Below, piece after piece: positions 1 to 64,000 of a stretch of DNA of 64,000 bases. A program made the translations under genes and the position numbers. This DNA is from Erythrobasidium yunnanense. Lineage: Eukaryota > Basidiomycota > Cystobasidiomycetes > Erythrobasidiales > Erythrobasidiaceae. Below the pieces are notes generated by a model. It was given only the letters and a program-made list of their open reading frames with translations, was not told where the DNA came from and made no database searches. The stretch is taken from assembly GCA_001600175.1 (NCBI GenBank), contig BCJC01000001.1, positions 2,899,652 to 2,963,651 of the forward strand. The letters are read 5' to 3'. Numbering within the stretch: the stretch's first letter is position 1; each line of letters opens with the position of its first letter.

Positions 1-1
1 T

Positions 2-409
2 CCCCTAGACTCCGGTGCTTGTGGTGGTATGGAGGAGTCCAGAATGTTGCGTTACTTGAGGAACGACGCCGAATATTATGGACTGGCAAGGCTAGCGGAA
101 GCAATCCGCAAGGAGATGGATAGTATGGAAAGTAAGATGGATAGTATGGAAAGTTGTCGGACTAAGGAGGCAGATCGGCAGGCTCGCTTCACCCTTCGTC
201 AATTGGATCTGGAGCATACGAAAGTTCGCCTGGCTCTCCACGAAGCTCGCGTCAATGGACACTTACGTCACATCGAAGCAACACGCGCGCAGTACAATCA
301 GATCAAGGCCTGGGACCTCGAGACGCACGCTTGGAAACAAACAGCCGCGGAAGATGAGGATGATCCTGAAGAACAAGAATTACTAAACGAATTGGTAAGG
401 AGCTATTGA
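2..409 (+). CDS. BTB/T1-domain protein, array copy 1 (5' end outside window)
   Basis: This is the C-terminal part of a BTB (KCTD/potassium-channel T1-like) protein. The window begins inside the domain: frame 2 reads PLDSGACGG and then MEESRMLRYLRNDAEYYGL, the same end of the BTB fold seen in the complete copies to the right. The fold is followed by a charged, coiled-coil-like tail of about 100 residues with a repeated KMDSMES unit. BTB domains of this type form oligomers and often act as adaptors; nothing here shows a partner. The frame ends at a stop after NELVRSY. A GT at the end of LLNEL and an AG near 460 would permit a short extra exon, as in copies 3 and 4, so the exact C-terminus is uncertain. 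A non-homologous unknown gene follows. Confidence 0.75.
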   Translation, partial: PLDSGACGGMEESRMLRYLRNDAEYYGLARLAEAIRKEMDSMESKMDSMESCRTKEADRQARFTLRQLDLEHTKVRLALHEARVNGHLRHIEATRAQYNQIKAWDLETHAWKQTAAEDEDDPEEQELLNELVRSY

Positions 410-1095
410 TGAAGCGTAGGATTCACACTGATCAGAACATCATTACAGCGGCACAAGCATTCTGATGCCCTTCAGGGATCGCTGGATGCGTTGGGTCAGC
501 TAGTATACGATGTGCCCCAGTTGCATTAGCCAATGAGATGCGGAAGGACTCTTGACAAGTTCTCGAGCTTGGTAGGGAACGCTCCCGGCCTGCTCGGGCC
601 ACCGAGGAGGCTGCACCGGCCGACAGGCTTCAACTTCTTTGAATCAAGTGCACTCCGCAACCCGACAGTGTGACAAGTCCACGCTCGCGATGCTGCAGGA
701 CACTCCAAAAATCTACCCGCTCCGTCTATCGTGCAACAGCTCCAACGCCGCGATGGTCACCTCAATTAGGCGTCATGGAAGCTGGGAAGCTCGATGTTGG
801 CGACAAGCCACAAGCTTGGGTCGCTTCAGGGTGTTTGATGTTGTGTGTGTGCAAGACGATACTTTCCACCATGCAACTCCGGCTCCCACCCGTCACGGTC
901 AGGTTGTCGCCGTCATTCCGCTTTACCGTTCACTCGACGGTTTTCAGCCTTGTGTCTTGCCCTTGTTGGGGCTTGCTCGAATCACATCCGACGAGTCCTC
1001 AAAGCGCTCCGGACTTCAGGTGCTTTCGCTCGCGCCAAAACAATCTCCGCTTCTCTACTCTCTACGATCTGTGGATCTTGTGGCTTCAAGCGAAC
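410..1095. other. Spacer with no supported gene
   Basis: This 686-base stretch separates BTB copy 1 from the first unknown-family gene. It has several overlapping plus-strand frames of 94-169 codons, but none shows homology to the second member of the unknown family, whose upstream exon is quite different. It may hold an unrecognised 5' exon and the promoter of the following gene. I see no other structure. Confidence 0.4.
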
Positions 1096-2281
1096 ATGTC
1101 GAACTCCATGTGAGGGCTATAAGCCATAGTTCTGGTATCAGGGACTGACATCTGCCAACAGTACTGCTGCCGGACAGCGGCCACCTTTGAAGCACTCCCA
1201 ATCGGGTCAACTGGCAAATCCGTCAGCCTCCCCTACTATTAAGTCCGCTGCTGGCCAGCGTCCTCCTATGCGTCGATTGTCGTCAAGCCAAACGTCGGTC
1301 CTGTCCTCTACTGCCAGTACCAGATCATTATCTACAGCAGGCTCGGCTGGTGGGGTGGACAACCGTAGACCTGGTAGCAGACGTTCATCGACCGATGCTG
1401 CAGAGATTGACGCAAACGTCCCACCTCGCACACGTCGCGCAAGTGTTGCAGACTCGTTTGCTGCATACTACGCCAGTGTCATGGACGAAACGCCGCCGCT
1501 TCAGAGAGTCCTAATGTGAGTAAAGCTTGTCTTACGCTAGCGCACACCGTTTCCTAATTCTTGAGATAGGCCTCAGCCCGCTTGTAGCTTACCTTCTCAC
1601 TACACCTTCGTCAACAACCTCTTTGTAGACCTGCTGAAACGTCGTTCCAAGCCGACCGCGCTCGCAAACCCCCAGAGAGAAGGGTACGCAGGAAGAGAAA
1701 CGGACTATAACTTGCTGAACCCGACTGCGCCATCAGTTTTGATGGACTACCGAAACAATGATTATGCGGAATATTGGCACAATTTTGGGCAGCTCCGGAT
1801 CGACCAGTCGAGCGAAGCTGCCCAGATCAAATTAACTTTCTCTCATGGAAAGAAAGACATGGAGATCGCTAGTACCCTCGACAAATGGGGCCTCGCTCAG
1901 GGCAGCTTCTCCGGCTGTTCGGCAGTGGCAGTAGCCAATGTCTGCGGGCCCGCTATGCAAGGGGACGGCATCTTAGTCGTCTTCGACTGGCGACTCGACA
2001 GAAGGGAGAACAATCGACCCACATGCGACGCATTTACCATGGTCGGCTTCTATAGCGATATCCAGGGTTTTAGGAATATCCTGAGTCATCCCAGCTACCT
2101 CCTTCCAGAGATCAGGGAGCCCGGTAAGAAGTATCCCAAAGCTCCTTGGATGGTGCCTGTCGCCTGTTCAGAGCGTAGACTCCCTTTCCGCAAGGACGAG
2201 ATGGTCGTGTTCCGACTAGGAGGAGGATGGCATGCCCGAATGATGGATGCATACGATATTCGACGTGTTGTCGCGTACTAG
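1096..2281 (+). CDS. Unrecognised protein family, member 1 (U1)
   Basis: I do not recognise this family. Three exons are proposed: 1096-1109, 1162-1515 and 1570-2281, about 359 residues. The evidence is the parallel structure of the paralogue at 3699-4927: in both, exon 2 opens with T-A-A-G-Q, is a low-complexity Ser/Thr/Arg-rich region, and ends at the same phase. The last exon opens with P-Q and soon reads LPSHY. The globular C-terminal part carries matching blocks in both members: DYNLL, a central MEI segment, IANVC/VANVC, GDGILVVF, MVGFYS, KAPW, LPFRKDEMVVFRLGGGW, RMMDAY and a terminal VVAY. There is no signal peptide or membrane segment. It lies between BTB copies 1 and 2 on the same strand. 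The first exon encodes only about five residues and is the weakest part of the model. Confidence 0.6.
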
Positions 2282-2617
2282 TCTGGGTGAACTTGTATCT
2301 TTCAGATCACTTGTCGTCCTGTTTTGAAGCGATAGAAACGCCTTACTCCTTTCTCTTGCGCTAACCGGCTTCTACTAGTGTGGGTGAAGAACGAGGATAC
2401 TCAGTGCTGAATCATACAACTCCTGGAGCAACGCAGTCCGATGACGCCTGATTGCAGATATGAACGGTGTTTGTCGCTACAAAAGCCAGCGGAACCTCAA
2501 GATGAACAAAGACGGAAAGGCGACCATGTTGCTCGTCCCACCGACACTGCGAAAGCGTCACTATCTCTGGTCCATCTCTTGACTTCCTAAGGTCTTGCTA
2601 ACTCAGACTACACCGCC
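2282..2617. other. Spacer between U1 and BTB copy 2
   Basis: Non-coding spacer of 336 bases, close in length to the 316-base spacer between U2 and BTB copy 3 (4928-5243). Presumably it holds the 3' end of U1 and the promoter of copy 2. No obvious TATA box or other site is seen. Confidence 0.4.
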
Positions 2618-3162
2618 ATGTCTCCCAAAGCAATGCCTGAATACAAAGTCATCGTGTCAGGAGTCACCTTTAAGCTCAGTGAGGCATCGCTGCAAAGTGA
2701 TAGCCCAGGTACAAACCTACTCGCGATGGCACTCCTGGGCGACTTCTCCGAAGCAAGGGACAAAACTCTGGTACTGGAGCGCAACGCTGTCTGCTTTGCT
2801 CTCATTCGAGATCATCTCAATGGCTATACCATCTTTCCACTTGAGCGTGCGTCTGCTCCGGGCTGGACGAAGCTAGAGTACTCCGTTACCTGAGGGACGA
2901 TGCCGAGTACTACGGGCTGCAACGACTTGCGGGAGCAGTCCGCGCCGAGATGGATGCTCAAGCAAGCAGCCGCGAGGCAAAGATGCAAGCTCAGTCTCTG
3001 TACGAGAAGGAGCGCCTTGGCATTGAACAGGCAAAGGTTCATATGGCTACCCATGAAGCTCGCTTCAGCGGACATTTGCGTCATATGGAGACAGTCCGCA
3101 CGTACTCTGACAAGATTCGGGAGTGGATGGAAAGATGCCAATTGGGACGGTCAGCAGAATGA
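2618..3162 (+). pseudogene. BTB/T1-domain gene, array copy 2, frame broken
   Basis: The ATG at 2618 opens MSPKAMPEYKVIVSGVTF and the frame follows the family through LLAMALLGDFSEA and RDHLNGYTIFPL. At about 2861-2866 the other copies read Gly-Met-(Asp/Glu). This copy has GGCTGG, one A short of GGCATGG, so the frame shifts and stops a few codons later. One frame over, the domain resumes as RVLRYLRDDAEYYGLQRL and continues into a coiled-coil tail ending ERCQLGRSAE at 3162. No intron interrupts this position in any other copy, so splicing is an unlikely explanation. A single-base sequencing error is the alternative. If real, the product would be a truncated BTB fragment of about 91 residues. Confidence 0.7.
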
Positions 3163-3698
3163 TCCTTGGGGTAACGCAGAGGGGCTAGCCAACGAAGTGA
3201 GGCATTTGTTGAAGTGTATCCTATCTGTGATATGAGCTGAGAGCGTCTTTCGATAGAGGGCGCTTCACTTACAAGCGCTCAAGGCATCTTTAAAATCGCT
3301 CGGTTCGCTGGTGACGCAAGACCCGTCACCAAAACTAACGGAACCCCCGCAAGAGATGATCCTCTAGTACAAACCCTACTCAATTGCGTCAAATCTCGAG
3401 ATCAGGTCATTCTTCATTCTGCTGTTCCAAAATGCGCCTGTCGATGTATGGTATCCCGAGTCGTCAGCTCCACCAAGTGAGAGACTTGCTTAAATAACCT
3501 ATGATCTACGATATATCTTGGCATGCCTCGGCCTGTCGGCTGTCCCTTTGATGCGGCGATTCCCAGACTTTCACCGGATCTGAGTCTTATGTATTCTCGA
3601 AAAGCATCCGAGCAGACATTAAGCCGAGGCCGAGTGCAGATAATCTGCTGCTGTAGACACAGGCCATCCCTCTCCTCTCACCCTCCATTATACAAGCC
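3163..3698. other. Spacer between BTB copy 2 and U2
   Basis: This 536-base stretch corresponds in position to the spacer at 410-1095. An 80-codon plus frame at 3523-3765 overlaps the proposed first exon of U2 in a different frame. I see no similarity to U1 or to known families, and nothing else that can be supported. Confidence 0.35.
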
Positions 3699-4927
3699 AT
3701 GCATTCGAAGCGCACTAGAGCCTTCTTCTTCAGAATCGCCTATCCTCGTCACCCTGCGAGAGTAAACGAGGCCAAGTGAGCATCTTTTACAACAATATCC
3801 TCGACTATAAGCTGATAGATCGGTAAACAGTACCGCTGCTGGTCAGCACCCCGGCACGAAGCCGTCACAGTCGAGTCAGCCGGCAATTCCGTCTCCTCAA
3901 GTTAGTACCAACTCTGCTGCTGATCAGCATTCTACCACACATCGGTCTCTATCAAGTCAAACGTCGGGCTCGTCCACTACTACCAGCGTCAAACCTCCCC
4001 CTACCACAAGCTCGCATCCTAACGTACAGGGCCCTATGGCTAGACGCTCGTCGGGCCAGTCTACCATGTCAGCGTCCACATCATCGTGTCGTTCCTCCAT
4101 TAGCTCGGTATCGTTTGGCGCATACTGCGCCAATGTCATGAACCCGATGGCGCCGCTCCAAATGCTACTCACGTAAGGATTGGCTTTCGATAGGCGGTCT
4201 CTGATTGGGTACTCATGGTCGGTTCTTCTCTCGCAGGCCCCAGACCCCCACAGACTTGCCATCTCACTACGGTACCGTCAGCGCCAAATTTGTATCCATG
4301 TTGAAGAGTCCTTTCAAGCCTCGGGACCTGGTCTATCCGCCAGTGACAGGTTATCCTCCAGTACGGTGCGACTACAATCTCCTGAGGGCGACAGAGGAGT
4401 CCCGCCGAACCGTCAATCTCGCCTGCGAAGGCTCGACGTCCGGGCACAACTTCGGTCGACTTTGCATTGATATCTCGAGCCAACCTCCCAAGTATAAGCT
4501 GAGCTTCTGCCATCAAAACCGATCCATGGAAATTGTAAGTGGTTTGAACAAGTACGGTGGCGCGGAAGGATGGGGCGCCAATCTTCGGGCAATAGCCAAT
4601 GTGTGCCGCTCTACTCTGCAAGGCGAAGGCATCCTGGTTGTCTTCTTTTGGGAACTCGAGCGCAACGAGCCGATATGTCAGCGTATCTGGATGGTTGGCT
4701 TCTATAGCAAGGTCCACCATTCCATCGAGAGTCTTCCCAGCAACATTCTCCTATGGAGGGATGAAGCGGGAAAGAAAAGGAAGAAAAAAGCTCCATGGCA
4801 TGTCTCTACGCCCGATGGGGAGAAATTACCTTTCCGGAAGGATGAGATGATTATCTTCGAGCTCGGAGGGGGATACGACGATCGAATGATGCGTGCATAC
4901 GGCGCAAGACGCATTGTAGCGTATTAG
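3699..4927 (+). CDS. Unrecognised protein family, member 2 (U2)
   Basis: Paralogue of the gene at 1096-2281. The proposed exons are 3699-3775, 3831-4172 and 4237-4927, about 369 residues. Exon 1 starts MHSKRTRAFFFRIAY. Exon 2 is Ser/Thr-rich with repeated SS/TT runs. Exon 3 carries the conserved globular part: LPSHYG, DYNLL, MEIVSGL, AIANVCR, GEGILVVFFWEL, MVGFYS, KAPWHV, LPFRKDEMIIFELGGGY, DRMMRAYGARR and a terminal IVAY. The two members share intron positions and phases, which supports both models. No known domain, signal peptide or transmembrane helix is evident. The conserved end (FRKDE, then a Gly triplet, then RMM) looks like the core of a small folded domain. Function is unknown; its neighbours are BTB copies 2 and 3. 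Confidence 0.6.
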
Positions 4928-5243
4928 TATGAGTGCGCTTGGTCTTGTAGCTGCCTTGTTGCTCCAGCAATCGGCCTCCTCTCCCTTGCGAGAACCGGCT
5001 TCTACCTCTACAATGAAATGGAAAAGCACACACATCTAGGTCATGTCACGATTGCAGCAACGACTCTGTGACACTGGCAACATGATCACAACGTCTTTGG
5101 TCGGAGGCCAGCGTAGCCTCGACATGTAGAACCGCACAACAGTCTTTGTGCTCGTCCCCAACTCGCCTAAGCAGACCTAGTCACAAGCGTCTCTTGCTCT
5201 CATATCAACAGTATTATCATTGGCGCATCAAGCCTTCTGCCAT
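4928..5243. other. Spacer between U2 and BTB copy 3
   Basis: A 316-base spacer with no gene on either strand that I can support. It should contain the U2 terminator and the promoter of BTB copy 3. A TTG-initiated extension of copy 3 from 5220 is possible but adds nothing conserved. Confidence 0.35.
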
Positions 5244-5996
5244 ATGGCTTCCAAGGCAAACCTCAATTACAAGATCATCGTTTCTGGCGTGACCTTCCAG
5301 CTCAGCGAAGCTTCACTGCAAAGCGACAGCCCACATACCAATCTCCTGGCCATGTCGCTGCTGGGCGACTTTGCCGAAGCAAACGACAAGACCCTTGTCC
5401 TCAATCGCAATGCGATATCGTTCGCCCTCGTCCGAGACCACCTGAATGACTATACGATCTTTCCACTTGATCCTCCCGCCTGTGCAGGAATGGAAGAGGC
5501 TAGACTGCTTCGCTACTTGAGAGATGATGCCGACTATTACGGGCTGCAGCGACTTGGCACTCTGGCTGAAGACGAGCTGGGGAGGATGACAAACATGCGG
5601 GCAGAGCTAGAGCAAGCTCAGGCTGCACGAGAAGCAATGCAGGTTAAACTCAAGCAGGCAGAAGTCCAGATTGCCGCGCAGAAGGCGCGCATCAAGCTCG
5701 CCGAGAGCTGTATACTTCTGGCATCGGATCGAGCAAGCAAGTTTCTGACATGGCAGGATTGGGCACAGAAGAATGGGCTTCCTGGTGGAAGCGCCGCAGA
5801 TAAGGAGGTCACGGTAAGCATCCACAAATCGGTTAATGAAGCCGCAAGCTCAGTTGGCCGTCTCTGCTAGGTGCGAGAGCTATGGAGCAACATGTACTCT
5901 GGCTTGCGAGACTATACTTCGATTCGAGAATCGCTGGCCGCCGAGGTGGCTGCTCTGGGTGCCATGTCTGCGGACGCTCCTAGCAGTAAGGCGTAA
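5244..5996 (+). CDS. BTB/T1-domain protein, array copy 3
   Basis: Two exons (5244-5813 and 5871-5996) give 231 residues. The BTB/T1 fold fills about residues 8-100: YKIIVSGVTFQLSEASL, NLLAMSLLGDFAEA, LVLNRNAISFALVRDHL, YTIFPL, RLLRYLRDDADYYGLQRL. This pattern of a first strand, an F-x-x-I/V hairpin, a D/NR-(D/N) turn and an ending YYGL matches the KCTD/potassium-channel tetramerisation type of BTB. A heptad-like, Glu/Gln/Lys-rich segment (AELEQAQAAREAMQVKLKQAE) follows. Exon 2 adds an amphipathic end from VRELWSNMYSG to the final SSKA. There is no BACK, Kelch or MATH domain, so it resembles a stand-alone oligomerising adaptor. The start was chosen because the same M-x(6-9)-Y-(K/T)-(I/V)-IV spacing recurs in other copies. 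This is one of the best preserved members. Confidence 0.8.
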
Positions 5997-6141
5997 AGGC
6001 TTGTGACTCGACTACCAACGGTTGATGCAAGCTGCCTTCGGCGGGCGTTCCAGGCCTGGCTTTGTAATACCGGCTTTCCGCTTGTTTGGCACATCATGTC
6101 ACCATCGCATCTCGTCCATGCATTCAGGGGAAGACAGACAG

Positions 6142-6147
6142 TATAAA
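6142..6147 (+). promoter_or_regulatory. Candidate TATA box of BTB copy 4
   Basis: TATAAA lies about 140 bases upstream of the proposed ATG at 6286, inside the 289-base spacer after copy 3. The position is plausible for a fungal promoter with a long leader, but this is only a motif match. Confidence 0.35.
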
Positions 6148-6285
6148 ACAAATAGAGGCTGAACGGATCCCAATCCTTCCTTCTCAGACATGCACACTCC
6201 CTGCACTCCTCCATTTGTCACCTCTGATCTTACCATACACAACGAAGACCTTTCTGTGGTATCCCTATCCTCCACATTCCAGACG

Positions 6286-7057
6286 ATGGATCACGAAGAC
6301 ATGTATACTGTCATCGTTTCTGGCATGAGTTTCCGCCTCAGCGGCGAGTCTATCCTAAGCGATGGCTCTGAAAATAACATCCTCGTCAAGCGTCTCATAG
6401 GCAGGTCCGAGAACTTCAGGGCAGGAACCATCACCTTTGATAGAGATCCCATCACCTTCGCGCTTGTTCGTGATCATCTCCGAGGGTACACGATCTTTCC
6501 CCTAGACAAGGCAGATTGCGCAGATCTGAGCGAGGCAAAGGCTCTACGTTATGTTCAAGATGATGCAAAGTATTATGGCTTGAAAAGACTGCAAGAATTG
6601 GTTGAAACCGAGATACTTCGTACTCAAGAACTCGCATCCAAAAGCGCCGAGCTGGAGAATCTACGTAAGCGTCTCTGCGTTTGTCTGATGTATAGGTGCC
6701 TGAAACATTTGACAGGCTCGCACGAGCACTTCGAGAGAGTGAAGGAGACTCATAAGCTACAATTTAGACGCATGGAGCTGGAAGAAGCGAATACAAAACA
6801 TCAAGCGCGCATCGCGGCGGCGGAACAGCATCTAAGCTTCATCAAAGAGAAAGTTGCTACTCACTCCGCTATGACTGGCCATGGCATGCAACACCTTCAT
6901 GACAAAGGGAAGGTATACGATGATCTAGTAAGGAATCGCCCGACATTCAGCGTTTTTCTTCTGATGCATTCTACACATACAGTACCGCGCCATTGATAAC
7001 GAATGGGCTGCGGCCCAACCCACTCTGGATGCCTTGGCTGAAATACGCGACCGTTAA
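6286..7057 (+). CDS. BTB/T1-domain protein, array copy 4 (divergent)
   Basis: Three exons (6286-6664, 6716-6927, 6983-7057) give 221 residues. The N-terminal BTB core is present but drifted: YTVIVSGMSFRLSGESILSD, then NILVKRLIGRSENF where other copies read NLLAMSLLGDFAEA, then ITFDRDPITFALVRDHLRGYTIFPL and ALRYVQDDAKYYGLKRL. A long coiled-coil-like tail rich in Glu, Lys and Arg follows, with an intron inside it. The last exon encodes YRAIDNEWAAAQPTLDALAEIRDR. The first intron is a multiple of three and open, so an unspliced product would remain in frame. The DRDP turn is closer to canonical T1 domains (iDRDP) than in its neighbours, suggesting an older or separately evolving copy. Confidence 0.75.
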
Positions 7058-7386
7058 GGGATGCAAGAAGAAGCAAGCTACGTACCAGACTGCTGGAAGG
7101 AATGGGCAGTAGTCTTTGTGGAATCTATAGCCTTTGCTCATATATCCTCACCTCTCATATCTCACATGAGCATCTACGATGTTGGCCATCCTCATTGTGG
7201 TTACAGACCTTCGTTTGGGACACTCGACGAGTTGTCCAAACTGACGTCAGTCGTTATACGGCTGGCCAGCGAAAAAAATTCGCATCAAGCTGAAGCCTTG
7301 TCGACAGAGACGAGCGCCTCTTGACCTTGTCTCCATCTTCGTTGAAAGGTCTGCAGTTCCCTCTCTCTCTCCAAACGTGCCCCAGC
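7058..7386. other. Spacer between BTB copies 4 and 5
   Basis: This 329-base spacer has small overlapping plus frames (62-87 codons) that resemble nothing else in the array. I regard them as chance. Presumably it contains the copy 5 promoter. Confidence 0.35.
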
Positions 7387-7997
7387 ATGGTCTCTTACAA
7401 AGTCATTGTATCTACTGTCACCTTCACTATTACTGAAGCATCTATACGCGCCGAAACTAAGACAATCTCCTGGCTCTGTCCATGCTCCGTGATTTTAAAG
7501 AAGGCCAAGACAGGACGCTCACGCTCCAGCGAGATCCCACCACCTTCTCCCTCATCATGGATCACCTCAATGGATACACTATACCGCCTTTGGACGCTCC
7601 AGCCTGCAGCGGGATGGATGTAGCTAGAGTGCTTCGCTACCTGCTCGACAATGCCGGATACTGCGGCTTCGCGCGATTGAAGGGCCTCGCTGAAGCAGAG
7701 ACCGAGAGGCTTGAAAGCGTACGAAATACAGCAGCTGAGCAGGCAGTGCAGATCGCGGAAGGAAAGTTGCAGGTGGACCGAACACGACTGGCCGATGAGC
7801 ATAGCAGGCTGGCTCTGACTGCTTTCGAGACTCGCCTGAAGTACCACTGCAAAGGCATCGAGGTAGTTAGCGCTGCAGCAAATAGATTGATCTCGTCTGT
7901 ACATAGCCAGAGAGCGGAAGAACGCGCAGTGCGTGCCCGCTTTTTCGATTTGGACCGTTCGCACACCGTTCGAGCGCTGACTTGTTATTGTGCTTAA
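7387..7997 (+). pseudogene. BTB/T1-domain gene, array copy 5, frame broken
   Basis: The ATG at 7387 opens MVSYKVIVSTVTFTITEASIR, the normal start of the family. Around 7457-7461, where other copies encode S-D-S-P-x-T-N-L-L, this copy is short by one base in the codon series and the frame is lost. One frame over it continues as DNLLALSMLRDFKEGQDRTL, RDPTTFSLIMDHLNGYTIPPL and ARVLRYLLDNAGYCGFARL, then a helical tail to a stop at 7997. Several otherwise invariant residues have also changed: GDF to RDF, IFPL to IPPL, DDADYYGL to DNAGYCGF. That agrees with relaxed selection rather than a sequencing slip. Translation from the internal ATG at 7482 would give a BTB lacking its first strand. Confidence 0.65.
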
Positions 7998-8478
7998 CAA
8001 CATGCAATCAATGTAGAGTTGGAAGCTTCGCTAGCCACGCCGAAAGCCGTGGAAGCTGCTATACCGAAGGTCAAATGATAATTGCGCCAGGATAATCCTC
8101 ATAATCGCCTGATGGCACAGCTAGGGTCGAACTGTCTATCAGATAAACAGCGCCTCGAGCGAACTTCTTAGTTTGTCTCGATTTCGTACCTGTGCCTGCA
8201 AAGTCTTGTTGCATGGACCGCTTGGATCTGTACCGGCATGCGAAAGTTTCGAAGCTTCGCAAGATGATGACTCTCTCATTTGCTCACACTCGTTATCATC
8301 AGCAACATCTGGTCTTGCTGCTAAAGGGTCCTTTCTCGCCGTCCACCGCAGACTTGATAGTCTAATCTCTCTGTCCTGCTCGTCGCTTTGATTCAAAGTA
8401 GGACGCCTCGCAGCGATTAATATCGCGCTGCCTTACGCCTTCTTATATCAGCAGTCCTGCTCACATCCTCAGCCAGCC
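7998..8478. other. Spacer between BTB copies 5 and 6
   Basis: The largest spacer of the right half of the array (481 bases). Short frames occur on both strands (72-85 codons) without recognisable features. A TATA-like TTATATCA lies about 30 bases upstream of the copy 6 ATG. Some of this sequence may be the decayed 3' end of copy 5. Confidence 0.35.
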
Positions 8479-9147
8479 ATGGAGACGTACACGGTCATCG
8501 TTTCGGGCGTCTCGTTCAGCCTGAGCGAAGCATCAATCAGAAGCGATAGTCCAGATACAAATCTCCTCGCTATGTCTTTGCTAGGCGACTTTGCAGAAGC
8601 TCAAGACCGAACACTGGTGCTCAATCGGAACGCTACGACTTTCAAGCTCATTCGAGACCACCTGGCTGGATACACTGTCTTTCCGCTTGTCCCTCAAGAC
8701 TATACTGGCATGGAGAAGTCCAAGTTCATGCGCTACTTGCGGGACGACTGCGATTACTATGGCTTGGATAATCTCAGCAAAGCGTTGAAGCACCAGGCGG
8801 CTATAGATTCGCAGACCAGCGAAGCAGAAACTCTGGGACAGTTGAAGGACGCACAGGAGCGCTACAAGATAAAGTTGGGGATGTACGAAATGCACTTGAA
8901 GGCCGTCAAGCAGAATGCAGATATGCTTAAGGCGAGCGTTGCGGATGCCACCGCTGAGGTAAGTAGGGCTTGCTACAGCAGTGTCCATGTCCAGCGTCCG
9001 CTTGAGGAGGTAAGACAGCCCTCCCGCATCGCCCTTGCCATCGGCCTGACAATTTGCGGCATTCAGCGTTGCGACGCTGTCAAAAAAGGCTTCGCAAAAG
9101 CCACGGAGCGCTACATATCTTTACTCTGCAATCCGCCTACTCCATAA
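8479..9147 (+). CDS. BTB/T1-domain protein, array copy 6
   Basis: METYTVIVSGVSFSLSEASIR opens at 8479. The BTB core is nearly identical in pattern to copies 7 and 8: SDSPDTNLLAMSLLGDFAEA, LVLNRNATTFKLIRDHLAGY, TVFPL, FMRYLRDDCDYYGL. The tail is predicted helical. After TAE at 8958 there are good GT/AG signals giving exons 8479-8958, a possible 15-base micro-exon at 8995-9009, and 9067-9147, ending RYISLLCNPPTP. The unspliced frame is also open, so the tail model is uncertain (191 residues if spliced, 222 if not). Copies 6-8 share the DDCDYYGL variant and the TTFKLI segment, so they form a recent subgroup. Confidence 0.78.
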   Translation: METYTVIVSGVSFSLSEASIRSDSPDTNLLAMSLLGDFAEAQDRTLVLNRNATTFKLIRDHLAGYTVFPLVPQDYTGMEKSKFMRYLRDDCDYYGLDNLSKALKHQAAIDSQTSEAETLGQLKDAQERYKIKLGMYEMHLKAVKQNADMLKASVADATAEVSRACYSSVHVQRPLEEVRQPSRIALAIGLTICGIQRCDAVKKGFAKATERYISLLCNPPTP

Positions 9148-9459
9148 AGCAGCCATCTTTAGGAAGCGTCTGTCGAAACTGCCGCCCCGCGTGACTGCCG
9201 CCTTCCTTACCTATGCTACAAGCTGTATCTGCGCGCCATTATGTAGCAAAGATATACACACAGTATGAGGCTGGGCAAGAGTCAAATTCTGCTTAGTCAC
9301 AGCGTCAGACGTGGAGCGCATCAAGCGGTCATCGCAAGCTTTCATCACAATTCCGCCATTGCACTCTCCTTCGTCTTCTTTCCATTCTTCATCGACACTG
9401 TTCTGAGGAGATTCGATTTCTATCAACATCCTCTTCCCCTTTCCTCCTTTTAGTCTGCC
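9148..9459. other. Spacer between BTB copies 6 and 7
   Basis: A 312-base spacer. Small frames on both strands (62-72 codons) show no feature I can support. A pyrimidine-rich tract (CTTCCTTTCC-type) precedes the copy 7 ATG, as is common near fungal transcription starts. Confidence 0.35.
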
Positions 9460-10137
9460 ATGTCTACGCTCGACAGCAAGGCGATGTACACGATCATCGT
9501 CTCAGGCGTCACTTTCACTCTCAGCGAAGCCTCTATCCGTAGCGATAGTCCCGATACCAACCTCTTGGCCATGTCGCTTCTTGGCGATTTCGCAGAAGCA
9601 GGAGAGCGAACGCTCGTGCTCGACAGAGATGCCACAACCTTCAAGCTCATCAGAGATCACCTCGCTGGATATACAGTGTTCCCTATCGGCGAAAAAGACC
9701 ATCCAGGAATGGACAGATCGAAGTTCCTACGCTATCTGCAAGAGGATTGTGACTACTATGGCCTGGAGAGCCTCAAAGAGGCGCTCAAGCGAGATCATAA
9801 CGCGTCATCGCCGAAGTCTTCCATTCTGATTGCCGATCTTATATCGGAGAGACCAGAAGAAAGTATCTCGGTGGACTTAGCGGCGTATCAAGTGCAGGTG
9901 CAGAAGAAAAAGGAGCAGTTGGACATGCTCAACAAGCTTCTCAGAGACACTGCAGGCAACAATTGCTATCCCTATGGGTACGTGCGATGCCCAGACACTG
10001 TATGTTTATGTCAATATAGTACTGCCAAGTTGCGGAGTTGACTGATTCGACTACAGTCGCGACCTCATCTGCTAAAAAGAGCCGAAGAAATCTACAAGGA
10101 CCTGATGCTCTTGTTGGATAGCCCGTTGGCGAAGTGA
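9460..10137 (+). CDS. BTB/T1-domain protein, array copy 7
   Basis: Exons 9460-9999 and 10057-10137 give 206 residues. The core reads MYTIIVSGVTFTLSEASIR, SDSPDTNLLAMSLLGDFAEA, LVLDRDATTFKLIRDHLAGY, TVFPI, FLRYLQEDCDYYGLESL. The LVLDRDATTF turn keeps the Asp-Arg-Asp of canonical T1 domains. The tail is Lys/Glu-rich and likely helical. The chosen donor is GTATGT at 10000, because only this phase lets the last exon read SRPHLLKRAEEIYKDLMLLL and end at SPLAK, a pattern like the last exons of copies 6 and 8 (basic-acidic helix with LL near the end). It is most similar to copies 6 and 8. Confidence 0.78.
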
Positions 10138-10547
10138 TCCTGCGCAAACCTTCTGCGAGAAGCCTGCAAAGCCGTGTGACAACTGGGACGGTAGCTGTAA
10201 TTTGGCCGACTAGATCTGGATGTAGCCTGTAGACGAGATGCTCCGCTTTCCGGTCATCTTAGGATGAGTTCAGGTTTGAATGTCATCGGACTATCACAGT
10301 AATGTGGCATTCCCATCTTGTTTCTCCCATTCTGGTCTGCTTCCTTCGCCCTCGTCATGTCAGTGGAACGGCTTACGTCGGACGGTCGGCGCATCAACAC
10401 CTCATCCACGTTTCAAGCTCGACTGCAACTAGGAAAAGGACATGTTCATGGACGCCTCCGCCTGCTACGCTCTTACCACGCAAGCTTCTCCCAGATACTC
10501 TTCACATATTCTCGGAATCCGTCCCCTTGTCCTGCTTCCCGCTTGCT
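10138..10547. other. Spacer between BTB copies 7 and 8
   Basis: A 410-base spacer. The copy 8 frame is open upstream to 10302, but the extra residues have no counterpart in other copies, so I treat this as leader and promoter sequence. Pyrimidine-rich stretches lie just before the ATG. Confidence 0.4.
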
Positions 10548-11289
10548 ATGTCCGATGCCAAGACCATGTACAAGGTCGTTGTCTCAGGCGTCAGCTTTAC
10601 CCTCAGTCAAGCCTCGATCCGCAGCGACAGCCCAAATACGAATCTCCTGGCCATGTCTCTGCTTGGCGACTTTGCCGAAGCAGAAAAGCGAACGCTCGTG
10701 CTCGATAGGAATGCAACTACCTTCAAGCTGATCAAAGACCACCTTACTGGCTATACTGTCCTGCCGATCGATGATACGGATGAGCATGGCATGAGTGCTG
10801 CCAGAATGTTGAGGTACCTGCGGGATGATTGCGACTATTACGGTCTGAAGAGGTTGGGAGAGTTGGTCGACAAAGAAGTCAAAAAGATGGAGGGTTCGAT
10901 AGTCCAATCTGCACTTCAGCCAGATATGAACCAAAGAGACGGGAAAGACACTGCGAAGCTGCCAGGCATCGAGATGTACATACAAGCTCATATGCTTTTG
11001 GTCGAGGCTGCCAAATTCCAGCTGGAATGTGACAAGGAGCATTACGATCGATCTCAGTCCCTTTTCGCAAGCGGGGTAGGCGACGCATTATGTTTTCGTA
11101 CGGCTGTCCTTGGCTGACTCGCTTGAGCATGACAGCTCAAACATACCTCTCAACGCAAACTGACCGATGCCACGAGTGCGCTGCACAAGCTGCTGTTGGA
11201 GCGAGAGACAGCCAGTGAGTGGCACTTCAACGATTTCGCTAGACTTCTGAGTCATAATTTACATCTTTACCGGTGCAGCAGTTCGATAA
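10548..11289 (+). CDS. BTB/T1-domain protein, array copy 8 (last of array)
   Basis: Proposed exons 10548-11075, 11136-11214 and 11279-11289 give 205 residues. The protein starts MSDAKTMYKVVVSGVSFTLS and carries the family core: SDSPNTNLLAMSLLGDFAEA, LVLDRNATTFKLIKDHLTGY, TVLPI, MLRYLRDDCDYYGLKRLGEL. The tail is charged and helical; exon 2 reads LKHTSQRKLTDATSALHKLL. The last exon is only 11 bases and ends ETATVR, supported by a consensus GTGAGT donor at 11215 and a CAG acceptor at 11278, but an 11-base exon is a weak call. The stop lies 4 bases from the stop of the convergent gene at 11294, so the two transcripts must overlap at their 3' ends. Confidence 0.75.
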
Positions 11290-11293
11290 ATCA

Positions 11294-13085
11294 TCATTGC
11301 CATTCCGCCCAGCTCTGTTCGACTTCGTAGCCAAATAGATCCTTCACCAGTAAAGCTACAGAATTCCAAGCCGAAACAGTCTGCAAAATCCAGGATCAGC
11401 GTTGCCTTCTCTGACAATGTGCATAATTCACCGAAGTCTCCATCGTGGACACCCATCGCTCGAAAGCGGACGTATAGTAGAAGTGCGATGAGTTGTCAGG
11501 CTTGAATGCTGGAAGGTCTTCATCTTGGCCAAATGGTGGCGCTTCAGGATAGGACGCCCAGTCTTTTCGATGTACCCAGAGCACTTCGGTCTCGCCGAAA
11601 GCTTCTTTGAGATCATTATCCGAGAGCTCATAGGAAGTAAAAACTGCGCGATCCGTCAGCTGGCACAATTTCTTGGGACACGCGATCGCCTACTCTTCAC
11701 AACGTGCCCGACACCTCGCTCATCGTCCAGCTTGCCCAGATTCCGAAGATAGTTCATCGAATTCACTTTCGGTTTCGTAGCTATCCTGCCAACTTCATAC
11801 GGGTCTAGCGTTGATAGAATAGTATTCGGTACTTTCTCCTTCGTACCAAAGAAAGCCGATCTCGGATTCGTAGCATTCGTAGCGACAAGCGTCACGTATA
11901 GATGCACGTATGGAAGAACAGGTATGCGAGAAGGAATATCGGAGTTGACGAAGTGGACAGGCGGAGTCTTGACTGGAGAAGGAGGATGAAGAGGTGCAGC
12001 ATATATGATGGCGTCGTACTCTTGCGTCGAGTGTATGCCGCTCTCCACATCTTGATACTTGATGAGCCATTCTCGGCCGGGATGATCTTCCTGCTTCGTG
12101 ATAGTCGAGACTTGCGTCAGGAGGTGCACCCGGGCATTACTTCTTGCTATAAACTCTTCGAATATGCGTTTGTTGCCGCCTTTGACACTCGATGCGCCTT
12201 CGCCAGCCATAGATACCATGCCTTGAACTGCAGGAAAGTCAGCGTGCATCGAAGTTGTCTAGCGAGCGACTTACACGCATGCATCCTGTTCGGAGCTTGA
12301 CCGTAATTGACGCATACAGCTGCTCCGACCAGTTCTTGCACGAACAAGCTGCCCACTTTCAGGCTTTTCAGGTAGTCGGAAGTGCTTTGATAAGCGAGAG
12401 TATCAAGACCCAGTACTTTGGCAAAGCTTTCGATAGTCTCGTATGGGCCCTTCTTCTGGAACTCTCCACCGTAGAGAGCTACAAACTTGTCCACCGTAGC
12501 TTTGACTGCATCTCGCGTTGTGAGCGGTCCCAGACCATATCGCCAGACGAGTTTGGGTATATTCCACCATGCCCAAGAGGACTCTCGGTAGACGAAGTTC
12601 TCTCCATCCCATATGCTCATTCCGCCAGCATCTTCTTCCGATGTTTTGCCTCCACCATGCCCATCCTGCAGAGTCAGGTTGAACTCCTTGACTGCCTTCC
12701 AGAGGTTCTTGTTTGCAGGAACGAAGATGGATGCGCCTAATTCGAGTGCCGGCGAACGTGTATCATCATTTGTGTAATCGTCATCGCCCTCGAGACCGAA
12801 AGGGTGTACGAAGGTACTTCGACCGCCAATGTAGTCGCTAGATTCGAAGAGATCAATGTCCACGGCTAAGGTAGGGTTATGTTCAGCCAGGAAGGTCAGG
12901 AAGAAGGCGCTTGATGATCCGGCAGCTCCACCGCCGATTATGGCAACACGAGGCCGGGGCAGCGGTCGTACAGACTCAGGATTGGCATCAAAGACATGTT
13001 GGTGAGGATCTTGATGCGCAGAGACGTCGCAAGCGAAGATGAACGGCAATGCAGCCGTAAACAGTCGCGGGTAGGCCAGCTTCAT
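11294..13085 (-). CDS. Prenylcysteine oxidase/lyase-like FAD enzyme, secretory
   Basis: The family oxidatively cleaves prenylcysteine released from degraded prenylated proteins, using FAD in the lysosome/vacuole or secretory route. The start at 13085 gives a signal peptide (MKLAYPRLFTAALPFIFACDVSA). Next comes the FAD-binding Rossmann motif PRVAIIGGGAAGSSSAFFL, the second dinucleotide segment DIDLFESSDYIGGRS, and ELGASIFVPANKNLW, all typical of the family. The middle domain includes VNYGQ and, after a splice, QGMVSMAGEGASSVKGGNK. The C-terminal part has SHFYYTSAFERWVSTMETS and continues through a last intron to a terminal AEWQ. At least four exons are needed: the intron near 12265 joins at RMHAF, one near 11700 joins at DDERVFTSYE, and one near 11420 joins at METSTVSAW. 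It is convergent with BTB copy 8, with 4 bases between stops. Confidence 0.85.
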
Positions 13086-13846
13086 GGCTGAAGAAACGAG
13101 CCAGAATGCGAGTAAAGAGAAGGTATAGATATCCTGATAGTTGGTTCTGTAGTGCCAAGCAGTCGCGCTTTTGTTTCTGCTCACATCCGAAGCGCCGGGG
13201 AGGGTCGAGAGCAGTTCGAGCTACCTGGCTCTGCTTCACTCGCACACCTTGAAAACAGATCTCATCAATGCGCGCAAGAAGGCTATGTTCTGATGCTTCT
13301 ACCAACATCCTAAGCTGGCATGCAACGTGCTGTAACAATGCTGATGCCCAACTTGCTTTCCAAAATTCTGATGCTCGGGAACAAGGCCAATGTGAGTGTC
13401 CACGCTGAGAAGAGATAGTTCTATGCTGATCTATCCCGTAGGCTAATGCAATTCGTATCCTGCCTATACCCTTCCCAACTCTGCTGGTCTTCCACGCGCT
13501 TGCTGTGGTATATCTTCGATATATCCACTCAATGTAGCATCGCAACTGCCCCTTCGGTCCTGTCAAGGACATCTCCAGAAGACTCGGTAATGCTGGAAGA
13601 CCTAGACTAGTACATATACAGCCTTGTCAAATAAGCCGGGAACTGCAAAGCGGATATATTAGCTACGCTGCAGGTCTGACATAGCTTACAAGCAACATTA
13701 TGCAATGAAACTTTGTGTCCATTCCTAATGAGACGTTGTGCGGAAGTCCGCTAAAATCGGCCCTATCTACACTACTACCCACAAGTTTTGCCCGATGCTG
13801 AGTAGCTACACGAAGCCTTTGACAATCATAGCTCTCTCTCCCTAAT
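13086..13846. other. Intergenic, promoter of the prenylcysteine oxidase-like gene
   Basis: This 761-base stretch lies between two minus-strand genes. A minus-strand frame of 194 codons (13572-12988) overlaps the start of the downstream gene in another frame and has no recognisable domain; I regard it as a shadow. The right part should hold the 3' UTR of the carboxypeptidase gene. No other gene is seen. Confidence 0.4.
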
Positions 13847-15840
13847 CTAATGCTTCGACAGCTGCTCTGTGAACGCAGCAGGTCCGTAGTGCAGCCAAGC
13901 ATTTGCCCTGCGATCAGGTTCAGTCAGCCTGATTCACTTTCAGCTGGAGACACGGCAACTCACATGTTCAGCGAGTCCTCAGGATGATCCAGCGGCACGA
14001 AATGTCCAGACTTTGCGACAGTTGCGAAGGTCAAGTTCTGATGGGTTCGGAACTGGCCTGAAAGAACGTCTGGCTGGCTTCGGCTGCCGTACCAAGGTGC
14101 CAGCGAAGTCTTTGCGAATCCATCGTGCCCGCTCCAGTCAAGCTTCTCGATCCATTCTTGGTTCTGTGAAAGCGCAACCTCTTTAGCTCGGCTTCACAGA
14201 CATTACAAGCAAGAACCTACGCCTAGCCAGTTGCAAATGAAATCTCGGTCGCCGGAATATAGAAGAGCAGCGACACCTTCGTTCAGGACGTTGGCGACAT
14301 GTGGGAAGGTAGGCTTGGCACTGCGGACAATCCAATCAGGAGAGACTATGTCTGCCCCAAAAACTCGGACTTACCCATCGCCAGTAGCCGAGAATCGGTA
14401 GCCAACAGTGGGATCACACCCAGTATGCTTCTTGATTCTCCCATGGCTAGCCTTATCTACTCCAAGCGCCTGCATCGTGCTCGCTTGATTCAAGAAAGTA
14501 TGCATCCAGTCCTCTTCATCATAATCGCCAAACTTCTCCATATCGTATGCATTGCGTCCAGTCTGGTAAAAAGGTTCCGTCTGCGTAGCTTCACAGAATG
14601 TAGTTGCGCTCAAGCAAACTATCGAGTTATCGGGATCGTCGTAGCATGCTTGGAATAGCTTTTTGCACTTCTTCAGATTGAAAGCCATCTTGTCGCATGT
14701 TTCTTGGTCGACGAAAGGCCCGTATCCGGTCTGGTTCGTGCATGCGGCTGGTTGATAGGCCGCATATTGCACAAGCGGGTTCGTCATCCCATTCCCGATC
14801 ATCATGGATTTCAAGTTGATCTTGCGGAGGCCATTGCTGCGAGATAAACCGGCTTTAGCTTCAAGACACGATGCGCTGACGTGTTGCTTACTCAAGCTTG
14901 TTCTGCTGAACAATGTAGTCTGAGAAGACTGGAATATATCGCCCTGCAAAGCTTTCGCCAGCGACTAGCTCACATATCAGCCTGTGCTGAACGTGATAAT
15001 GGCAGTTATGCTCACTGTGAAAGTCATTTGTGCCGAAGTCTTTATCGAACGCGTTAAACCAGATCTGCAGAAGCGCATGTACCTGGAAGAAAGGTCAGCG
15101 AACGCGCAGCGCAACGCTGATTATAGATAGACTTACATCTTGTGCTGCAGCTTCAGTTGTCCATGTTCCCTTGTCGCCTTTCTCTGCATAGCTGTATCCC
15201 ACTCCGACAGGCTAAGTAATCAAAACATCAGCTTCGGGCAGGCCCTCCCCTCAGAGCCATACTTACCTGGTCCAAGAAGATGATAGACGCGTTGTTGTTC
15301 CAGCTCCAAGGGTTCTCGACGACATTGACGTGACCCTCAGCATTAGGAGCAGTAACTCGGCATGGACCAAGCTCCATCAAAAGGCCAGTGAAAGAAGAAC
15401 ATCCAGGTCCTGGAAACTGGTTAGAAAGGTCAAGAGGATGGCTTCACGCTCGCCTACCCCCGTTCAACCAAAGAAGAACAGGATCGTTGACTGGATCATT
15501 CCGGCTTTCGAAGAACCTTGACACAATCGCAGAGTAGTTAGAAATCATATGAAAGTCCAGAAAGCGCGCCGGCACACCAGAAGTAGAAGTGACGGTTGTT
15601 GGGCGTGTCGAGGTAGCCAGACCATTGTTCCACCGTACTATCGCAGAAGCCACGAGGCTGAATAGCGCGAATCTGATGCGTCGGGAATTTGTCGTGCTTA
15701 AAGATAGTCACAGCATCGTCTTGCGCTTCAAGGATAGTCGTCCTCGGGCTGCTCGAAGAAGCTTTGAAGGGAAATTGCGCTGGCGAAGCAGCGACCAGCG
15801 CTGAAGCTGCAGCACTCAAAGCCAGCAGACTACGAAACAT
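13847..15840 (-). CDS. Serine carboxypeptidase, peptidase family S10 (carboxypeptidase Y type)
   Basis: Secretory or vacuolar exopeptidase that removes C-terminal residues. The signal peptide is [20 protein letters not shown] propeptide-like region follows, then the mature start ([14 protein letters not shown]). Family landmarks follow across several exons: [11 protein letters not shown], the oxyanion region [29 protein letters not shown], the nucleophile elbow [25 protein letters not shown], the catalytic Asp in [15 protein letters not shown], and the catalytic His in [16 protein letters not shown]. The last exon reads [19 protein letters not shown]. The cysteine-rich middle domain ([25 protein letters not shown]) is typical of carboxypeptidase Y. 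All of Ser, Asp and His are present, so the enzyme should be active. Introns are short and frequent; I counted at least seven. Confidence 0.88.
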
Positions 15841-16054
15841 CTTTGAATATCCCAAAGAAGACAGAAAGTGACAAATTAGAGATGCAAAGTAGGTGCCGGT
15901 CTGAAAATAGGAGGCAAGGAAGACTGCGAACACGCGTAAATGAGTAACGAGGAAACGGACTGCGTTGCTGTTGCTGTTGCTACTGAGTAGGTGGTAGTTA
16001 CAGGGTATTGAACAATATCGGGTGCTATGTACTTCCATATTGCATTGGAGTTAA

Positions 16055-19000
16055 CTAGTAAGATCTGACAGTAGTAGGAGATTCAGGTCGGGAGTGAGGC
16101 AGTGGTGTCTTCGTTGCTAGTGTATCGTCTTCATTCACGAAGGTCTTCTCGCTTCCGTCTTCATCGCTGGTCGCTGGCTTGTCTTTGGTTTCTTCACCTT
16201 CGCCGAGAGCCAGGCGGCACATTTCTGCATACTTCCCATTCGGGATGGCGATTAGCTCTTGATGTGTGCCGCACTCTGTCACTTTGCCTTTCTCAAGCAT
16301 CAATATGCGATCGGCTAATATAGCAAGTCAAAATGTGACTGTATACCTTAATATGTGAAGACACTCACCATGTCGCACGGTAGAATATCTATGGGTGATA
16401 TAGAGGATAGTCTGCTTGCCTCTGTTGCGGGTGATGCGCTTGAACAGCTCGTGTTCTGCAACCGGATCCAGACTCGCAGAGCTGGGGCGAAGACTGATCA
16501 GCTTGTATCTCGGAGGTGCGAATGTCATAACGGCTTACTACTCGTCGAAGATAGAAAGGTCGCTTGACCGCATGAAATTGCGGGCCATTACCAGTTTCTG
16601 CGTCTGCCCGCCGGAGAAGGCTAGACGACCGCCTTCGTCATCGTCATCGCTATCGCTGTCACTGTCGCTATCGTTGTCTTTGTCTTTCTTCTTCTCGTCT
16701 TCCTTGCCCTCCTTGGCGTCTTCTTCCTTGTTTTTATCCGCTGTCTTTTCGCTGCCATCCTTCGGTGATTTAGGCTCGTCATCATCATCCTTGTCCTCGT
16801 CTTCATCTTCGTTGTCGGAGAACATCTCATCCCATTCTGCAGCTTGCTGGTAAAGGGTTTCAGGGGTGTCCATCTCTCCATCGCCGGAGAACGAGCTCTC
16901 GAAACCCTTCTCCAGCTTATCGATGAACTCGATTGCTCCAGATTCAGTTGCAGCTTGTCTGATCTTCTCGATGTTATCAACTTCGTCGAGATTGCCTATA
17001 CCGATGAACTCGCGGAGAGTGAGAGGCATGTGGGCGGAGTCTTGAAACAGGAGGGACATCGAGTTGTGCAGGTCTTTGGTGCTGTAATGTCGGATATCTC
17101 GTCCATTGATGAGGATCTGTCCGCTCGAAGGATCGCATAGTCGGGAAATGAGCGATATCAGGGTAGATTTGCCAGCTCCTGCACAAGCGCAAAGTAAGTC
17201 AGCGAGCCGATCATAGTCTAAATCGAGGAGGGGAGACGTACCGTTATATCCCACTATAGCACATAGCTCTCCAGCGTTGATCTTGAAGGAAATGCTATCT
17301 AGCGCCTTCTCCTTCTTGCCCGGCCAAGTGAAGCTGACATCCTTGAACTCAAGATCCATACCCATCCTGACAGTTCCATCTTCCAGTACATGCTCTTGTG
17401 TCTTGTACTCAAGCGGTTCAGAAGGTTCTTCGATAGCCGTCTTGATATCCAGAACGCGGTAATATGCTCTGAAGGCTGCAAATTCAGATCCGAAATCCTG
17501 GACATCGCGCACGAAGCGGTATAGGGAGGCTGCGAGTCCTCGAGCAGCGCCTTGAATAAAGGTCAAGGAAGACATAGACATGGCTGCTACGCCCAGCGGC
17601 TTCTCCGATACTTTCAAGGCGAAAAGTACGTAGATGGCTGTGTCCGAGAACGTCTTGATAGCTTCAGTCTGAATTCAGAGGTGGTGTCAGTGTATGAAAC
17701 CAGTTTTGAAGCTTCAATGGGACTCACTGCCGTTGTCAGCGGATCCGATCTGCGCGGAAACGCTAGCGATACATCGCCTAATGCTTTACTTGCTTTCTTG
17801 TACTCTTGCAGGACCCAATCTCCCAGGCCCAAGACTTTTCTTTCGCCGAACGTGTCCATTTGCGGGTGCGACAAGCTTTCCATCTGGGACATGCGATTAT
17901 AGTTCGCGTCTGTGATGCCAGACGTAGTGTGGAAGTACGATCTCCCGAACCACCTCAGAATCATGAGACCAGCCGAGAACAAGCTTATCGTCGCTACATC
18001 TGCGTTCTCGGCCGTCGTCATCGACCATAGCATGGACCCTTGCGTTATCAGGGACACAGCGCTCGTGAACAGATCGATGACTTGTCCAATGACGAATGAG
18101 CCGTCGCCCAAAGCATGCATGAGGGACGCTGCACTGGCGAAATCGCGCGTAACTCGGCTCTTGCCCAGCGTATGCACATCGAGGCGGGCGCGTGCTTGCA
18201 TGAGGTGCTCGCTGACCATAGATTCGAAGCGTCTTGTTAGAATTCCATTGTTATCGGCGCTGTCAAGGTACACCGGCATCAGTACCTTTCGGTCTCCGCG
18301 AGCGCTGTACGCACAGCAAGCCATCAATCCACGTCTCAAGGAAGCCAGAGAGGTATGATGTCAAGGCTACTGTAAATAGCTCGCCTTTGCGACTGCAGCA
18401 TACCCGCATGTCAGCCTGCAACGGCACTCTCTGATCCTGAACAACGGACTTACAGTATTCGCTTATCCGCAGCTGTCTGCGCGATGGCTATCAGTCTAGA
18501 GGAGAGGTATATGCGTAATGCCTGGAATGCGAAGCATATGCTACTCTGTCAGACGACCACGGCAGGTGGATATCGTGAGCTAGGCTCACCGGCGCAAGTC
18601 CAGCTATCGTAGACGCGATGAGGTGAAAGAAGAATCTCCATTTGCCAAGTCTTAATACTTGCGTAGCGAAGCGTAATACGAATGGCCAAAATGTCTTAAA
18701 GTCCTTGATGCGCTTTCGCAAGCGTTCCTTCAATGACCGCTTCTTGATCTGAGGAGTGAGGGAGCGTATACGAGTCCACAACCCTTGTGTCTCGATTTCG
18801 TACTTCCTCCCAGTCTTTGTACGGGTCCGGATGCTACGCGCGTATCCAGGCCTTTCGACCTGCACTTCGATGGGATCCTTCTTCTCAGCTTCAGCTTCGG
18901 ACGTCGTGGCAGGGTCCAGCTCCTTCTCATTGTCAGAGGTGTCTTTGCTGTCATCCTGGACCAGCGTATCCGTCGACTTGGACGTCAGACAGCCAGCAGC

Positions 19001-19060
19001 AGCGTCAGCGTCCAGGCCATCGTGCTGCTTCGAGGCGCCATCGGCAGCAGTCGCAGCCAT
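16055..19060 (-). CDS. ABC half-transporter with a large acidic insert in the ATPase domain
   Basis: One membrane domain followed by one nucleotide-binding domain, so it should dimerise. The N-terminal about 130 residues are cytosolic and charged, then membrane segments follow. The ATPase domain starts at MDLEFKDVSFTWPGKKEKALDSISF. Walker A is GYNGAGKST, with an intron after the first G of the motif. The signature is AFSGGQTQKLVMARNFMR, Walker B is DLSIFDE, the D-loop region is SSASLDP and the H-loop is YITHRYSTVRHADRI. Between IEFIDKLEKGFESSFSGDGE and the signature, an insert of roughly 100 residues (about 16610-16860) is almost wholly Asp/Glu/Lys/Ser and ends DSDSDSDSDDDDEGG. As spliced, three residues (YLR) sit between the Walker B Glu and PSSASLDP; an alternative acceptor could change that. 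The start is uncertain: ATG 19060 is chosen, but an in-frame ATG at 19147 would add a hydrophobic segment. Confidence 0.82.
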
Positions 19061-19646
19061 CGAGAATGTCGCCAGCAAGAATGCCAGATGGCATGAAGGA
19101 AAGTCAAGAAGATAAAGAGCCCTTTGAAGTTGCAGATTGACCGCCAAACCTCGAGCGGTGCAAACAGACCCCGGCTGTACTGACGCGCTGACTTGGGTTT
19201 GGGCGAGTCAACGGCAAGCATGAGAGCGAAAGCAGTCTGTATCGAGACGAGTCAAGCGATCTGAACGCTTCCGTATCGCTGTCCTGGAGTCTAGATGGAC
19301 CAGGCAACCTCGTCGACTTATCGAGTCAGTCTAGTACGCCGAACCTTAGTGCAGCGCCCATCTATCTGCAGACTGCGCTCTACTGTCTCTGGACTATCCA
19401 AGGTTTTATCGAGCGAACCGTAGGAGAGGGCTCTCAGCCTCTCGCGTAGAGCAGACCGCTTCCCGCCAGAACTTACTCTCGTTTGATTTGTCAACATCGA
19501 TACATGGCAGCCATAGATATGCAGGTCATGCGAGCAAGAGCTACTGGAGAGATCAAGCGTTGAACTGCACAATCTGAATGGCAACTCTGACCCAGACCTC
19601 CTTCTGAACTAGTGTTCTGATCTCCTTCATAGCACCCAGTTTCCAT
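19061..19646. other. Intergenic, promoter side of the ABC gene
   Basis: About 590 bases between the ABC transporter and the alpha/beta hydrolase. Minus frames at 19104-19307 and 18985-19221 could include a 5' exon of the ABC gene (one contains a hydrophobic KGLFIFLTFLHAIWHS stretch), but no splice joins them convincingly. Nothing else is supported. Confidence 0.35.
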
Positions 19647-20618
19647 CTACTTCAACCACTCCTTCAGACGCTTGTCCATCCATTCTGCATCCGGCTTGTG
19701 TCCACCTCCTCCAGCTGCATGCCCCCAGACCGAGGGGATGATTGCGAGTTCGCCATCTTTGAGCAGCTCTACTTCCAACTCGCTGTCCCTGTACTGGAAG
19801 TATTGATCCGTCGAGCCAGGCATGACAAGCATCCGTGCTTTGATGACTTCCCGCATGACGTGCTCGTAACCCTTCCCACCAATCTTTCCGACATCTCCTG
19901 CTTGCCATTGTCGACCAAGGATGATGAGGTCATCTGCGTCCCAGTCTCCAACCATGTCCTCGTGCGCCTTCACGAACTCTGCGATTGTGCTAACATCCTT
20001 AGATTTCCATAGCTCCTCCCGGAACCAGTCTGCGCTGTACAGCCAAGCTGTGTACGCCCGTCCAAAGGCTTTGACGCCCTGCGTTGGTTTGGTACCCTTC
20101 TCCCTGTACCTCCCGCCGTCATAGTCGGTACTTTGCAGCAGTGCTGACAGTGGTCCCTCGAGAAAAGAATAATTGTGATAGCTGGTCTTGGCACTCCCGC
20201 ATATGCACACGGACTGCTTCACATAGTCTGGGAACATAGCAGCCCAGTAATAAGCCTGCTGACCGCCCATACTAAAGCCGACAACCACATCCAGGCTTTT
20301 GATGCCAAGATGCTGGACCAGAGCATACTGCGCGTTGATCTGGTCTTGGTAGTCGAGCGACTTGGTGAAGTCTTTCGTATTGGAAGGTGAGGAGGATTGG
20401 CCATTGCCCATCATCGCTACCACCACGATGTGATAATCTGCGAGGGCCGAGTCGTGGAAGGTGTATGTATCATTGATGCGGCCGCCATAGCATGTCGGAA
20501 TGAGCGCGGTCTTCTTGGACGACGGGTTAATCCTCTTGTAAGCGATCTTCACGTCGCGCTTGTCGCCGTTCAGGAAGCCAAAGGATGGTATGGAGTGGTA
20601 GAGAAGCTCTTGCGACAT
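19647..20618 (-). CDS. Alpha/beta hydrolase, homoserine acetyltransferase-like (MetX-type fold)
   Basis: Single exon, 323 residues, starting MSQELLYHSIPSFGF. The fold is clear. There is an early strand with oxyanion-like turn (PTCYGGRIN), VVVAMMGNGQSSSPS, the nucleophile elbow VVVGFSMGGQQAYYWA (Ser), a lid region rich in Trp/Tyr, the acid residue in MLVMPGSTDQYF (Asp) and the catalytic His in IIPSVWGHAAGGGGH. Fungi carry several such proteins annotated as homoserine O-acetyltransferase family; true MET2 enzymes are longer and have a characteristic long lid, so an acyltransferase role in methionine synthesis is not established. An acyl hydrolase is equally possible. The ATG at 20618 is preferred to the upstream in-frame one because the conserved region begins just after it. 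The lack of introns stands out in this intron-rich window. Confidence 0.75.
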   Translation of the reverse strand: MSQELLYHSIPSFGFLNGDKRDVKIAYKRINPSSKKTALIPTCYGGRINDTYTFHDSALADYHIVVVAMMGNGQSSSPSNTKDFTKSLDYQDQINAQYALVQHLGIKSLDVVVGFSMGGQQAYYWAAMFPDYVKQSVCICGSAKTSYHNYSFLEGPLSALLQSTDYDGGRYREKGTKPTQGVKAFGRAYTAWLYSADWFREELWKSKDVSTIAEFVKAHEDMVGDWDADDLIILGRQWQAGDVGKIGGKGYEHVMREVIKARMLVMPGSTDQYFQYRDSELEVELLKDGELAIIPSVWGHAAGGGGHKPDAEWMDKRLKEWLK

Positions 20619-22597
20619 CTTAATAGGTAGTTGAGAAGAGAGCAACCAGCGGTTGCGGAGATATTCTTCAATTTTAGACACATCATAGCAAGCTGACGGG
20701 CCGGCACTAGGCCAGGCGCTTCTTCGATTTTTGCCAGCCTGAACTTAGGACAAGCACGACACGATGAACAAACACCTACTATCGCAACGATATCAAGCGC
20801 AGCCTGCTGCTGTCAGGCTGCTTTATAGCTAGATGAAAGAGTCATCAAGCCCAACTGGGAGATAGATATTACGACAAGCGCTTCGATGGCTCGCGAGAGA
20901 AAGTACGACCGATACAATGCAGGAAAGGCGTCATCACTCGCTCTGCTGGCAATCCGGACGCTGCCTTGGTCGAGCGAGGCAAAGCCTCTAGACATCAAGC
21001 AGACGCATCATATACGTTTACCTTGCAAGAAGTGGACGAGCGAGAACCACGACTGCATTATATCTCGCTCATATATCCGCGAAGAACAGTGACGAAGAGT
21101 CGCCGTAGTCTCCTCTCGCTCTACCACTCTTTCTCGCATGCTCGTATTGTAGCTTCGACAAGTCGATGCTCGACAAGAGCTCTTCTACCTCTCAACCGCT
21201 CTCGCAATCCTGTTCGCGGAGTGCTGTCCGACCCTTGGTCACTGCGTTGCAAGCGGAAGCGAGCTCGAGGCAAGCGAGAGGGTCGCCCTTGAAGTGCGCC
21301 TGGTCTGCCAAAGCTGCTTGTCAAGGCTAGCTGTTGGGTGGAGATCTGCTCAACAACTCACTGCTGCATTGGGTTTGTAGCCGGAGTGGCCGAACTGGGT
21401 AAGGTAGCGAGGCTAGCCATCCCAAACCTGTTGTTGATGTGTTGTGTTCAGTGGGGACGCAACAACAGCAGCTAGACACGGTACAGGAGCTCCCCCTCAA
21501 GCGGGTACAAAGGTGTCTAGAAGAAAGGCTCGAACAAAGGCGTGTACACCTATGTGGAAGCTACGAGGCGCATTTCGTGCGCACATACTGCGAGTCATGG
21601 TGGGCATGCGCTGGGAAAGTCAGGATGGACTTCAACTTCTTGATGCTGTCGGTCATAACCCAATACGAGCATATTCGACTTCCAGGGGCTGCAAAACGTA
21701 CACAAACAAATACAGCCCGACGTATCTGGCACTCATCATCTACAGGCACCATATGTTGGGGCAAGTGTACGAAGAGATGCCAGATAAAGCATAGAGCTCA
21801 AATGACTCAGACCGCGACCATGACCAGATGGACAACGATCGGACAGTGGCAGACAGCCTTTAACAGGTGCCTACACCTCCATTTCCGTTCCCATGCCTTA
21901 TCGAGGAACTGAAGGCCAAGTTAAGCATACGATACTCAGCACGGGTTCCGACATCGCGCACTCGCTGCCGGAAAGAACGCCTGGCTCGAGGTTCAACATT
22001 GTTGCGGTGGAGATGAAGGTTCAGCATACGATGTCGATGCGCTGGAGATCTATCCGAGAGGCTTGTCAGCAGAACTGTTATACGAAGAAGCGCCATACAA
22101 CTCACTGTGTGGTGCTTGTCCTGCTTGGGGCAGCCACGGCCTGCGTGGTGTTATGAGGTACGGTAGGTACGGCACTGGACATTGTGACTCCTAGTCTGAT
22201 TGATGCACTTGAGCAGAAGCAAAGCACTTCAGCTTGGAATATGCCTGCTCTAGTGTTCTCCTCCAGGACGGTTCCGAAATTACTTTGAACCTTTGGTACC
22301 TTTCAATGCGAGAGAAAGGGCTCGTAAGTTTACCGCAGAGACCCTGGAAATATCGAGACAAGGGCCAATCCTGCTTGCTGTTGGCCGGGTTTGGAGACAG
22401 TCAGCATGCCAGTCGTCTAGCTGCCCAGTACATAATGGCATTCTCGACTGCGATAAAGATCTTTTCAGGTGCTGGCCACCAAGTCGTATGCAATCCTCCT
22501 TCCGGCAGCGCTCCTACGACACCCCTTTCGGAAGGGACCCAATGACCTCATCGCGCTGGCTTTCCGTCAGAGTTGAGCTGCACTGATTTTCACCGTT
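20619..22597. other. Gene-poor stretch with an uncertain cysteine-rich plus-strand ORF
   Basis: Nearly 2 kb without a recognised gene. One plus frame (about 21925-22190) reads HGFRHRALAAGKNAW, then VQHCCGGDEGSAY, about 30 further residues, then LCGACPAWGSHGL. Its H-x-CC-GG and C-x2-C spacing resembles the ORF at 22888-23314. A downstream frame (22293-22586) is also cysteine-bearing (ACQSSSC, LDCDKDLFRC) and might be a further exon. No start or splice chain could be fixed with confidence. The left part (20.7-21.4 kb) looks non-coding apart from the promoter of the hydrolase. Confidence 0.3.
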
Positions 22598-23326
22598 ATG
22601 GCTACTCAGAGCAAGAGTTCTGAGCCAAGAGACGCCCGAAACATGAAAGTTCCTCTGGAACCAGACAAGCCCTCTGAGATACCAGCACGCCCTTCTAGCG
22701 AGATCCTGCCGGAAGGGTCACTCCGAATTACTCTCCATAATCCACATCGTACATCCGGAGATCGTTACTTCAGCCGCTTCATCGAAGACCTACCTGAGTA
22801 CCGACCCTACAAGAAAGAGCCTTTCTCGCCTCATAAGCGCAAGACCCTGCTTTCACCCACTCTGTCATTCCGTCTTGAGAGGAATGAGGGAGATGGAAGC
22901 ACCCGCCGACTACGGCGCAAACTCATGAGGCACAAGCGGCTGGATCCGCACAACCTCAAGCAGCTGAATGCAGAAAACTCTTGCAAGGATACCGGTCAGA
23001 ACCCGGATACTGTGCAGCCTGTACTCGCTCGCCGCAGGAGTACCCTCAAGAAACGACCGCCTGCAAGTTTTCCAAACTCTGTACGGAGCAGTTCGTACTC
23101 GGAATGGAGAAGCTCAATGGTCGTCATCGTTGCTGCGGAGGTGGACCTCAAAAGAAAGCCTTCAGCCCGATCCACACGTTCAGGATCCACTATTCGTCAG
23201 AGGCTGCTCGCAAGAAGAGGCTCTTCTGTCAGTCGTGTAGCCCCTGCAAAGACGCGGAAGAGCAAGCTGGCTATTCTATATTGTTGGATACCCTGTGTAG
23301 GGCTGAACAGTAAAGCAGAATGAGAA
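22598..23326 (+). CDS. Hypothetical gene with a possible cysteine-rich C-terminal domain
   Basis: I do not recognise this gene. An ATG at 22598 opens a 241-codon frame whose first 110 residues are basic and proline-rich (LRITLHNPHRTSGDRYFSRF, then PEYRPYKKEPFSPHKRK). From 22888 to 23314 a different frame is open and carries nine cysteines in ordered spacing: YCAACTRSP, TACKFSKLC, GRHRCCGGGP, FCQSCSPCKD. That pattern looks more like protein than the continuation of the first frame, so an intron may join the two. A GT near 22800 and AG near 22887 would do so, but the donor is poor. The cysteine part resembles a frame at about 21925-22190 (CCGG...C-x2-C), suggesting two related zinc-binding genes side by side. 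Confidence is low for the gene and lower for the structure. Confidence 0.35.
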
Positions 23327-23421
23327 GCTGCAGGCGATATCAAAATTCATCAAGGGTCCGAGAGCGTTCCTATGAACGAATATCAGGACATCCGCGGACT
23401 CAAGTTGCTGATCCTTAGAAT

Positions 23422-24169
23422 TTAGGCCTGAGGAGGACCAGCGGCGCCTTGCTGCTGTCTGCCTCCTGAAATGGATGCCTTGAGAGCCTCAAAGCCCATG
23501 TAGCCAACGCCAGTAGCCCACGAGAGCTGTGGTGCAGCATAGCCACCAGCACCGAGGGATGTTGTCCAGGCGAACCAACTGTTTGCAGGCACCACAGCAC
23601 CATACCAAGTGCTTTGTATTGCGGCAGCTGTCGTACCTATCATCATTTTAATAACGATCAGCGTACAGATCAGACAGGCGATCTCAAATAGACTTCACCT
23701 GGCGCTACACTTGGTCCAACAAAGCCGACAGGAGCGATCATAGCTTGTGCCACAAAGGGTGCGGCAGCAGCGCTTCCAGCCCCGATGATGACCGTGCGAG
23801 CGATCTTGAAAGGTACTGGATGGACCTTCTCGTACTCGTGGACTTGGTCGTACGCGTTCTCTGCCGTCACAACCTCAGCTATAGATGCCTCACAACCCTT
23901 CACAACCTAAGTCAAAGGAGCTTACTGATGGAGGCATAGGCCGCTTCTTTCGAGAGTCTTTCGGGCATTTGGTAGCTTGCGACAGCAGTGCTCGCAGTCT
24001 GGAGCATGCCGCTAGTATAATAGATCTGTTCGCGAGTGACTTTTCCAGCTGAACGACGGGTCAATACAGGTCTGACAAGTGTCTGGCTGGAACGTACCTC
24101 GCTGTGAGAAATCAGCGGAAACACCAGCGATCCTTTCCATGAACTCGCTTCGATTCGGGTTCTTCGACA
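23422..24169 (-). CDS. Interferon-induced 6-16 (IFI6/IFI27/ISG12)-like small hydrophobic protein, gene A
   Basis: Four exons give about 198 residues, starting MSKNPNRSEFMERIAGVSADFS. The N-terminal half is helical and charged (REQIYYTSGMLQTAS, ENAYDQVHEYEKVHPVP). The C-terminal half is hydrophobic: IARTVIIGAGSAAAAPFVAQAM, then VGFVGPSVAPGTTAAAIQS and VVPANSWFAWTTSLGAGG. The G-F-x-x-x-S/G-V-A-x-G-T/S-x-A-A-x-I-Q-S and (V)xA(G/N)SxFAxxxSxGAxG patterns define the IFI6/IFI27 family, whose animal members sit in mitochondrial, ER or nuclear membranes. The intron within SVAPG|TTAAA interrupts the motif and supports the gene model. There is no signal peptide. A second, more divergent gene of the type lies immediately upstream on the same strand. 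In fungi the function is unknown. Confidence 0.72.
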
Positions 24170-24619
24170 TTCTGGCTGCTGGATCTGCGAGTCAGGTCAA
24201 ACCGTCACCGATGCGCATAGAAATGCACGCAATTCGCTTGAGAGGGGTGTCAAAGTCGCGCTGGACAGGTAAATGCTCGGGGATGGGGATTGGGAGGACG
24301 AAGATGTCAAGAAGAGAGGAGCTGGAATGAGCCCAGTCGAGTCTGCATTGAAACAAAGGCCTCCGGGTGGCGACACGTCGAACGCATCTGCAGCGTGAAT
24401 GCGCATCTTTCACTTTGACTCCCCTGTACGACAGCCGTACGTCGGCAACTGACGGGCTTTTTACAGGCCTGAATTAGCCTCGTATTTCGTATTTCCAGAG
24501 AAGCATGTGACAGCGCATAAGCCGAGCATTCTTAGTAGTAGCGGAAGAGACTAATTGTACAGATGGAGGAGGACAGGTGGTTCGAGAGGAAGCTTTCATA
24601 TCGCGACGTCGAAAGAGAT
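24170..24619. other. Intergenic between the two IFI6-like genes
   Basis: A 450-base spacer holding the presumed promoter of gene A and the 3' end of gene B. Only short shadow frames are present. Confidence 0.35.
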
Positions 24620-25524
24620 TCAGGTATATCCATGAACGACTCGCTCAGCCTCGTCCTTCAGCATTCTCGCAAATGACCAGAGCAGATCGGCCATGACCCA
24701 GAAGGTACCGACCATCCATCGAAGTTCTCGAAGAGCATAGCCTCGCATGGCTGCTGAGGTAAGCCAGGCGAAGATGCTACGAGGAGGGATATAGCCTTTG
24801 TACAGGGCGCTCTGGAGGAGTGAAGCGATGGACTCTGTAATACTCAGTCGTTTAGCTAAGGCTTTCACATTGCAATGCGAGATACACACTGATTACGATA
24901 CCCTCGGAGCCAAAGCCAACGATGTCAAGCAAGATGAGCGTAGCTTCGGGTATGAAAACGATGACAGCCACAGTGATGAGCGCAGTCTTGATGACTTCTG
25001 ATTCGATGGTATGCTCTTTCTCCCATTCTTCGACCTTCTCTATGGCAGCGGCTAGAGTTCGCAAGTACAGGAGTCAGCATCTCGTGGGAATGTGTTCATC
25101 CAGACCGCGCACCCAGAGCAACAACCAGGTCATCCCTAGTAAAGTTTGCGGGAAACTCAAAGTGAATGGTCCCATTGGCTACTCCATGAAGCAGCTCTCC
25201 GCAGGCATGAAGCTCGTGGAACAGCAATTTTGCGGCTTAGGGGCGAGATTCAGCGAGGAATAGCGATTGAAGTAGTCGCAGCTCACCTTTGTCAGACAGT
25301 CCAGCGAGATCGGAAGTGTACACGGGAGCGGCCTTGTATGCCATGAGCGGGTCAACCTTGAATACGTTCTGCATGATAGAAGAGGTTGGGCTCCATCCCT
25401 CGGCAGCAGCTGCTGAAAACGTAAGTAAGCTGTCAATACGAGGCTAACCACCTTGCTCACGGATGATCGCGGCGCTGACTACTGAGGCGAGGGCGAGGGG
25501 AAGAACCAAGTTTCTGAGCAACAT
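24620..25524 (-). CDS. Secreted/ER protein with a C-terminal IFI6/IFI27-like domain, gene B
   Basis: Six exons can be read. The first encodes a signal peptide, MLLRNLVLPLALASVVSA. Then come AEGWSPTSSIMQNVFKVDPL, YKAAPVYTSDLAGLSDK, and an exon reading LLFHELHACGELLHGVANG and FPANFTRDDLVVAL. A charged helix follows (AIEKVEEWEKEH), then a hydrophobic segment ALITVAVIVFIPEATLILLD. The end is IFI6-like: VGFGSEESIASLLQSALYKG, then YIPPRSIFAWLTSAAMRGYA, matching GF-x-x-x-x-S-x-A-(S/A)-x-(L/I)-Q-S and (P/A)-x-S-x-FA-x-x-x-S-A-A-x-x-G of gene A. It therefore differs from gene A in having a lumenal or secreted N-terminal part of about 100 residues of unknown type. The shared motif and adjacent position suggest local duplication followed by fusion or extension. 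Confidence 0.65.
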
Positions 25525-26455
25525 GGGGATGGCTGGGCAGCTGTAGCGTAGGGCAGGAGGAGAAGATGATAGGGAGGAAGGAGGCAGGTATTTCACAAGC
25601 TTGAGTCACAAAAGTGCGATGAGGTCTTTATGCGCTTCCGGCGCAGGACGGTCTAACATCTTCTAACTCCGTTGAATCCACATAGAACATGATAGAAGGC
25701 AGAAAATGCTGCCAGAACCTTCGAGGTTAGACGGAACAATCGCTTTAGCCTCGAGATGGCCTTTGGCAGATTGAAACACCGAAGGGAGGACCATAGATTC
25801 GGTATGCTGCGCTGATGTCCTAAGTTTGGAACAACATTCGTGCAGTCGCAAGCGCATTCGCTTCGTCGGAGTCGTTTAGCCAGGGTGCTCTCCTCTTCTC
25901 GCATCACGTTAATAGGCGATAATCTGCAAAGAAGACGAATACTGAGCATGGTCATGGTCTTCAGTTGATCGCATATCGCATCGCCAGCATCACGGGAAGC
26001 TTGAGGACAGCACGTCGGTTTCGATTTGCAGCTCAGCTCTGAAGGGGATATCTTCTGGCTCGCAAAACATTGACCTTTCCGCGGTGGTTCCGCAAAGACA
26101 CGTCCAGTATGAGAGTATCACTCTGCAAGGCTGCGCAAGTCTCGACAGTAAGAACGACCAAGAGTTGTTGAAAGCGCGAGCCGGCCAAGCACGAAAGAGA
26201 ACAGGAGCAAGACTGTGATGATCATGACGCTCTCCTGCATGTTCTAGGTCGAACCACCTGCTAAGAGTGCAGATCTTTCTCCCTCCCTTGTTCGTCGCTC
26301 GCGGCTTGAGGCCGCTTAGGTCCCGCAGCGCAGGGTGAAGATGGCCTGTGACGTTGAGCAGCAGAACCAGGCGCAGGTTGCCGATTCCAGGATCTTTGAG
26401 CTCTCTCTCCTCTCTTCTTTGTCCACTCTAAAGACACACACACGAAGCTTGCTAG
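25525..26455. other. Divergent intergenic region
   Basis: This 931-base region lies between the divergent IFI6-like gene B and the first aquaporin, so it should hold both promoters. Minus frames of 64-100 codons at 25653-25955 and 26261-26516 show no recognisable features. A CT-rich tract (CTCTCTCTCCTCTCTTC) lies about 45 bases before the aquaporin ATG. Confidence 0.4.
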
Positions 26456-27813
26456 ATGCCTGGAAAGACCCCTCATACACGAGTTTGGGGTCATCGCGAC
26501 TGGCGAGCTGATGCAATCGTGCGTTGCTGATGGTCTTCCAAGCTGAATTTTCCGCTACCTAAAGACTGACGCTCGATGGACCTGATGCTCGCAGGCTGGT
26601 GTTGGCGAGTTCTTGGGCACATTCACCTTCCTCCTCTTCGGTCTAGGCGGCATCCAAGCTGCAAGGGCCGGGTCGCCAGATGTATCAGCAGCTGCGTGCT
26701 AGATTCTCATCGGCTGCAACAGTCCGGCGAAGCTGATTACAATCTTTGCAGTTCCTTCTAATGGCAGCTACATCGATGGGTATCGCATTAGCGTTCTCGG
26801 CATGGGTATTCTTCAGGTAGATGACCTATCCGATCCCGGTTTGCAAAGCGGCCTGATTTGCGATCTTATCCAGAGTTACCGGTGCAGCATTCAAGTGAGC
26901 TCACTGCTTCCTTGCTTTGCGTGAACAATACTGACTTGTATTCACTACAGCCCCAACATCGTACGGCCGACCTAACGCTCCCTATCTTACCAGAAAGCTG
27001 ATATAGGCTGCTGTCTCTTCAGGCTTTGGCACTCCTCCTAGTGGGCGTCATATCGCCCATCCAATTCGTGTTTTATGCAGTTGCTCAGGTACGTACTGAT
27101 ATGCAGGCATCAAGAGGAATACAGGTCTTTGATTGACGCCGTGGCACACAGATACTGGGAGCTATAGCTGCTGCAGGCGTTCTGGAAGGCTTACTTCCTG
27201 GTACCCTAGAAGTCAATTACGAACCCTCTCCAGGAATGGGAACTGCTCAAGCTTTATTCCTGGGTGCGCGATGCCTATCACCGCCTCATTTCGACACACT
27301 AGCTGACACGAGTGTATGTACATCAGAGATGTTCTTGACCTTCGGACTGGTGATGACAGTTCTAATGGTCGCGGTCGAGAAGAACCGAAGCACTCCCTTT
27401 GCTCCTTTAGCTATCGGACTGGCCTTGTTCGCCACACAACTAGCTGGGATCCAATTTACCGGAGCTGCAGTCAACACAGGTAGGCTTACATACCTGTGGT
27501 CATTGTTCAAATGGCTGACTCAACTCTGTCAGCCCGAGCATTCGGCTCAGCTGTAGCTAGCAAGTCGTTCGCAGGCTCTCACTGGATCTATTGGCTCGGT
27601 CCTACTCTAGGTGCGGTTTTAGCTGCTGCTCTTCATCGACTTCTTCATCTGGTGCACTGTCAGTCTTCCTCCCTCGACACGCTTTTCGTGGTCAGTCAGC
27701 TAATTTTCGCACCGCCAGACTGGGAGCTCAACCCAGGTGCAGACGCTATTACGACTGCAGAAGCTGAGAAGAAGGCTCAGGCTCCAGCTTCATCGATCCA
27801 GAGTCCTGTCTGA
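26456..27813 (+). CDS. Aquaporin-like major intrinsic protein 1, atypical pore motifs
   Basis: MIP-family channel for water or small neutral solutes in a cellular membrane. The start MPGKTPHTRVWGHRDWRADAI is followed, after an intron at 26519, by GVGEFLGTFTFLLFGLGGIQ (helix 1). Further short exons give FLLMAATSMGIALAFSAWVFF (helix 2), then VTGAAFNPNIALALLLVGVISP (first half-helix), MFLTFGLVMTVLMVAVEKNRS, FATQLAGIQFTGAAVNTA and SHWIYWLGPTLGAVL. The tail is acidic and ends SSIQSPV. The two motifs that are normally NPA read NPN (spliced) and NTA. The usual Arg after the second motif is probably kept: the second intron there follows GAAVNT and the next exon opens with ARAFGSAV. The gene has about nine exons, more than its intact-looking tandem copy. 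All splice sites I checked keep the frame, so I treat it as functional. Confidence 0.75.
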
Positions 27814-28278
27814 GGTCACTATATAGAATGAGACGGCCGCGTTGCGATAAGGCGCCTGAAATACAAAGATAACCTACGATAGATATTGACGAATAGCGAG
27901 ATGAGACCTGATAGAAGCGTGCCCGTAGCCGCAGCGGTATACTTGATATTCGAGTCGCTATAGGTGATGCAACCCTCTGCTCTTGACTATTTCTCGCGTA
28001 AAGGACCATGGCCAATCGCAATTCGACGATGTATGCAAAGCGCGTCCAATCATTACGATACTGGAGATGCATTACCGCGAAAAAGCTTGTGTCGTGAAAG
28101 AGTTCATCTGGGGCGATCAAGGGCGAAACGGAGGCGTGACGCAAGAAGGGCGGAGTATGCAAAGAGCTGGACGAGGAATGCTTTGGCTGAGCTAGACGTC
28201 TAATCTCTGACTGCTTGACTTCTGATCTACTCCCTATTCTTCCTAACCCATCCGACTCCATCTAATCCGAGACTCACC
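27814..28278. other. Intergenic between the two aquaporin genes
   Basis: A 465-base spacer between tandem genes. A 170-codon minus frame spans it in part but is antisense to the end of aquaporin 1 and shows no domain. Pyrimidine-rich sequence precedes the next ATG. Confidence 0.35.
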
Positions 28279-29443
28279 ATGCCTCGAAAGATGTTTGGAC
28301 ACAACGACTGGCGCGCAGACGCTGTCGCCGCTGTTGGCGAGTTCCTCGGAACCTTCACCTTCCTACTCTTCGGTCTGGGCGGTATTCAAGCAGCTCGAAC
28401 AGCGTCCGTGATTTCTGGCACAAGCGGCGAAACTGTCCAAGTTACGGTCCCATCTGTCGAGTTCCTGTTGATGGCTGCTACGAGCATGGGTCTGGCTTTG
28501 ACATTCTCTATCTGGATCTTCTTCCGCGTCACTGGAGCAGCTTTCAATCCGAATATCGTGAGTTGAGCGCGTTCGCAGAGTCTGGTTCCTGGATCTGATA
28601 AAGTGAACAAGGCCCTCATGCTCATGCTTCTGGGAGTCATTTCACCGGTCAGATTCGTGCTTTACAGCATAGCGCAGGTAAGTTTGGTGCGGCGGTTCCT
28701 CGTCGATCCGGCTGAGTTGTCTTGCTTCGCAGCTCCTCGGCGCTATTGCAGCCTCTGCAGTCCTTCTCGGCGTTCTACCTGGTCCTCTACTCGTCAACTG
28801 TGCCCCAAGCAATGGAACCGGTGTTGCTCAAGCTCTCTTTTATGGTGCGTTCTCTCGCGCCGCAGCACTGTACGCACGAAAGCCGATTGAAGATGTGGCA
28901 TGCAGAGATGTTCCTTACATTTGGTCTATGCATGACTGTTATTAGTAAGTCTGGCCTTAGTTCTTCTTAATACGATTGCTAATTGACCGCTTCTTCCAGT
29001 GTTGGCTGTTGAGAAGAACAAGAGTACACCTCTTGCACCACTCGCAATTGGATTCGCACTTTTTAGCACTCAGCTGGCGGGCATCAACTTCACTGGTGCA
29101 GCTGTCAACACCGCTAGAGCTTTCGGTTCTGCTGTCGTTACCGCCGACTTCGTTGGCTCGCACTGGATCTACGTGAGTCTTGTCTATCGCGCCTCTCCTC
29201 GGGAGGGAATCTTGACGAGTATTCGTGTATCCAGTGGGTCGGACCTTCTCTAGGTGCTCTCCTTGCAACTGGACTTTACAAGGGCATGCTCTATGTACAC
29301 TGTGGGTCGCGACCGCCGACTACTTCTGCGAACCTTTGAACTGAGTTATATCGTTCTGTTCAGACTGGGAACTCAATCCTGGTGCCGACGCTACTAACGA
29401 CAACGCAGCTGAAAAGGCAGCTCGCGGGCAGAATCCCGTCTAA
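28279..29443 (+). CDS. Aquaporin-like major intrinsic protein 2, atypical pore motifs
   Basis: Tandem paralogue of the preceding gene. It starts MPRKMFGHNDWRADAVAAVGEFLGTF without the first intron of copy 1. Landmarks are LLFGLGGIQAART, FLLMAATSMGLALTFSIWIFF, VTGAAFNPNI followed after a splice by ALMLMLLGVISPVRF, then AIAASAVLLGVLPGPLLVN, MFLTFGLCMTVI, FSTQLAGINFTGAAVNTARAF, SHWIY spliced to WVGPSLGALLATGLYKGM, and a tail WELNPGADATNDNAAEKA ending GQNPV. The first pore motif is NPN, the second NTA, with Arg kept in the selectivity position (NTAR). The same changes in both copies show that they predate the duplication and are not decay. The length, about 290 residues, and six-helix layout fit a normal MIP. 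The substrate cannot be told from sequence. Confidence 0.82.
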
Positions 29444-30192
29444 GCACCTCGGCCAGAATATCACCATAGAAGCATCGAGACATACGTAAGAGCTCGATGT
29501 CACGCATACAGTAAGAAGTAAGAAGCATATACAGTCCAAGATACTTAGAAGACATAGCAGTCTGTGTCCGGGGCTTAGTTTCCCGTCGACCATATTAGCA
29601 AGGCCCCTCTCATGAATATGTATCATAAGTTCGTATTGCAGTATGCTCTAGATGTACAAATATACTCTGCAAATGCAACCGGAGGGCTTATCCACGTCAA
29701 CAAAAGCAAAGTCAGCCATTGCTCTTGACATGGAATAAGTTGAGGAGATGAGGAGAGGATCAGTGGTTGTGTTTTTAGGTAGCCAAGAGGTTTCTTCGAC
29801 ACTGCCATTCCCTCCAGCTGCGCCAACAGCCGGCTCCACCGTGATGGGGAGAGATACGCGTCCGACTCGTCATCTTGGTAAATTGTTTTTCATCGTTTGA
29901 AGCAGAGGAGTGAGAGAGAGGTGTATGTGTGAGGACAGGGACTGTAGCTTACCCATTCAACAGAGCCGGCCATACACTTCAGACAGCTTTGGCGGGACAG
30001 ATTTGCTTGAAATTTTCAGGACAAGTCGGGCAGCCCAGCCAGCTAGCAGATTAGGGAGCTTGACATCGTTGAGATCACAGAAGTTACGGCGTCGTTATCG
30101 TTTCACGTCTTCAAGCTGTTTGCAGTTTGCTTTGTTTCGGTCAGTCAATCCGCAAGAGATCAAGGTGCTTCAGTCAACAGACCGACTGATTG
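29444..30192. other. Intergenic, promoter of the PP4 catalytic subunit gene
   Basis: 749 bases. A plus frame of 186 codons (29910-30470) covers part of it but runs in the wrong frame across the phosphatase exon 1, so it is not a gene. No RNA gene or repeat seen. Confidence 0.4.
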
Positions 30193-31543
30193 ATGTCAAG
30201 CGATTTAGACCGGTGAGCATAACACTTTCAACACTTTCATTACAATGGTGTATACAAAGTGTTAAAACTTGTTCTAATGCTTTACTTTCCAGGCAGATAG
30301 AGCAGCTCCGGCGATGCGAATACATCTCAGAAGCTCAAGTCAAAGAACTATGCCTGAAAGCCCGCGAAATCCTCATAGAAGAAGCAAATGTACAATGGGT
30401 AGACTCGCCAGTCACCGTGCGTTGGCCCAGCTTCCTCAATGTCCTGGAAAATCAAAGAAAACAAGCCTGACTGATAACTCTGGTTGTGCCCTTCTTCCTC
30501 TTGGTTTTCTCTGCCTTTCTACGGTTGCTAGATATGCGGTGACATACATGGACAGGTGTGTTGACTTTCCTTAGCGCATCAGGCAATACTGAGTGTATGG
30601 CATCCAGTTCCATGATCTCATGGAGCTCTTCAAGGTCGGCGGCCAGTGTCCAGATACGAATTATCTCTTCATGGGTGTGTTCTGCGTCACATTGATCATC
30701 TTATCAAGATTTTGGTCTGACTTCTCGTGACCTTTCCAGGCGACTTTGTCGACCGCGGTTTCTACAGCGTAGAGACTTTCCTCCTTCTTCTCGCCTTGAA
30801 AGTCCGCTATCCAGATCGTATAACACTCATTCGCGGGAATCACGAGTCAAGGCAAATAACCCAAGTCTACGGTTTCTACGAAGAGTGTCAAAGGAAATAT
30901 GGAAGTGCAAGCGTGTGGCGGCACTGCTGTGAAGTCTTTGACTATCTGGCATTAGGAGCTATAGTAGACGGGAGGGTATTCTGCGTGCATGGCGGCCTGA
31001 GGTGCGTCTTCCCTTTCCTATTTCTTGGTAACTCGAGGCTAAGCCCGTTACTATTCTTACACAGCCCGAACATCCATTCCATAGATCAAATACGTATAAT
31101 AGACAGGAAGCAAGAAGTCCCACACGACGGACCGATGTGTGACTTGCTATGGTCCGATCCAGACGATATAAAAGGCTGGGGCTTGTCACCGAGAGGCGCA
31201 GGATACTTGTTCGGAGGAGATATAACGCAGAAGTTCGTACATGCAAATGATCTCGACTTGATCGCGAGGGCGCACCAGCTTGTTATGGAGGGATACAAGG
31301 TCGTACACGACGGAGCGCTCGTTACTGTGTGGAGTGCGCCGAATTACTGCTATAGGTATGTTCCGTCTTGCAAGTTGCTGAACTACAAGCTAACGATCCT
31401 TAACGTACAACAGGTGCGGGAACGTAGCATCGATACTGCAGCTAGACGAACACCTTGAACAAGACTACAAAGTCTTCGAAGCGGCACCGCAAGAGACACG
31501 CAGTGTACCTCAGAAAGCGACGACGTTACACTACTTCCTGTGA
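30193..31543 (+). CDS. PPH3: Serine/threonine protein phosphatase 4 catalytic subunit (PP4C/Pph3)
   Basis: PPP-family metallophosphatase; PP4 works with regulatory subunits in DNA-damage recovery and other signalling. The first exon, 30193-30212, encodes MSSDLDR and splices to [20 protein letters not shown], the diagnostic PP4C N-terminus. The PPP signatures are all present: [85 protein letters not shown] and [12 protein letters not shown]. The metal ligands (Asp-x-His, Asp, Asn, His, His) are in place. The C-terminus reads [12 protein letters not shown] and ends HYFL, the Tyr-Phe-Leu tail that is carboxymethylated in PP2A/PP4. About 307 residues in seven exons, the usual family length. Most of the identity is to PP4 rather than PP2A or Sit4/PP6 ([32 protein letters not shown]). 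Confidence 0.92.
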
Positions 31544-31694
31544 ACTTGGTTGTGTCGATTTGTCTGGGGACTTTGGGCGAGCTCCGTGCCAGATCTTTGG
31601 CACTCGTGTTGCCGCGGAAGGCTCCTATCTGTATCATAGTGATTGAAGTCCCATGTTGCTTTACTTTACGAGTGGTATGCCTTCTGCGTAGATT

Positions 31695-33042
31695 TCAAGC
31701 TTGTAGTAAGTACTCTACAGATCGGTTGACATCGTTGCCGCCCCTTTGTAGAGCTGAATTGATCTGGTCTACGGTTGACTGAGGGAACATTGCTTGCAAC
31801 TGCGCTACGGCTTCTGCTGAAGGCGCCGAAGCTGAGCGAGTGCCAGCGCTGCCAAATGACCGGATCAGTAAGGTTGTCAGCACGAAGTATGCAGTACGTA
31901 CAAAGTCTGCACAACCTCGGATATGGCACCCTGTCGTGCTGTTGTCCCCGCACGAGGTGTCGTGCTAGCTGTAGTGGTACCTTGCGTTGGTAGCTCGATA
32001 TCATCCAGCGCAGTCCTCGTGGACCGCCTAGGTATCCTTTCCGTCTCCAGAAGCGGCCCTAAAACCTTCTTGCATCCTCTTTGTAATAGCACTGGCACTC
32101 TCCACCTCCGACTACCTAGGAAATTGTTGTTATATAGTACGCCAGCCGCAATACCGCAGATCGCTGAAATGACCGAGTTTGGCGGTTGAGAGAAGACGAG
32201 TTGTAATGATAGGAGATACAGAAGTGATTTGGAGGAGAATGATATGCCGAAAATCTTGTAGATGTATGAAGAGGGAACGGAGCGATCGTAGTTGTATATG
32301 AGGGCGAAGATGAAGCTATAGGGTCCGGCTGGGAGGTACCTGAAAGCTTCAAAGTCAGCATGTATTGAGGTTATGTTGACTCTGTACGGCCTACTCTAGA
32401 CCCAGTTTATTCAGCAAAGCGAGGGCTACCACCTCGAGAGCGGTGCCCACGAAGCTCGAGACCAGCGCAAAGGACTACCACCAAGTTAACAGGGTTACAA
32501 GACTGCAGTGCGTGAATTGTAACTTACCACAAACTTGGCAGTGCCGAATCTACGCTCGAGCGTGACGGAGGTATTGAAGAGGATGAGAATGGAGACGAAG
32601 AGGTCGATGGAGCTTGTGAATGCTAGATTGCGGGTTATGAGACGCCATAGCTATACAGACTGTTAGCGTTCGAAGCTGCATACAGAGCCAGAGCACGGCG
32701 GACCTGATGATCCCTAAGAACCGAGAGCATTCATCAGCTTGCAGTCAAGGCTTAGAAGCACGTAAGCAAACCTTGTTATATGAGGCACGAGCTGTAGATG
32801 GAAGTAGTGCTTCTTTCCGAATGTACTATCGGTCGGAGAGCCGGGAGCATCATCAGTCTTGGACCGTTTCTATCTGTCCAAGCTTGCGCATTTCGTCTCA
32901 TACCTAGCTATGAATGAAGCAAGTCCAGTCCAAATGAGCAGGCCTGATAAGTCGCCAGCGTTTGATCAGCTTCGAGACCTTGTAATGATGCCGGTCTTCG
33001 CATGTTCGCACCTTTTGAGGCAGCTCCGTGGGCGAAGGACAT
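31695..33042 (-). CDS. Dsc2/UBAC2-like ER rhomboid pseudoprotease with C-terminal CUE domain
   Basis: Predicted ER/Golgi membrane protein of the UBAC2/Dsc2 family, which anchors membrane E3 ubiquitin ligases; in fission yeast the Dsc complex acts in SREBP cleavage and protein quality control. Exons read from MSFAHGAASKGLLIWTGLAS through FGKKHYFHLQLVPHITRDHQ, LWRLITRNLAFTSSIDLFVS, TLERRFGTAKF, YLPAGPYSFIFALIYNYDRS and VISAICGIAAGVLYNNNFLG. This is the rhomboid-like layout without catalytic Ser/His. After a linker rich in Thr, the last exon carries a CUE/UBA-type domain (about 45 residues): AVAQLQAMFPQSTVDQINSA, then GNDVNRSVEYLLQA. At least eight exons, including one of about 10 bases (around 32710) supported by family spacing (ITR-DHQ-LWRL). 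The three missing catalytic features and the CUE domain are as known for the family. Confidence 0.85.
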
Positions 33043-33281
33043 CTTCGAGCAATATGTAGCCTTGGTAGGTGTGCGTTATCGTAGAGTCTGCATGGCAAGA
33101 GGTAATGGTGTTGAGAAGAGCAGGACGCGTGGTACGTCGCAAGCGCACTGGTGCTCTTTGCTTTTGTACTGCATTCTACTGCTTTATCTACTTCATCTGA
33201 TATGCGAACTACTTTGCGACGGCGTGTGCGAACGAGAACGAGAACGACTTCTACTACCTAATAAATATTATGCGAGATGGG

Positions 33282-35837
33282 TTATACATCATGGCGCGCC
33301 TGCTTCGAGTGCATTCGAAGCATACGCCCATATTTATGGAGCAGAAAGGGGAGAGGTATAAAGAAGATGCACAAGCAGCCCAGGATCAAGCTGCCGAAGA
33401 AGACCGGTCCCCAGCTGACAGCCAGATTGTTGAACATGGCATGTGCGAATAGAGGAAAGCAAGCTCCCATCATGGATCTGTACCACAAACTGAGTCAGGT
33501 AACTTCTAGCATAACGGCGAATCGGGCACATACCTGAAGAAGTCGTTGCCGGCAAGTATACTTGCTGCCCGCCGTGGATATGCTTCCTGTAAATAGTTGA
33601 CAGCACCTAGGAAGGTCAAGAAATCGCCAGCAGAGTAAATGACCGTGAAGATGGTGGGTGCCATCTAGCGTTTACACAAATGTTAGCAAGATGAGTTTGG
33701 TCCAAATAGCGTCACATACCCAATGGATGTCACGTCGAGCTAATGCGCCAAAACCGATGATGCCGATAGGTAGGAGAATAGAGCCGACCATTGCAATGGG
33801 TAACCTTGTTTCTGGTGGTCGCATTCCTTTGCGCAGCCTATACCGAGGAATCTCATAGTAGCGATTGTCTGTAGCAGGCTTGTCAATCTAAGCCGGACAT
33901 ACCCTAAGGCTCGTCCAGCTTACATAGACAGTAGCCAATGTAGGCGAAAAGAGCGCCAATGAACAGCTAAGAAAGCTTTATCAGATCCATGCGAAAACAC
34001 AGGCAGTCCTGGATGCAACTTACACCCATAAACGCTAAGCCTGTTTCTCCCAGGTCGAAGCCGTACACATTCCCGTAGACAAGCCCGAAGCTTTCGATCC
34101 AAATGTACAGAATCTGTAAAGAGCTCAATCAGCCTTTGCAAGTCCACAGGTACAGATCGCAACTCACTGAATACAGTAGGCCTACGTAGAGATTGGTAGC
34201 AAGGCACATCGGTTCCGCTACGGATAGCCAGATCGGAAGGACAAGCTGCGGTAAAATCGTAAGCGATGTCACGAACGAGACGATATCAGCTGGCCTACAG
34301 TCTCCAAGACGACTTGCTTCACACTAATGCTCTCAAGCTCTGTGGCAGCTCGCAAGCTATCGTTGCCGGTGCGCTTTCTCAGTCTCTGAGCTCTTCGTAG
34401 CAGGATCGTATCGCTGGAAGTTTCGGGAAAGGAGAATATGAGAGTCAACAGACAGAAGCCATCAAGCCAAAGAAGAACCCAGAAGGCCCATCGCCATCCG
34501 TTCGCTTGTATAGCAAAGCCTGTATATACGCAGCGATTCAGTCGGTGCAGGACCAATGGCAGAGCACACTAGCACGCACCTCCTAGTAGAGGACCCAAAG
34601 TCGGGCCGCATACCGCTGCCATGACCCAAACGCCAACGGCATAAGGCCGCGTCTTCTGTGAGTACATGTCTCCTAGACTAGCTGCTCCTGTTGCCAGTAC
34701 AGGGCTCCCTACAAAGCCAGCCAGGAAACGGAGTACGAGTAAGCCAGCGAAATTGTTGACTGTGGCACTGATCGGCTGTAGCATGACTGGAGCCGTACGT
34801 CAGCTTGGGGGTCAGGCTACTCGGAGAGAAACTAACCGAAGAGAGCCAATGTCACGACATATGGTGGAGTGCGACCGACAGCGGGTATCTCCGACAGAGG
34901 GGACAAGAAGAGCGGCCCTGTGGATTGCCTATTCAGAGCAAGTATTCGCAAGGGACAGCGCAGACTTACCGATTCCGTAGCCCATCACGAACAAGGAGAG
35001 ACCGAGTGTAGCCTCGACATTAGAGATACCGAACGTTTCGTTCAAGGAAGCGTAGCCAGGACTGTAAATTGCAGAACCGATCTAGCGAATTTCGACATCA
35101 GTAAGCATTCACTCGTGACCCGCATGCAGGGCGTACATATATAGAGAACGTCAACAAGCACAGCTGTGCCGTGACGGTATTCTTTTTCCATGTCGACCAA
35201 TTTCGAGGATTTGCAGGATCATCCAGGCCATACCACGTTACAAGGTTGGGATCCTCTGCTTGAGGAACAGTCGTCTGCGAGTCTCGATGTCCTGCAGCTG
35301 TTCCATTCTCTAGCGTGGAAAGAGCTTCCTCAAGAGGTTGCTCCTCTGGATCACGTGATCCTAGGGGAGGTGTAGGTACGACTGTGTCTTCGCTGTTTCG
35401 CGCTTGATCAATGCTAGGACGGTCAGATTTTGGTTTCGGACGGTTTCCAAATGTGGCCTGCTTCTGCTTCTCGTCCCGCGGGCGGTTCTCACGCGTGTAT
35501 CTGTCGGGGACGTTCCAACTCGCTTGCTCTTCCGCGTAATAAGCAACGCTAGAACGCGTCGAAAAGTACAGCAGCTGTCCAGCTGAAAGGTATTTCAGAC
35601 ACCTCTTCTTGCTTTGTACAGCTTAATGACTTACCAACGCTCTCTAGGAACCAGTCTGGTAGGTTGGCCGTCCTCTGACGAGGGACATCGAGGTCTCCTT
35701 CATACATGTTCGGTATTGGCAGGTGTATGCAGAGGCTGTAAGTTGGCGTCAAAAGGTCTTATGACGATCCCTTTTCCATTCTCCAGAGAAAAGTCTTTAG
35801 CCGGTCGGCTAGAGTCGGCTGCGGTCGCAGCGTTCAT
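33282..35837 (-). CDS. MFS transporter, DHA1 drug/polyamine type
   Basis: Major facilitator with 12 expected helices, likely plasma membrane or vacuole. The N-terminal cytosolic part begins MNAATAADSSRPAKDFSLEN and includes LVTWYGLDDPANPRNWSTWK, the typical (D/E)-P-x-NPxNWxxxKK entry of fungal DHA1 carriers. The first helix pair follows (LCLLTFSIYI, SAIYSPGYASLNETFGISN). Further exons give FLAGFVGSPVLATGAASLGD, MYSQKTRPYAVGVWVMAAVC, then GPTLGPLLGG (antiporter motif C-like), NGWRWAFWVLLWLDG, and a central loop with RRAQRLRKRTGNDSLR. The end includes VIYSAGDFLTFLGAVNYLQE, AYPRRAASILAGNDFFRSMM and FHIPLPFL-like FIPLPFLLHKYGR. More than ten short exons. Relatives include Tpo polyamine exporters and Flr1-type drug exporters, which cannot be separated by sequence alone. 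The next gene, 240 bases away, is on the same strand. Confidence 0.8.
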
Positions 35838-35977
35838 AGTCGCCTTTTAGCGACGATGGCGGGCGAAGCGCTCCCCACGTTTTGGCACAGTTGTTCCGTG
35901 AAGCGTCGCTTGTCTGGGGGCGCCTTCCTACGCTATCCCTGCACGATCGCGCTTCTCCTTGAGATATTGTTGCTCGG

Positions 35978-37733
35978 CTAATTCGGCTCGCGCCAGGAAC
36001 TCCAGAATGACAGATGCTCTTGCGCGTATGCTGCATACCGTACGTCCTTCTGCTGTGGGTCCGAAGGCTGTACGAGACGATAGAGCCAGCAGCAGAAGAT
36101 GGCCACGAACTCGAACACTACTATTCCCGCAAATATAGCTTCGAGGATCCAGAAGCTAGAAGGAGCCAGGAGTCAATGGTGTACTGTTATGATGCACGTA
36201 AACAGGCTGGCGCCGGTAGGATGCAGCTTACGCAGGTGTACCCAGGGTGTCGCCTAAAGCTGTGAATGTAAGGATGATGCCGGCTGCGAATGCAATGTTG
36301 TCAGACAAGACGTGGAGCCAGCGCAACATGCTGCTTGCTAGTTGGGAACGTCAATGGCCATGCGCCAGCAGGATTTACTAAGAAGGCGAGAATACTTCAG
36401 CGGATGCAAAGCCATAACGATTCGGCTTCCTCACAGTATAGATGCGCTCGCCAGCCAATACTGTATGCAGATTTACTTGAGCTCAGGTACCGTAGCGCTA
36501 TCTGAGTGCGATACTCACGCCCACGGTATCAGAGCAAAAAGCCAAAAGTATATAGCTACTCCTTGAAGCATCAGGGCAGTAGGTATGGAGCTGTAACGGA
36601 TGATGTCTGCGCCGAACTGTGGGATACTGGTATGTAGAGGTAGAATCGCTTGACCGTATTCACCCAATTTTAGCAGCACTAAAGCAGTGTAGCCTTGGAA
36701 ACGGGTCGCATCAGTCATTTTTAGAGTCTTTTGTCTCTCATACACGTACCGGGAGGACCTGCAGCTATGAAAGCTGTAGCGGAGCTTGCGCCTCTATGGA
36801 AGCCGTATCGAATAGCCCGATACTGACTGACTACGATAAAGCACATGGCGATGGTGAAGCCTAGTCCTTGCATTATATACCCGACAAGCAGCCAAGGTCT
36901 GCCCATGCGTCGGATCGATTCTTGCCAGAATTGTGACCGCCATAGAGCCCACAAGCATCTGGGTGCTGTTTTAGCGCATACGATACATTCAGCTGCCCGA
37001 CACACCATAGGGAAGACCATAAAGCATCCCGTCAAGGAGAAACTGCTGAGTTCATGCGCTTTGCCGATAGATCCGAACCAATACAGAATAATAGGTACGC
37101 AGCAGACCAGCGAAGCTGCAAAGTAGACCCTGAAGCGATCAATATGTCAGCTCGTGGTATGCTTCAAATATTGAGTGCCTACCAAAATACGGAGATGTAG
37201 GCTAGCGGGTATTCATCTGCGTCGAACCCTCCCAAGGTATGCGCGTAGTATACGGTTCCAATGCAAATGGTTGCAAAGTCCAGAGCTGCCAACGGTATGA
37301 GTAGGCTTGCAGCAGGATTGGCGGTCCGCTTGACGAAAGCATCCCGATTTACTGGATAGAACCCGTTACGAATGCGCGCTATAGGACAAAATGATACCTA
37401 CAATACGCCGAGCTGCCAATAAGAAGCCAGTTTAGGGTAAAAATAAGACAGTTTACGAAGAAAAGGATAATCCTGTAGGCAGCGATCAGTCCCAAACGTG
37501 CCGTAAGCAAAGTCGCAGGATGCGCTCTATGATGGTGAGCCATGGCTTATGCCAATGTATAGCCGCTAAGGAGATGTATGCTGCTCCGCAAGCTATGCCC
37601 GCCGCGAAGTTCTGGCGATGGGAGTTCGACAAATGTGAGACATGGGCCTCGAAGATCACCGCCAGTTCGCAAGTAGTGTTACCTGCCATTTTCCGCCATG
37701 CAGAATCCTGCGGAAGATGCTTGCTGCTTGCAT
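35978..37733 (-). CDS. TDT-family transporter (SLAC1/Mae1/voltage-dependent anion channel), one frame conflict
   Basis: The family moves malate, sulfite or other small anions. Readable segments from the N-terminus: MQAASIFRRILHGGKWQNFA, GIACGAAYISLAAIHW (first helix), RIILFFVSF, then ARIRNGFYPVNRDAFVKRTA, NPAASLLIPLAALDFATICI, YPLAYISVFWVYFAASLVCC, HELSSFSLTGCFMVFPM, TQMLVGSMAVTILARIDPTH, WLLVGYIMQGLGFTIAMCFI, TAFIAAGPPGYTALVLLKLG and finally FAAGIILTFTALGDTLG plus WILEAIFAGIVVFEFVAIFC. This order (HP-S-L, FW-(I/V)-Y, FP-x-M-L-x-G-S, QGLGF, FIAxGPPG) is that of fungal TDT proteins. Near 36890-36905, between DPTHGQ and WLLVGYI, the two parts are in different frames with no room for an intron, so there is either an indel in the gene or a sequence error. 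The 5' exons are also uncertain. It may be a recent pseudogene. Confidence 0.6.
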
Positions 37734-37949
37734 GGACTCTGGATCAGCTGTCTCGCCCGGCGTCTCCACTGAGCCTCGGTGTTGTTGTAGTATCAGGGCT
37801 GACGAGCAGCGCAATCAGGCATGAAGGTATAGGTGATTTTCCCTTAGATTGAAGTCTTGACAGTCGAGAAGTCTAGTTTCTGGTTGGTAGGGTTCATACG
37901 CCGAGCGAATGACATTTGCAATTCTGACTGCGAAATCTTACCTGTAAAA

Positions 37950-40063
37950 TCATTTCCTTTGCATCTCTATTGTCTCTAGAGCTACATTACTGGATTGTGA
38001 AGGGAAGGGATCCTCACGCTCCGAACTGTCCACTACTTGGTACTCAACACCGCTATTGCTTTCCACTCCGATAGCCCTCTTGAATCTTGCTATCACAGTC
38101 GCGAATGTCCCACGGCTTGACTGACCTTCGTCAGGCCGCAAGCTCTTAGCGATTAGATAGGCCGGGTAGGCAGCACCCATGAAAGCTGACAATGTTGCGA
38201 TGCGTCAGCTTGATCATTATTGCTGTACAGATGGCTGGCCTCACCGAAGGCGAGCAAAGCTTCGATAGGCTTTTCGTAGAATGCCGTTACTAACTGGTAA
38301 GCCATTGTAACGATGCAGACATAAGGCGAAAGGACCGGGGCCTTGTAGGGTCTACATGGGCAATCAGCGAGCTGCGTATGGGTCTAGCTATGTATGGGGC
38401 TCACCTCTTCAGGTCAGGTTGCTGCTTAGCCAGAAAGAACATGCCTATGACGGTCGCTAGCATAAGCGTCATGCCCATAATACCGCCCATGACAAGCAGG
38501 AAGCGGAAGCTTCCAATAAGAATCATGCTACTCCAACATTAGCAATCTACTTCCTCTGTATGTAGCCACACGGGCGGCCCTCACACTAGGCATAGCGCCA
38601 ATTGGAACATCTGGATTCTGCCTTCTCAGATTATGAAGCTTCGATGCAGGGCTGATGCTCACAATGGCATTGAAAGGAGTCCTGCTCTTCTCATCGAGAT
38701 CAGCAAGCATGCTTGGTAAGAAGCCTTTTGTTGCAGTTGCGGCGATCACTCGCGAGCCTGTCAGAACCACTCTGTTGTATCAATCAGCAATCTTGAAGAC
38801 CCCTACCCTAAGAAGCTCTTCTTGCTCACACGTTCAGCGCTCCGAAAGTGCTCATCGCAACAACGAGGGTGAAGAAGATGCCGCCAGCCGAACCCAGAAC
38901 GGCATATCCAAAATCGAGTGCTACAGTCTCTGTGTCCTGTATCAACGATTTTGGCAGGACTGCAAAGTAGGCTGGGCCGGGCAATCCAATCAGCCAACGG
39001 CGGGGACTTTTTGCCTTGGACGTGCCTACCGATATTGGCTGAAGTATATAGCAGCATCACTACAGCGATAGCGATCGATAAGGCAAGTGGGAGATCGCGT
39101 GCAGGCTTCTTGAACTCTCCAGCCACTTCGCCAGGAACTGCTATGCCTTCATACGCCTACATTGTGGTGTCTCGTAAACAAGGGTTCACGAAATCGTAAG
39201 AGAGTATGTACGCACATACATTGCCGCGATCAGGGCAAGCACATACTGTCCTGGCCTCGTTGCAGAACCTTCCCACAGAGCGTCTGAGCTGAAACCCTTA
39301 TCCTGACGACCCGAGAAGTACACAGCCAGTCCGAGAACGATGATGGTCATGAGCGCGAGGAGCTTCATGGAGGAGAGCACGAGCGTAGTATGGGATCCGG
39401 AACGCATGCTGAAAGTATTGATACTTGAGACTGAGATAACTATAGCTGCCGCGATCAGCTTGGTAACGTATGCTGGTATAGCATCCAAGCTGGCGGTATC
39501 TGGACCATCTGCGCTTCCAAAGAAGATGTAGTAGAAGGCTCTACACGCGTACTTCGAGCAGATAAATGCGTGCATAGCCATGCTAGCTGGGCGCAGAGCC
39601 GTGATCGTCGACCATGAGTAGAGGAAACTCATGAAAGGCCCATACATTTCCCCGAGATAGACAACAGGTCCGCCAGACGATGGAAGCGCTGCGCCCTGAA
39701 ATTGCGAAATGTCAATAGTGACCTGATGAAAGGAGCATCTCGCGGTACGCACCAGCTCTGCATAACATTGCGCACTGATCAGGGTCAGGATACCGGCCAC
39801 TACCCATACGCTCAAGGATGCGCCAATGCTGCCGGCATTCGCAGCTATGATGCCCTGTCGCACAAGGTCAGCTACATTTCCAAGACGTGAACATGTTGTT
39901 CGCATACAGGTGTCGAGAAGATCCCACTACCGACAAGGATGCCCACCACAAGCGCAATCGCGTCGAGCAGGCCGATGTGTCTAGGCGCCTCTAACTTGAC
40001 GATTGTGTTGGCTGCATCTCCAACGTCGCTGGTGTCGCTGACTTCTTCATTCGTCGCCGTCAT
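37950..40063 (-). CDS. LAT-type amino-acid permease 1 (methionine permease/Mup1-like, APC superfamily)
   Basis: Plasma-membrane amino-acid importer with 12 expected helices. The start MTATNEEVSDTSDVGDAANT leads to HIGLLDAIALVVGILVGSGI and FSTP (helix 1, GSGIF motif). Next come SIGASLSVWVVAGILTLISA, ALPSSGGPVVYLGEMYG, ITALRPASMAMHAFICSKYA, SINTFSMRSGSHTTLVLSSM, KLLALMTIIVLGLAVYFSGR, a conserved AYEGIAVPGEVAGEFKKPAR (helix 6-7 region), DLPLALSIAIAVVMLLYTSA, and GGIFFTLVVAMSTFGALNV. The last exon encodes AYPAYLIAKSLR and a cytosolic tail with Ser/Glu-rich EDPFPSQSS, plausible as a regulatory tail. The P-G-E-(V/M)-x-(D/G)-(A/E) block and absence of an extra two helices place it in the LAT/MUP1 group. 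It diverges from the oxidoreductase gene to its right. It has a paralogue at 41952-44081. Confidence 0.85.
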
Positions 40064-40487
40064 GTGTTGCAACGCAGATTCTGATAGGCAGACGACAGCG
40101 CATGTCCAAGGGAGTGTCCAGGCTTCACGCTCTTCAGGCTGACACCAATTCGGCTGAGGACCGCGACAGTATGCAAGAGAGGCTTCTATCGCTGCATCGC
40201 TGACTCTTCAGGCTCAGTATTATAGCTTTTGCTTTATCGCATATCGTCACAAGAACAGGTCAAAGGGCGCTCGGCATCGCCAAGGCAGGCAGCTCTCGGA
40301 TGTTGCAGAAGGTTCGGAGTCCCAACATGACAACCTATGCAGCCCGGACCATCTCCTTCCTCGTTGAAGCCTGCAGAAACGAGAACGGAATCACCATGCC
40401 CCATCGGCTGCTCGACCCCGCAGGGCCCGGCATTGACACTTTCGCAGCTTGGGACCGTAGGCAGGACGTTCTTCTTGCGAACATACG
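40064..40487. promoter_or_regulatory. Divergent promoter region, permease 1 and oxidoreductase
   Basis: This 424-base region lies between two divergent starts and so must carry both promoters. Co-regulation is possible but no paired binding sites were recognised. Small frames on both strands are chance. Confidence 0.4.
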
Positions 40488-41712
40488 ATGTCTGGCCATG
40501 GAATTGCTCTCCTAGGAGGTGGTGTCTTCGCTCGATCCGCTGTACGCAAGACACTTTGTATCCACTCTACACAAGGATTCAGTACTAAAGCGAATGTAGC
40601 ATCTCCCTGCCCTTTACGGCGTGCCAGAGTTCTCCCTCAAGGCAGTTTGGTCGCGAAGCGAGGCCTCTGCGAAGGCTACCCTTGAAGATGCCCAAAAGCT
40701 GGGCTTCGAAGGGGTCCAGCTTTATCACGAAAGCGGCAACGACACTCTATCTTTACTTCTAGCTCGTGAAGACGTTAAGAGTGTAGTCCTCGCTCTGCCT
40801 ATCCCGCATCAAGCGGATGTCATCAAGCTGGCATTCGCGGCAGGGAAGAATGTAATCAGCGAGAAGCCTGCAGCAAAGGATGTAGCTACTGCGAGATCCT
40901 TGGTGGAGCTATACGAGAAGGAGTACGCTCACAAAGGCCTGTCCTGGATAATCGCGGAACAATATCCGGTAGGCTGCTTGTGTTCATTGTTTGCGGTAAT
41001 GATCAATCATTGATGCGCTTTGTTCGCCCAGTACGAGCCTGGCTACGTGGAAGCTCGGCGGATTATGGCTTCTGGACAACTCGGCACACTGCGTTCATTC
41101 ACCATGGAATGGCTGCACTTCGTAGCACCCGATTGGAAGTACCAGACTGAATGGAGGAAGGAACCGAGCCACCAAGGCGGGTACCTCTTAGATGGTGGCG
41201 TGCACAATGCAGCCGCCCTGAGATACGTTCTTAGCGCCTATAATAGCGCGACGATGACCGAGGTCGCAGCAGCAACCGCATCCCATCATGAGCATCTTCC
41301 TCCGGCCGACACGATGCAGGGTCTGATCAAGACATCTGCTGGCATCAACGGAACTTTCACGCTGGCTGTGTCGCACGAACAGCGATCTCCGGCTGCCTAT
41401 GTCTTCCACGGCTCCAAAGCCATCATGACTGTCCAGATGCAGTTCAACCCAAAGGCAATGAGACTGGACTATAAAGTGTCAGTCAAGTCGAATGAGCAAG
41501 GAGTCGTCTCGAGCGGAGATTTCGACGGAATAGGTGTTGCTGAGGAGTTTAAAGCGTTCGCAAAAGCTTTGATAGCTGGAAGCGATTCAGAAGAGATGAA
41601 AGATGTTTTGAGCAGGAGCGGGCCAAGACAAGGTCTAGCGGACGTGGCTGTCATCGAGGGTATGCTGAAGAGTGCGGAAAGTGGACGATGGGTCGCTTTG
41701 AACAGCTTATAG
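40488..41712 (+). CDS. Gfo/Idh/MocA-family NAD(P)-dependent oxidoreductase
   Basis: Three exons (40488-40541, 40600-40968, 41032-41712) encode 367 residues. The Rossmann start is MSGHGIALLGGGVFARSA, continuing after the first splice as HLPALYGVPEFSLKAVWSRS. The family blocks are VVLALPIPHQADVIKLAFAA, GKNVISEKPAA (the conserved EKP), then the substrate-domain landmarks YEPGYVEARRIMASGQLGTL and QGGYLLDGGVHNAAALRYVL (GG-x-(L/I)-x-D-x-G-x-H). The final Lys of EKP and the Asp/His of DGGVH are kept, so it should be active. Members act on sugars, inositols, biliverdin and related compounds; the substrate cannot be read. The tiny first exon (54 bases) carries the GGGVFA dinucleotide-binding turn and has good splice sites. 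It sits between two amino-acid permeases, which may point to a shared catabolic role. Confidence 0.88.
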
Positions 41713-41951
41713 TCTTATCATAGGCTGCGTGCGTTTATCTTGTATCTTGAAAGTTGCCTGGAATATTAATCTCTGCTCGAGTAGCAGCTAGGCCTAGCCA
41801 TGTGTCAATGGTTGTTCTCCTGTGAATCTAATTGGTGTCGTCTAGTTCTACAGCTTCGTAAGTCTTGTCCTGCCCCTGCCGGCGGAATAAGCCATGAACG
41901 GATCGAGGCACTTCTCTAAGCCGTTCCAGGAAGAGCTCTGGGGATTTGAAA

Positions 41952-44081
41952 TCAGCGACGCAGGCACCTGGAGAGCGAACTCATACCTCGTCTGCTCTGA
42001 GATTTGAGCGGCTCTCCGTACATTCCTTGTCTAATTGGCGCCTTTCGCGTGAACAAATAGACTGGATAGCCAGCGACTATGAAGCCTGCCACACTTGTCA
42101 GGACTGTAGATTGGGCGATGCTCCAAGAACTACGCACCGAAAGCAGCCAATGCTTCTAGAGGAGCCGAGAAAATAGGCATGAGAAGGAGGAAGAGCGCTA
42201 CACAGCAGAAGATAACTGGCGTGACTAGCCAAGCCCGATATGGCCGCTTCAGGTTTGGCTCGCGATTGCGCAATATGAGCAGACCAAGTACCGTTAGGAG
42301 GTAGAAGAGCCAGCTGCCTATGCCAAAGAAAGATACCAGGGAAGAAAAGTTGCCAAAGGCGATCATACTATACGACGCTCAGCGACCATCAGCATACATG
42401 GCGCAGTGCAGGCCTACACGAATGTAAGGAGCGTTTGCAAGATCTGCCGAGCGTTATTAGCGCTCTTCGGATGGCTTCTTAAACCACCTACAATCGAATT
42501 GACCGGAGTTTTACGGGTGGCATGCAAGCGTGCAAACCATTTCGGCAGGTATCCTTCCTTAGCGGCCACGAGGATGAGGCGTGAGCTAGTGAAGAGCGAG
42601 CTGAGGCCACAATTGCAATAAGTCAGCTAGCGAATGACTGCGAACTGAGCTACCCACCTGTTCAGCGCTCCGAAACATGATACGGCAACCACTAAAGCAA
42701 AGACTATACCACCAGCTGGTCCGAAAATCTCTCTGCCAAAGTCCAATCCGACTGTATTGCTGGAAGCAACAAGGCTTTTCGGCAGGACAATGAAGTAGGC
42801 TGCGAAGACATCTCAGATCAGTGCGCGTCGAGAAGACGCTTTGCGAACTCACATATGTTTGCTGTCACGAACAGAACGATCACTGTCGGCAGAGATATAT
42901 GGATGGCCAGAGGTAGATCGCGTGAGACGTTCTTCATCTCGCCAGCGACATAACAGCATTGATCCCAGCCGTCATAAGCCTGCAGGAGCATTAGCCCAAA
43001 CGTCTTGTATGGTCCATTGTACGTACCCACAGCCCGCTATATAGTGCAAGCGCATATCGACCTGGCGAAGATGCCGATCCTTCGAAGATACTTCCGCGCA
43101 AGCTATCACTAGCTTTTCCCAAACCAAGCTGGACAATGCCCATGATTGCTACAGCCAGCAGGGCGAGTAGCTGCATTCGCATCAGCTATCGCCAGTCTAG
43201 AACCCTTATTAAGAACTCACTTTAGACAGAGTAAGAGCTATTTGCGCTCTTGTCCCAAGCTCTAAGCTGACCGCGTTCAAGACAGCTATGGACGTGATTG
43301 CCGAAGTCGCGACCAGCTTGATGACGAGCATTGGAATTTCTAGGGTGCTTTCTCCGCCGGCAGCACTGACTGTAGCATGGTAAAATATCCTGCACATATA
43401 TTCTCCGAATATGATGGATATGATAGCGGCACTGCCAGGTTTGAGTGCGACGATCGCAGACCAGCTGTAAAGGTACGAAACGGTGGGACCGTACGCATAT
43501 CGAAGATAGGCTTGCGCACCACCGTTCTCAGGTATCGCAGCACCCTTCGCGATACTTCAGCATCACAATAGTGGCCGTTGCGAGGTGGACCTACCAGCTC
43601 AGCAAAGGAAGACGCGCCAGTCCAAGCCAGAAGACCAGCGCCCAGCCATAACAGGAGCGAAGCGCCCACACTGCCGCTATCAGCGGTCAATAAGCCCTAC
43701 GAACCTGGTCAGCTAACGGCTTATCAGTCTATAAGCGGCACGACTTGCCGGCGAACTGAAGATCCCGCTTCCTATTTGAAGTCCCACTATAAGTGCTATT
43801 CCTCCAGCTAGGTTGAGGTGCTGTACCTCTTGGCCTAGCTCATCTGCGGTCGCGACGTGTTTAGAGAGAGGAATAGGCAGAGCATGAAAAGCCATAGAGA
43901 TGCTCGAGATTGATTCTGTACGCGCTCGATGACCGTATTCAGGCCTGCCGACGTCGCCATTTTGCAGGAATCCAGCAGTTTCGTCCTCTCGTTCGCCCTG
44001 ATTGTCGTTTTCTACAAGACCGCCAGCATCGTCTTGATCTCTGGCTCTTCCTTTGCCTTTATCGACGTGGTTCCCGTTCAT
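41952..44081 (-). CDS. LAT-type amino-acid permease 2
   Basis: Paralogue of the permease at 37950-40063. The N-terminal cytosolic part (MNGNHVDKGKGRARDQDDAG) is longer and acidic. Helix 1 is LAGGIALIVGLQIGSGIFSS. Then come SVGASLLLWLGAGLLAWTGA, SSFAELVG, RIFYHATVSAAGGESTLEIP, MLVIKLVATSAITSIAVLNA, LGTRAQIALTLSKV, LLALLAVAIMGIVQLGLGKA, a YDGWDQCCYVAGEMKNVSRD block in the helix 6-7 region, LPLAIHISLPTVIVLFVTAN and a late FGIGSWLFYLLTVLGLLILR. The tail after the last helix is short and basic. The end at 41952 assumes the last small intron is retained or absent; a spliced version would end slightly further on. It is divergent from IPI1, only 81 bases apart. Confidence 0.82.
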
Positions 44082-44162
44082 CCTGGCTGGCTTCGAGCGA
44101 CCTTTACTGTTCTCTATTGCATGATATCCGCAAGACTATCGAGGTAAAGGCCAGCTTTCGCG
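44082..44162. promoter_or_regulatory. Very short divergent promoter between permease 2 and IPI1
   Basis: Only 81 bases separate the two divergent ATGs. Both promoters must overlap each other or extend into the opposite gene. No TATA box is visible. It is notable because one gene is a housekeeping ribosome factor and the other a nutrient transporter. Confidence 0.45.
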
Positions 44163-46894
44163 ATGGGAAGCAGCAAGAAGAAGAAAGAGAAGAAGCGAGA
44201 CTTCGCCGTACGTCTATACTGGAATGGTCAGCTATTCACTGCAACCTGTGTTGAAGCTCTCTTGGTATTCTTCAGAAAGCGAAATTGAAGCTTGGAAAAG
44301 GCAAGCAGCAAGCAGCTAATGCTACGAACACATCGTTCACCAGCAGATGTAAGGCAACTAATCGACGTAGTATGTCGCTACAAGCTGACGTCCGGCTTCA
44401 GCTATTGCGCTTGGCCGGCAGACCATTGGAAGAGAGCGTTCAGATGTACCTACGACCAAGCGAAACCTTTCTCTGGAAGATCTGCAGAATCATTTGAAGC
44501 ATTACAATGCAAGCACACGGAAAGGTAGCCGTACTAAGGCAAAATTCTCAGGACGTCACGCTGATATAGTTTTTCTTGGCTATCTTCAGACGCTCTGGCT
44601 GGCTTGAGAGAACTTCTCACAGCATATCCTGATCTCCATTACTCTTCCGTCAACACCCTCCTACCGTTACTCGCACGCACAATTGGAGATGAGGATGGCC
44701 CAGTCAGGAAGAGTCTGCTCAGCTTCTTGGAATGGTATTTTCCCATATTGCCCGATGTACGTATCTCGATCCAGTGTTCCAGTCACTGAGTGCTGACGGT
44801 CTCAATCCTTCAGCTCATCTTGAGTCCCTATCACTCGATCTTGATCTTCTTCACCACATCCGCCTTGTCGCACATCTTCCCGGAAGTCCGCATGGACGCC
44901 GTACGAGCGCTGGATCTACTTCTAGACAACTGTCAAAGCAGTATAGCCTTACAGTGGAACAGCCTTTCACCTGCTGGCGGATATGCTAGCATTTCTACGG
45001 AACAGAATCATCCAGAGCGCGTGCTCGAAGCTTATCTAGCGCTTCTCCAGGTGCGCAGTGGTATAGCTACGAATGGCTTGAGCACGAGCATGTCACCTAA
45101 GGTGAGCCACCTGGCCTGACGGACTATAGTCTTGCGGGTAAACTAACTAATATTCACTTTCAGTCAAAAGCGCTAGTCCTGACGTCTCTTGCAACATTTC
45201 TTCGCGTCTCTTTAGCGCCGGAAGGATATGCAAGCGCCGAGCAGCAAGAAGAGCGCGCACGGCCCGTCTTATCGCAGTGGTTTCTTGCCGGATCATTCGC
45301 CACTCCTCGCGACTACAACAACTACATCTCTACGGCAAGCATGAGGCTTGTCGACGACTCTATCCTCTTAGACCGAAGCGGGATCGTCGATGAAGCATAT
45401 GGCATTATACTATCCTCGAGCGATACGAGCCTGTACTCACACAGCTTAGCAACTTTATCCTCACTTACCGATCTAGCTGGCGAGCTTCTGCATGACAGCG
45501 GTTCCAGCAGTCAGGCCAAGGAGGCCCTGCCGAGGTCGGCCGAAGCCCTCTTGCTTACGCTGCTACCCATTCTCGTTTCTGCCTTCCTCGATACTGCACC
45601 TACCGCTTTCTCGCCATCTGCTCCAGCATCGAGCTCCGCCAATACGCCTGATGTGGCTCTAGAAACCGTCTTGGCCGTGGCTTGTATTGCGCGAGATCTC
45701 TGGCGTGCGATTGTGATGTCGCCACAATCAGGCGACCTGGCAACGAAGAAGACTGCGGATATTATGAAAGGTCTCGAAAAGCTCGTAGGGCATATGGGCG
45801 CTTACTTCCCTTTCGCGTCGGGTGCTTCGGGAAAGAGGAGTAGCGAAGTGAGTCTTCCGAAAGTTCGCCATTGGATACGGCTAACATCTATTTCTGACAG
45901 GACGACACAAAGTTGCAAAGCCTGAACATCGCCTTCTGCGAGCTGGTATCTTTGCTTCACCTAGCGTCTACACAGAAACCACTAGGGAGCGAAAGAGTCA
46001 GCCTACCTAGTTCGAAACTCGACATGCAGGTACAACATGTACGGAACTATGTCGAAAGTCTCCTAGCGGGAACAGTTAAGCCCGATTCCTATGTATGCTG
46101 TTTTAGCGAGCTGACATAACCGCCAAAACAGCACGCAACAATCATCAATCCTGTCGGAACCAACCTGACTCCTCATGCTTTTGCTCAACTGCTTCCTACA
46201 ATCTGGTCTTTATTACTGCTGAGCCCAAGTAAAGATGAAAACACTATGCTCGAGGCTCTTCTTCAACACATCCTCTCGCTATCAGCAGGATCGGGCCTCA
46301 AGAAGATATCTTTGTCCTTCTTAGTGAGGATACTGACTGTAAGGATCGGCTCCAAGTTGATTACTCGGGATCTGACGTCTCTCCAGCTGCATGAGGAGCC
46401 CTCCTTTAATCACCGCAAACTGTTTTTGGACATGTCAAGAAGGCCCCAGATGTCAGATTTGTACGACAGATGGCTAATATCCCTGCCGCGCTATCTGTGG
46501 GAGCTTGGTACATCAGATACGCAAAGCAGTTTCGTAAGTATAGGCTCTGAAAACGTCGGTCTGGACTGAGAGAAGCTCTTCCCAGACGATTATATCGTAC
46601 ATTCAACAACGAGCTGCCAAAGACAGTCTGTCGATTACCACGAAAGACAAGCTTTGCGCTCTGATGGTGCCATTCTTCGCTTCGGTACACCCCTTGAAAG
46701 GCATCATCAAGGGTCCATGGGTGCGACAGGACGATCTACACCTGCAAATTCGAGCTCTAGATATGGCATGGTGGTTGACCAGAGATGAGGCGACAGAAGG
46801 GAGCAACAAGCTTCGCGCTGCTGTAACCGAAGCCATAAAGATAGTAAAGGAAGATGATCTCTCATCCTTTTGGAGTGCTCTATTGTCCATATGA
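44163..46894 (+). CDS. IPI1: Ipi1/TEX10, Rix1-complex subunit for 60S ribosome maturation
   Basis: Nuclear HEAT-like protein of the Rix1/PELP1 complex, needed for ITS2 processing and pre-60S export. The N-terminus MGSSKKKKEKKRDFA splices to KAKLKLGKGKQQAANATNTS and FTSRSIALGRQTIG; the KLKLGK and NATNTSF blocks are diagnostic of Ipi1. The middle has RNLSLEDLQNHLKHYNASTR, KDALAGLRELLTAYPDLHYS, VNTLLPLLARTIGDEDGPVR, KSLLSFLEWYFPILPD and HIFPEVRMDAVRALDLLLDN, the conserved Ipi1/TEX10 N-terminal domain. The C-terminal part is poorly conserved helical sequence ending DDLSSFWSALLSI. About ten introns. Length, about 750 residues, is within the range of basidiomycete members. Confidence 0.88.
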
Positions 46895-47089
46895 AGTACA
46901 ACATCGTTATTGTATCTCTACCCACTCGTCGCTTGTCTTCCTCATCGCGAATTACTACTGAACTGGATGCAGCTCGCAGCCTCATACTGCTTGATTCAAG
47001 CCACATATGTCCTCTAAACGAACCTCATTATGGCCTCGCCTTCCGAAGACCATGCCCTGAGCTCCATACATTGCGCTGGGCGAGTGGTC

Positions 47090-47450
47090 TCAGCGACGCC
47101 TGCTCTCGCCGGCGGCTTCTGATGCTGGCACTGCAGCTGCGACCATACCTTCCCTTCTGAAATACTCAAAACGCGTCATGACAACTCGAAGCTTTGCAGA
47201 GTTGGGCATATGTGCACGAAATGTGACATCGACTTTCCCTCGGCCTACGGCCTGAAGCGTGTTAGTAACAGCTCTACAAGACTGACAAGAGAGGAGCGAA
47301 TGCTGAGATTTCTTGTCTATCAGCACGTCCGCGACGCCGCTGCGCATCTCGGAGAGCCGGGCAATATTGCACACATTCATGGTAGGAGGCCAGTACTGCT
47401 TGATGAAGCTCGTATTCAGGTGTCTTCGAATAGCTGAGAATCATGCGCGC
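47090..47450 (-). CDS. Possible small gene, unrecognised
   Basis: Between the convergent end of IPI1 and the next gene, the minus strand shows an exon-like segment IRRHLNTSFIKQYWPPTMN and, after a plausible intron (GTGTGC donor, TACTAAC branch sequence, TTCAG acceptor), VGRGKVDVTFRAHMPNSAKL and RVVMTRFEYFRREGM, ending ESRRR at 47090. The perfect TACTAAC and the protein-like composition argue for a real small gene. The basic, aromatic sequence and size would suit a small mitochondrial protein, but I do not recognise the family. The start codon was not found with confidence; a 5' exon may lie beyond an acceptor near 47441. Confidence 0.35.
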
Positions 47451-47677
47451 GCTCGCGCTCGGAAACACGCTGGCGTCCCAGCCAGGATACAAGACAGTCA
47501 ACGTAATGCAGCTGTACGACAGCCACAGGCAGGACCTGGCACAATCTCATTTACTACTGAGAGTGATATACAGACTCAGACTCGAAGAAGTCGCACTTTA
47601 TTCGCTCACGGCGCCTCATTCCTGATAAAGGTCTGGAATCGCAACATAACGATGCAGGCACTGAACAAGCCATAGAT

Positions 47678-48534
47678 ATGGGCAAGGCACTGGGCCAGTC
47701 TCATAGGGTCGCTAAAAAGCAGCAACAAGCCCCGAGTGACAAGGATCTCATCCCTTGGAAAGCGGTTCACCTATCGCAGATACCCATAGAAACCTATGAA
47801 CTCAACGAAGATACGGGCGTCGTGCGATGTAGGCCATGCAAAAGGCGCTTCGATGCTTGGACCGGCTTCCACACGCATTACAAGCAGAGTCCAAAACACA
47901 ATACCATCGCCGGAGAATCGACACAGATTGAACGACCTGTATCACCTTCTGTAGCGAGCGACGCGTCATTCTCTAGCAGCCGAGCTGCCGTAGGATCTAG
48001 TGTAATCTTCCCACCGTCGTTGTCTCGCGAAGAAGCGGGACACAATGAAGTGGCGACAGATCCTTCCATGGCAGTTCCGCTTCCACTTTCGCGTCCAGCA
48101 GACATCACAGACGAGTCACATCTTGCCGTCCCTTCTTTCTCTTCTTCCAATCGAAACGCGCCAGTTCATCGCAATCAGTCCCACAGAGCTACCATGCCAA
48201 CCCCTCCAGCTCAGAGACGCAATCATCAGAACCAAGCTGCAAGCAAGATGTCCAATACACCTCAGTGCCCTATCTGCCTGAATTATGTTGCCGAGGATAC
48301 AGATCTAGCGGCTACCTTCTGCGGGTGAGTTGTCAGTTTTCTTCGTTCTTTGGCGGCAGCTGAGGAGGACCATAGGCATGTCTTCTGCTCTACATGCATC
48401 ATGGCACATCTTGGAAGAAAGACGGAGTGTCCTGTCTGTAGGAAGCAATTGTTACCTCAAATGATCAGTCAGTGCGCAGCTTCCTTCACACCTAGACAAA
48501 GGCTGACTTGCTGTTAGTTCCCATATACTTCTGA
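47678..48534 (+). CDS. U1-type zinc finger plus C3HC4 RING protein, probable E3 ubiquitin ligase
   Basis: Three exons, about 250 residues. The N-terminal part holds a C2H2 finger of the U1/matrin type, VVRCRPCKRRFDAWTGFHTH followed by YKQSPKH (C-x2-C-x12-H-x5-H). A long Ser/Pro-rich linker follows. The C-terminus is a RING finger: CPICLNYVAEDTDLAATFCG, spliced to HVFCSTCIMAHLG and TECPVCRKQLLPQ; the C3HC4 ligands are all in place, with the intron between the fourth Cys and the His. The protein ends soon after, at IIPIYF. RING proteins of this type act as E3 ligases; the single U1-like finger suggests RNA or nucleic-acid binding. I do not know a named orthologue. The ATG at 47678 gives MGKALGQSHRVAKKQQQ. 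Confidence 0.78.
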
Positions 48535-48697
48535 AGTCAGTCATCACACGGTCTCTAAGCAGTGCAAGCAGTATTTCGAGCCCGATGAGTTCTGTTGTTG
48601 TGCCTTTACTTTTCAGGCACTTAGCTTCTACTTCACCGCTCTAATGTACATATGCGAGTTCCTCCTAGTCTTTTGATAGTAGTCCTTCATTATAGCT

Positions 48698-50658
48698 TCA
48701 CAGTTCGCGCTGTTTCTTTTTCTCCTTCAGCTCATCGGTTGCAGCATGATGCACATCCGGAGCGAATGTAACTCCACTGCTGATATGCTTTCTTGCTTCC
48801 TTCCTTTGCTTGTCGGCTGCTTCCGTACTGACACCTGCTTGTTGTGCTCGTTGCTTCTGTAAGCCACGCAAGAATTTCCCTCCGCCGAATTGGAAGAAAG
48901 CATAGGGGAGGAAGCACATGAATAGACCATAGTAGTGGAGAGTCTCCCAAGCTTGCAGAGTCGGCTTGACTTCGAGAAGGAGGAAGGGTATGACCGTGAA
49001 ATTCAGTGCAAGCTGCACGGTGATAGTCGATAAGATGTCGTAGATCCTCTTCATCAGATTTCTGTTGGCGGACTCTTGTTTCTCCGGTGTAAGAAGTGCA
49101 TAGTCGACCGGAAGGAACAGAGGTCGAAGATTGGTGCGTAGTTTGCGTCCCAAGCCTTGAAGTAGGCCACCCAAGATGAAAGCTGAAAGGATATGGCATC
49201 AGCTACCGATTTTCGATCGATTTAGAATAGCTTACTTATGTAGTATGTTGGATTAAAACCATGCCAGAATGCCGAAGTAGCGAAAGTGGCCATCGTGCTC
49301 TTGAACCCAGGCTTCTTCCCAGGTCGTCCTAATCGCTTGTATACACACTCTCGAAGCCAGTAGTTCGTCCCACAATTCCATGCATCTAGCAAAAGCTTGA
49401 AGTTTTGTGCGGATCTGCAGAGAATCGGGTTAGCATTCCTTCGGGAATCTGCGCGATAGGATTTGCACTCACTCTATTTGTCGAATCATGACGTTTCGAC
49501 CTCGGTTCCACTTGCCAGTCTGAGCGTCATAGCCAAGTCCAGATACAATCATGGCCGTTTCGCTGTGCAGAAGACCGAATGTCAGCTAAGAGAGGACATC
49601 TTATCTCTGCAGAATACATACGCAAAGCTCCAGACTCCATAGTACTTGGTTCTTGCAATGAAGCCCGCTATCTGCGTAAAGCCAAGCCTGCGGATGCGTA
49701 AGCCAGAGGAGCGACTTAAAAAGGCTGGAAACGACATAGCTTACTTCCACAAGAAGCTCTTGCTCTGCACATCTGCTTCATTCAACCTAGTATAGCTGAA
49801 TTGACCGCCATAGACAGCATAGATCGCCAGATAGACTGCAGCTATGGCCACCCTCTTTCCTGCCTTGCGATATCTTCCTTTTGGCATGCGGATCACAGTC
49901 TCTTTCCCCTTCTGGGACATGAAGAGCGATCTATCAACGAAGGAAGCGTATGATGCGTAGCTGAATGTCGGGCCTGTCATGACGGACGGCATATAGAATC
50001 TGCAAGCGAGTGCTTCAGTACATGTACATTTTGGTCGAAGAGGCTTAGGCTCACGCATAACCGAGGAAAGCCAGTAATCCAGGCACCTCTACCAGCCTAT
50101 CCTTCTGCTGGACCTGATCGAGTGAAGCAGGATCTCTGCCTCCATCGAAGCAAGCCCAAGCGAAGAGGGTGAGCTTCATGACAAGGACCATTTGAGATCC
50201 AGTGATCTCGACCGTCTCAAGTCCAGTATTTGTGATCCAGCGCGTAAAGTGGTTGACCGTCAGTATGCCCATATTGGCCATAAAGATCGCGCCTGTCCAT
50301 CCTTTTCCCTTGTTTGCGCTACGGCAGTACTTTACAGCAAGCCATGTTCCGATACTTTGGCCTAGCAGCTGATTGAAGCCAGAATGCAGATGCAGGATCT
50401 GGGTATGGAAGATGTACGACGAGAGCAGGGAATAGACGTGGATCAGCGGGGAGCCAGCAGGGATTTTAGGCAGTCCAATAGACAGAGGAATCGCCAGCAA
50501 AAGTATCGAAATGAGCTATACACAAAGATCGCCAAAAACTGTCAGAATCAGGTCGGACCTCTTTTGACGTGAGATCTTATCTATCGCACTTTGACTTGAT
50601 CCACTGGCGTCGCTATCTGCGCGCTGACAGCTGCGTACAGCTCATCGACCACCTTCAT
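48698..50658 (-). CDS. ALE1: MBOAT lysophospholipid acyltransferase (Ale1/Lpt1 type)
   Basis: ER membrane enzyme that re-acylates lysophospholipids in the Lands cycle. The start MKVVDELYAAVSAQIATPVD splices to LISILLLAIPLSIGLPKIP. Then HVYSLLSSYIFHTQILHLHS, LLGQSIGTWLAVKYCRS, ITGSQMVLVMKLTLFAWACF (the MKL(T/S)-x-F-A block), a VPGLLAFLGYAFYMPSVMTG segment (family: LLxxxGYxFxxPxxxxGP), YYGVWSFAETAMIVSGLGYD, LLLDAWNCGTNYWLRECVYK (conserved WN-x2-T-x2-WL(R/K)) and ATFATSAFWHGFNPTYYISF with the catalytic His. It ends in a Lys-rich tail KEKKKQREL, a possible ER retrieval signal (KxK near the end). About nine exons. All MBOAT key residues (Asn and His) are present. Confidence 0.9.
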
Positions 50659-50776
50659 TGTTATCGCGCTGGCTGCATCAAGAGTATACTGTACCCTGCT
50701 GGAACAGAAGCAAGCGAAACGTGACCCGATTTCTCTGGCCTTTTTGCGGCTACAATAGCACAACAATGGCTATCTG

Positions 50777-52335
50777 AATGGCTGCAGGCTTTCCTTTAGA
50801 GCTCATCTGGTGTGCAAGATAGATACTGTTCTTGCCAGCTGCCAGCTTATACCTGACTTCCAGCCAGCTCGTCCTCGGATATGCAGCCTTCAAGGCTCTC
50901 AAGGCAGCCCCTCCTCCGCGAACAAGACGGAAAGCAAACGAGAATGCTGATGCACAGCGTCCTAACGCCCCTACATGTCACGCAGAAGTGCTACGAAGGC
51001 GGAAGATCAAACAGATCCTGAAAGCTTGGCTTGTTTACGTGTGTTCTTCTCAACTACACAGTCTACTGTTTATATCTGACGCTCATATTCCTATCCAGCT
51101 TCTGGCTACACGATTGGAACGCGTTCTGGACGCCTTCTGCGGATGGTGGTTCCCCTTCTATTCCACTCTCCGTGCTCTTCTTCTCGTCTCCTACTGCTTC
51201 TGTTATACATCGGTATGTTCCAAGCATCGCGATGTTCCAAGCATCGCCTTTTGCTTTCTAGCTGAGCAGGCTTGACCAGTTTGGCGAGATAGTATACTCT
51301 CACATCCTGGTGCCAGCGCTTAAACCTTACGAGCGGACTGTGAATTGGATCTATGGATTCGCTATCGACATTCTTGATATCGTATACTTCCTCCTCTCCT
51401 CGGTCCTGCTGGCGTCGGCTTCACCTTTCATCGCTACATATCGCCGCATCAAGCTCGCATGGAAGCTCTGGTCAAGCGACTCTTCAGATGCAGACGCAAG
51501 TGTCGAAAACAGTATCTCGAACATTTCCTCTACCCAGCAGTCGACCAAGACACCTAAGATCAAACGCACACGGAAAGCGAGGATGTCCATGCTGGCCACA
51601 CCTCATGTTCCAGGCCACTTCATTGCAAGCTTGCAAGACGGGGACGAGTCTATTCAGCCGCCTATACGTCCCCGCTTGCACCCCTCGGAGCGTTCTCTAG
51701 ACGATATACCCGCCTTCATGGAGGCTATGGACAGAGCTCAGGCAGCATTCTACGAGGAAGAGGAAGCTAGCCGTACACAGATGCGCGAAGCAGAGCGGCG
51801 TGTCGTAGTGGAGAGAGAGCTAAATAACGCAAAGAACGTCAGCTCGCGGGAAGTACGAAGGACTCGGAGTCAGGCAGATACAGCTCTTCAGAGAGTGAAT
51901 GAGGAAGAGGCGGAGCCGTCGCCAAGGGAGAGAAGGAAAGAGGCTGCGAAAGTAAATGCTGCACACGAGATGCCGGAAGCCCTCCAAAGGCCATCAGCGA
52001 AAGCTCTGGGCAAGCGGAAAGCTGTTTCGCAAGAGCCTGAGATGTTGGACGGGCAAGGCGCACGTCCGTCTCCGCGTAAAAGGCGGGAAGTCGCTCAAGG
52101 AGAGGCTGCGACCACTGCCAAAAATGCCATCGTCCCGGTATCGAAACTGCCGCGACGCACAGCTGCTGTGACGCGGTCTGCCTCTCTGATTGATCTTTCA
52201 GAGAGTACGGCTCCGAAGGTCATAGATCACAAAGCACAGCTAACACGAGAAGCGGCTGCTGCAGCACGGAAAGCTGCGAGACAGCCCAAAGAGCCTGCTT
52301 CGCGGGCCAGCGCGAGACGGAAGAAGGCTGCCTAA
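50777..52335 (+). CDS. TB2/DP1/HVA22 (REEP/Yop1-like) protein with long basic C-terminal tail
   Basis: ER-shaping hairpin family. Exons read MAAGFPLELIC, then LYLTSSQLVLGYAAFKALKA, a basic linker, KQILKAWLVY spliced to LLATRLERVLDAFCGWWFPF and YSTLRALLLVSYCFCYTS, then LSRLDQFGEIVYSHILVPA and LKPYERTVNWIYGFAID. The WLVY, FPFY, (L/V)-x-x-A-(L/F)-L-x-W/S and (V/I)-x-P-x-L-x-x-(Y/H)-E-x-x-(V/I) order is that of TB2/DP1/HVA22. After a further hydrophobic segment (FLLSSVLLASASPFIATYRR) come about 280 residues that are disordered and very rich in Arg, Lys, Ala, Ser and Glu, ending ARRKKAA. The tail has no known domain and makes the protein much longer than yeast Yop1 (about 180 residues). The micro-structure of exon 1 (about 32 bases) is inferred. 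Confidence 0.75.
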
Positions 52336-52401
52336 GGCCGCTTGTTTGTTTAGAGTATATTCATGTTGTTGTGTTAGGGAAAGAGCTTGGTACATATGGC
52401 T

Positions 52402-52790
52402 TCAATCTTCGGGCAGATCTTCGCGCATACCGTCGTCGGCTACCTCCTCTGGGATCTCTACATGCGGGTCCTTGAAGGAACCTAAGTAGAGAATTAGACT
52501 AGTTCGAATGAAACTGTACAGTTGCGACCTACCGTTCTTCTTCAGCGAGACTCCAACTACATGACCTTGATCGAGTCCAACTTTGTCTACAGTCTCAGTG
52601 TCGTCCATAGGCTTCCATGATGGGTTGCCTTCATCATCGCTAGAGGACTTGAAGAGCTTTATATCGCTTGGCGATAGATCCAAATCCGCATACTCTTCGA
52701 TTACGGTTGACGCTTCGATAAAGGCCTTCTTGAGTTCTGAAGTCTTGGTAGTTTTATCCACTGGTACTACCACACATACTATGATGTGCG
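52402..52790 (-). CDS. Small ubiquitin-like-fold protein, unrecognised
   Basis: The readable part is HIIVCVVVPVDKTTKTSELK, KAFIEASTVIEEYADL, SPSDIKLFKSSSDDEGNPSW, then VDKVGLDQGHVVGVSLKKNG spliced to SFKDPHVEIPEEVADDGM and a terminal DLPED. The order (strand, turn, helix after (T/S)ELKKAF, strand IKLF, and a final D-(Q/G)-GHVV-x-V strand) resembles a ubiquitin-like fold. An upstream minus frame (53016-52800) with TFPVTICVKLKCDRS might provide the first strand, but no splice joins the frames cleanly, so the 5' end is open. No named family recognised. The stretch is convergent with the TB2/DP1 gene, 66 bases between stops. Confidence 0.5.
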
Positions 52791-53065
52791 AAGATCTCTA
52801 AGCTGCTGCTGCGCGTGAAGTGGAGCTTGCGAACGTACTCCGGTCACATTTCAGCTTGACGCAAATCGTGACTGGAAAGGTCTGCAACCAATAATCAGTA
52901 CTGGCTTTCAGAATCTCCAGTGCTTTGCTACCTTTCCGGACATCGGCCGTTGTCTTTTCCCAGGACAATTGGACTCGAGGCAAGGATGATCGATACGTGA
53001 AGAACGGGCAGAACATTGCTTTGAAAGCGCATTTTCAGACTACAACGACATCACGAGGAGCAATG

Positions 53066-53602
53066 CTAGCCAGGTATGTGTCCAGAATGGCCTTTCCTCA
53101 TTGCGAAGGCGCTGTAGCCTATTTGCGTCTGCGTCGCCGCGCTCCTACTTCGGCTTGACACCCTCCAATACCGATCATCTTGATCGTCAGATCTGTGACC
53201 GTCGTTCTGGTGCTCTGGATGGAGACGTTGGTTCCGAGATCGAGATCTGGGCCGTGATGGTCTAGGTTGGCGTTCTTCGTGACTGGGCGTAACAGCGCGT
53301 GAACGTTTTCGTCGTCGTCTGCCAGGAGCTTTAGTCCGTTCGTGCCTACCAGGGCCATTGAGATTCAGCCATACTGGGTGGTCGTGATCCTCCGCATAAG
53401 GATGTCTGCTGCTTTCGCATGGGGTATTGGGCGAGAGAATTGCGTCGCGACGCGATACAAAGGGAGGATCGCTTGTATGTGAAAGAGGTTCAGAGAGTTG
53501 TATGAGGTGGTGGTAGTGAACTGCATTGGGAAGCCCAGCAGTAGGCTCAGCCTGCCAGAATAGGCTGTATCTACTGCAATACAAGCTTCGCATCTGATGC
53601 AT
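53066..53602 (-). CDS. Arg/Ser-rich hypothetical protein 1
   Basis: Single open frame of 178 residues, MHQMRSLYCSRYSLF at the start. The middle reads HPVWLNLNGPGRHERTK and is followed by a strongly basic segment with RRRRKRSRAVTPSHEERQ and SRPRSRSRN, ending RKGHSGHIPG. RS dipeptides are typical of splicing-related or nuclear proteins. A similar order (short aromatic/Leu-Asn motif, then R/S-rich tail) is found in the neighbouring gene at 53875-54705, so the two may be distant paralogues. Start and intron structure are uncertain, and an overlapping frame on the same strand (53358-53119) is also open. Confidence 0.35.
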   Translation of the reverse strand: MHQMRSLYCSRYSLFWQAEPTAGLPNAVHYHHLIQLSEPLSHTSDPPFVSRRDAILSPNTPCESSRHPYAEDHDHPVWLNLNGPGRHERTKAPGRRRRKRSRAVTPSHEERQPRPSRPRSRSRNQRLHPEHQNDGHRSDDQDDRYWRVSSRSRSAATQTQIGYSAFAMRKGHSGHIPG

Positions 53603-53874
53603 CGTGCTTTGATGGTGGAGGAGGTGTGAGAAGAGTGGCTACGATCAGCGGTCAGTCCTTACGAAAGTAATCACCTTCCTACGCAAGTGCAGCTCGGACC
53701 AAGGACAAAAGCGAAGGAAGTCGAGCGGACTTTGGCACGACAGAAGCATGTTACAGACATAAGACATATTGTTGTAGTTGTTAAGTGCTGATGGCATATG
53801 GAACTTAGCGTTGTTGAGTATGCGACCGAGCATGGACAGTGTTCGGGTAGCTTCGAAGACAGCATGCCATTCTA

Positions 53875-54705
53875 TCATTCGCGCCAGTAAAGATCTCTGC
53901 TTCGTGATCTATTCCCACGACCGTTTCTGGAGCGGGATCTGCTGCCGGAGTATGCCGAAAGCAATGGAGCATATCTGGAACGAGAGGGTCTAGTCGGGCG
54001 TCGTGAACGTCTTTCATCTGAAGAATTTAGTTCGACATATCCGAATTCTGGCTGTCGGGAGGCAGGTAGTGCATGTCGTTCTGGAGGTGGCTCAAGATAC
54101 TGAGGTCGCAAGGCTCGAGAGGTTGCTGCCGATTGTGACTGAACCCGAGGGGGCTGGCTTCTAGGCTGAAAGCCGCCAGTAGGCGTGGTGCGGGACTCGC
54201 GTTGTCGTTGTCGTGCTAGTTCGGCCCTCCCAAGGCGCTCAGCAATCCGTCTCAACTGGTTAACATGTCCTCTGTAAAATTGGCCATCTCGTCCGTCCAA
54301 TACAGAAGGGTCTTCATATATGTCGAGTACAGCCCCTCCTGAGTCTATGTTCTGCTCTTCGCCTTGCCGTATGACTTCTTCGGTTAAGGGACTTCGGGTC
54401 TCCCACAAAACGCGTATGAAATGCCTGTCCGATTCGATGTTCCATGGTGCCTGCAAAGTCGAGATCGGCTATTCTATTCAGATGCTGTGAACACACTGAC
54501 AAAGACGACTGACCTCAGGGCGATCTACGATAATGGTGGGTCCTGGAGCCGACGGGGGCAGAGGCGCATTGATGAATGGCTGTTGCCATTCGAGACTCGT
54601 CCCAACTTCTGCTCTGTTGGATCTGCGGTTGCCTCCACTACCAACGGTTACATCAACGCCTCTTCTCGCTGCATGCCGATAGAAAGCTTCGCGGTGGTTA
54701 CTCAT
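53875..54705 (-). CDS. Arg/Ser-rich hypothetical protein 2
   Basis: Two exons. The first starts MSNHREAFYRHAARRGVDV and ends TIIVDRPE; the second, after an intron with GTCAGT donor and GCAG acceptor, reads APWNIESDRHFIRVLWETRS, PLTEEVIRQGEEQNIDSGGA, VLDIYEDPSVLDGRDG, then a helical ELARQRQRESRTT and a tail with PEFGYVELNSSDERRSRR, SGSRSRSRNGRGNRSRSRD, ending LYWRE. About 255 residues. No known domain; the tail is RS-like. The coherent first 120 residues (acidic/aromatic) make this more credible than its neighbour. Function unknown. Confidence 0.5.
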
Positions 54706-54962
54706 TATCGTTAGCTTCGTTCGATGTGTCTGGGATCTTGGGTCTAGCGAAGGGAGAAGAGACAAGCAGGGAATTGAACAGGCTGGCTGACTTTTGGGCT
54801 GCCAAGGGCGATGCCAAAGGTAAACTGTTAGGGCGATGTCTACCGTAGCGCAAAGCGGCCGCCGGCGCCCAACTCCGTGCTGCAACGGCATCAGAGGAGG
54901 AGTGTCGAAAGTTGTGTATCGTAGCGGTCGGTCGTGCGAGGTGATCGTCCGGATTAACAGGC

Positions 54963-55214
54963 TCAGCTCCTCGAGCCGTTAGAAGGGGAGAATCTCCATT
55001 GAATAGCATCGGAAGCTGCCGGGAGAAAGGCATCATGTAGTAGAAGTGATTCGTATCGCAACAGGTTGGCCAGCAGGAGTCGCATATGGAGGTCTCTGAG
55101 AATCCCGTCTTGCATTTCCTCCATCTCGAGGGCTTTTCTGCGATAGTAAGCTTGAAAGGTCCAGTCCAAAGCATAGCACGCAGTCTCTAATCTATCCGGT
55201 CCATCATCAGCCAT
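54963..55214 (-). CDS. Small helical hypothetical protein
   Basis: Frame of 83 residues, MADDGPDRLETACYALDWTF, QAYYRRKALEMEEMQDGIL, RDLHMRLLLANLLRYESLLL and ending SNGSRS. Composition is convincingly protein-like (amphipathic helices), but no family is recognised. The ATG overlaps the plus-strand ATG of NDUFA8 within the palindrome CCATGG at 55211-55216, so if both starts are used the genes overlap head to head. A larger downstream frame might add exons. Confidence 0.4.
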   Translation of the reverse strand: MADDGPDRLETACYALDWTFQAYYRRKALEMEEMQDGILRDLHMRLLLANLLRYESLLLHDAFLPAASDAIQWRFSPSNGSRS

Positions 55215-56063
55215 GGCGACACATCGAGAAGTAAAGTGAGTGAGCGGAAGAGAGAGCGAGATAGCAAAAGCCAGGCTCGAAATGCCCACGAAGATACAAG
55301 AAGGCTGACTGCAAGATGGCTATCACTTTTTAGATTCCCGGACGTCCCATACATCGACGATGCACCTCCACCCAAGTCGCAGCCTCACGTTGACGAGCTG
55401 GGAGTGACCTCGGCCCCGCTGAAAAGCGCTGCCTTCTTTATTGGAGCGCACTGCAAGGACTATAATGGTGTGTATCAAGTATCTGAGCCAGCCTGGAGCT
55501 GACGGGCATCTCCGTTTAGAGGACTTCATGCTCTGCAAGCAGGAGAACCGAGATCCTGAACACTGCTTGAAGGAGGGCAGAAGAGTCACAAGATGTGCAC
55601 AAGACTTGTTCGTACTATTCTGAACGCCTTGGCGAACGACAAGAGCTAATTGCTGGCTCCCTTTGGCTCGCAGAGTATCGAAGCTACGAACAAGCTGTCT
55701 GGCGGAGTTCGACGCACACTGGAACTGTCTGGAGCGCAATAACCAAGTATGACACAGAGAAGCTATCAACGCTTCACCTTGCTGATCTCTTCACAATCAG
55801 GAATACTATCTCTGCCGAAAACCAGAACGGACACTCAATACCTGTGTCTTCGAGAAGCTGGTATGTATCGTTTCTTTGTGCCTCTGAACGTCGATTGACA
55901 CTCGTCTTGCTCGCAGAACCTGAAGAAGGAGATCCCCGGTACGCCAGAAGGCCAGGTGCCGATACACGAGAAGAAGGTAGGTCGTATGCCGGCTTTTCTG
56001 TACCGGACAAGCTGACACTGCTTGGTTCTTCAGAGACCCATCTACAAGGCTATCCAGAAATAA
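55213..56063 (+). CDS. NDUFA8: NADH:ubiquinone oxidoreductase (complex I) subunit NDUFA8/PGIV, 19-21 kDa type
   Basis: Mitochondrial intermembrane-space side accessory subunit with twin CHCH (C-x9-C) motifs, imported by Mia40. Exon 1 (55213-55235) encodes MATHREV and splices at a GTGAGT donor to FPDVPYIDDAPPPKSQPHVD. The order is HVDELGVTSAPLKSAAFFIG, AHCKDYN, EDFMLCKQENRDPEHCLKEG, RRVTRCAQDL, then TSCLAEFDAHWNCLERNNQ, EYYLCRKPERTLNTCVFEKL and a final RPIYKAIQK. The pairs C-x9-C in the FMLC...HCL and CLAE...NCLE blocks, the EF/DFMLC and CAxDF-like sites, and the length of about 156 residues match NDUFA8 and its fungal orthologues. Six introns or so, each joined in frame. Confidence 0.9.
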
Positions 56064-56368
56064 CGGCCTTTTCTGGTCGTCGTTTGCGCTGTACTTTCGC
56101 GATGTGTACAAGCAACTATTCAGGCATTAGACAGCGCATGCGCTCTGTTCGAAAGTAGTGCTACGACAACAGCAAAGCTCTGCATCTATGATACATGACT
56201 GACGCCTGGAAACCTAAGACCCTGACAAAAGTAACATTACACAACATGTTCTACCTCTAATGCGCCTACCCCGCGATCGCAAACTCCTCTAGCACATCTA
56301 AATGGTCTCTAATTCTAGTTCCAGAAAGGAATCGTTATCGTCATTTTTGTCGTTAAAAGCGAAAGGGA

Positions 56369-59290
56369 ATTAGAGAAAAGTCTTGGAAGTCCCGGCAGAA
56401 GCGGCTCGTAAGAGACCAGCATCCGCGAGTGCCTTGACGAGGTCATAAAGGACGAAATCGCAGCCTGAAGCCGCTTGTATGGATATGCTGACGGGCAGGT
56501 ACTTGGTCGTACCCGTTATCTTGGATCTGCATAAGATCAAGACTTAAAATTTTGCAAGCAAAGAGGTAAAGACAAGACAACCCACAAGTAAGGAACCTGG
56601 CCGATAGGAAGAACGACTTCTGGCACCTGGCCAAGCTGTGATATGGAGTCTGTCGAAAAAGCCTGTCAGCTTTGCTTGCCTGTAAGGTGAATTGACAAGA
56701 TTTACATTTATTCCAGCCGTTATATACCTCATTCGGCTCCTCGTGGTAGTCGGATTTGTCTGGAAAGATGCTATTTCAGCCTTGCCCGCTTTCAGAGGCT
56801 TAACAGCCACACTCACAGTAAGGCACGCCATCATGTAGAGGGAAGATAGTAAGAGCGTTCGAGCATGAGTCCGTCGAGTTGTTATCCATCAATTCTGCCG
56901 CCACGAATTTCTGGAACTCTTCTTTTCTACCCAAATAAAACTCCCTATCTTGCTTACTTATGTTCTTGCCGTATTCCCAGTTGAATCTGACAGGAGGGTC
57001 CAAGAAAGGATGATCTCCATCGTTTGCGTACTTGTAATCTTGGATGAAATGCTTGCCGACGAGGTTGTATTGGTCGTACGCTGTGAGCAGAGACCACGCG
57101 GGCCCTACATAGTCCGCAGGAAGCATCCCGAATTTACTCTCGAACAAGCTAACGAAGTCGAGTGGTGTGCGTGTCGTGCCGAGGAGCTGTTCCAGGCCTT
57201 GTACGAAAGCTCCATATATCACGTCTGCAGCGGGATTGTGGGAGGGAAAGAAGCCTGGAGAGTGGATATTGAATGGCGTAGGAGGGTTGACGAGGTATAG
57301 CAACTTGGTAGGAAAGGAAGGATATGATTTGAAAGTCTCGTTTCCACCATAGTATGCTTTTCCGAATCTAGCAAAGTCATATGGGTCGAGCGTGACGTAG
57401 GCACTTGTGTCCATCTCTGGACTGAAAGGTAGCACGCCTGTCATATCTACAGCACCTTGACTGGGTCGGTTACCATAAACGCCATTCACGCCTGCTGGCG
57501 CTCGAACAGAGCCGCCGGTGTCGGAGCCAATGTGCATGTCGATGAAGCCGTATGCACTGGCGGCAGCACCTGTGCCACTGCTGCTCGAGCTGGGATCTTG
57601 GTAGTTGTCACCTCGGATAGAGAAAGGTACGCCATAGTCGACGCTGTTCGAGAAACGAAGCATTAGCAACATCTCCGATGTGTGGATCACAATTAGGCTA
57701 CTCACTTGTCGGAAGTGCCATATTGACCATTTGCGAATTGGGAAAGACGGGTCTTGCCAACGATGATAGCGCCAAGATAGATAAGCCTTTGGATGCAAGG
57801 GGCGGTGGAAGTCGCTGCCGGGTAGAGGGATAGCCATGCTCTGCTTCCCATACCAGTCTTGAGGCCCTTGATGTTGTAGAGGTCCTGCGTGTTCACATCC
57901 GTCAGTATATTAGGAAAGGCTTGAGAAGTGTATGAGCCCACTTTCACGGACACCCGCACACCAGCAAGTGGCTTCTCCTCCGTTTTCGTGTAGTATAGTC
58001 TCGAAGGTACGCCTATAGCAGCTACGCCCGCCGAATCTGGCAGACTCGCAGAAAGCGTCTGAAACGCATCCTCATTCTTTCCATTCGGAACTACTCCATA
58101 ATGGAATGCTCGTTCAGTATCGCTATACAGGCGCCATGCTTCGTATACAGAGACCGTGCCTGCGTTTACGGAAGCGAAGTAAGGGCCTGAAGGAAGGTCG
58201 GATGAAGTGAAAGAGGTGAGGGTGATGGCTTTAGAAGGGTGGAGATAGCGCTTCTTCGATTTGTAGCCGCCGAGAAGGAAGGTGGAATTGTGAGTGGATA
58301 GAGTCGACGATTCGATATAGGCGTTGGAGTCGGTTCCCGTGTAGGAGAGGAGGACATCTGTTTACACATCAGCACATAAACATGATGACCTGTGCGATTT
58401 AGCGTACTGTCCATAAAGGAGGGTGTCCAGACATCGTCGTTTGCAGCATAGCTAGCTCTGACTTCCGCGATGCTATTTATCAAGCTTCTCAGCTAACATC
58501 GACGCCATTCGTATGTATGACTTACTGTAGATTAGTAAAGGACTGTTCTGAAGAGGGGATGACTGTAAGAGGGAAGAGAGATCCGGCGGACCAGGCAGAC
58601 GATGTTACGGGGACAGTGAAGGCGGCCTGCAACAACGACCGTCTTAGCATGATACTGATAGTATATAGCGCGTGACCAGCTACCTTTGGCTTTCCCGGCT
58701 GTGTTGTATATCCTTTATCAGCACTTGTTTATCGACAAGTTAAGACTAAACGATAAGCTCACGACCCAGTAGTAGTTTCCATCAAGGTGTACTGTCCTGC
58801 CCAAGCTAGATAGCGAAGGACGTTGTGTTGGCTGTTCCGTGAGTGTCGTTTCTGTAATGACAGGCTTTGACAGGGCCGTTGCCAACAGCCAGGACCAAGC
58901 CTGCGTGGCAATGATACTGAAAAGAAACACAGAGGGCAGATACAGAGTCAGTATACTGATGAGATGTTACTCATATGCCTGATAATGCTCTCGAATCTCA
59001 TCTTCCTCGTTTTCGAAGAGTCTTCGAGCTTATCGAGCGAGCGAGGTCCCAGGCGCAACTCACCCTGCTGCAAATCCAAGGAGAGTGTGTATGATCCATC
59101 TCCAATTGCTGTATCTTCTCCTTTTTGCCTCTGTAATGGCTATTCCATGACTGTTCTCCTGCTTCCCCTCGAGCTCACCAGCACTGGCAGCACTGTCGAG
59201 TGTGCCGTAGTGCTGAAGGAGCAGGAGAGGCTGCTTCTCGCTGGCAATGGAGTGCTCTAGGCTGGTGTAGTACTGGGTCGCTGTACGCAT
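56369..59290 (-). CDS. Membrane-anchored amidase (amidase signature family) with vacuolar-type sorting signal
   Basis: The protein starts MRTATQYYTSLEHSIASEKQ and PLLLLQHYGTLDS. It has an acidic dileucine (E-K-Q-P-L-L) of the [DE]xxxL[LI] type, then a single hydrophobic anchor WIIHTLLGFAAG joined by an intron to IIATQAWSWLLATALS: a type II topology. The lumenal part has TVPVTSSAWSAGSLFPLTVI and NSTFLLGGYKSKKRYLHP. The amidase domain follows: VSVKDLYNIKGLKTGMGSRA (catalytic Lys), IVGKTRLSQFANGQYGTS, DPSSSSSGTGAAASAYGFID and HIGSDTGGSVRAPAGVNGVY (cis-Ser and Ser nucleophile in GGS). The C-terminus reads TKYLPVSISIQAASGCDFVL, YDLVKALADAGLL. All three catalytic residues are present. About twelve exons. 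Fungal relatives are often annotated as scytalone-dehydratase-like amidases; the substrate is unknown. Confidence 0.85.
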
Positions 59291-59893
59291 ATAATGTATA
59301 TATGCGTTTCTGTATCGGTGGGTTGAAAGCTGTAAGCCAAGTCTTGAAATCCAATTCAACACTTTTCAGACCTTTCTCCTAATTGTCTAATGATGCCTAG
59401 CGGGCCTCCTTATCGCGGGCTGCTTACGCATGCTTATCCCACCCCTTATCGTGAGGGGTAAAAACGCGATCGAGAGACAAGCGCGTACATTAGTCAGCAG
59501 CACTAAGGCACTGATAAACAGATAAGAGCAGGCACTAGGATGTACGTCAGGCAGTAAGTTGTGATAGATAGCCGAGGTTTCGATAGCGCAATGATCGCCA
59601 TTCGAGTATTGCACCTTTGAGAGCCGTGTACCCTCGAAGGAAAGGCGAAAGATGTCCTTTTCGTACGAGCAAGTCAACATTTGCAGCAGACACACTTTTA
59701 GCTTGTCAGACAATGTCAGTTCTGCATACTCGCGTAGGCTGTTGAGGACGAATCCTTCTCTGTACCTTGTACCTTCTTCGGCTTCCGGCCTTGTTGCATC
59801 CGGCATAACATACACTGCTTCTTCCTCTTACACCCACTGCGACTTTCCGTTGCTCAACACACATTGGACAGTACAACCTAACCTGTCATCGCC
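59291..59893. other. Divergent intergenic region, amidase and thioesterase promoters
   Basis: 603 bases. A 142-codon minus frame (59815-59387) and an 81-codon plus frame lie here; neither shows a domain. No RNA gene was seen. Confidence 0.4.
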
Positions 59894-60657
59894 ATGAAGC
59901 ACACCGCCAACGAGATTGCACGAAAGCAGGTCGAGGTGCATGCACGTTTAGGATAGGCAGAGCTGGTGAAATATAGCTAACCCAGCTACAGAACACGCTA
60001 TACGCTCTCGGACAATCATACAATGGCGAGATAGTCCAGCGACTACGACTGGTCAACGTCGACCTACAAAATGTCGACCTGGACAACGACAACGAGTTGC
60101 GGCCGCAGAAGGGCAAGGCGAGAGCTACAGTGTCTGTAGAGATAGAAGTCACTAGCGACATGTGCAATATGGGACAGAATATGCATGGCGGATGCACAGC
60201 TTTCTTACTAGATGTGTAAGTCTGGCTGTCGCAGTTGCTCCATGAGGCAGCAGGAATCCCGCTGATACTCTACCACAGAGTATCATCTATGCCTCTGATA
60301 GCTCTGGGCAATTCAGACCACTGGCAGCGTTCCGGCGTCTCGCAGAACTTCAATGTCTTCTTTCTCGCCCCAGTGCCCGATGGTACGAAGTTGCGGTACG
60401 GTGTTCCTGATCATGGTAGACGTACTCTCACTGATATAAGATACTGCAGTATCGTCACGTCCGCCGTGTCTTTCGGGTTACGGAGTGCCGGTAAGCTCGC
60501 TTCCTCTATACTCGCTTTGTCGATGTAGCTAATGCAACATTCGCAGTGACCGACTGCCAGTTCTTCGATAGGATATCAGGCCGCTTGCTAGCAACTGGAC
60601 ATCATACGAAAGTCGATGTACCTTCCGGGGCGGCCAAGGCGAAGAGCAAGTTGTGAG
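59894..60657 (+). CDS. Hotdog-fold acyl-CoA thioesterase (PaaI/ACOT13-like)
   Basis: Five or so exons from MKHTANEIARKQ, then LQNTLYALGQSYNGEIVQRL, RATVSVEIEVTSDMCNMGQN, MHGGCTAFLLDV spliced to VSSMPLIALGNSDHWQRSG, VSQNFNVFFLAPVPDGTKLR and, after the last intron, VTDCQFFDRISGRLLATGHH, ending KSKL. The HGG in NMHGGCTAFLLD is the family signature, followed by the long hotdog helix; the SQNFNVFFLAPVPDG segment matches the (S)x(x)(L)x(V)x(Y/F)(L)xPxxxG strand of PaaI/ACOT13. These hydrolyse acyl-CoA. The ending S-K-L (AKSKL) is a consensus peroxisomal targeting signal type 1, which predicts a peroxisomal location. Confidence 0.85.
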
Positions 60658-60807
60658 CTGGCGTAGATCGCGACCATCTGGATGTCGAGTATTTTAGAGT
60701 AGTGTAGTCTCGAGAATGTGTTTCAATGCATTCTTGTATCGAGAAAAGGGGTCCGTTCAACCAGCCTGGACTTATCGCAACTTGTCTTCGCTTCCATTTC
60801 TTGCGCC

Positions 60808-62681
60808 ATGGGCGGACCACAACTCGCTGCAGGCAGCGTGTTCACTAGACTGGTGCAACCGAGCTCGTCGTGCTGCTCTCTATGTCTTGCTGATCATCGT
60901 ATCTCGCTAACAGGGTGAATTCGAGCTAGCTGTGAATGCCTATGTTCGCAATGACGGTCATCGATATGCAAAGAAGAAAGAAGGCAACACCGTCAGTATA
61001 GTCTGCAAGTCGCGCGACTGTCAAGCTTCGTTCACGGCTATCAAGAATGTCTCGGAAACCGATGGATCAAGCTGGCGCGTTGTCAGCGTAAACAGACAGC
61101 ATACATGCTCTTCGTCTATACCATCCTCATCAATCTCAGCGGTGCGAGCAAGTCAGCAGCAAATGACGTTCATGCCCACCCCAAGCGATTCCGACCGTTC
61201 TTCGGAGGGCTCTATTGCGTCGTCAAGCGCGCACGTAGCATCACTGTTGACGAGAAAGAAGGACACGCCTCAAGCTTCGTCTGTCAAAGGCAAGGCCAGG
61301 GAAATTGCGCTTTCAGAATCTCTTCCAGTTGTCACGCCCAAATCCAGTTTCGAGACATCTACCTCTTCTGCAAGAAAGAGTGCACCGAGAGTCTCTTTCC
61401 CAGCTTCGCCTGCGACCATCGTCATTCTGCAGTGCAAAGGGTGCGAAGATAGGGGAGTCCTATGTTCTGGAAAACCTGCCGAGAATAGACAGTGCGCGGA
61501 ATGCATACACCACAACTCATATTCGGGGAAACGACACATTTCATGTGGAATTGCGAGCAAGCCAAGGAGAATCGAGCCGGTCCTGGATGAGACCACCTCG
61601 GACGTGGAAGAGGAGGCACGAGAAGAGGAGGAGGAGCTTGAGCCATCTAAATTACAGAGAAGCTCTACTTCGCGCTCTGATGCGGCAAACAGGAAAATTC
61701 CGAGTTTGGACCATCTATTTGACAAGGTAGGTCTTCACGATAAGGAGATTCAGGCCGGAAATAGCTGAACGTACTCTCCGCATTCAGGACATGCCCTCTG
61801 TTCAGGCGGCCTCGCCGCGCAAACGTAAACAGCGGCCTCCGTCGCCATCTCCGAGTTCCGAGTCTTTCGTCTCATCAAGTACGACATCGCGTAGCGCCCG
61901 CTCTCTGCATGGCGATGACTCCTATGCTGCTTCGGATGCTAGTAGCACTAGTGTATACGTGAAAAAGGAGGACGATGAGCCTGTATACCCGAGCAAGAAA
62001 CAGAAGGTGTCGGAAACCAAGTCAACTCCGATACGGCATAGTCCGAGATTTGCAAGAAAGACATCTGCACCCAGAAGTACACCAAGGGTAAAGCTAGAAG
62101 ATACCACACCCTTGCGAAGGGTTGCGAGCAGAGAGCAGCCCGTCGCTTCCGACGAGCGGATCCTGCAATCCCAAAGGAGATCTGCAGACAGTCGCAGCTC
62201 CTCGCCAAGCATCGAAGTATGTGCGAAATCATCCGCCATCAGCCCCCTATCCAGCTTGAAGCGCAAGCTTTCTCGCAATACACCAGTCTCGCTCGATCCA
62301 GCAGTGAACGAAGAGAACAGTCAATCTCCCTCATACACACGCTCTATCCGACAAAGCAGCAAGAAGAAAGCTATTCCAGCATGGGCAGCTGAGGTCGACG
62401 ATGATGCACCCATGAAAGCTCCTCAAATCGTTGGTAGACGGCTATCTAGCATCCCAGGATTTCCACCTCGGGTTCTTTTGCGCTTTCAGGCTTTAAAGGT
62501 CGAGACGCTGGAAGACCTGAGCGGTAGAGGCGTTCTAGCGCAGGATCATAAGGATCTCATCAAGTTTTTGGCGAGAGCTCCAGAGCAGAAGCCTCTGCAA
62601 GATGGCAAGGTAGAAGCATTCGATGAGATTGAAGCCTGGCTAGCTGAGCGAAGACTGGCAGAGGCAATGGCTGCGATTTGA
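60808..62681 (+). CDS. Protein with FAR1/MULE-like DNA-binding domain and zinc-cluster-like motif
   Basis: Exons 60808-60837, 60914-61726 and 61788-62681 give about 578 residues. Near the N-terminus, GEFELAVNAYVRNDGHRYAK, then VSIVCKSRDCQASF, WRVVSVNRQHTC is the WRKY-GCM1-type fold found in MULE transposases and FAR1/FHY3 factors (C-x4-C, then H-x-C). At about residue 180 a second motif reads CKGCEDRGVLC, C-x9-C-x2-C and a final HISC, six cysteines in a Zn2Cys6-like spacing (C-x2-C-x6-C-x9-C-x2-C-x13-C). The rest is Ser/Lys-rich and disordered (KRKQRPPSPSPSSESFVSSS), with a short folded end: RRLSSIPGFPPRVLLRFQAL, VETLEDLSGRGVLAQ. No transposase catalytic domain is present, so a domesticated transcription or chromatin factor is likely. 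The tiny first exon is inferred from splice phase. Confidence 0.7.
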
Positions 62682-63064
62682 TCTGGCTCTGCCTGTGTTG
62701 TTCAGGCGCTGGACGCCCAGATCGTCTTGGAAGGAACAGACGGCAGGACGTGTTCTGGCCTATCTATATTGTTCCTCTTATAAAACCTTTGTTGGATAAG
62801 ATGCAGAATGTGTTAGAAACTTCGCGATTGCATTCTCAAGCTCTCACCCATCAATCACGCTGATCTCTCAAGGCCAGTCGGCTGGAACTTGAATGATTCT
62901 GATCCATCATCAACATCACAACAAGCTCCTCTCCTCTAGCCAGCTTCGTATCGCAAATCTGGTCAATCTGAGACACGCGCCGAGAGGGCGTTTCAGCCCG
63001 GCCGTTGGGACCAAATCTGTGACAGCGTCTGACATTCGACGTCAATTGCTGACGGCTGCCATCA
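62682..63064. other. Intergenic between two plus-strand genes
   Basis: 383 bases. A 62-codon frame at 62893-63081 could be a 5' exon of the next gene, but the ATG at 63065 already gives a good start. Nothing else is seen. Confidence 0.35.
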
Positions 63065-64000
63065 ATGCTGCAAAGTTCTAGCAGTGGATCCTTCACTCCT
63101 CGTCCCAAACCACCGCGAACTCGCTCAAACCAGCTGGCCAATTCGACTGGCAATAAACATTCTGGGCAAATTGCAGCAAATGATAGAGGCAAGGCCGGCG
63201 ATCATATTCAAGATGTTCTCCGATATGTGCAGCAGCAGACGTCTATGATGATCCCGGAAACTCCACCTTATACGCCAGAACTGCTTTCGAGCGAGCTGTG
63301 TCACGCTCAGGAGGAAGAGGTTACAACGTTTCGCACGCCTCAAGAGCTGGAGGAACTGCTCATACAAGCACAGCGTACGATACAAGACCGCGAACGAGGT
63401 GGGGCAACATTCTTGACAATCCTGTGATGACGGTCTCACGTGCTTCTACTTCTGCGCAGACTTGGGACTTGCTGCATCCATAGGCAAGACGCTCTTGGAG
63501 AACAACACGGCCTTGCGATCCAGGCAAACTGCCTTCCTGCAGCGAGTCGTGTCACCTGCCAAGAACGCTGTCTCGGCGAAGCAAAGAGAGGGAGAAGTTC
63601 TGGAGCATCTCCAGATACCTCTATATGGTGCCAAAGGAGAGTTTATAGAAGCCCTACCGCCTCGAAGTCCTCGAAACTCCTTGATATTGCAAAGGCGGCA
63701 TCGACAGACTAGTAATCCTGAAGAAGCATGGACAGACGAGGAAGAGGAGGACAACTCAACAATTTATCCTGCAACTGCTCCGACATATACAGAGAAGGGC
63801 GGATTCTTTGATGCCAGATCTCCAACGAAGAAACGCAACTCTGCTGGTCATACTCGCCAAGTTTCCACTTCCAGCACAGCATCTTACGCTTCAGGCAAGG
63901 GTTATTCGCCGAACAAGGTCTCAAAGTCTGCATCGGAGCGTCAGCTCGCCATAACGCTACAATTGCAAGAACAGCATGAAGCGCTTGCGAGCCAGAATGC
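63065..64000 (+). CDS. Coiled-coil protein with a CC1-box-like motif (3' end outside window)
   Basis: The ATG at 63065 opens MLQSSSSGSFTPRPKPPRTR, followed by PETPPYTPELLSSELCHAQE, then TPQELEELLIQAQRTIQDRE. An intron after RERG (GTGGGG donor, CGCAG acceptor) leads to DLGLAASIGKTLLENNTALR. This fits the CC1 box (A-A-x-x-G with flanking D-L and L-L, then heptads) by which BICD, TRAK/HAP1 and Spindly adaptors bind the dynein light intermediate chain. It continues RQTAFLQRVVSPAKNAVSAK, LEHLQIPLYGAKGEFIEALP, an acidic patch DEEEEDNSTIYP, a Ser-rich part (RQVSTSSTASYASGKGY), and LAITLQLQEQHEALASQN, probably the start of a longer coiled coil cut by the window end. No named fungal orthologue is recognised. 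Confidence 0.6.

Follow-up and report, generated by a model that had tools for sequence, protein, structure and literature searches.

Predicted fast-changing, apparently lineage-restricted gene pair within a tandem BTB-like gene array of Erythrobasidium yunnanense

A short chromosomal segment of Erythrobasidium yunnanense carries two genes, here called U1 and U2, each lying directly behind a BTB-like gene. The locus raises the questions of what kind of family U is, how its two members came to stand beside BTB genes, and whether the neighboring products work together, as a preliminary description of the sequence had suggested. The window analyzed here comprises 64,000 nucleotides (contig C1, positions 2899652-2963651) of a 20.9 Mb genome in 10 contigs. 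Our analysis indicates that U most likely changes fast, is restricted to its lineage and has its place in an unstable BTB array. The coordinates of the features are collected in Table 1.

Table 1. Predicted genes and flanking blocks of the U/BTB array (positions within the window)
Feature	Positions	Strand	Structure and remarks
BTB1, 3' part	1-529	+	Starts 212 bases before the window; exon 1 to 394, exon 2 449-529; closest copy of BTB2
U1 gene	1096-2281	+	Exons 1096-1109, 1162-1515, 1570-2281; 359 aa; open frame after splicing, homology to U2
3' flank block of U1	2346-2375	+	30 bases, common to the U2 3' flank; repeat family D5, 87%
BTB2	2618-3236	+	Frame broken near 2851-2863, possibly again near 3130; 3' end uncertain
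U2 gene	3699-4927	+	Exons 3699-3775, 3831-4172, 4237-4927; 369 aa; open frame after splicing, splice sites, alignment with U1
3' flank block of U2	4976-5005	+	Counterpart of the U1 3' block; local alignment, repeat family D5
BTB3	5244-5996	+	Exons 5244-5813, 5871-5996; open frame; no U behind; Pfam BTB_2 E 0.0078, below cut-off
BTB4	6286-7058	+	Most divergent copy of the array; end approximate; tblastn; no BTB_2 match
BTB5	7387-7997	+	Reading frame interrupted near 7458-7464; tblastn pieces in two frames; end approximate
BTB6	8479-9147	+	End approximate; tblastn; BTB_2 E 0.032, below cut-off
BTB7	9478-10041	+	Both ends approximate; tblastn
BTB8	10548-11117	+	End approximate; tblastn; BTB_2 E 0.0047, below cut-off

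Judged by their homology, U1 and U2 are real genes, although the models themselves are predictions. The predicted proteins are 45% identical over 355 residues (blastp, E 9.9e-72 and 2.4e-75), and a MAFFT alignment gave 161 identical residues among 347 aligned for the whole protein and 111 of 228 within exon 3. All four introns are of the GT-AG type (52, 54, 55 and 64 nt), and they occupy homologous positions in identical phase; the coding lengths preceding the first intron (14 and 77 nt) and the second (368 and 419 nt) leave a remainder of 2 in every case, so that the paralogy and the common exon phases noted in the preliminary description are confirmed. Differences between U1 and U2 are in excess at third codon positions (181 of 347) relative to first and second positions (265 of 694; p 2e-5), and dN and dS were estimated at 0.50 and 1.35, which together indicate that the two genes have diverged as coding sequence. 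Each predicted model is least certain at exon 1, which measures only 14 nt in U1.

The N-terminal parts of U1 and U2 contain 26% and 31% serine plus threonine, as compared with 10% and 12% in the C-terminal parts, and the C-terminal blocks LPFRKDEM, LGGG, RMM, AY and a C-terminal VAY are common to both proteins, in keeping with the first reading of the sequence. The heptapeptide AAGQRPP occurs twice in the N-terminal part of U1, and a weaker internal repeat is present in U2; the repeat test gave 0 of 2000 shuffles and p 0.007 for segments that were picked after the repeat had been noticed. Matches to RRxS, a kinase consensus, were set aside as a feature of U, as U1 has three such sites N-terminally (shuffled mean 0.33, p 0.005) and U2 only one (p 0.15). 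AlphaFold predictions of exon 3, with the other U as the sole extra alignment row, returned a mean pLDDT of 35.4 for U1 and 31.0 for U2, a poor outcome for the C-terminal part. Fold matches at this confidence would be meaningless and no fold search was therefore performed on the models; the first exon 3 model consisted mainly of strands, at a confidence too low for use. The sequence suggests that U is intracellular, with an N-terminal tail that is Ser/Thr-rich and disordered and a C-terminal domain of ∼230 residues that is folded. Its location in the cell, disorder, fold, binding and function are all putative.

Searches for relatives of U were uniformly negative within the collections covered. 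No further copy was found in the 20.9 Mb genome with U1 and U2 exon 3 as queries at E up to 10. Across the genome, exact matches to the PFRKDEM pattern are confined to U1 and U2, and five other places match it with two mismatches, as compared with six places for the reversed pattern used as a control. No Pfam family matched U1, U2 gave two matches of ∼12 bits, below the cut-offs of 25-27, and neither included a BTB match. The exon 3 translations of both genes had no match in NCBIfam, PHROGs returned zero and one match (E 0.46), and the sole PDB match (177635 sequences, E ≤10) was a lectin, at E 1.2 over 28 residues. Among 5.8 billion proteins, the U2 protein drew 1752 candidates with none at E ≤10, and the alignment of U exon 3 drew 1173 candidates with no relative among them. 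Two peptide patterns gave 18 pattern matches in viral contigs and 97 in contigs of prokaryote genomes, from which no relative of U was confirmed. As a yardstick, BTB3 recovered only four proteins from 630 candidates, on contigs of 901-2022 bases; close fungal relatives thus seem to be scarcely covered, and the absence of U there says little. The proposal of a family without known kin stands for its two members and for the collections searched, in which U is an orphan family; this label is provisional because these collections seem poor in close fungal relatives.

The genes surrounding U form a tandem array of eight BTB-like genes, all on the + strand, which extends from 212 bases upstream of the window to ∼11.1 kb in the order BTB1, U1, BTB2, U2, and BTB3 to BTB8. 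The interleaving of the two families described earlier is thus correct for U1 behind BTB1 and U2 behind BTB2, but six of the eight BTB genes have no U behind them. The U1 and U2 starts lie 2603 bases apart, matching the 2.6 kb first reported. The spacers measure 566 bases (BTB1-U1), 336 bases (U1-BTB2) and 316 bases (U2-BTB3); the length of that between BTB2 and U2 depends on the uncertain end of BTB2. In tblastn searches with BTB1, BTB3 and BTB6, BTB2 was recovered as two pieces in different frames, and its possible second break was taken from the reading frames. A ninth BTB copy is unlinked, on contig C9, and no U was found in the 9.9 kb surrounding it. The broken BTB2 and BTB5 and the unlinked copy fit the birth and death of array copies. 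Related organisms carry similar genes, as three metagenome proteins show: identity to BTB6 reaches 83% for P0003 and 81% for P0001, and P0002 scores best with BTB8 (56%). P0002 and P0003 each lie on a contig of 2022 bases, possibly one and the same.

By sequence comparison, the array genes resemble the KCTD/Whi2 kind of BTB protein represented by Pfam BTB_2 (PF02214), at scores below its cut-off. Three of four array members scanned matched BTB_2 with 15.0-17.7 bits (E 0.0047 to 0.032), all under the cut-off of 21.4 bits, and the C9 copy gave no match. Of the metagenome relatives, P0001-P0003 scored 14.0-17.8 bits, and P0004 just passed the 21.4-bit cut-off with 21.7. Other searches speak against this likeness. 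Among the best candidates scored in genome searches, Pfam BTB (PF00651) identified 13 places, none in the U array, and BTB_2 identified one weak place elsewhere, with the U array not listed. A profile of seven BTB copies retrieved no BTB chain from PDB at E ≤1, the best matches being MbtH-like chains (0.07-0.14). Fungal Whi2 and human KCTD proteins have a common N-terminal BTB subtype and very divergent C-termini (PMC6126876, in part).

Several comparisons bear on the proposal that BTB and U were copied as one unit. Over an N-terminal block of 66 residues, BTB1 and BTB2 are 88% identical and are mutually closest of the eight copies compared, BTB3 coming next to BTB2 at 83%; BTB5 was left out because its frame breaks within this block. 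For the separate C-terminal piece of BTB2, the best match is again BTB1 (90.9 bits), followed by BTB3 (63.2 bits). The dS values of BTB1-BTB2 (1.50) and U1-U2 (1.35) would suit a single event, but they lie near saturation, and five other BTB pairs fall below BTB1-BTB2 (BTB3-BTB8 1.01, BTB7-BTB8 1.25, BTB3-BTB6 1.31, BTB7-C9 1.40, BTB6-BTB8 1.44), so that dS does not single out BTB1-BTB2. None of the five inner branches of a BTB tree built on 66 columns was supported. The flanks were also compared. The 30-base block behind U1 and U2 aligned with a local score of 40, as compared with a maximum of 29 in 100 shuffles, and the 200 bases behind the two genes were similar at z 5.9 against shuffles, those ahead at z 2.6, intron 1 at z 3.8 and intron 2 at z 2.0. 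Two of 45 spacer pairs passed a filter of at most 3 in 100 shuffles equally good; the one other than the 3' flanks of U1 and U2, a match of 12 bases (1 in 100 shuffles), was regarded as chance. The BTB1-U1 and BTB2-U2 spacers had no significant local match and did not pass the filter. We conclude from these alignments that a BTB+U segment was probably duplicated once as a unit. The mutual closeness of BTB1 and BTB2 and the common 3' block thus uphold the earlier proposal as likely, and the near-saturated dS and the unsupported tree leave it short of proof.

Taken together, these results favor a reading to which we assign a probability of about 0.6, namely that U1 and U2 are an intact pair from one fast-changing, apparently lineage-restricted family, that an ancestral U gene would have adjoined a KCTD/Whi2-like BTB gene, and that the BTB+U segment would have been copied once inside a tandem array with a turnover of copies, with a possible coupling of U to the BTB proteins. 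The array BTB proteins may act as oligomeric adaptors, of the Cul3 type or the Whi2/phosphatase type, and the mechanism that seems to us most probable, if well short of an even chance, is that U would bind or be bound by at least one of them. Matches to cullins were found at several places in the genome. Yeast Whi2 acts with the phosphatases Psr1 and Psr2 on TORC1 (PMC6126876, in part). BTB adaptors accordingly have known ways of using partners. A functional coupling of U and BTB is a hypothesis that we hold less likely than not, and it is doubtful that U constitutes a new protein class that evolved to serve the local KCTD/Whi2-like BTB proteins as a dedicated client, regulator or substrate receptor, the two genes forming a cassette with fast change in U and the BTB tails and constraint in the BTB core. 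Among the top-ranked papers of literature searches, no title or abstract opening described a BTB+U pair of this kind, although one may still be in print.

The same history can be read with the functional link removed: U would be an unrelated orphan in an unstable BTB array, copied once by unequal crossing-over and having no BTB-related function. This is a serious contender, if somewhat short of an even chance, and it is at least as likely as the functional link. Because both BTB-U adjacencies stem from one duplication, they count as a single observation; U accompanies only two of the eight array BTB genes and was not found around the C9 copy, and an intact U2 adjoins the frame-broken BTB2. These observations do not show that the products work together, as had been suggested. 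The replacement rate also fits a passenger, as dN between U1 and U2 (0.50) is about six-fold that of the BTB1-BTB2 core (0.08 over 66 codons), but the tails of BTB1 and BTB2 are only 47% identical over 100 residues, about the divergence of U, so that the contrast in rate holds for the BTB core only. The rapid change of U could reflect either an adapting partner or weak constraint. Against the passenger reading stand, as a weak point, the open frames and splice sites that both U genes have kept despite dS above 1, with an order and strand in common with the BTB genes.

Other readings place the origin or the boundaries of U elsewhere. The U exons could be parts of longer BTB-U transcripts, or the predicted first exons could be wrong, for they are short (14 and 77 nt) and mutually unlike; this is improbable, since both genes conserve exons 2 and 3 in frame, BTB1 has its own stop at 529, and a splice from BTB1 (donor phase 0) to U exon 2 (acceptor requiring phase 2) would lose the frame. 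A C-terminal module split off from a BTB fusion gene would have a precedent in a second tandem array, to which the metagenome protein P0004 led (contig C5, ∼1339764-1347509). There, each of five BTB-like matches is followed by a copy of a C-terminal module that is common to the array, was found nowhere else in the genome, and lacks a Pfam match in all five rows and any PDB match. Stops or frame changes, which may be introns or breaks, lie inside several of the five BTB-like matches. Comparison of U with this module by hhalign gave a probability of 0.3% (E 0.23), and the best match of the U profile among C5 frames of at least 75 residues (19.8 kb) was a low-complexity frame past the last BTB copy (E 0.027). 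U is thus not recognizably related to the C5 module at the sequence level, and its descent from such a module, largely refuted by these comparisons, is highly improbable. The failure to find cellular relatives in the collections searched would also be expected of a mobile element or virus, but such an origin seems still more remote: no inverted repeats of at least 25 bases were detected within positions 1-12000, viral contigs and PHROGs (best E 0.46) provided no relatives, and U is spliced, has two copies only and matches its neighbors in GC3 (0.57 and 0.59, as compared with 0.54-0.64 for seven other frames). The intact, fast-changing U pair, probably copied once together with its BTB neighbor, remains our preferred reading.

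If BTB and U do cooperate, the locus would be a two-gene cassette that joins a constrained adaptor core to a fast-changing orphan partner, and it would offer a tractable case of a new protein family entering an existing fungal regulatory system. If they do not, U would be an ordinary orphan gene copied within an unstable gene array.

The nearest known systems agree with the locus in part. The likeness to Whi2/KCTD-type BTB proteins belongs to the BTB neighbors and not to U; the array members score under the BTB_2 cut-off, and the resemblance to Whi2 is at the level of the family, with no orthology claimed. The C5 array likewise consists of tandem BTB-like genes paired with a module without a Pfam match, but in that array the BTB exons and the module behind them seemingly form single predicted genes, and the module is unrelated to U. 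Lineage-restricted (orphan) fungal gene families are characterized by short spliced genes, fast change, tandem copies and a lack of detectable relatives. U shares all four of these properties and differs in that the copied stretch appears to take in its BTB neighbor.

An internal repeat of the AAGQRPP type is common to the N-terminal parts of the products of U1 and U2, the two related orphan genes within the BTB array, and because it is present in both proteins it probably originated before the duplication that gave rise to the two genes. In the first exon proposed for U2, the coding sequence specifies a run of basic and aromatic character, MHSKRTRAFFFRIAYPRHPARV, that is without a counterpart in U1; this run could be a targeting signal, or else the exon could have been wrongly proposed. 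Reading frames are broken in two of the eight BTB genes of the array (BTB2 and BTB5), which may be pseudogenes or may contain assembly errors. A prenylcysteine lyase-like gene directly adjoins the end of the array.

Positions of the features discussed
Feature	Location	Coordinates	Remarks
U2, proposed first exon	window	3699-3775	
AAGQRPP-type repeat, U1	window	1163-1291	~16-26 residues
AAGQRPP-type repeat, U2	window	3832-3987	~16-26 residues
BTB2	window	2618-3236	frame broken
BTB5	window	7387-7997	frame broken
Prenylcysteine lyase-like gene	window	12150-13220	minus strand; Pfam E 6.6e-20
Second tandem BTB-like array (L014/L015)	C5	1339764-1347509	
Ninth BTB family copy (L006)	C9	715528-715950	unlinked to array

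Elsewhere in the genome, contig C5 carries five BTB-like matches in tandem, and after every one of them comes a copy of a conserved C-terminal module (LYDLWQG...FLxFCDV...EWxCT) that matched nothing in Pfam or PDB and, in a search of this genome, was confined to the C5 array. No U gene was found in the 9.9 kb surrounding the C9 copy, which in the N-terminal block shares 60-67% identity with six of the seven array copies compared and 35% with BTB4.
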